IMG/VR virus record: IMGVR_UViG_3300020020_000167
Location: 1 to 22,195 of that record
Source of the DNA: a virus
Length of the DNA stretch: 22,195 nucleotides
Direction: 5' to 3' (one strand)
Part shown: positions 1 to 22,195 of the stretch, in pieces
Numbering within the stretch: position 1 is the first letter of the stretch
Layout of the letters: each line of letters begins with the position of its first letter
Program-made: the position numbers and the translations under genes
Notes under the pieces: model-generated
Told to the model about the DNA's origin: nothing
What the model saw: the letters and a program-made list of their open reading frames with translations, nothing else
The model's database searches: none

Positions 1-1
1 C

Positions 2-2677
2 GTGTACCACAAGCAAGTAGCTCTCACCCTGGCTGCTCAGGGCTTTCGCGTCTTCCCTCTCCATGCATCGACGGGCTGCGATTGCGGTCGGACCCCTGGT
101 AAGGGCTTCGGCTTCTGCGACGAGAAGGCCCCGCGAAGGGCCGGTTGGGTAGGCGACGCTGCGGCGTCTCCTGATTGGGTCGAGCGCTCCTGGACACGGG
201 ACTACGGGATCGGTATTGCCACGGGCGAGGACTTCTTCGTCCTTGACGTGGATATGAAGGACGGGCGAGACGGGCTTGCATCCTTGGATGCGCTGGCCGC
301 TGGCCGGTCCTACGATACCGGCCTTGCCGCGCAGACCCCTTCCGGGGGCTGGCACTTCTACTACCGCAGCCCCAAAGGCAAGAGGTACACGATCGGCGCG
401 GGGCAGATCGGGGAGGGCCTCGATCACCGCTGCTACTCGGGGTACGTCGTCGCGCCGGGGACCCGCGTCGCCGCAGGAGAGTACCGCTGGGCGCTCGAGG
501 GCGAAGAGGCCGAGGTCCCGCCGTGGCTCCTGGAAAAGCTCACGGAGAAGAAGCCAGTCACGAAGAACTACGGGGAGGTAGCGTATGCAGGTCTCACCCC
601 GAGGGCGCTCACAGAGGCCGACCTCCGTGAGATGAGCACGGGAGGCCGCTGGGTTGATACGGTCTTCCGCGTTCTGTCAAACGAGTCCTGGGCTCCGAAG
701 GGCCTGCGGTACACAACGATTCGCGACTTTACGCTTGCCCTTCAGTACCGTTTCGGCCCGTTGCTCCCCGAGCCGTCCGCGCTGCTTTTCGAAGGGTCCT
801 GCCTTGCTGTCTGCACGGAAGGCGCGGATAACCCGCCTGACGTTGGCTGGGTGGCTGACTGGTTCGCGGACGCTGCCCGGATCGTGGACTGGTCTAAGGT
901 TGCTGCGGAGCGCTCGGCGCCTGTATCGCTGGACGAATTCCTTGCAGGGGCTCCGGTGAGGGCGCCGAAGATCGGCCGTGCCCTCGGACGGGAGGAGGTA
1001 GAGGCCCTGGGCTCTAAGCTCTCCCGGAAGAAGGATGAACGCTCGCAGAAGGTGGGCGCTCTTCTCTTGGCCTGGAAGGCTGACGGGGCCGCCGCCTGGA
1101 CTGCCGCCGAGACTCAAGAGGTAGCGCAGAAGCTCGCTTGGGAGCTGCCTTCGTTCGACCCGCTGCTCTCGGCAGGCCTCTTCGGGGCTGTGCTGGCTTC
1201 TCCCGAGGCGTTTGCCAAAGGCGCCGCGGCAGGGGCGAAGGCTGCCCTAGAGAAAGGCAAGTATGACTGGGACGATCTCGGAAACATGCAGAGGTTTCTC
1301 AAAGAGCACGGAGAGCGCTTGCGTGTGGTCTCCTCCTGGAACGTCAAGGGAGAGGGGCCGGGACGCTGGATCGCGTACGACGGCAAGCGCTGGGCTGTAG
1401 AGCAGGCGCCCTCCCTGGTAGAGGACGCAGCCGTACGGACCGTCCGGGGCATGGAGCAGCAAGCCATGGTCCTCGAGGACGAGGACCTCCGGAAGGCTTA
1501 CCTGGCCTGGGTGAAGCACTCGAAGACCCGAGGTGCTCGGCAGACCATGCTTGCGGACGCCAAGGGCTCCGTAGAGTTGTCGATATCCCACGACGCCTTG
1601 GACCGCGATCCGTGGCTGCTCAACGTGGCGAACGGGACCCTGGACCTGCGCTCCGGGGTGCTTCGCCCTCACGACCCTTCGGACCTTATGACGAAGCTGG
1701 CGCCTGTGGGGTACGACCCGGAGGCTACGTGCCCTACCTGGGAGCGGATGCTCTTGGGGTCCATGAACGCCAGCCCGGTCATGGTCGACTACCTTCAGCG
1801 CGTTCTGGGGTACTGCCTTACGGGCCTCGTTTCGGAGCAGTCGCTCTTCTTCGCCATCGGCGAGGGCGGCAACGGCAAGGGCACGATCCTGAATACAGTA
1901 CTTGAGATCCTGGGGGACTACGCGACGAAATGCCCTATGGATATGCTCCTGGCCACGCGGCAGAAGGCCCACGAGACAGAGCTGACCATGCTCTACCGTA
2001 CGAGGCTGGCTCTGGTCTCCGAGACCGAGCAGGGCCGCTCCTGGGCCGCTGCCAAGCTCAAGGAGCTAACAGGAGACGACCCCATCACGGCCCGCCGCAT
2101 GCGAGAGGACCACTGGACCTTCCTGCCGACACACAAGTTTATCGTCCTTTCGAACCACGAGCCAGTGGCCCACGATCAGAGCTACGGCATGCGCCGTCGT
2201 CTGCGCTGCGTGCCCTTTGAGGTGTCCTTTGAAGAGGGGCAGAGGGATACCAGGCTCCGGGAGAAGCTGCGCGCCGAGCTGCCGGGCATCCTGGCCTGGG
2301 CCGTTCGGGGCTGTCTGGCCTGGCAGGCGCAAGGGCTCCAGGAGCCGGAGAAGGTCAGGGAGGCAGCCGAGTCCTACTGGGAGCGCCAAGACACGTTTGC
2401 TCAGTTCTGGGACGAGTGCTGCACGGTCGAGGGGTCGAGCCCGGAGACGAGGCGCGAGGACATGATTGCAGAGTACCAAGCCTGGTGTCGCCTGAACGGG
2501 GACGAGCACCCGATGCGGCCTAAGGCGTTCTATGCCCGCGTCCGAGGGGTCAAGGGCGTAGAGGACAAGAAGAGCAACGGTAGCCGATCTTGGTCAGGAG
2601 TAGCCCTGAAAACGAGGCTACGGGGACAGGGCACTTGGAGTCCGCCACTGGCAGCGCCGGTGAAGAGGCCGAACTAA
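2..2677 (+). CDS. Bifunctional prim-pol primase / D5-type superfamily 3 helicase
   Basis: Predicted replication protein that makes primers and unwinds DNA at the phage origin. The N-terminal prim-pol domain covers roughly residues 5-180: a CxC near residue 26, the metal-binding DVD at 82-84 after GIATGEDFFVL, and SGGWHFYY with its His at about 118. The C-terminal helicase of the D5/P4-alpha type has the Walker A GEGGNGKG near 620, an acidic SETEQG near 670 and a sensor-like FIVLSNHEP near 715. Length (891 residues) and domain order match phage prim-pol-helicase fusions. The frame opens with a GTG at the second base of the window, so the real start may lie a few codons upstream; the visible N-terminus already looks like a normal prim-pol start. 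An AGGGCAC iteron lies inside its 3' end, and a terminator and candidate origin follow. Family assignment is strong; the origin link is inferred. Confidence 0.93.
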   Translation: MYHKQVALTLAAQGFRVFPLHASTGCDCGRTPGKGFGFCDEKAPRRAGWVGDAAASPDWVERSWTRDYGIGIATGEDFFVLDVDMKDGRDGLASLDALAAGRSYDTGLAAQTPSGGWHFYYRSPKGKRYTIGAGQIGEGLDHRCYSGYVVAPGTRVAAGEYRWALEGEEAEVPPWLLEKLTEKKPVTKNYGEVAYAGLTPRALTEADLREMSTGGRWVDTVFRVLSNESWAPKGLRYTTIRDFTLALQYRFGPLLPEPSALLFEGSCLAVCTEGADNPPDVGWVADWFADAARIVDWSKVAAERSAPVSLDEFLAGAPVRAPKIGRALGREEVEALGSKLSRKKDERSQKVGALLLAWKADGAAAWTAAETQEVAQKLAWELPSFDPLLSAGLFGAVLASPEAFAKGAAAGAKAALEKGKYDWDDLGNMQRFLKEHGERLRVVSSWNVKGEGPGRWIAYDGKRWAVEQAPSLVEDAAVRTVRGMEQQAMVLEDEDLRKAYLAWVKHSKTRGARQTMLADAKGSVELSISHDALDRDPWLLNVANGTLDLRSGVLRPHDPSDLMTKLAPVGYDPEATCPTWERMLLGSMNASPVMVDYLQRVLGYCLTGLVSEQSLFFAIGEGGNGKGTILNTVLEILGDYATKCPMDMLLATRQKAHETELTMLYRTRLALVSETEQGRSWAAAKLKELTGDDPITARRMREDHWTFLPTHKFIVLSNHEPVAHDQSYGMRRRLRCVPFEVSFEEGQRDTRLREKLRAELPGILAWAVRGCLAWQAQGLQEPEKVREAAESYWERQDTFAQFWDECCTVEGSSPETRREDMIAEYQAWCRLNGDEHPMRPKAFYARVRGVKGVEDKKSNGSRSWSGVALKTRLRGQGTWSPPLAAPVKRPN

Positions 2678-2693
2678 AAAACAACACAGGTAC

Positions 2694-2704
2694 CTACAGT
2701 GTAG
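2694..2704. repeat. Palindrome CTACAGTGTAG, copy 1
   Basis: Dyad-symmetric 11-mer just after the primase stop codon and before the terminator; with its flanking base it reads CTACACTGTAGG on the other strand, identical to the copy at 2917. A perfect CCTAC/GTAGG inverted repeat with a 3-base centre suggests a site for a dimeric DNA-binding protein. Confidence 0.55.
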
Positions 2705-2715
2705 GCAGGTCTTAG

Positions 2716-2744
2716 CCTCTAAGCTTTCGGCTTAGGGGTTTTTT
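2716..2744 (+). terminator. Rho-independent terminator after the primase gene
   Basis: A 9-base-pair stem (CCTCTAAGC with GCTTAGGGG, one T-G wobble) around the loop TTTCG is followed at once by six Ts. It lies 39 bases past the primase stop and separates the replication gene from the candidate origin. Canonical intrinsic terminator. Confidence 0.88.
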
Positions 2745-2916
2745 CGTTTGGGCTTGGCCCGTAGTGATAAGAAAACAGGGCACGTCAGGGCACATGCAGG
2801 GCACATAAAAAAGACCAAGTGCCCTGGCTAAGTATCTGAGATCTTTTAGTATTAAGTAAATAGGGCACATAAGGGCATCATATTTGACTTTACTGAAGGT
2901 CTAATGCAAAAACAGA

Positions 2917-2927
2917 CTACACTGTAG
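2917..2927. repeat. Palindrome CTACACTGTAG, copy 2
   Basis: Second copy of the dyad at 2694, in inverted orientation, 12 identical bases when the flanking G is included. It lies inside the AT-rich stretch among the AGGGCAC iterons. Candidate operator or replication-protein site. Confidence 0.55.
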
Positions 2928-3032
2928 GGCAATTACAACATCGATCAGTCCTTAAAGCAGATCACGTGCCCTTGCTGCCCTGGTGCCCTGCCCCCGGGAC
3001 GGTCAGAGCTTGGCTGGGAGTGGTCAGAGAAG

Positions 3033-3057
3033 GCTAGAGACCCCATAACTCTCTAGC
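3033..3057. repeat. Inverted repeat GCTAGAGA / TCTCTAGC
   Basis: Perfect 8-base inverted repeat with a 9-base centre, downstream of the iterons in the gene-free stretch. It could fold into a hairpin in single-stranded DNA or RNA, or be a protein site. No T-tract follows, so it is not a canonical terminator. Confidence 0.45.
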
Positions 3058-3137
3058 GCGCGCCCGCGCACGCGTAGCACGGGCAAAGCCAGAGCGTGTC
3101 TAGGAGTGGACGCAGTGCCACTGTAACTCTCTAACGC
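3046..3137. repeat. Direct repeat TAACTCTCTARCGC, two copies 78 bases apart
   Basis: TAACTCTCTAGCGC at 3046-3059 recurs as TAACTCTCTAACGC at 3124-3137, 13 of 14 bases identical. GGTCAGAG is also repeated nearby at 3001 and 3022. The rest of 2990-3159 shows no credible coding frame. Role unknown; the setting between the iterons and the first accessory promoter suggests regulation or replication. Confidence 0.45.
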
Positions 3138-3159
3138 CCTGCCCCGACGATCAAAAGAC

Positions 3160-3188
3160 TTGCAAGCGTCCGCCGCAGGGCTTACGCT
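3160..3188 (+). promoter_or_regulatory. Promoter TTGCAA-17-TACGCT, leaderless type
   Basis: Member of a recurrent promoter family in this window: -35 TTGCAA, 17-base spacer beginning GCGTCCG, -10 TACGCT, then 6 bases before the ATG at 3195. A start site about 7 bases past the -10 would fall on the ATG itself, giving an mRNA with no leader. No Shine-Dalgarno sequence precedes that ATG. Confidence 0.65.
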
Positions 3189-3194
3189 CTGGGT

Positions 3195-3344
3195 ATGAAA
3201 GAATTCTCCCTAGACGTGTGGATTGACGGCGCCTGCGCGTTCCGACTCTTCGGGACGTCCTGGAAGGCCTTGCTCGCGCAAGCGCGGCACGTCCGAGACA
3301 TCGCGCCGAAAGGCTCGCTGAGGTTCGTAGGTCGGGCGCGCTGA
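3195..3344 (+). CDS. Small hypothetical protein (49 aa), leaderless start
   Basis: A 49-residue protein beginning MKEFSLDVWIDG and ending FVGRAR; no family recognised. The start is fixed by the promoter whose -10 hexamer ends 6 bases before the ATG. It has an amphipathic centre (WKALLAQARHVRDI) and a basic C-terminus. It is the first gene after the candidate origin, so it would be expressed from the first promoter of the accessory region. The gap to the next promoter is only 17 bases. Its reality rests on promoter fit and gene-like codon use rather than on homology. Confidence 0.6.
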   Translation: MKEFSLDVWIDGACAFRLFGTSWKALLAQARHVRDIAPKGSLRFVGRAR

Positions 3345-3361
3345 TTGGCCTCAAGTGATAA

Positions 3362-3390
3362 TTGACCTCGTAGGCTCTAGGGCGTACTCT
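3362..3390 (+). promoter_or_regulatory. Promoter TTGACC-17-TACTCT, leaderless type
   Basis: -35 TTGACC at 3362-3367, a 17-base spacer ending TAGGGCG, -10 TACTCT at 3385-3390, then exactly 6 bases to the ATG at 3397. Same layout as the promoters before 3195, 7271 and 8871. It overrules the upstream GTG at 3355, which would put the promoter inside the gene. Confidence 0.72.
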
Positions 3391-3396
3391 TTACTT

Positions 3397-3573
3397 ATGA
3401 CGAACATGAACAAAGCCGCTGACCTCCTCCTTCAGGCCGCTAGCTACGAGATCGCCGCCCTTAGCGCTTCCGAGGAGGCCCTTGCGATGGATTACCGGAT
3501 CTTGGCGCAACGCGCTCGGACCCAGGCTGCCTACTGGGCACGCCGCGAAGAGCGAAAGGCTCTTTGGGCATGA
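3397..3573 (+). CDS. Small hypothetical alpha-helical protein (58 aa)
   Basis: Begins MTNMNKAADLLLQ and ends REERKALWA; Ala/Glu/Arg-rich and predicted largely helical. No family recognised. The ATG at 3397 is chosen because a TTGACC-17-TACTCT promoter ends 6 bases before it and no ribosome-binding site is present; the in-frame GTG at 3355 lies upstream of the promoter. The TGA stop overlaps the next ATG as ATGA, so translation of the next gene is probably coupled to this one. Confidence 0.75.
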   Translation: MTNMNKAADLLLQAASYEIAALSASEEALAMDYRILAQRARTQAAYWARREERKALWA

Positions 3574-3866
3574 GCCCCTCTCTCAAGAAGCTTCAGGCCC
3601 TGGCTAACAGGGCAGCGGAGCGTATGTCCCGGGCTGCCGTAGAGTACGAGGCTGCGCTGAAGGCCTACAGCAAGGCGCATAATGCCGTCTTGGCTTTCGA
3701 CGAAGCCGACCTGGCGCGAGATGACGAGCGTACTGTCTCTAGGCTCTCTATTGCTATCAGGCAAGCGGCAGAGGACTGCATGTCCGGCAAGCTTTCCGTA
3801 GAGGCTAGCTTGGCTCTGAACAAAGCTCTCTGGGACGAGGCAAGGGCCGCAGGGCTGACCTCCTGA
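3570..3866 (+). CDS. Hypothetical helical protein (98 aa)
   Basis: Starts at the ATG of an ATGA overlap with the previous gene rather than at the TTG two codons upstream. The product (MSPSLKKLQALANRAAERMS, ending RAAGLTS) is rich in Ala, Glu, Arg and Lys and looks like a helical hairpin or short coiled coil. No known domain recognised. It resembles its upstream neighbour in composition, and the pair may form a complex, but that is a guess from position only. A 62-base gap follows before the HNH endonuclease frame. Confidence 0.75.
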   Translation: MSPSLKKLQALANRAAERMSRAAVEYEAALKAYSKAHNAVLAFDEADLARDDERTVSRLSIAIRQAAEDCMSGKLSVEASLALNKALWDEARAAGLTS

Positions 3867-3928
3867 TTCTCCCGACACGTTGCTGTGCGAAGGCTCGGAA
3901 GAAGCGCTAATGGCTAGGAAGAACAGCC

Positions 3929-4303
3929 TTGTGCCGCAGCGAAACACTAAGTACACTGCCGGTATGTCCTTGGCAGCGAACGCTTTACCTGCACCGTCTC
4001 GTCCTTCAGCCCCCCAAAGGTGTGCCTGTCGACCACATAAACGGGGACGGGCTAGACAACAGGAAAGAAAACCTGCGGCTGTCCTCGTACTCCGAGAACT
4101 CCTACAACCGTCGGCTACCTACGCACAACACCAGCGGGCAGAAGGGTGTTTACTGGGCAAAGCTCCAGAACAAGTGGCACGCCCGGATAGGCGTTGACGG
4201 CAAGCGCGTGCACCTGGGCTTCTTCGATTCGTTCGAGGAAGCCTGTGCTGTCTTCCAAGCAGCGGCCCAGAAGTACCATGGCGTTTTCTTCCGGGAGTCC
4301 TAG
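3929..4303 (+). CDS. HNH homing endonuclease with AP2 domain, N-terminus apparently disrupted
   Basis: A typical phage HNH-AP2 homing endonuclease that would cut a specific DNA site to spread its own gene. The HNH core is intact: YLHR with His at about 22, VDHINGDGLDN with D35-H36, and KENLR with Asn at 48. The DNA-binding AP2 domain follows at about 68-120 (NTSGQKGVYW, ending FQAAAQKYHGVF). The usual 40-60 residue N-terminal portion (a CGAVALVDD-type module, as in the ORF at 8638) is missing. The only start in this frame is a poor TTG at 3929. A better ATG at 3910 opens a different frame (MARKNSLVPQRNTKYTAG), so a one-base frameshift between 3929 and about 3966 is likely. The catalytic half may still be made, but the gene may be decaying. 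Confidence 0.8.
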   Translation: MCRSETLSTLPVCPWQRTLYLHRLVLQPPKGVPVDHINGDGLDNRKENLRLSSYSENSYNRRLPTHNTSGQKGVYWAKLQNKWHARIGVDGKRVHLGFFDSFEEACAVFQAAAQKYHGVFFRES

Positions 4304-4306
4304 GTC

Positions 4307-4603
4307 ATGGGGTGGAAGAACCTCGCAGAGGACATTGCAGAGGAGCTGAGCTCCCTCGAGGGCCGCGAAGACTTCGGAGATCGGCTCACCCTCCACGCCG
4401 CGAAGACTCGCAACGCCCAAGCGGCGAACGCAAGGAACAGGGCCTATCGTAAGCGGCGCAAAGAGGCCGGGCTCAAGGACCCCTATCGCCCTCAGCGGAA
4501 CCGGAAGCGTAAGAAGCGCCCTTGGACCGCTGCACGAACCGTGAAACAGAGGGAACGAAGAGCCAAGGAGCGATTGGCCCGTAAAGATAAAGACAAAGCG
4601 TAG
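4307..4603 (+). CDS. Hypothetical highly basic protein (98 aa)
   Basis: ATG preceded by GGGAG with about 8 bases spacing. The N-terminus (MGWKNLAEDIAEELSSLEG) is acidic and helical; the rest is extremely Arg/Lys-rich (AYRKRRKEAG, NRKRKKRPW, KQRERRAKERLARK), which suggests nucleic-acid binding. The protein at 4835 has the same layout: an M-x-W-x-x-L start, an EE-containing helix, then a long basic tail. The two may be diverged paralogues. No named family recognised. The 3' end carries the promoter for the next gene. Confidence 0.72.
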   Translation: MGWKNLAEDIAEELSSLEGREDFGDRLTLHAAKTRNAQAANARNRAYRKRRKEAGLKDPYRPQRNRKRKKRPWTAARTVKQRERRAKERLARKDKDKA

Positions 4604-4618
4604 GGCTTCGGTCATACT
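4590..4618 (+). promoter_or_regulatory. Promoter AAGACA-17-CATACT, leaderless type
   Basis: Inside the 3' end of the preceding gene. AAGACA (4 of 6 to the TTGACA consensus), 17 bases, then CATACT (4 of 6 to TATAAT), ending 6 bases before the ATG at 4625. The spacer carries the family element TAGGGC. Reading the -10 instead as TACTCT two bases downstream leaves only 4 bases. Weaker than its relatives. Confidence 0.5.
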
Positions 4619-4624
4619 CTTCTT

Positions 4625-4831
4625 ATGACGAACGAATACACGGTGGACGGCGAAGGTTTCAGCTCTTACTTCGCGGCGATCGCGGCGGCCAAGACCAAGG
4701 GGGCCGAGGTCATCGAGACCGCAACGGGCCTTAGCCGCTGGCGCCCCGCTTTGGCCGCAAAGGCTAAGACCCGCCACGTGCTCGTCAACGCGGACGGCAG
4801 CAAGACCGAATTCGGGAAGGTTCGCCGCTAA
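4625..4831 (+). CDS. Small hypothetical protein (68 aa), leaderless start
   Basis: Begins MTNEYTVDGEGFSSYFAAI and ends TEFGKVRR. The pattern of short strands and one helix (YFAAIAAAKTKGAEVIETATG) suggests a small alpha/beta fold. No family recognised. The ATG sits 6 bases after a candidate -10 element and lacks a Shine-Dalgarno sequence. The next gene starts 3 bases after the stop. Confidence 0.75.
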   Translation: MTNEYTVDGEGFSSYFAAIAAAKTKGAEVIETATGLSRWRPALAAKAKTRHVLVNADGSKTEFGKVRR

Positions 4832-4834
4832 CCC

Positions 4835-5200
4835 ATGGCCTGGGACGATCTCTCTTCCGAGCTTGAAGAAACCTTCGCAGGCCTCCAAGCCTGGGAGCCT
4901 GGCCTGCCCCAGGCCGTCAAGGCGGCCCGGAAGGCGCCTCCCCCGGACCCTCGGAGGGCGGCGCTCGAGAGGGCCGCTACGGCGCTCATAGAGGCTCACG
5001 ACGCCCCGGCACGGGAGCAGGCTCAGCGAGACCGCGTAGCAGCTTGGTGTCGGGAGAATCAGGAGGTCAGGAGCCAGAGGCAGCGGCAGAGACGTGCGGC
5101 CCGGCGAGAACGCGAAGGCCGTAGCCCTATGGGTCCAAAGCCGGAGAACGCCTGGCGCTGTGGGCCGAAGCGAAAAAGAGCATTGCAAGCGTCCGGCTAA
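4835..5200 (+). CDS. Hypothetical basic protein (121 aa), possible paralogue of the 4307 product
   Basis: Starts MAWDDLSSELEETFAGLQ, matching in pattern the start of the 4307 product, and continues into an Arg-rich tail (QRQRQRRAARREREG) ending PKRKRALQASG. Probably nucleic-acid binding by composition; no family recognised. The ATG is 3 bases after the previous stop. The last codons and the TAA stop lie inside the next promoter: the coding for ALQASG-stop is also the TTGCAA -35 and the start of its spacer. Confidence 0.72.
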   Translation: MAWDDLSSELEETFAGLQAWEPGLPQAVKAARKAPPPDPRRAALERAATALIEAHDAPAREQAQRDRVAAWCRENQEVRSQRQRQRRAARREREGRSPMGPKPENAWRCGPKRKRALQASG

Positions 5201-5211
5201 AGGCGTACCTT
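5183..5211 (+). promoter_or_regulatory. Promoter TTGCAA-17-TACCTT with leader and strong RBS
   Basis: -35 TTGCAA, spacer starting GCGTCCGGCTAA (holding the stop codon of the upstream gene), -10 TACCTT. Unlike its relatives it does not abut a start codon: a strong AAGGAGG at 5217-5223 precedes the GTG at 5230. Spacer similarity to 7236 and 8836 is obvious. Confidence 0.65.
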
Positions 5212-5229
5212 GAGGCAAGGAGGAGTACC

Positions 5230-5500
5230 GTGAAAGAACTAAAGCTGTCCTGCGGCGCTGTGACGTTGGTGGACGAGCGGTGCCCCCGCCCCCCGTCGCA
5301 AGCGTGGCCCTCGTAAGAACAACAAGAGCGGCCTGCTTGGTGTTCGCGCAAGAAAAGGTGGATGGGAAGTGAAGTGCCGAGAGCATGTCGGCACCTTCCC
5401 GACAAAGCTAGCCGCCGCTATCGCGTACAACATCGCCGCTCTTCGGGCGTACGGTTTTGATGCCTATCAGAACCCTGTGTTCGCGGGAGACGTGCTATGA
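5230..5500 (+). pseudogene. Degenerate HNH/AP2 endonuclease, frameshifted at a C-run and lacking HNH
   Basis: From the GTG at 5230 (good AAGGAGG upstream) the frame reads KELKLSCGAVTLVDER, the N-terminal module of HNH-AP2 homing endonucleases also seen at 8638, then stops at 5314. One frame over, from about 5264 to the TGA at 5498, an AP2 domain is plain: KNNKSGLLGVRARKGGWEVK, then HVGTFPTKLAAAIAYNIAAL. The frames meet around a C-tract (CCCCCGCCCCCC) at 5282-5294, so removing one C would rejoin them. The HNH core is absent even after rejoining. This looks like an internally deleted remnant; a sequencing error or programmed slippage at the C-run is the alternative. Its TGA overlaps the next ATG. 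Confidence 0.72.
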
Positions 5501-5577
5501 GGGCTATCAAGGTCCTCGGGCTCTTGCTCCTGGCTGCGATCCTCTTGCTCGGCTCGAAACAGGAGACCGAAGAATGA
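5497..5577 (+). CDS. Single-pass membrane micropeptide (26 aa)
   Basis: M-RAIK followed by a hydrophobic segment VLGLLLLAAILLLG and a polar tail SKQETEE. One transmembrane helix or uncleaved signal anchor with a positive start and an acidic end, so the C-terminus should be outside. ATGA overlaps at both ends tie it to the AP2 remnant upstream and to the next gene downstream. Too short for family assignment. A holin-like or host-membrane role is possible but unsupported. Confidence 0.6.
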   Translation: MRAIKVLGLLLLAAILLLGSKQETEE

Positions 5578-5735
5578 ACCGTTGGCAATACCGCGCCCAC
5601 AGGCGAGCGCAAGCTAAGCGCTCCTGGGATGCTATGGTGTACGTGCTGGCTCTCGCTCTGGTGTACCGTATGGGTACGGAAGGAGCCCTCGAGAGCGCTT
5701 GGCTCTGGGCAAAGCAGAACGGATGGAAGCCATGA
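5574..5735 (+). CDS. Small hypothetical protein with one hydrophobic segment (53 aa)
   Basis: MNRWQYRAHRRAQAKRSW is strongly basic and precedes a hydrophobic stretch AMVYVLALALVYRMG, then ESAWLWAKQNGWKP. Probably membrane-associated with the basic N-terminus in the cytoplasm. The ATG at 5574 is in an ATGA overlap with the preceding stop, and its own stop overlaps the next ATG in the same way. No family recognised. Confidence 0.65.
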   Translation: MNRWQYRAHRRAQAKRSWDAMVYVLALALVYRMGTEGALESAWLWAKQNGWKP

Positions 5736-5923
5736 GCCCTAAGCAAAAATTCAGGATGCTCCAGAAGCGCTTCGCCAAAGCGGTGCGCTCCGGCCAAGCT
5801 CACGAAGGAGACATCCTCCGTTCCCACAACGGGGTCCAGCTCGGACGCTTTCACTGTAAGTACCGCGGGTGGATGGGCCACAGCGGAGAAGACTGCGTTA
5901 CCCTCGAAGGGTGGCTATCATGA
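5732..5923 (+). CDS. Small hypothetical protein (63 aa)
   Basis: MSPKQKFRMLQKRFAKAVRS starts a basic helical N-terminus; the C-terminal half (HNGVQLGRFHCKYRGWMGH, then DCVTLEGWLS) looks like a small beta fold with two cysteines. No family recognised. It starts and ends in 4-base ATGA overlaps within a cassette of tiny genes, which argues that it is translated. Confidence 0.65.
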   Translation: MSPKQKFRMLQKRFAKAVRSGQAHEGDILRSHNGVQLGRFHCKYRGWMGHSGEDCVTLEGWLS

Positions 5924-6096
5924 CCTCGGAGTACCTCCCACCTAGAGACCCTCTGGCATCTCTCGGCGTGCCCATACCTGACGTTTTTGACGATCGTGTC
6001 GTGGTCTACCAACCCGTTCGGAGAGGCGTAGTCTCCTACTCCGTTCGGAAGCGCTGCTACTACCCCTGCCCTCTGAAACCTTGTGAGGCCCCATGA
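5920..6096 (+). CDS. Small hypothetical protein (58 aa)
   Basis: MTSEYLPPRDPLASLGVP then a strand-rich centre (DRVVVYQPVRRGVVSYSVRK) and a Cys/Pro-rich end (CYYPCPLKPCEAP). No family recognised; the three C-terminal cysteines might bind metal. The ATG is in an ATGA overlap with the previous stop, and the next gene starts in the same manner at its end. Confidence 0.6.
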   Translation: MTSEYLPPRDPLASLGVPIPDVFDDRVVVYQPVRRGVVSYSVRKRCYYPCPLKPCEAP

Positions 6097-6221
6097 CTCT
6101 CGCGTTCTCTTTCCTCCTCGCCCTCGCTTTCGCCTGGACGGGCGAGCCGCTCTGGGTCTCGGGCCTGGCCCTCTTCGGGGGCTTCGGCGCGCTTGAGATT
6201 CTCTTCGGAGGTGAGCCGTGA
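6093..6221 (+). CDS. Small two-helix membrane protein (42 aa)
   Basis: MTLAFSFLLALAFAWTG and WVSGLALFGGFGALEILFGG form two hydrophobic segments separated by a short polar turn (EPL), a helical-hairpin pattern. The size is small for a holin, but the topology is compatible with a pinholin-like or membrane-modulating protein; no endolysin or spanin gene is nearby, so no function is claimed. ATGA overlap with the gene before and GTGA overlap with the ORF after. Confidence 0.55.
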   Translation: MTLAFSFLLALAFAWTGEPLWVSGLALFGGFGALEILFGGEP

Positions 6222-6286
6222 GACGCGTCCTTAGCTTCGATCGCCCTCCCACCTCCTGCTCTTACCCGGGCTGCGGTAGGTCGTGA
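6218..6286 (+). pseudogene. Truncated zinc-knuckle protein, N-terminal fragment (22 aa)
   Basis: GTG in a GTGA overlap opens a 22-residue frame ending SCSYPGCGRS. The C-x4-C with a Pro-Gly centre matches the first half of the zinc knuckles in the GIY-YIG (9944) and HNH (12544) endonucleases (for example CTVPGC and CSTPGC). It stops right after the first two cysteines, where the sequence changes to an apparently foreign segment. The simplest reading is the beginning of a knuckle-bearing gene cut by an insertion or replacement. A genuine micropeptide cannot be excluded. Confidence 0.45.
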
Positions 6287-6612
6287 AGTCGGCTAACTAC
6301 GCCCCGGTGTACTGCGCGCTGTATCCACGGCTCGCGGAGATCACGCGCAAGCACGGCTACGCACTGGCCGTCCACGGCACGCTCGGCCGCGACATGGACT
6401 TGATTTGTGTCCCCTGGGTGGACGAGCCGAGCACGCCGGAAGCTGTGATGGCTGAAATGACGTCCACCTTTGATCTGTGGCTACTGTTCGAGGGCAAGGG
6501 CACCGCGAAGAAGCATGGCCGGGTCGCTTACACCATCAGCATCGGCTTCGGCGAGTGCGCGATTGACCTCTCGTTCATGCCGCGCCACGAGGCGGCGACC
6601 CCATGCACCTAG
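6283..6612 (+). CDS. Phage nucleotidyltransferase-fold-like hypothetical protein (109 aa)
   Basis: Product MKSANYAPVYCALYPRLAEI, then HGYALAVHGTLGRDMDLICV, resembles from memory a small family common in phages of Proteobacteria. G-T-L-x-R-D-M-D-L recalls the GS/GT-xxRDxD motif of nucleotidyltransferase folds; no activity is proven. It ends CAIDLSFMPRHEAATPCT. The GTG start overlaps the stop of the truncated ORF before it. Richness in GCG and CGC codons differs by eye from the neighbouring genes, supporting a separate origin. It forms the first part of an apparently inserted segment at about 6283-6810. Confidence 0.62.
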   Translation: MKSANYAPVYCALYPRLAEITRKHGYALAVHGTLGRDMDLICVPWVDEPSTPEAVMAEMTSTFDLWLLFEGKGTAKKHGRVAYTISIGFGECAIDLSFMPRHEAATPCT

Positions 6613-6810
6613 CTGTTCGACTCCTACAGCGGCAGCAGCTCGGCCGGCGCACGCGCAAGCTGCGCCCGCTGTTTCCGCCCATGGGCATCGAGTACCAGCG
6701 CGCGGCCGTTGCCTACGCGCGCGCCTGCGAGAGCATCATCCGTAGCGAGTTACTCGCCAAGCTGCCCTACATGCTCGACCAGCAGCTCGCGCCCACCACG
6801 CGCGCGGACG
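6603..6810 (+). pseudogene. 5' part of a gene truncated at a mosaic junction
   Basis: ATG at 6603 overlaps the end of the previous gene and opens MHLAVRLLQRQQLGRRTRKL, then PLFPPMGIEYQRAAVAYARA, ACESIIRSELLAKLPYMLDQ. Basic, helical, and somewhat like the N-terminus of a phage head-morphogenesis protein (weak recognition). The frame runs on to 6908, but after about 6810 it is out of phase with a gene-like sequence in another frame, so those last residues are probably meaningless. It is interpreted as the 5' part of a longer gene cut where the foreign segment ends. Confidence 0.45.
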
Positions 6811-7029
6811 ACCTGGGACAAAGAGCAGTACCTCTACGGAGCTGGCTGGCGTTGCGAGAAGCATCAGGGCCTAGCGCTCTGCGCTGTCTGCGTTCACTGG
6901 GTGCCTAGCGCCTATCCCGGGACAACGTTCGGCCAGTGCCGACGCTATGCCCCTCGGCCTGACTGGCCCGAGACCGACCGCGACGACTACTGCGGAGACT
7001 TCCGGCAGGGCGAAGAAGAGAAACCTTGA
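6811..7029 (+). pseudogene. Cys-rich small protein whose start was lost at the junction
   Basis: The frame TWDKEQYLYGAGWRCEKHQG, then CAVCVHW, GQCRRYAPRPDW and DDYCGDFRQGEEEKP has the spacing of a widespread small Cys-rich family with C-x2-C, then G-x-C-R-R-x-A/P-P, then D-D-x-C-G, probably metal-binding (from memory). Adding an ATG before ACC at 6811 would give MTWDKEQY, a natural start, so the original start codon was probably just left of 6811 and was replaced by the inserted segment. Upstream the frame is open to 6709 but reads non-gene-like residues. Its stop overlaps the TTG of the next gene as TTGA. Confidence 0.55.
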
Positions 7030-7253
7030 CCCTGCGTCTCTGGCAACCCCAGCGCTGCCGCCCTGGCGTCCCGAACCTCAAGGAGAGCGCTGCCTTCAAC
7101 GGCCGTGTCTGGCTTTGCGGCTGCGGCGCACGCTGGGAGCTTCGGCGAGACCCTTACGAGCAGCTAGGAGCCGATCCCCGCTGGCTCTACTGCGTTGCTT
7201 GCGGCTTGTACGAAGACGGGCACGCAAAAGAAACCTTGACCGCGTCCGGCTAG
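7026..7253 (+). CDS. Small zinc-ribbon-like protein (75 aa)
   Basis: Starts at a TTG in a TTGA overlap with the preceding stop. The sequence VWLCGCGARWELRR, then RWLYCVACGLYEDGH, has two CxC/CxxC pairs about 30 residues apart, a zinc-ribbon pattern. No named family. The last codons (ETLTASG-stop) are also the -35 and spacer of the promoter for the next gene, as at the end of the 4835 gene. The N-terminal residues MTLRLWQPQRC are plausible but the TTG start is unverified. Confidence 0.62.
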   Translation: MTLRLWQPQRCRPGVPNLKESAAFNGRVWLCGCGARWELRRDPYEQLGADPRWLYCVACGLYEDGHAKETLTASG

Positions 7254-7264
7254 GAGCGTACCTT
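7236..7264 (+). promoter_or_regulatory. Promoter TTGACC-17-TACCTT, leaderless type
   Basis: -35 TTGACC, spacer starting GCGTCCGGCTAGG and ending GCG, -10 TACCTT at 7259-7264, then AGACAA and the ATG at 7271. The stop codon TAG of the upstream gene is part of the spacer. Exactly the geometry of the promoters at 3160, 3362 and 8836. Confidence 0.72.
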
Positions 7265-7270
7265 AGACAA

Positions 7271-7378
7271 ATGGCTCCCCTCCCCAAAACAAAGACTGAG
7301 ATTCTCGCCTCCCTCGGCCTGAAGCCCATGGTCCCTAACCCCATCCTGGTAGCCCGCGCGGCTAAGGAGAAGAAGTGA
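7271..7378 (+). CDS. Micropeptide (35 aa), leaderless start
   Basis: MAPLPKTKTEILASLGLKPM, then PNPILVARAAKEKK. The ATG lies 6 bases after the -10 of a good promoter and there is no Shine-Dalgarno sequence. The stop shares its A with the ATG of the next gene (TGATG), so it may act partly as a leader peptide that couples translation of the HNH-AP2 fusion. No family recognised. Confidence 0.6.
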   Translation: MAPLPKTKTEILASLGLKPMVPNPILVARAAKEKK

Positions 7379-8220
7379 TGAACAACAGCGGAAACTACCT
7401 AGGCCAGTACGCCGGAGCCCAGAACGCTTTCGGCCGCCCGAGCGAAGAGGCGAAGATCCCTACCCCATCCGAGGTCCGAGCGAAGCATGAGCGGGAGATC
7501 GCAGCTGACGAGGAGCGCTTCAAGAACGCCGCGCGCGGCGCCCGTAAAGGGGAAGGACCTAAAGGCCTTATCATTCTCATGCATCGCGCTCTTCTTGTCA
7601 CAGACCTAGACGTCGACCACATCAACCGCAATGGCCTAGACAACCGTAAGGGGAACCTGCGCGCCGCATCTCGCGGTGAGAACCTCTGCAACAGGAGGAT
7701 TTGCGGGAGAAACACGTCAGGCTACAAGGGCGTGCACTACGAGAAACGCAGATGCCATTGTGTGGCTAGGATTCAGAAAGACGGCAGGCCCTACCACCTT
7801 GGCTCCTTCGACACCAAGGAAGAAGCGGCGCAGGCGTACGACCAAGCGAGCCTGGGTATCCACGGAGCTTTCGCCGCGCCTAACGACCTTATCGGCCCCT
7901 ACGTTCCTCCCTCCGAGGAGAAGAAGACACGTCCGCGGTACCCTCGGGGCTCTTCCGGCTTCCGGGGAGTCTCAAGGTTCAAGAGTCGATGGAGAGCAAT
8001 CGCAGGCAACCCACCCGGCGTGCACCCGCGGCAACGCGTTGTGGGGTGCTACGACACGCCACTTCAGGCAGCGATTGCCTACAACGTCGCTGTAGGCTTT
8101 GACGCGCCCGAATACAACGACGTGTTCTCGGGCGAAGCACAGAGTCGCCAAGGGGAGAAAGTCGACGCGCTTGCGAAGCGCTCTTCCCTGGGGTCTCTCT
8201 TCGGTAGGGGCCTTTCGTGA
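7378..8220 (+). CDS. HNH homing endonuclease with two AP2 domains and an atypical N-terminal fusion
   Basis: 280 residues from the ATG at 7378 (TGATG overlap; the GTG one codon earlier is a less likely start). The HNH core has His near 69, VDHINRNGLDN with D80-H81, and GNLRA with Asn at 93. A first AP2 domain spans about 112-168 (NTSGYKGVHY, then HLGSFDTKEEAAQAYDQAS) and a second about 190-245 (GSSGFRGVSR, then GCYDTPLQAAIAYNVAVGF). The first 60 residues (MNNSGNYLGQYAGAQNAFGR and following) are not the normal N-terminal module, and the tail after 250 (RQGEKVDALAKRSSLGSLFG) also looks unrelated. The nuclease may have landed in frame inside another phage gene. The duplicated AP2 could widen its DNA contact. 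Confidence 0.82.
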   Translation: MNNSGNYLGQYAGAQNAFGRPSEEAKIPTPSEVRAKHEREIAADEERFKNAARGARKGEGPKGLIILMHRALLVTDLDVDHINRNGLDNRKGNLRAASRGENLCNRRICGRNTSGYKGVHYEKRRCHCVARIQKDGRPYHLGSFDTKEEAAQAYDQASLGIHGAFAAPNDLIGPYVPPSEEKKTRPRYPRGSSGFRGVSRFKSRWRAIAGNPPGVHPRQRVVGCYDTPLQAAIAYNVAVGFDAPEYNDVFSGEAQSRQGEKVDALAKRSSLGSLFGRGLS

Positions 8221-8288
8221 TCTCCCGGCTCTTGCTCTGCTTCTTCCTCTGGCTGGTCTACGGCTGGGATCTTTCTCCTGCCTTCTGA
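8217..8288 (+). CDS. Membrane micropeptide (23 aa)
   Basis: GTG in a GTGA overlap with the HNH-AP2 stop opens MISRLLLCFFLWLVYGWDLS, ending PAF: one hydrophobic helix after a short basic start. Similar in scale to the 26- and 42-residue membrane peptides upstream. No family assignable. Coding status rests on the stop/start overlap and the clean hydrophobic segment. Confidence 0.42.
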   Translation: MISRLLLCFFLWLVYGWDLSPAF

Positions 8289-8300
8289 AAGAAAAACAAC

Positions 8301-8645
8301 ATGTCTAAAGCCCGTACCGCTAACCTCGCTTTGAGACTTGAGAGCCCGCTCAAAGCCGGGCCGCTAGAGCTTCAGCTCACCCTTCCGGAGTCTGCCTCTA
8401 TCCTCGAGGCTGCCGAGGCCTCCGCGCTCCGGCCCGGGACTTACGCTCGGCGCGTCGTGACCTCGGTTTTTGGGGAGGAAGCGACTCTCGAGAACGTGAA
8501 ACTGCATGCTAAAGAGATGAATCTTCCTGTTTCTGTTCTGTGCAGGATCTTGGTTCTGGCAGCCTCCGGGCACCCGTCCGATGACCAACTGGAGACTTAC
8601 AAGGCTCTGGCGCGAAGAGCAGGAAAGGAGCTGCGTCATGGCTGA
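8301..8645 (+). CDS. Hypothetical protein (114 aa)
   Basis: ATG 12 bases after the previous ORF, with only a weak GAAAGA upstream. Product MSKARTANLALRLESPLKAG, then LELQLTLPESASILEAAEAS; the C-terminal half is helical and ends ALARRAGKELRHG. LRPGTYARRVVTSVFGEEA might be a short DNA-binding helix pair, but no motif is firm. No family recognised. Its stop lies 8 bases inside the next gene. Confidence 0.7.
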   Translation: MSKARTANLALRLESPLKAGPLELQLTLPESASILEAAEASALRPGTYARRVVTSVFGEEATLENVKLHAKEMNLPVSVLCRILVLAASGHPSDDQLETYKALARRAGKELRHG

Positions 8646-8829
8646 GATAACCCTGCGGTGTGGCGCTGTCGCGCTTGTGGATGACGATGACTACGACGGA
8701 CTAAACAAACTAACCTGGTGCCTGTCTGCTCTTGGCGCCGTTGTCGTAGCCCTGAACGACCAGAAAGCAGACGAGCGGAGGAAGGCCTTCCTCCGCAAGA
8801 AGTACGGGAGGATCTGGGGCATCTTCTGA
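8638..8829 (+). CDS. Orphan N-terminal module of an HNH/AP2 endonuclease (63 aa)
   Basis: MAEITLRCGAVALVDDDDYD, then GLNKLTWCLSALGAVVVALN is the typical N-terminal strand-helix module that precedes HNH in phage HNH-AP2 homing endonucleases. After about residue 43 it becomes a short basic tail (QKADERRKAFLRKKYG) and stops: HNH and AP2 are both absent. The ATG overlaps the preceding gene by 8 bases. It shares L-x-CGAV-x-LVD with the remnant at 5230. It could be decay debris, or a short DNA-binding protein kept after losing the nuclease. Confidence 0.62.
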   Translation: MAEITLRCGAVALVDDDDYDGLNKLTWCLSALGAVVVALNDQKADERRKAFLRKKYGRIWGIF

Positions 8830-8835
8830 AGGGTC

Positions 8836-8864
8836 TTGACCCCGTCCGGCCTAGGGCCTACTCT
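8836..8864 (+). promoter_or_regulatory. Promoter TTGACC-17-TACTCT, leaderless type
   Basis: Best copy of the family: TTGACC at 8836-8841, spacer starting CCGTCCGGCCTAGGGCC, TACTCT at 8859-8864, then six bases to the ATG at 8871. It lies wholly between genes and drives the metalloprotease gene. Transcription would start at or next to the A of the ATG. Confidence 0.78.
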
Positions 8865-8870
8865 AGCCGT

Positions 8871-9479
8871 ATGAAGACCGCGCTCCTGCTCCTCGCCTCG
8901 CTCCTTACGGCTTGCGCCTCCCTCGAGAGCCCCGAAGCTCCCGAAGTCTCCGCGCTCTCGGGCGCTCCTCTCCTGCCGTACGAGCCTCCCCCTCCGGCAG
9001 AGCCTTACATCCTTGCGGAGCATTCCGAGGACGCGGCCTTTCCGGAGATCCTCGAAGGAGACGCTAAGCTCTTCGCGGGCTGGTCTCCGGACACCATCCC
9101 CGCAGTCAAGGCGCTCAGGCACACCGACTGCTCGGAGGCCAACGTTTCCGCTGCCGTGGAGATCGTCCGGGCGGCAGGGCAGGAGATCGCCCTTGAGTTT
9201 GTGGACGTTCTCCCGGAACGGGGCACCGAAGGCGTTATCCGCTTGCGCCTCGAGGCGCCCGCGGACGGCAAGGCAGGCAACGGAGCGTGGTTCACGATCG
9301 GCAAGCGCGTCGTCTCCGGGGATATCCTCGTAAAGCGTTGCGACGTGGACGTAATCTCTCACGAGCTTTTTCACACGGTCGGCTTCGGGCATTCCTCGGA
9401 TCCGACGCACCTACTATACCACCAAGTGGGCGGAACGATCGTCTCCCCGGGCGAGAAAGCGCAGCTGGCCAGCCGATGA
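8871..9479 (+). CDS. Lipoprotein zinc metalloprotease (matrixin/metzincin-like), 202 aa
   Basis: Predicted exported protease. A lipoprotein signal peptide is clear: MKTALLLLASLLTAC with lipobox LTAC and the lipidated Cys at 15, followed by a Pro-rich linker to about 45. Near the C-terminus HELFHTVGFGH (164-174) is a perfect metzincin HExxHxxGxxH zinc site, followed by S as in matrixins (HS). The usual Met-turn methionine is not obvious; HLLYH (180-184) stands there. At about 190 mature residues it is a minimal catalytic domain. The product should be tethered on the outside of a membrane and cleave proteins there. Expression is from a leaderless-type promoter. The stop overlaps the next ATG (ATGA), coupling it to a GNAT protein. 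Protease family confident; substrate unknown. Unusual cargo for a phage. Confidence 0.88.
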   Translation: MKTALLLLASLLTACASLESPEAPEVSALSGAPLLPYEPPPPAEPYILAEHSEDAAFPEILEGDAKLFAGWSPDTIPAVKALRHTDCSEANVSAAVEIVRAAGQEIALEFVDVLPERGTEGVIRLRLEAPADGKAGNGAWFTIGKRVVSGDILVKRCDVDVISHELFHTVGFGHSSDPTHLLYHQVGGTIVSPGEKAQLASR

Positions 9480-9901
9480 GTACCCTACCCAAAGACTTGC
9501 TAGAGCACCTCGTAATCGTCTACCCCGAGATGGCAGCGGCCTCCGTGAACCCGTCCTTCCTGGAGGTCCTCAAGGCCTTCGAGGGCGGCACCTGGGGCCA
9601 CGTCTACGGGGCTCACTGGCTCCTCGAGATAGACCCGAGGACGCCGCACAGGGCGAGCGTGAGCGTGGCAGTAGAGCCGTCGTTCAGGGGCAGGGGGTTA
9701 GGGACCCGCATGCTAGAGCAGGCCGAGGCGAAGGCCCGAGAGCTTGGCTGCGCGTGGCTGACGGGCTGGCTTTGGAAACAGAATGCGGCAGCCCTCCGGA
9801 TGGATGTCGCTTTCGGCTTCCGCATCGCAGGTGAGTTGCCAGACGCTTACCGGGGGCCTCAAGGCGTTCGGGATATGGTACTAGTGGTGAAAGAGCTTTG
9901 A
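9476..9901 (+). CDS. GNAT-family N-acetyltransferase (141 aa)
   Basis: Contains the GNAT acetyl-CoA binding motif: SVSVAVEPSFRGRGLGTRML with R-x-G-x-G at about 71-76, followed by a helix (EQAEAKARELGCAWLTGWLW) and KQNAAALRMDVAFGFRIAG, the typical end in which a residue-rich helix precedes a G-F turn. It would transfer an acetyl group to an amine on a small molecule or protein. The length is that of a single GNAT domain. The ATG at 9476 lies in an ATGA overlap with the protease gene, so the two are probably co-translated. The substrate cannot be predicted. Confidence 0.88.
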   Translation: MSTLPKDLLEHLVIVYPEMAAASVNPSFLEVLKAFEGGTWGHVYGAHWLLEIDPRTPHRASVSVAVEPSFRGRGLGTRMLEQAEAKARELGCAWLTGWLWKQNAAALRMDVAFGFRIAGELPDAYRGPQGVRDMVLVVKEL

Positions 9902-9911
9902 AGCCAGGGCT

Positions 9912-9931
9912 CTTTACAGAGCTTTTTACAG
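9912..9931 (+). repeat. Tandem site CTTTACAG-N4-tTTTACAG, copy 1
   Basis: CTTTACAG at 9912-9919 and TTTTACAG at 9924-9931, 12 bases apart, just upstream of the GIY-YIG gene. Also readable as TTTACA-N6-TTTACA. The first half-site overlaps a small hairpin (GCTCT-TTAC-AGAGC then TTTTT, 9909-9927) that could act as a weak terminator after the GNAT gene. Confidence 0.6.
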
Positions 9932-9943
9932 GGAGTAAAGAAC

Positions 9944-10750
9944 GTGCGGATCTGTAGCGTTGGTGTGTGCGGGAAAAAGCACAAAGCTAAGGGGCTTTGC
10001 GCCATGCACTGGAGCCGCGCAGCTAGAGGGCAGCCTTTGGTACAAACGCCAGAAGAGCTTGCCCTACGGCGCACAGGCAAAAAGAAGCTGCGGTTGTGCT
10101 CCGCCCCAGACTGCGCTAGCAAACACTTTGGCCGGGGCCTGTGCAAAGAGCACTACCAAAGCTGGCGCAAGAGACAGCCAGACCTGATCGCGCGCAGCCG
10201 AGCACGGGACGCGGCCAGGAAAGAAGCAAAGCGCCTTTGGCGAGCAGCCTGGCGTGCAAAGAACCCGGAGAGAGCTAAAGTCGAAACAGATCGCGCCTGG
10301 CAGCGACAGAAAGAGCTGTGGGCCGAACGCGTCCGATCAGGCCCCGTGCACGTACCGGAGCAAACCGGTGTGCACTACGTTTACATGTGGGAGAACCTGG
10401 TCAACGGCAAGAGGTACATAGGCAAGGGTCAAGGAGAACGGGCAGTTCGCCATTTGCGGGACGCGCAACGCGGCAAGGGAAGGCTGCTGGCAAAAGCCTT
10501 ACACAAGTACGGCACAGCCTCGTTCCGACTGACGTATTTAGCAAGCGGCCTGTCTCACGAGGAGACACTAGCCCTGGAGATCAGGCACATAGCCGAGCAG
10601 AACACAGTCTGGCCGAGCGGGTACAACATCACGAAAGGAGGGGAAGGCCGACAGGGCCCTTTTTCCGACGAGACCCGAGCACGTATGTCACTCGCGCAAA
10701 AAGCTGTGCGGGCCAGAAAACAGTCTTTACAGCTTTCTTTACAGAAATAG
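9944..10750 (+). CDS. GIY-YIG homing endonuclease with two zinc knuckles and NUMOD3-like tail (268 aa)
   Basis: GTG start after a region of CTTTACAG repeats. Two N-terminal zinc knuckles of form C-x4-C-x9-C-x2-H: C4/C9/C19/H22 and C52/C57/C67/H70, both with KGLC or RGLC. A basic linker (80-130) leads to the GIY-YIG nuclease at about 143-230: YVYMWENLVNGKRYIGKG, then ERAVRHLRDA with the catalytic-region Arg, a Glu near 212 (ALEIRHIAEQ), and GYNITKGGEG. The end SDETRARMSLAQKA resembles NUMOD3, a DNA-binding motif of phage homing nucleases. It would cut a specific site to promote its own spread. Knuckles of the same type precede the HNH nuclease at 12544. A second repeat pair is embedded in its last codons. 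Confidence 0.9.
   Translation: MRICSVGVCGKKHKAKGLCAMHWSRAARGQPLVQTPEELALRRTGKKKLRLCSAPDCASKHFGRGLCKEHYQSWRKRQPDLIARSRARDAARKEAKRLWRAAWRAKNPERAKVETDRAWQRQKELWAERVRSGPVHVPEQTGVHYVYMWENLVNGKRYIGKGQGERAVRHLRDAQRGKGRLLAKALHKYGTASFRLTYLASGLSHEETLALEIRHIAEQNTVWPSGYNITKGGEGRQGPFSDETRARMSLAQKAVRARKQSLQLSLQK
10725..10744 (+). repeat. Tandem site CTTTACAG-N4-CTTTACAG, copy 2
   Basis: Two perfect CTTTACAG units 12 bases apart, embedded in the last codons of the GIY-YIG gene (coding SLQLSLQ) and about 105 bases before the small terminase. The repeat therefore flanks the GIY-YIG gene on both sides in the same orientation. Confidence 0.6.
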
Positions 10751-10849
10751 GTGGCGTACCCGCCCCAGTGCGGTTAGAATGCTTTTACGTCCCTCCTCGG
10801 GGGATGGGCCACAAGCAGGGAGGCCAAGCTGAGCAAGGGGAAACGAGAG

Positions 10850-11302
10850 TTGACGTTAGAGATGGCCCACAAGATGGCTGCCTCTCTGCGGTCTAACACT
10901 CTGCTGACACGTGACACAGCTGCAATTGAGGCGGGCGCCTCTTGTCAAGCCGTAAATCAGGCTATGTGGCGCTGGCGCCAAGGCAAGGCCTCGGAGGCAG
11001 AGTCTGAGATTTGCGAGGTAATTCACCTTGCTGTGCAGAAGCAAGTTCAGGACCTTCTTCAGCAGGGTCTTACGGCGTTCGCCTCCGGCCAGCGCACAGG
11101 ATACATAGAGTTTCTTGCCAAGAAGAAGGACCCGATCAACTACGGAGACAAGACCTCTTTGGAGGTCTCGGGCCCGGACGGGACGTCACTAAAATACGAC
11201 CTGATGTCTCCTGCCGAGCTACGTGCCGAAGCGGAAAAGCTTCTCGGCGGCACTCCTATCCTCGTCCTTGAAGCCCCGAAAGAAGAGGTCTCCGATGAGT
11301 AG
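10850..11302 (+). CDS. terS: Terminase small subunit (about 150 aa)
   Basis: DNA-recognition subunit of the packaging motor. The N-terminal half is a helix-turn-helix (LLTRDTAAIEAGASCQAVNQ, then WRWRQGK), followed by an oligomerisation helix region (ICEVIHLAVQKQVQDLLQQG) and the typical small-terminase end: YIEFLAKKKDPINYGDKTSL, then VSGPDGTS and MSPAELRAEAEKLLGG. The start is uncertain: TTG at 10850 is used here, but the frame is open upstream and AGC AAG GGG AAA CGA GAG would give a natural SKGKRE start if the CTG at 10829 initiates; ATG 10862 is the other option. The gene opens the packaging and head module. It overlaps the next gene by 8 bases. Confidence 0.82.
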   Translation: MTLEMAHKMAASLRSNTLLTRDTAAIEAGASCQAVNQAMWRWRQGKASEAESEICEVIHLAVQKQVQDLLQQGLTAFASGQRTGYIEFLAKKKDPINYGDKTSLEVSGPDGTSLKYDLMSPAELRAEAEKLLGGTPILVLEAPKEEVSDE

Positions 11303-11498
11303 CTACGCAAAGGCGCAGGATATCCTTTCTCGGGCGCAAGCCAAGCTCAGGCTCTCGGAGGCTCTCTCTGCCAAGGGGCTCTTTATCGCGCCCTCGGGAG
11401 AGCGTACCGACTACTGCCGAGACCTCGAGAGCGAGGCTTTCAAGCTCTTCGAGGAGGCGATGCAAGCTTTCAAAGCTGCCGATCGGGAGGCTGTATGA
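11295..11498 (+). CDS. Small hypothetical helical protein (67 aa)
   Basis: MSSYAKAQDILSRAQAKLRL, then EALSAKGLF, DYCRDLESEAFKLFEEAMQA, ending FKAADREAV. Helical and charged, possibly a short coiled coil; no family recognised. The ATG lies inside the end of the small-terminase gene, and the stop overlaps the next ATG (ATGA). Its position suggests it is co-expressed with terminase, but a role in packaging is unproven. Confidence 0.72.
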   Translation: MSSYAKAQDILSRAQAKLRLSEALSAKGLFIAPSGERTDYCRDLESEAFKLFEEAMQAFKAADREAV

Positions 11499-11770
11499 CT
11501 CGTAAGAAGATGGGCTTCGATCTCGCGGACGTCTGCCAGTGCGAAGACTGCGAAGAGCCTGAGACGACCGAGGTTCAAGACGGCCAGGCCTCTCCCGAGG
11601 GCGAGCCGAACGCCTACGATATCGCGGAGATCTTCCTCGAGAGCGTCGCAGCCCTCCGCGCTCTCGGCGCTATGAAGGTCGCTATGTTCGACTGCGCCGT
11701 TGAGTTCTCCGAACCTTACGTACCGAAGGCTGCCGCTAAGACCGCCCCTAAGAAGGGGGCAAAGACTTGA
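11495..11770 (+). CDS. Small hypothetical protein (91 aa)
   Basis: Begins MTRKKMGFDLADVCQCEDCE with CxCxxC, a possible metal site, then an acidic linker, a helix (YDIAEIFLESVAALRALGAM) and a Lys/Ala-rich end AAKTAPKKGAKT. No family recognised. It starts in an ATGA overlap and ends in a TTGA overlap with the GNAT-like gene, so all three are probably translated from one message. Confidence 0.7.
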   Translation: MTRKKMGFDLADVCQCEDCEEPETTEVQDGQASPEGEPNAYDIAEIFLESVAALRALGAMKVAMFDCAVEFSEPYVPKAAAKTAPKKGAKT

Positions 11771-12213
11771 ATCCCGCACTCCGAGAGACGTTCACGCTCC
11801 GGGCAATGGAGCCTTGCGACTACTCTTTTATCCTAGACTCGTGGCTCCGCAGCTTCAAGAACAGCCCCCGAGGCTGCCGCCTTGAGGACTACTGGACGAG
11901 CCAGCGCAAGACCTGCGAGCACCTCCTTGGGACGACTGACGTCCTGATCGCCTCCCCGAAGGATTGGCCCGAGGGCATTCTCGGCTGGATCTGCGGCGAG
12001 ACGCAGGGTGAGACTTGCGTTGTGCATTACGTCTACAGCAAGAAAGCCGTCCAGAAGATGGGGCTGGCCTCCTTTCTCGTTTTCGAGCTTCGCGGCCCGT
12101 CTCCGAAGCTTGCTTATACGCACCTACGTCCTCCTTTTTCTCTGTTCATTGAGCGCCTCGGGGGTCATTACGACCGGGGCCTAATCCGAAAGGCGATCAA
12201 GTCTTATGTCTGA
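11767..12213 (+). CDS. GNAT-like acetyltransferase (148 aa)
   Basis: TTG start in a TTGA overlap. The sequence FTLRAMEPCDYSFILDSWLR, then VLIASPKDWPEGILGWICGE, VVHYVYSKKAVQKMGLASFL fits a GNAT-type fold: N-terminal strand and helix, a central beta sheet with the EGILGWIC strand, and VYSKKAVQKMGLA in the position of the acetyl-CoA loop. R-x-x-G-x-G is degenerate (Q-K-M-G-L-A). Similar short proteins occur near terminase genes in environmental phages (from memory). Cytoplasmic; substrate unknown. A second, more canonical GNAT is at 9476. Confidence 0.68.
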   Translation: MNPALRETFTLRAMEPCDYSFILDSWLRSFKNSPRGCRLEDYWTSQRKTCEHLLGTTDVLIASPKDWPEGILGWICGETQGETCVVHYVYSKKAVQKMGLASFLVFELRGPSPKLAYTHLRPPFSLFIERLGGHYDRGLIRKAIKSYV

Positions 12214-12544
12214 ACCCGTCGAAGTCTTGCTTTTGCAGTGCATTCAGCCCGTGAAAGATCCGCAGAGGTCCTTGGGTATGGGCGATCAGAGCCGCACCAT
12301 CACCACGACCGGCGTTGACCCCTCTTCAGGTAACAACCCCCGGCCGTTCCGGAAGATTACGTACCTTGACGGCCTTTTCTACATCGAAAGTGTCCACGGA
12401 GCCCACAAGGGGCAGGTTGTGGTCACCCCCGCCAGCAACGTGCAGTGGGCCAGCTTCCGTGGCTCCGACGCGCAGCAGCCTAAGCCGTCTGCCCCTAAGC
12501 TGGGACGTCCGCCTAAGGTCGTCGGGGAGCCCGAGGCCGGCTAA
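12206..12544 (+). CDS. Hypothetical protein with AT-hook-like tail (112 aa)
   Basis: ATG inside the end of the GNAT-like gene. The N-terminal part (MSEPVEVLLLQCIQPVKDPQ) and centre (KITYLDGLFYIESVHGAHKG) look like a small beta-rich domain. The C-terminus has KLGRPPKVVG, whose GRPPK resembles the AT-hook core GRP that binds the DNA minor groove. No family recognised. The stop shares its A with the next start (TAATG). Confidence 0.68.
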   Translation: MSEPVEVLLLQCIQPVKDPQRSLGMGDQSRTITTTGVDPSSGNNPRPFRKITYLDGLFYIESVHGAHKGQVVVTPASNVQWASFRGSDAQQPKPSAPKLGRPPKVVGEPEAG

Positions 12545-13230
12545 TGTCTCGCCCCTTCAGACCCTGTACGGTGCCTGGGTGCGCACGCACGCTGCACAGT
12601 GCGACGTTCTGTATGACGCACTATACGCGGCATAAGAACGGCCTAGACGTCTTTGCTCCTGTCAGCCCTCGCGGCTTCGAGAACAAAGGCCTCTCGTGCT
12701 CGGTACAGTCCTGCACGTCTGAAGCCCACAGCAAAGGTCTGTGTCACGCACATCGGCGCAGGGTCAAGAACGGTAAAGACTTAGGGAGCCCTGTGGTTCG
12801 TAGGGATCTTTGCTCGACCCCCGGTTGCGCTGGTGCCGTTTCGAAGAAAGGCCTCTGCAAAGGCTGCTTCGCTCCGGAAAGGCTACGCAAACAAAAAGCG
12901 CATATAAAAGCATGGCAGCAGGCACGGAAAAACGAACTACGCGAGCGGACGAACGCTTGGCGCAGGAACAACCCTGTTGCTGCCAAGGCGCAGCACCACA
13001 TCCGACGTGCCCGGAAGACCGCCGCAGGGGGTAGGTACACCCAGCAAGAATGGCACGCTCTCCTGGAAGCCTACGGGCACCGCTGTCTGCATTGCGCGAA
13101 GCACGCGTCTGAGGTCAAGCTGACCGTAGATCATATCGTCCCTGTCTCCAAGGGAGGGACGTCCAACATCGACAACATTCGGCCGCTCTGCGGGAGCTGC
13201 AACTCTAAGAAAGGTAACAAGTGCCTATAA
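12544..13230 (+). CDS. HNH endonuclease with three N-terminal zinc knuckles (228 aa)
   Basis: Free-standing HNH nuclease, probably a homing endonuclease. Three knuckles: C8/C13/C23/H26, C52/C57/C67/H70 (KGLCHAH) and C90/C95/C105/C108 (KGLCKGC). A basic helix-rich linker follows (RNNPVAAKAQHHIRRARK). The C-terminal HNH has CLHC (181-184), LTVDHIVPVSKGG with D196-H197, NIDNIRPLCGSCN with C216/C219 and N220. This is the McrA-type HNH, unlike the HNH-AP2 proteins elsewhere in the window. The knuckles match those of the GIY-YIG nuclease at 9944. It sits between terS and terL, a common landing zone. The stop overlaps the next start by 10 bases. Confidence 0.92.
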   Translation: MSRPFRPCTVPGCARTLHSATFCMTHYTRHKNGLDVFAPVSPRGFENKGLSCSVQSCTSEAHSKGLCHAHRRRVKNGKDLGSPVVRRDLCSTPGCAGAVSKKGLCKGCFAPERLRKQKAHIKAWQQARKNELRERTNAWRRNNPVAAKAQHHIRRARKTAAGGRYTQQEWHALLEAYGHRCLHCAKHASEVKLTVDHIVPVSKGGTSNIDNIRPLCGSCNSKKGNKCL

Positions 13231-13640
13231 CTTACGGCCGCGCAGATTTGGCTGCCCTAGCTCGCACGTTTGCAGGGAAGCTCTCCGAGGACCGGAAGGC
13301 AGCGAACGCTCGCAGGGACTCCGGGCACGAAGAGAAGCAAGAGATCCCTTCGGCCCTCTCCGTGATCACCTTCGAAGCAGGTTGGAACGCGGACGGCAAG
13401 GCCGTGATCTTCGAAGCGGAGACCCTAGAGGACTTTGTCCCGGGGAAGAAACTCAACGTCCAGGCCAAGGACGAGCGAGGCCTCGTCCGGGAGATCCGCT
13501 GGCGTATCGCCGAATGGCTCAGGATGGAAAAGAAGGTTCCCGCGGCCGAGGCTCGGGACAAAGCCCGATCCTGGCCCGTCTTTATCGCAGATCGCTTAGC
13601 ACGTCGCCCGAACAAGGGCGAGATCATTACAGGAGTTTAG
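13221..13640 (+). CDS. Hypothetical protein (139 aa)
   Basis: GTG start preceded by AAAGG about 8 bases upstream, overlapping the end of the HNH gene. MPITYGRADLAALARTFAGK, then EDRKAANARRDSGHEEKQEI, a strand-rich centre (ALSVITFEAGWNADGKAVIF) and a helical end (EIRWRIAEWLRMEKKVPAAE). A compact alpha/beta fold is likely; no family recognised. It is the first of five short genes leading into terL. Confidence 0.72.
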   Translation: MPITYGRADLAALARTFAGKLSEDRKAANARRDSGHEEKQEIPSALSVITFEAGWNADGKAVIFEAETLEDFVPGKKLNVQAKDERGLVREIRWRIAEWLRMEKKVPAAEARDKARSWPVFIADRLARRPNKGEIITGV

Positions 13641-13643
13641 CTT

Positions 13644-13829
13644 ATGGCCAGCAAGAAGAAAAGAGCACCTCTCAAAGTCAAGTATCTCGACCTCGACGAC
13701 ATGTCCGTCCCGGACGAGGAGAGCCCCGTCTTCGAAGATGACGAGATCTCTCTCGGCGTCACGGTGAACGTGGAAGATCCCTTTATCCGCGAGTGCGAGC
13801 GTCGCCGGCGCAAGAGCGGCTGCCCGTGA
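13644..13829 (+). CDS. Small hypothetical protein (61 aa)
   Basis: ATG 3 bases after the preceding stop with AGGAG about 9 bases upstream. MASKKKRAPLKVKYLDLDDM is basic, then acidic (DEESPVFEDDEISLG), then RECERRRRKSGCP. Charge-segregated and probably disordered at both ends. No family recognised. Stop and next GTG overlap as GTGA. Confidence 0.68.
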   Translation: MASKKKRAPLKVKYLDLDDMSVPDEESPVFEDDEISLGVTVNVEDPFIRECERRRRKSGCP

Positions 13830-14074
13830 AGCGCCTCCCGCCGATCGTTCTAGCCGTTCACAAGAAGGGCGGCGTTTCTCGTGTGTACTGGACCGGCTTC
13901 GGGCTGTTCTCCTGGACGTACAAAGCGTGGGGGAACCCTTCAGTAAACCCCTTCGTGCACCAGTGGGCCTTCGGGCCTTTCACCGCCGTGTTTTCTCGTT
14001 CGACCGGGTCGCGAGACGATCCAAAGCGTAAGCCCTTCCTGTCTCTTGCTTTGCCGGGGAGCAACCGCCTGTGA
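13826..14074 (+). CDS. Small hypothetical protein, aromatic-rich (82 aa)
   Basis: GTG in a GTGA overlap. MKRLPPIVLAVHKKGGVSRV, then YWTGFGLFSWTYKAWG and HQWAFGPFTAVFSRSTG; many Trp and Phe residues suggest a beta-sheet domain rather than a membrane segment. No family recognised. Its own stop overlaps the next GTG, so the series 13644, 13826, 14071, 14241 and terL is translationally coupled. Confidence 0.62.
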   Translation: MKRLPPIVLAVHKKGGVSRVYWTGFGLFSWTYKAWGNPSVNPFVHQWAFGPFTAVFSRSTGSRDDPKRKPFLSLALPGSNRL

Positions 14075-14244
14075 ACCCTGACGTAGCCAGAGAGCACGTC
14101 CTTCGGGAGGCGCAATGGCTCTGCCAGGGAGGTTCCTTTCTGGCCGTGGACATCGACGTCGATCTGACCGTGGTCCAGATCGAAAAGCTCCTTCAGGAGT
14201 TTGGCTTTACGGCACGTGAAGGCCGTTGGGTGAGGATGCAATGA
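14071..14244 (+). CDS. Small hypothetical protein (57 aa)
   Basis: GTG in a GTGA overlap; MNPDVAREHVLREAQWLCQG, then GSFLAVDIDVDLTVVQIEKL, ending TAREGRWVRMQ. A helix-strand-helix-strand order is likely. No family recognised. It ends in an ATGA overlap with the next gene, which supports translation. Confidence 0.62.
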   Translation: MNPDVAREHVLREAQWLCQGGSFLAVDIDVDLTVVQIEKLLQEFGFTAREGRWVRMQ

Positions 14245-14435
14245 GCAAAGCCCTAGACAAGCACAAAGCAAAGCTCCTCCCGCTGCCGACGGCAGACGAG
14301 ACCCTGGCCTTGCTCCTGCGCCGCGCCGAGAGCGACGCGCCTTTCCGCGTCCTCGGGAGCACGAGAGCCACGCGCGCCGCTCTCCGTAAGGCGGAGCACG
14401 AGAAGCGCAAGCGGGAGAAGGCCGCGGAGCCTTGA
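14241..14435 (+). CDS. Small basic helical protein (64 aa)
   Basis: The ATG in the ATGA overlap is preferred to the GTG five codons upstream. MSKALDKHKAKLLPLPTADE, then TLALLLRRAES and a Lys/Arg/Glu-rich end (RKAEHEKRKREKAAEP). Helical and possibly nucleic-acid binding; no family recognised. Its stop overlaps the TTG of terL (TTGA), so it probably governs terL translation by coupling. Confidence 0.68.
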   Translation: MSKALDKHKAKLLPLPTADETLALLLRRAESDAPFRVLGSTRATRAALRKAEHEKRKREKAAEP

Positions 14436-15877
14436 GCGACCTTGCCCCGGTAGTCGCCCGGCTTCGGCAGATCGAGGACTGGAAGAAAGCGATCCGTTCG
14501 GACATGTTCGCTCAGCAGCTCGCTCTGCATGACGATCCTGCCCGTAAGAAGGCCTGTCACTCCGGCCGTCGTGCCGGAAAGTCCGAGGGCATCCCACGCT
14601 CTTGCCTCCTTGATCTCCTGGACGCGGGACCGCAGGACGTCGTGCTCCTCGGAGGCGAGACGCTCAAGAAGGCCAAGAGTCTGTATCAAGACAAGGTCCG
14701 AGATGTCGTCAACAGATACCGTTTGCCATTCTCGTACAACGGGCAGGAGGCAACGTGGACAACGCCTTGGGGGGCTAAACTACACTTCTGGGGGGCCAAG
14801 GACGAGGGAGCGATCGCTCTGATCCGGGGCCTGCGCCTTCGCAGCGCTCGATTTGACGAGGTGGCCACGTTCGCCTCGAGGCTCCCGCACCTAGTCGATC
14901 AGGTCGTCATGCCTGCTTTGGGCGACCTCAATGGCGGCCTCAGCCTGTACGGCACGCCTAGCGTGACCTGCTCCGGGGGCTACTATGATATCTGCGCCGG
15001 CAAGGACGCCAAGAAGTGGAAAGTCTACCGCTGGGACGCCAGACAGAACCCGTACTTCCGCAACGGCAAAGCCGAAGAGTATTTTGCTGAAGTTCTAGCC
15101 GAGAACGGTTGGGACCCCGACAATGCGACCTATCTGCGCGAATATATGGGCTTTTGGAGGGCAGATCCGGATTTCCTTGTGTACCGCTACGTAGAGGATT
15201 TCAACGATCTCCCGTCCCTGCCTGAGGTCTATGACGTAAAGACATGGTCGCACACCATGGCCGTAGACTTCGGGTACGAAGACGATTGCGCTTGGGTTGT
15301 TCTAGCGAGCCATCCGCACCGGAAGGATATCGTTGTCGTTGACTGCATGAAGCAAAACCACCTGATCGTGGACGAGGTGGCAGAGATTACAGCCAAGTTC
15401 TGCGCGAAATACCAACCGTCTAGGCTCATCGGTGACGGGGCGGGCAAGAGCTATACGACCTACTGGAACTCTCGCTTTGCGGGTCGGGAGTTCGTCAAGG
15501 GGCACACACTCCTACCGATGCTTAGTGCCGATAAGCTAGGGAAGCGTGCCCACATCGACCTCGTGAATACGGAGTTCCGCACAGGGCGTATGAAGCTCCT
15601 GCGGCCTACTTGCGACGAACTGGCCGGGGAGCTTTCTACGCTCCCGTGGAAGGACGGCATGCGCGCCCTTGAACACCCGAGCTACGATAACCACCTTGCG
15701 GACGCCTTGCTCTACGCCTACATGGCTCACTACTCGTACCTGAATTCACTGCCTGTAAAGACGTCTGTAAAGACTAACAGGCCAGACGACCAAGAGCAGA
15801 TCGCCCGCGAGGAGGCCCGCTACCGTGAGCGACAGGGCCGGGACTGGTACGATGACGGGAGCGGCTGTGCGGACTAG
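14432..15877 (+). CDS. terL: Terminase large subunit, ATPase and nuclease (481 aa)
   Basis: Motor and headful or site nuclease of DNA packaging, docking on the portal. ATPase domain: Walker A SGRRAGKS (44-51) and Walker B ARFDE with D142-E143. RNase H-fold nuclease: metal-binding Asp in AVDFGYEDD (279), in IGDGAGKS (335) and in HLADALLYAY (424). Length and spacing are normal for a complete large terminase. TTG start in a TTGA overlap with the preceding gene; the weak GGAG upstream and rare start imply low or coupled translation. It is separated from terS by about ten genes, including an HNH nuclease. Two CTGTAAAG repeats lie in its 3' end, coding VKTSVKT. Confidence 0.95.
   Translation: MSDLAPVVARLRQIEDWKKAIRSDMFAQQLALHDDPARKKACHSGRRAGKSEGIPRSCLLDLLDAGPQDVVLLGGETLKKAKSLYQDKVRDVVNRYRLPFSYNGQEATWTTPWGAKLHFWGAKDEGAIALIRGLRLRSARFDEVATFASRLPHLVDQVVMPALGDLNGGLSLYGTPSVTCSGGYYDICAGKDAKKWKVYRWDARQNPYFRNGKAEEYFAEVLAENGWDPDNATYLREYMGFWRADPDFLVYRYVEDFNDLPSLPEVYDVKTWSHTMAVDFGYEDDCAWVVLASHPHRKDIVVVDCMKQNHLIVDEVAEITAKFCAKYQPSRLIGDGAGKSYTTYWNSRFAGREFVKGHTLLPMLSADKLGKRAHIDLVNTEFRTGRMKLLRPTCDELAGELSTLPWKDGMRALEHPSYDNHLADALLYAYMAHYSYLNSLPVKTSVKTNRPDDQEQIAREEARYRERQGRDWYDDGSGCAD
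15753..15772 (-). repeat. Tandem site CTTTACAG-N4-CTTTACAG, copy 3 (inverted)
   Basis: On the + strand CTGTAAAG at 15753 and 15765, again 12 bases apart, inside the terL coding sequence. The orientation is opposite to the other three pairs, so it faces copy 4 as a divergent arrangement about 137 bases away. Confidence 0.6.
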
Positions 15878-15889
15878 TGGCGATTTCTT

Positions 15890-15919
15890 CTTTACAGCCA
15901 TCTTTACAGGGCGTATACT
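15890..15919 (+). promoter_or_regulatory. Tandem site copy 4 overlapping a TTTACA-17-TATACT promoter
   Basis: CTTTACAG at 15890 and 15902 form the fourth pair. The first TTTACA (15891-15896) is also a fair -35, and 17 bases later lies TATACT (15914-15919), 5 of 6 to the -10 consensus. The second repeat sits in the spacer. A protein bound here could repress or activate the promoter for portal, scaffold and capsid genes. Confidence 0.68.
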
Positions 15920-15940
15920 TCCCCAAGTGCTAGCCTCTCG

Positions 15941-15991
15941 TAAAGCCTCGGCTTCGGCCGCGCAAACCCTTGCCTTCGTGGCGGGGTTTGC
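15941..15991 (+). promoter_or_regulatory. Structured leader with two hairpins before a TTG start
   Basis: Downstream of the TATACT promoter. A small CGGC-TTCG-GCCG hairpin (about 15949-15960) is followed by a strong one at 15962-15991: GCAAACCC and GGGTTTGC pair around GCC-TTCGT-GGC with a small internal bulge. The GGCGGGG that could serve as ribosome site is inside the stem, and the TTG start follows the stem at once. Suggests translational or attenuation control. Too few Ts follow for a standard terminator. Confidence 0.5.
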
Positions 15992-16222
15992 TTGTCCGTT
16001 GAGCTAGAGAGCCACAAGCAATTTCTCTCCCTTGCCTTGGAGCTTCGCGCTTACGGGGCCGTTCGCGTTCGCGACGGGGGGCTAGAAGTCGTTTTCCCGG
16101 AGGACAAGACCGAGGCCGAAGCGCCCGTCGAGCCTCCTAAGCGCGTCGTCTACACGACCAAGGAAGAGAACGAGCTGGCCGAGCTTCGCGCTGAGAAAGA
16201 GCGTTGGGAGGAGCGGGCCTGA
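15992..16222 (+). CDS. Small hypothetical protein upstream of portal (76 aa)
   Basis: TTG start directly after a hairpin; no better start in frame. MSVELESHKQFLSLALELRA, then VRVRDGGLEVVFPEDKTEAE, then a charged helix ENELAELRAEKERWEERA. An N-terminal helix, two strands and a C-terminal coiled-coil segment. No family recognised; similar small acidic proteins often precede portal genes. The stop shares its A with the portal ATG (TGATG), so portal translation is coupled. Confidence 0.68.
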   Translation: MSVELESHKQFLSLALELRAYGAVRVRDGGLEVVFPEDKTEAEAPVEPPKRVVYTTKEENELAELRAEKERWEERA

Positions 16223-18114
16223 TGCCTACCGTCCCGACTCGTAGCGCTTCGCCTAACGGCCGTAAGAAGCTCGCCTCTTGCTGGTGGGGCGGCAAGAGCA
16301 CCAACCGTGCTAGTGACGTGTTCGCTACGGTCGCCAGCATTCGCCGTCAGTGCGCTGCACAGCGCCGGGACGAGCGGCACTACATGCTTCTGTACGGCAA
16401 CGGTACCGTAACAGGGGCGGAGACCGCTCGCACCGTTGACCCTCGGCTCAACGGCCGCATGCGGTACAACCTGCCGAAGTCTGCCGTAGACACGGCGCAG
16501 TCTGTCATCGCACAGCAGCGCCCTCGCCCGCAGTACCTCACCACGGAGGGGGACTGGGGCCAGCAGAGGCAGGCGCGTCTCTTGACGCGTGTCCTCGAGG
16601 GGCAGCTGCACGATCAGGACATGTACGAGATCGGCCCGGACTGCCAGCGCGACGGCGGAGTCAACGGGACTGGTTTCGTGTACGGCTACCTGGACCCCGA
16701 CACGCAGGAGCCTGCGCTAGAGCGCATCCTGCCTCTCGAGGTCTTCGTTGACCACAATGACGGTATGCGGCGCAAGCCGCGGAGCATGTACTGGAAAAGG
16801 GCTTTCCCTCGGGATTCCCTGCTCGGTATTTATGCTGACGACAAGGAGAAGTGTCGGCTCATTGAGACCGCTGCTTCTCCTGGTCCGGACGATCGAGAAG
16901 ACCTGTTCCTGAGCTACAACGAGAACGTTGACCAGGTTGTTCTGCTTGAAGCCTGGCACCTACCTTCGTCGAAAGACGCGAAAGACGGTCGTCACGTAAT
17001 TGCTCTGTCCTCCGGGTGTCTCGTTGACGAAGAGTACAACGAGCGACGGATCCCGATTTCCGCCTATCGGTGGCAGACTCGACAGAGCGGGTATTTCGGC
17101 GCTGGCATCGTTGAGGAAGTGCGTGATGCGCAATGGCGGATCAACCAACTAATCAAGAAGAATGAGCGTCTCGGAGATCTCGGCACAAACGCGATCCTTA
17201 TGGCCCCGCGCGGGGCTAAGGTTCGCGTCGAGCAGTTCACAAACCAGCCACTGAAGATCATCGAGTATGAGGGAGGCATCGAGCCGCACCTTCAGGTGAA
17301 TAACGCTCAGCCCCCGACGATTCAGCTTGAGATCGAGCAGATCAAGGGCGAGGCGTTTCAGCAGCTGGGCCTCTCACAGATGGCCACGCAGGGCGAGAAG
17401 CCTGCGGGCCTTGATTCTGGCAAGGCCATTCGCGCTTACGAGGACGTAGCCTCGCGTCGGCACCTTATCAACGGCCGGATCTACGAAGACTTCTTTATGG
17501 ACGTGGTTGACCTCCTGGAGATGCTCAACGAGCAGGCCAGCAAGATCAACCCCTCGTACAAGGTCCGCGCTCGCTCGTCTCGCGGTCGTCAGACCGTCGT
17601 CTCGCAGGTCAAGTGGGCTGAGGTTCGCATGGAGAAGAACAAGTACGTTCTTCAGATGTGGCCTACCTCGGCGCTGCCGAGCACTCCTGCGGGCAAGTGG
17701 GCCGCGGTGCAGGAGTGGATCGATTCGGGCTTCGTTTCTAGGCCTTTCGCTATCTCGCTGCTGGACTTTCCGGACCTTGACGCCTCCGTGCGTATCGAGC
17801 TGGCAGACCTAGACGCAGTCATGTTTGACGTAGAGAAGATCATGGACGGCGAAGATCGCCTCCCGATCTCTTACCAGGACCTTGCTATGGCCGCAGACGT
17901 CGCGCGCCGGTCCATGCTCCAGGCCCGTGTCATGGGCGCCCCTGACGACGTGATCCTCGCTCTCGAGGACTACATCGCAGCCGCAATGAGCATGCAGGCC
18001 GAGGCGAACGCCGCTAGCGCGCCTCCCGCACCCCCGATGATGGATCCGGCAATGGCGCCGCCTCCGATGGACCCCAGTCTTGCTGCCCCAGGTATGCCCG
18101 TACCGGGAATGTAA
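16222..18114 (+). CDS. Portal protein (630 aa)
   Basis: Dodecameric head vertex protein through which terminase packages DNA. The ATG at 16222, with GGGAGGAG 9 bases upstream and a TGATG overlap, is preferred over the TTG six codons earlier. Portal features: an N-terminal wing (YGNGTVTG, NLPKSAVDTAQSVIAQQRPR), a central region (GYFGAGIVEEVRDAQWRINQ, LIKKNERLG), a long helix (QLEIEQIKGEAFQQLGLSQM) and a Met/Pro/Ala-rich disordered end. Size and position directly after terL fit large podovirus-type portals. No protease domain is fused. It is the first large gene of the head operon. Confidence 0.88.
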   Translation: MPTVPTRSASPNGRKKLASCWWGGKSTNRASDVFATVASIRRQCAAQRRDERHYMLLYGNGTVTGAETARTVDPRLNGRMRYNLPKSAVDTAQSVIAQQRPRPQYLTTEGDWGQQRQARLLTRVLEGQLHDQDMYEIGPDCQRDGGVNGTGFVYGYLDPDTQEPALERILPLEVFVDHNDGMRRKPRSMYWKRAFPRDSLLGIYADDKEKCRLIETAASPGPDDREDLFLSYNENVDQVVLLEAWHLPSSKDAKDGRHVIALSSGCLVDEEYNERRIPISAYRWQTRQSGYFGAGIVEEVRDAQWRINQLIKKNERLGDLGTNAILMAPRGAKVRVEQFTNQPLKIIEYEGGIEPHLQVNNAQPPTIQLEIEQIKGEAFQQLGLSQMATQGEKPAGLDSGKAIRAYEDVASRRHLINGRIYEDFFMDVVDLLEMLNEQASKINPSYKVRARSSRGRQTVVSQVKWAEVRMEKNKYVLQMWPTSALPSTPAGKWAAVQEWIDSGFVSRPFAISLLDFPDLDASVRIELADLDAVMFDVEKIMDGEDRLPISYQDLAMAADVARRSMLQARVMGAPDDVILALEDYIAAAMSMQAEANAASAPPAPPMMDPAMAPPPMDPSLAAPGMPVPGM

Positions 18115-18123
18115 AGAGGATCG

Positions 18124-19182
18124 ATGGAAGACACAGCACCAGCACCCGTAGAGAGCCCTGCCGCAGCGCCGGCTACCACTGACGCCCCCGCACCCCGTAA
18201 TCGCTCGGAGGCTGTGACGCGTGCCCGTGAGGCCTTCAAGCAGGCCCTTGTGGCTCGTGCCGAAGCGGCAAAAACCGCTCCTGTAGAGGCGCCTGCCCCT
18301 GCGGAAACTCCTGCGCCCGTAGCGGAAACGACCCCGGCAGCATCGGCAGAGAAACCGGCAGAGCCTGCCCCTGCGGCCCCCTCTCCGGACATGGCAGCGG
18401 CTATCGCTAAGGCTCTCCAGGACGCCATGGCTTCGGACCGTACGCGCTACGAGACCGAACAGCGGGCCAAGACTCTTGAGTCGGAACTCAAGAGCGAGCG
18501 AGACCGCTTCGCCAAGCTCAACGAAGACCCCATCCGTAAGGCCTTCATCGAAGGTAAGACCTTTGAGCAGGTCACGCAGGACATCGTAGATAAGAAGTAC
18601 GAGCCTGTAAGCACGGAGGAGCTTCGCTTTCGCGAGCTTCAGGAGCAAGTCGCGCAAGAGCGCGCCAAGCGCGAAGCCATCGAAAAGCGCTTTGAGGCCG
18701 AGGACGCCTCGAAAGAGCACCAACGTCGGCTGACGACGGCCAAAGAGAAGCTTACGCAGAGTGCGGACAAGTACCCCTTCGTCAACGCTCTGGATTGGAT
18801 GCACGAGCAAGCGGTGAATCTCCATCGTGCGAGGGAAGGCGAAGGCGTCGACCTCGACACAGTGTTTGGAGAACTCAACGCGGCAGCTCAAGGAGATCTG
18901 CGCCGAGTGATCGGCTCTGACGCAGCGCTCAAGCAGCTTTTCTCTGATGAGACGATCAAAAATAGGGTGCTTGCGGTCCTCGGAACTGCAGCCACGCCAA
19001 AGCCTGTTACGCCCGCTGAGCAAGCAGTTGCAGCACCGAAAACCCCGACTCCGGAAGGTCCGAAGTCGATCCCGACCCGAAAGGTTGGGGAGTCCGGCGA
19101 ACGCGTTTCGCGTAAGGCCCCTACGGCCGAGGAACGCCGGGCTAACGCTGCTGCAATGTTCAAGCGCCTTTCAGGCAAGTAA
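18124..19182 (+). CDS. Probable scaffolding protein (352 aa)
   Basis: ATG with AGAGGA upstream, 9 bases after the portal gene. The first 100 residues are a low-complexity Pro/Ala/Glu-rich linker (APAPAETPAPVAETTPAA); then a long charged helical region likely to form coiled coils (ETEQRAKTLESELKSERDRF and FRELQEQVAQERAKREAIEK), and a basic end (RKAPTAEERRANAAAMFKRL). This layout and the place between portal and major capsid protein are those of scaffolds: a helical rod with a basic capsid-binding C-terminus. No direct sequence match is claimed. Confidence 0.72.
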   Translation: MEDTAPAPVESPAAAPATTDAPAPRNRSEAVTRAREAFKQALVARAEAAKTAPVEAPAPAETPAPVAETTPAASAEKPAEPAPAAPSPDMAAAIAKALQDAMASDRTRYETEQRAKTLESELKSERDRFAKLNEDPIRKAFIEGKTFEQVTQDIVDKKYEPVSTEELRFRELQEQVAQERAKREAIEKRFEAEDASKEHQRRLTTAKEKLTQSADKYPFVNALDWMHEQAVNLHRAREGEGVDLDTVFGELNAAAQGDLRRVIGSDAALKQLFSDETIKNRVLAVLGTAATPKPVTPAEQAVAAPKTPTPEGPKSIPTRKVGESGERVSRKAPTAEERRANAAAMFKRLSGK

Positions 19183-19194
19183 GGATTTTTTCTC

Positions 19195-20379
19195 ATGGCT
19201 GCAACACTCTCTCTCACTGAAATCACTCCGATTCTCAAGGAGCTTTACGTCGACGGCGTTGACGAAGAGCTGATCTACAAGAAGCACCCCCTCCTGGGCA
19301 TGCTGAAGCACACGCACAACTTTGGCGGCAAGTACCAGCACGTGACCGTCCGCCACGGCAAGGCTTCCGGCCGAAGCCACACGTTTGCGACCGCGCAGGC
19401 GAACGCCTACACGAGCCAGTACGCTGAGTTCGACGTCACCCGCGTGGATGACTACGGCGTTGCGAAGATCACCGGCGAGTCCGTAGATCTGGCGAAGACC
19501 GGCGAGGCGTCGATCATGATCGACGACCTTCAGGCCGAGATTGACGGCGTCCTGAGCACCCTTGGCGACAACGCCGCGAAGGAAGCCTACCGCTCGAACT
19601 CCGGTTCGCGCGGGCAGGTCGGCTCCGGCACCGCTTCCCCCATCGGTCTGAGCAACCCGGAGGACGTGTACTTCTGGGAGCAGGGCGACGTCATGACGGC
19701 GAACGACTCGGACGACGCGACCACGCCGCGCACGGGCACCGGCGTCATCACGGCGATCGACGAGGACACTGGCTCGATCACCTACACGGGTATCATCACC
19801 GCTCTCGCGGTCGGTGACTACCTGTTCAAGCAGGGTGACGAGGCTGTGGCGCAGGCCGGTCTGGCTGCTTGGGTGCCTGCCGCGGCTCCTTCGGCAACCC
19901 TCTTCTTCGGCGTCAACCGTTCGCTGAGCCCCACGCGCCTCGGCGGTATCCGTTTCAACGGTACCAGCTTCGGCTTCGAGGAGGTCTTCATTCGGGCCAA
20001 TGCTCGTCTTGCGCGCAGCAACGCGACCCCGGACTACTACTTCCTGAACCCCACGGACATGGCGAACTTCCAGGCTGCCGTGGCCGGTCAGAAGGTGGGC
20101 GTCGAGAGCCGTAGCTACAACATGGGCTTTGACGCTGTGTCGGCCTACGGTACCAAGCTGATCTCGGACCCGGATTGCCCCCGAGGCATCGCATGGGCTC
20201 TGGACATGGATCACTTCTGGTGGTCGACCCTTGGCGACGCCCCCCGCATCGTGAACGAGGACGGCCTTGAGCTGCTCCGTGCTGCTGCTGCTGACGCGTA
20301 CGAGCTGCGTGTTCTCTACCGCGGCAACTTCATTTGCGACGCGCCCGGCCTCATCGCCCGTATCTCTCTTCCAACTTAG
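19195..20379 (+). CDS. Major capsid protein, HK97-fold-like (394 aa)
   Basis: Shell subunit. ATG with GTAAGGA upstream, directly after the scaffold. Opens MAATLSLTEITPILKELYVD, then ELIYKKHPLLGMLKHTHNFG, GGKYQHVTVRHGKASGRSHT, typical of the extended N-arm and E-loop of podovirus-like capsid proteins. A Thr/Gly/Asp-rich insertion at about 165-205 may be a surface I-domain. The C-terminal half has RSYNMGFDAVSAYGTKLISD, DPDCPRGIAWALDMDHFWWS and GNFICDAPGLIARISL, a common end of HK97-fold shells. Position and composition make this assignment firm; the fold itself is inferred. Confidence 0.87.
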   Translation: MAATLSLTEITPILKELYVDGVDEELIYKKHPLLGMLKHTHNFGGKYQHVTVRHGKASGRSHTFATAQANAYTSQYAEFDVTRVDDYGVAKITGESVDLAKTGEASIMIDDLQAEIDGVLSTLGDNAAKEAYRSNSGSRGQVGSGTASPIGLSNPEDVYFWEQGDVMTANDSDDATTPRTGTGVITAIDEDTGSITYTGIITALAVGDYLFKQGDEAVAQAGLAAWVPAAAPSATLFFGVNRSLSPTRLGGIRFNGTSFGFEEVFIRANARLARSNATPDYYFLNPTDMANFQAAVAGQKVGVESRSYNMGFDAVSAYGTKLISDPDCPRGIAWALDMDHFWWSTLGDAPRIVNEDGLELLRAAAADAYELRVLYRGNFICDAPGLIARISLPT

Positions 20380-20394
20380 TGCTAGGGGGATTCT

Positions 20395-20817
20395 ATGACA
20401 ATGGCAGGACTCTCTAAGTACGACCTTCAGACCCCGGGCGTCAAGCACGTCCAGGTCGCGGGCTCGTTCGTTCCTAACGGCACGGGCGCTATCGCGGCCA
20501 CCATCGGCACCGGATTCTCTGTCGCCCGTACGGGCGTCGGCGTCTTCCGCGTGACCTTTACGGTCCCTTTCTACAACGTGGTCTCTCTTTGCGTCGGTTT
20601 CACGACTGACGACACGACCGATCACTACCTTCGGGTGGCTTCGCCCGTGCTGCCTACGGGCGGCGCTAACGGCTACTTCGATGTTACGCACCTTGTAGCC
20701 GCGGACGTCTCTGCGGCTCGCTGGGCCGCGGCAGACATCACGGCTTCGGGCGTGCTGCGTAAGCTGCACTTCCAGGCTGTTCTTGCCGAAAGCGACGTTC
20801 CCGGCGCTGGCGTCTGA
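20395..20817 (+). CDS. Capsid-associated beta protein, candidate decoration protein (140 aa)
   Basis: AGGGGGA precedes two possible ATGs (20395 and 20401); the second has more usual spacing and would remove two residues. MAGLSKYDLQTPGVKHVQVA, then FVPNGTGAIAATIGTGFSVA, GVFRVTFTVPFYNVVSLCVG; almost all beta with Gly/Ala/Thr, like a small jelly-roll or decoration domain. Placed directly after the major capsid gene, where decoration or cement proteins often lie. Function is inferred from position; a head-fibre base is an alternative. Confidence 0.6.
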   Translation: MTMAGLSKYDLQTPGVKHVQVAGSFVPNGTGAIAATIGTGFSVARTGVGVFRVTFTVPFYNVVSLCVGFTTDDTTDHYLRVASPVLPTGGANGYFDVTHLVAADVSAARWAAADITASGVLRKLHFQAVLAESDVPGAGV

Positions 20818-20825
20818 TTAGACTT

Positions 20826-20843
20826 GCCCCTCCTCGGAGGGGC
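20826..20843 (+). terminator. GC-rich hairpin, possible terminator or processing site
   Basis: GCCCCTCC and GGAGGGGC form an 8-base-pair stem with a very short loop, or 7 pairs with a CTCG tetraloop, 8 bases after the stop of the candidate decoration gene. It is followed only by TCTT, so full termination is doubtful; partial attenuation after the abundant capsid transcripts is plausible. Confidence 0.5.
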
Positions 20844-20860
20844 TCTTCCCGGAGTTCATT

Positions 20861-21562
20861 ATGAGCCGTCTTGTTTCTCTTAGTGACCTGCGGGAAGACG
20901 TGAGGATCCGCTACGATCTACCTACGTTCTCCGCATCAGGTTGGTGCACCGCAGCCGCGGTCAACCGCCTGATCAATGAGTCTGTCCAGCGCTTCCGGGC
21001 GATCCTCTCTGAGTCTTACGGGGACAACTATCTCCTAGGCTCGACGACGATCACCACGACGCCGGACATCCCCGTCTCTTCGCTGCCCTCGGATTGCTTC
21101 AAGCTCACAAAGCTTGCTTGGCGCAAGAGCGCAGAGCTTGCAGTGCCTGTAACCCGAGGCTCTGTCCACGACCTTACCCGAAGCACTCTTGCCTCCGAGG
21201 GTTGGACCCGCCCGAAGTACATCCTTACGGCAAACACCATTACCTGGGTGCCCGTCCCGAGCGAAGCCTACACCGTAGACTGCTGGTACCAGACTATCCT
21301 TGCGGACCTCTCCGCAGACGGGGACACCCTCGACTGCGGTCCGGGCTGGGCGGAGTGGATCGTTCTGGACGTCTGCCGGAAGCTAGCCTCGCGCGAACAG
21401 AAAGATCCTTCAGTCTGGCTTATGGAGCTAGGGCAGGCGGAGGCCTACGTGCGTACGCAGGCCCCAGACAGGGCCGAGACTGACGCGCTGGCCGTTCGTG
21501 ACGTCTACGGCGACGGCATGGGCGACCAAGAGCGCCGCGACTACGCTACACGGTGGGGCTGA
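20861..21562 (+). CDS. Head-tail adaptor / neck protein candidate (233 aa)
   Basis: ATG with GGAG about 7 bases upstream. MSRLVSLSDLREDVRIRYDL, then CTAAAVNRLINESVQRFRAI, SSLPSDCFKLTKLAWRKSAE, and TWVPVPSEAYTVDCWYQTIL, with a helical end (AEWIVLDVCRKLASREQKDP). Helical N-terminus, beta centre that looks like a small barrel, and helical C-terminus: the plan of phage adaptor proteins that dock below the portal. Position after the capsid genes supports this. Exact family not identified. The stop shares its A with the next start. Confidence 0.65.
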   Translation: MSRLVSLSDLREDVRIRYDLPTFSASGWCTAAAVNRLINESVQRFRAILSESYGDNYLLGSTTITTTPDIPVSSLPSDCFKLTKLAWRKSAELAVPVTRGSVHDLTRSTLASEGWTRPKYILTANTITWVPVPSEAYTVDCWYQTILADLSADGDTLDCGPGWAEWIVLDVCRKLASREQKDPSVWLMELGQAEAYVRTQAPDRAETDALAVRDVYGDGMGDQERRDYATRWG

Positions 21563-21861
21563 TGCGGTCCTTTCGCCGCAGGAATGACCACGACAAGGAC
21601 ATCGCAGACTTCCTTCAGTTCATAGAGAAGATCGCGATCTTGGGGTCTGTCTTCGTGGACGTCTCTCTTGCTGCGTCTACCGCGAATCAAGAGTTCCCTC
21701 ACGGGCTTGGGTACTCGTACACGGGCGCCGTGGTCGTCGGGCAGACTGCTGCCGTGGTCGTCTTCCCCGGACTTCCGGAGACGTCCTCAGACCCTCGCAA
21801 ACGTTTCGTCCTGGCTCAGGCCTCTGCTACCGCGCAAAACGTGCGCGTTTTGGTGTTTTGA
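21562..21861 (+). CDS. Small hypothetical head/tail protein (99 aa)
   Basis: The ATG in the TGATG overlap is preferred over the GTG three codons upstream. MRSFRRRNDHDKDIADFLQF, then EKIAILGSVFVDVSLAASTA, PHGLGYSYTGAVVVGQTAAV, ending ATAQNVRVLVF. The strands VFVDVSLA, F-PHGLGYSYTGAVVVG and NVRVLVF recall the small beta domains of phage receptor or fibre-associated proteins, where an N-x-x-F-P-H-G-L pattern is frequent. Function uncertain. The next gene starts one base after the stop. Confidence 0.62.
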   Translation: MRSFRRRNDHDKDIADFLQFIEKIAILGSVFVDVSLAASTANQEFPHGLGYSYTGAVVVGQTAAVVVFPGLPETSSDPRKRFVLAQASATAQNVRVLVF

Positions 21862-22195
21862 ATGCAAGAGCTAGAGCTAAAGATCCCTCTGAACGTAGGC
21901 GTTGATCAGACTTCTGTGGACGAGGCGATCCCTCTCGGTCGTCTCAAGGTCTCGGAGAATACGCGCCTTACGGCCAGGCGTGGGACTTCGGTCAAGTGCC
22001 CGGGGACAGAGTCTCTCGGCACCGTGACTAGCGCTCCTGACTGCATGGGGGCTGCCTCTTGTGGTGACGTGGACTCCACGATCCTGTACATGCGCCCGAA
22101 GTACGGGCAGCAACGCGTGATCGATTCGGACATCACGGCCGTTCGCTCTACCGTCGAGAATACGGCGCCTCAGAACGTCTATTTCCCCACGGAAA
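21862..22195 (+). CDS. Partial tail or head-completion protein (first 111 aa, cut by window end)
   Basis: ATG at 21862 directly after the previous stop. MQELELKIPLNVGVDQTSVD, then AIPLGRLKVSENTRLTARRG, TSVKCPGTESLG; the frame is open to the last base. The opening pattern (P-L-N-x-G-V, then L-G-x-L-x-x-x-E-N-x-R, then R-x-G-x-x-V-K-x-P-G) recalls the N-termini of large podovirus tail nozzle or tube proteins of the P22 gp10 / T7 gp12 kind. This is weak recognition; the full gene is needed. The frame is well supported by overlap with its neighbour and lack of stops. Confidence 0.6.
   Translation, partial: MQELELKIPLNVGVDQTSVDEAIPLGRLKVSENTRLTARRGTSVKCPGTESLGTVTSAPDCMGAASCGDVDSTILYMRPKYGQQRVIDSDITAVRSTVENTAPQNVYFPTE

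Follow-up and report, generated by a model that had tools for sequence, protein, structure and literature searches.

A repeated promoter that places predicted transcription starts on start codons in an uncultured tailed phage

Analysis of a viral DNA sequence of 22,195 bases (an entire IMG/VR entry, referred to here as the window) revealed one distinctive promoter that is used at least five times between the replication and packaging genes. Four of its copies place the predicted RNA start at the start codon, so that translation of the genes behind them probably does without the usual ribosome-binding leader. The positions of the promoters, of the genes that follow them and of the other features discussed are presented in Table 1.

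The record is classed as virus, and its source is an uncultured tailed phage that is unclassified. In addition to the functions listed in Table 1, the protein scan identified a portal protein, a major capsid protein and an SU10-type adaptor. Searches of phage records with blastn, and with tblastn using the terminase, portal, capsid and primase proteins, returned distant matches only, as did IMG/VR scans. The best distant relative (L209) carries terminase, portal and capsid genes in the same order (24-27% identity), and a search of that record for promoters of this type found none. The tRNA and Rfam searches of the window gave no match. An intergenic, iteron-like cluster of GGGCAC/GTGCCC repeats (positions 2777-2990) adjoins the primase-helicase gene and is a candidate replication origin.

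Table 1. Features of the window and, in the last four lines, promoter arrays in other phage records (PWM, weight matrix; SD, Shine-Dalgarno sequence)
Feature	Position	Strand	Basis
Prim-Pol/D5 primase-helicase	2-2677		protein scan
Small-gene run, including AP2/HNH endonucleases	about 3195-9901		protein scan
Promoter copy 1, TTGCAA-N17-TACGCT, then 6 bases, ATG	3160-3188	+	motif scan, PWM leave-one-out
49-aa ORF (MKEFSLDVWIDG...), ATG at predicted +1, weak coding score, no SD	3195-3344	+	codon model, SD scoring
Promoter copy 2, TTGACC-N17-TACTCT, then 6 bases, ATG	3362-3390	+	motif scan, PWM
58-aa ORF (MTNMNKAADLL...), ATG at predicted +1	3397-3573	+	codon model, SD scoring
Weak or decayed relative, GACAAA-N17-TACTCT, ATG 4 bases downstream	4592-4620	+	PWM, 12.7 bits
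68-aa ORF (MTNEYTVDGEG...), no clear SD (-2.4)	4625-4831	+	codon model, SD scoring
Promoter copy 3, TTGCAA-N17-TACCTT, predicted +1 at 5218	5183-5211	+	PWM
Predicted 12-nt leader AGGAGGAGUACC with SD, ahead of GTG 5230	5218-5229	+	SD scoring, transcript prediction
Promoter copy 4, TTGACC-N17-TACCTT, then 6 bases, ATG	7236-7264	+	motif scan, PWM
35-aa ORF (MAPLPKTKTEIL...), ATG at predicted +1	7271-7378	+	codon model, SD scoring
Promoter copy 5, TTGACC-N17-TACTCT, then 6 bases, ATG	8836-8864	+	motif scan, PWM
202-aa lipoprotein-like ORF, LLTAC lipobox, HExxHxxGxxH, ATG at predicted +1	8871-9479	+	codon model, SD scoring
TTTACAG pair, before gene 9944	9913-9931	+	
TTTACAG pair, before gene 10850	10726-10744	+	
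Terminase large subunit	14432-15877		protein scan
TTTACAG pair, near terminase gene end	15753-15771	-	
TTTACAG pair, between terminase and portal modules	15891-15909	+	
TTGAC-18-TANNNT-6-ATG array, 21 sites, G004 (L085; 163,760 bases)	74744-116426 of that record	all one strand	
TTGAC-18-TANNNT-6-ATG array, 10 sites, G005 (L088)			
TTGAC-18-TANNNT-6-ATG array, 9 sites, G006 (L095)			
TTGAC-18-TANNNT-6-ATG array, 8 sites, G009 (L108)			

An earlier note, made from the letters of this DNA, had described four promoters (at 3160, 3362, 7236 and 8836) that end exactly 6 bases before an ATG, and all four are present there in the form TTGCAA/TTGACC-17-TACNNT-6-ATG. A further full copy of the family, at 5183 (TTGCAA-17-TACCTT), had been overlooked. 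The family consensus is TTGaCc-gCGTcCGGCtagGGCg-TACtcT. A weight matrix built on the 29 promoter bases, and holding no start-codon information, scored these five members at 34.6-38.3 bits; the next site, at 4592, reached 12.7 bits and the background at most 8.7. In leave-one-out runs, every true member scored above all other positions. In four of the five members retrieved by the matrix an ATG lies at exactly N6, the frequency of ATG being 0.0088 per position. The comparison with shuffled sequence that the note had proposed was run on the window: the pattern TTGN3-N17-TANNNT-N6-ATG has five matches on the plus strand and none on the minus strand, with a mean of 0.01 in dinucleotide shuffles (n = 200), none of which reached five matches. 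Four of the five are family copies, and the remaining one (3929) is unrelated to the family.

The match at 3929 (TTGTGC...) falls within an HNH-like region. It was counted as chance, because it is unlike the family and the ATG that follows it (3964) is not in the reading frame of the conserved HNH residues. The fifth promoter that had been proposed, at 4590, did not stand as such: in the family register its ATG follows after 4 bases, and its score falls between those of the true members and the background. The register originally chosen, AAGACA-N17-CATACT-N6-ATG, is shifted by two bases and is possible, but lies outside that of the family. This candidate is at best a degraded relative.

With two hexamers and a 17-bp spacer in all five copies, the family has the sigma70-type layout (spacer of 16-18 bp). 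From this geometry, transcription would start 7 bases after the -10 element; the predicted +1 is an A in all five members. A generic sigma70 scan (9/12 match) did not list the family sites, whose -10 (TACNNT) and -35 (TTGACC/TTGCAA) elements are weak compared with the E. coli consensus TTGACA/TATAAT. High-GC hosts, where the -10 is of the form TANNNT, can do without a match to TTGACA/TATAAT (PMC3160421).

The earlier claim that the four genes lack an SD, whereas many other genes of the window have one, was borne out. The four starts scored -1.5, -1.5, +0.5 and -1.5 kcal/mol (region -16 to -4), which is very weak, against a median of -6.2 kcal/mol over 37 other starts (Mann-Whitney p = 0.001); this comparison, based on 41 scored starts, is approximate, because the start codons were chosen by us with the help of a codon model. 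The gene behind the promoter at 5183 begins with a GTG at 5230, 18 bases downstream of the promoter, and among the 41 its SD (-10.9 kcal/mol) ranks as the strongest. One phage offers a natural comparison: behind the same promoter, either the start codon is at +1 and an SD is absent, or there is a 12-base leader with the strongest SD scored. Among the sequence arguments for the predicted leaderless expression, this contrast between members of one family is the strongest. The gene at 5230 looks frameshifted (AP2/HNH fragment), and its SD may therefore be a remnant of an intact gene. Within their first 40 nt the four predicted leaderless transcripts would fold weakly (-1.8 to -4.3 kcal/mol, the median for the other ATG starts being -6.2 kcal/mol), and the AUG is almost wholly unpaired in their predicted 5' ends. 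The N6 distance in four of the five members, the lack of an SD there, the strongest SD at the member placed off +1, the A at every predicted +1 and the weakly folded predicted 5' ends lend good support to the proposal that these genes are probably leaderless.

Some of the leaderless candidates are short (35-58 aa), and the ORF at 3195 has a weak coding score in the codon model. The ORF at 3397 is followed, with a stop/start overlap, by the gene at 3570-3866, and that at 7271 by an SD-led AP2/HNH endonuclease gene (about 7375-8220, start 7378). A GNAT acetyltransferase gene (9476-9901) overlaps the end of the ORF at 8871. The HExxHxxGxxH sequence of the lipoprotein predicted from the latter ORF is a metzincin-like zinc protease motif, and a weak Astacin match was obtained (E=0.0065). 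Three AP2/HNH fragments (3929-4303, 5230-5497 and 8638-8829) have frames that look shifted or truncated in comparison with the intact gene.

It is likely, judging from these features, that host-sigma-type promoters head small operons whose first gene is leaderless or, in the fifth case, preceded by a 12-base leader with an SD. One promoter type would be reused at the heads of short operons, in the region flanked by the replication gene on one side and the packaging and head genes on the other, presumably for early expression. Host RNA polymerase with the housekeeping sigma factor would most likely start 7 bases after the -10 element, which in four operons is the A of the ATG; the first cistron would then be leaderless, its 5'-terminal AUG being bound by ribosomes. 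Downstream cistrons would be read by stop/start overlap (3570, 9476) or from their own SD (7378). In the operon at 5183 the start codon lies further on, and the short leader would carry the strong SD.

Among the five copies, the -35 and -10 boxes have mean pairwise identities of 0.70 and 0.77, and the 17-base spacer has one of 0.65; for the spacer, the random null is 0.26 and none of 20,000 trials gave a value as high. The six bases before the ATG (0.23) and the flanks (0.26-0.32) are at background, so that it is distance and not sequence that is conserved here: the six-base distance to the ATG is kept and the letters drift. The conserved spacer suggests that the copies either derive from a single promoter or are read by a sequence-specific regulator as well. 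It is conceivable, though we favor it less than the host-sigma reading, that the sites are phage-specific operator-promoters, whose spacer is recognized by a phage repressor or activator and whose leaderless spacing came second. The spacer is conserved almost as well as the boxes and far above the null, and the spacer-specific motif has 4 matches in a bacterial and archaeal genome collection, about the number expected by chance (about seven, our estimate from 18 fixed bases), which argues that this is not an ordinary host promoter; moreover, spacers are reused in other phages with leaderless arrays, e.g. TCAAGCAGAAAGG in L085. On the other hand, no regulator gene was identified within the window, no dyad symmetry is evident in the repeats, and duplication from a common ancestor accounts equally well for the similarity of the spacers, though the flanks are dissimilar. 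A combined reading, which we consider rather unlikely, is a phage-specific regulon: a phage regulator would recognize the spacer, and leaderless starts would let intact 70S ribosomes translate the set when host initiation is altered in infection. If this were true, the same strategy would have further, independent examples in the arrays of other uncultured phages.

Two other explanations appear improbable to a similar degree. Recognition by a phage-encoded sigma factor or polymerase would agree with the difference of the boxes from TTGACA/TATAAT and with the conservation of the entire 29-bp unit, but the two-box layout with a 17-base spacer is typical of host sigma70-type promoters, and no sigma factor or RNA polymerase was found among the ten proteins scanned from this record, which is a fragment. 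Recent DNA duplication (e.g. along with the HNH/AP2 endonuclease fragments), with the spacing inherited and not selected, would fit the abundance of broken AP2/HNH genes in the region and the single consensus common to the sites; it is opposed by the background identity of the flanks and of the six bases before the ATG, by downstream genes that are unrelated to each other, and by the copy at 5183, with its other start distance and an SD in compensation. Chance placement of promoter-like words before ATG codons, of which the match at 3929 does look like an instance, is hardly credible for the family as a whole and is refuted for the four main sites by the shuffle counts and the leave-one-out recovery of the members, the minus strand giving no match.

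Relatives with the same promoters were found neither by BLAST of phage records nor by IMG/VR and promoter-core scans. The IMG/VR promoter-core scan gave one exact core match (L006), with a GTG at N7, and 38 looser matches that included no second family member. In independent phage contigs, 130 TTGAC-18-TANNNT sites (the matches used for fetching excluded) have an ATG at distance 6 in 41 cases, at 7 in 11 and at 3-5 in none; the count of 41 is enriched, because the loci, which come from an IMG/VR scan for a related pattern, had been chosen for containing one such site and include relatives of each other. The sharp edge at distance 6 is nevertheless informative. When phage loci were fetched by the consensus promoter with no start-codon condition, the ATG stood at distance 6 in 12 of 145 cases; the count per position was otherwise about 3.

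Promoters with similar spacing are present in several further phage records (44-65% GC), and four records carry the arrays listed in Table 1; reversed-pattern controls for these arrays gave zero. As in the window, many leaderless-spaced promoters stand mostly before small genes, about 67-87 aa in L085, where several promoters have a common spacer. Their spacers differ from those of the window, to which no sequence relation was found, and BLAST of the other array-bearing phages gave no informative host. The arrangement therefore recurs among phages and is not confined to this window. Leaderless-spaced promoters can be detected in uncultured phages from their sequence, which corrects start-codon calls and supplies a testable promoter set. 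Two GC-rich phage records (L100 and L032) have similarly spaced promoters with a palindromic, TTGAC-N4-GTCAA-like -35 region, e.g. TTGACGTCGTCAAC, which suggests an operator over the -35 element.

The suggestion that the motif points to a host among the Deinococcota or Actinobacteriota found no support: its spacing is generic sigma70 geometry, leaderless genes are also described from other phyla, the motif is not enriched in the host lineages searched, and promoters with similar spacing stand in other phage records. The highest frequency of leaderless TA-led genes is that of Deinococcus-Thermus (39%), and they are common in Actinobacteria (19%), but delta-Proteobacteria (16%) and Acidobacteria (13%) are reported to have them too (PMC3160421). 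The genome-collection matches to the exact spacer-constrained motif include two from Verrucomicrobiota and one from Chloroflexi, with none titled Deinococcota or Actinobacteriota, and, since they are about the chance number, do not allow a host to be inferred.

Another repeated element of the window is TTTACAG, whose eight words (expected, 0.56 per strand) all form tandem pairs, four in number and exactly 12 bp apart. The pair at 15891 overlaps the best sigma70-like site of the window (TTTACA-17-TATACT). The pairs are possibly a second regulatory or packaging element; the pair pattern used as a query found no relative.

Several known systems resemble the one described here. In leaderless TA-led genes (Zheng et al. 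2011, PMC3160421; Zhong et al. 2025, PMC12340547) the -10 element likewise lies a fixed short distance before the start and an SD is absent; in four of the five copies the first T of TANNNT is about 12 bp before the start (6 bases between), and no SD precedes it. The same -10 placement was experimentally validated in Deinococcus radiodurans (PMC12340547). Those studies concern host genes (phages are not mentioned by Zhong et al. 2025, PMC12340547), whereas the present genes are those of a phage and their promoters also have a -35 element and a conserved spacer. In phages, the promoters PL1, PR2 and PL2 of cluster O mycobacteriophages (Corndog group) are predicted to be leaderless SigA promoters, with +1 at the start codon; they belong to another phage and differ in sequence, and the account of them is not known to describe a spacer common to those promoters (PMC4351075). 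The phage collection yielded no record related to the window beyond distant structural proteins, and thus gave no sign of membership in cluster O. A leaderless promoter with +1 at the start codon was also predicted for gene 90 of Adephagia (PMC11373665). The SAS/ESAS of cluster K mycobacteriophages are, like the family described here, short conserved elements repeated upstream of many start codons, but SAS is an extension of a ribosome-binding site, situated 3-9 bp before the start, with a presumed role in translation, whereas the present element is a promoter and the SD is absent (PMC11373665). The conserved 13-bp ribosome-binding-type sequence of SAS has no counterpart here, the bases adjacent to the ATG being unconserved. 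Leaderless promoters are an already known kind, which is unusually clear in this phage and comes with an internal control.
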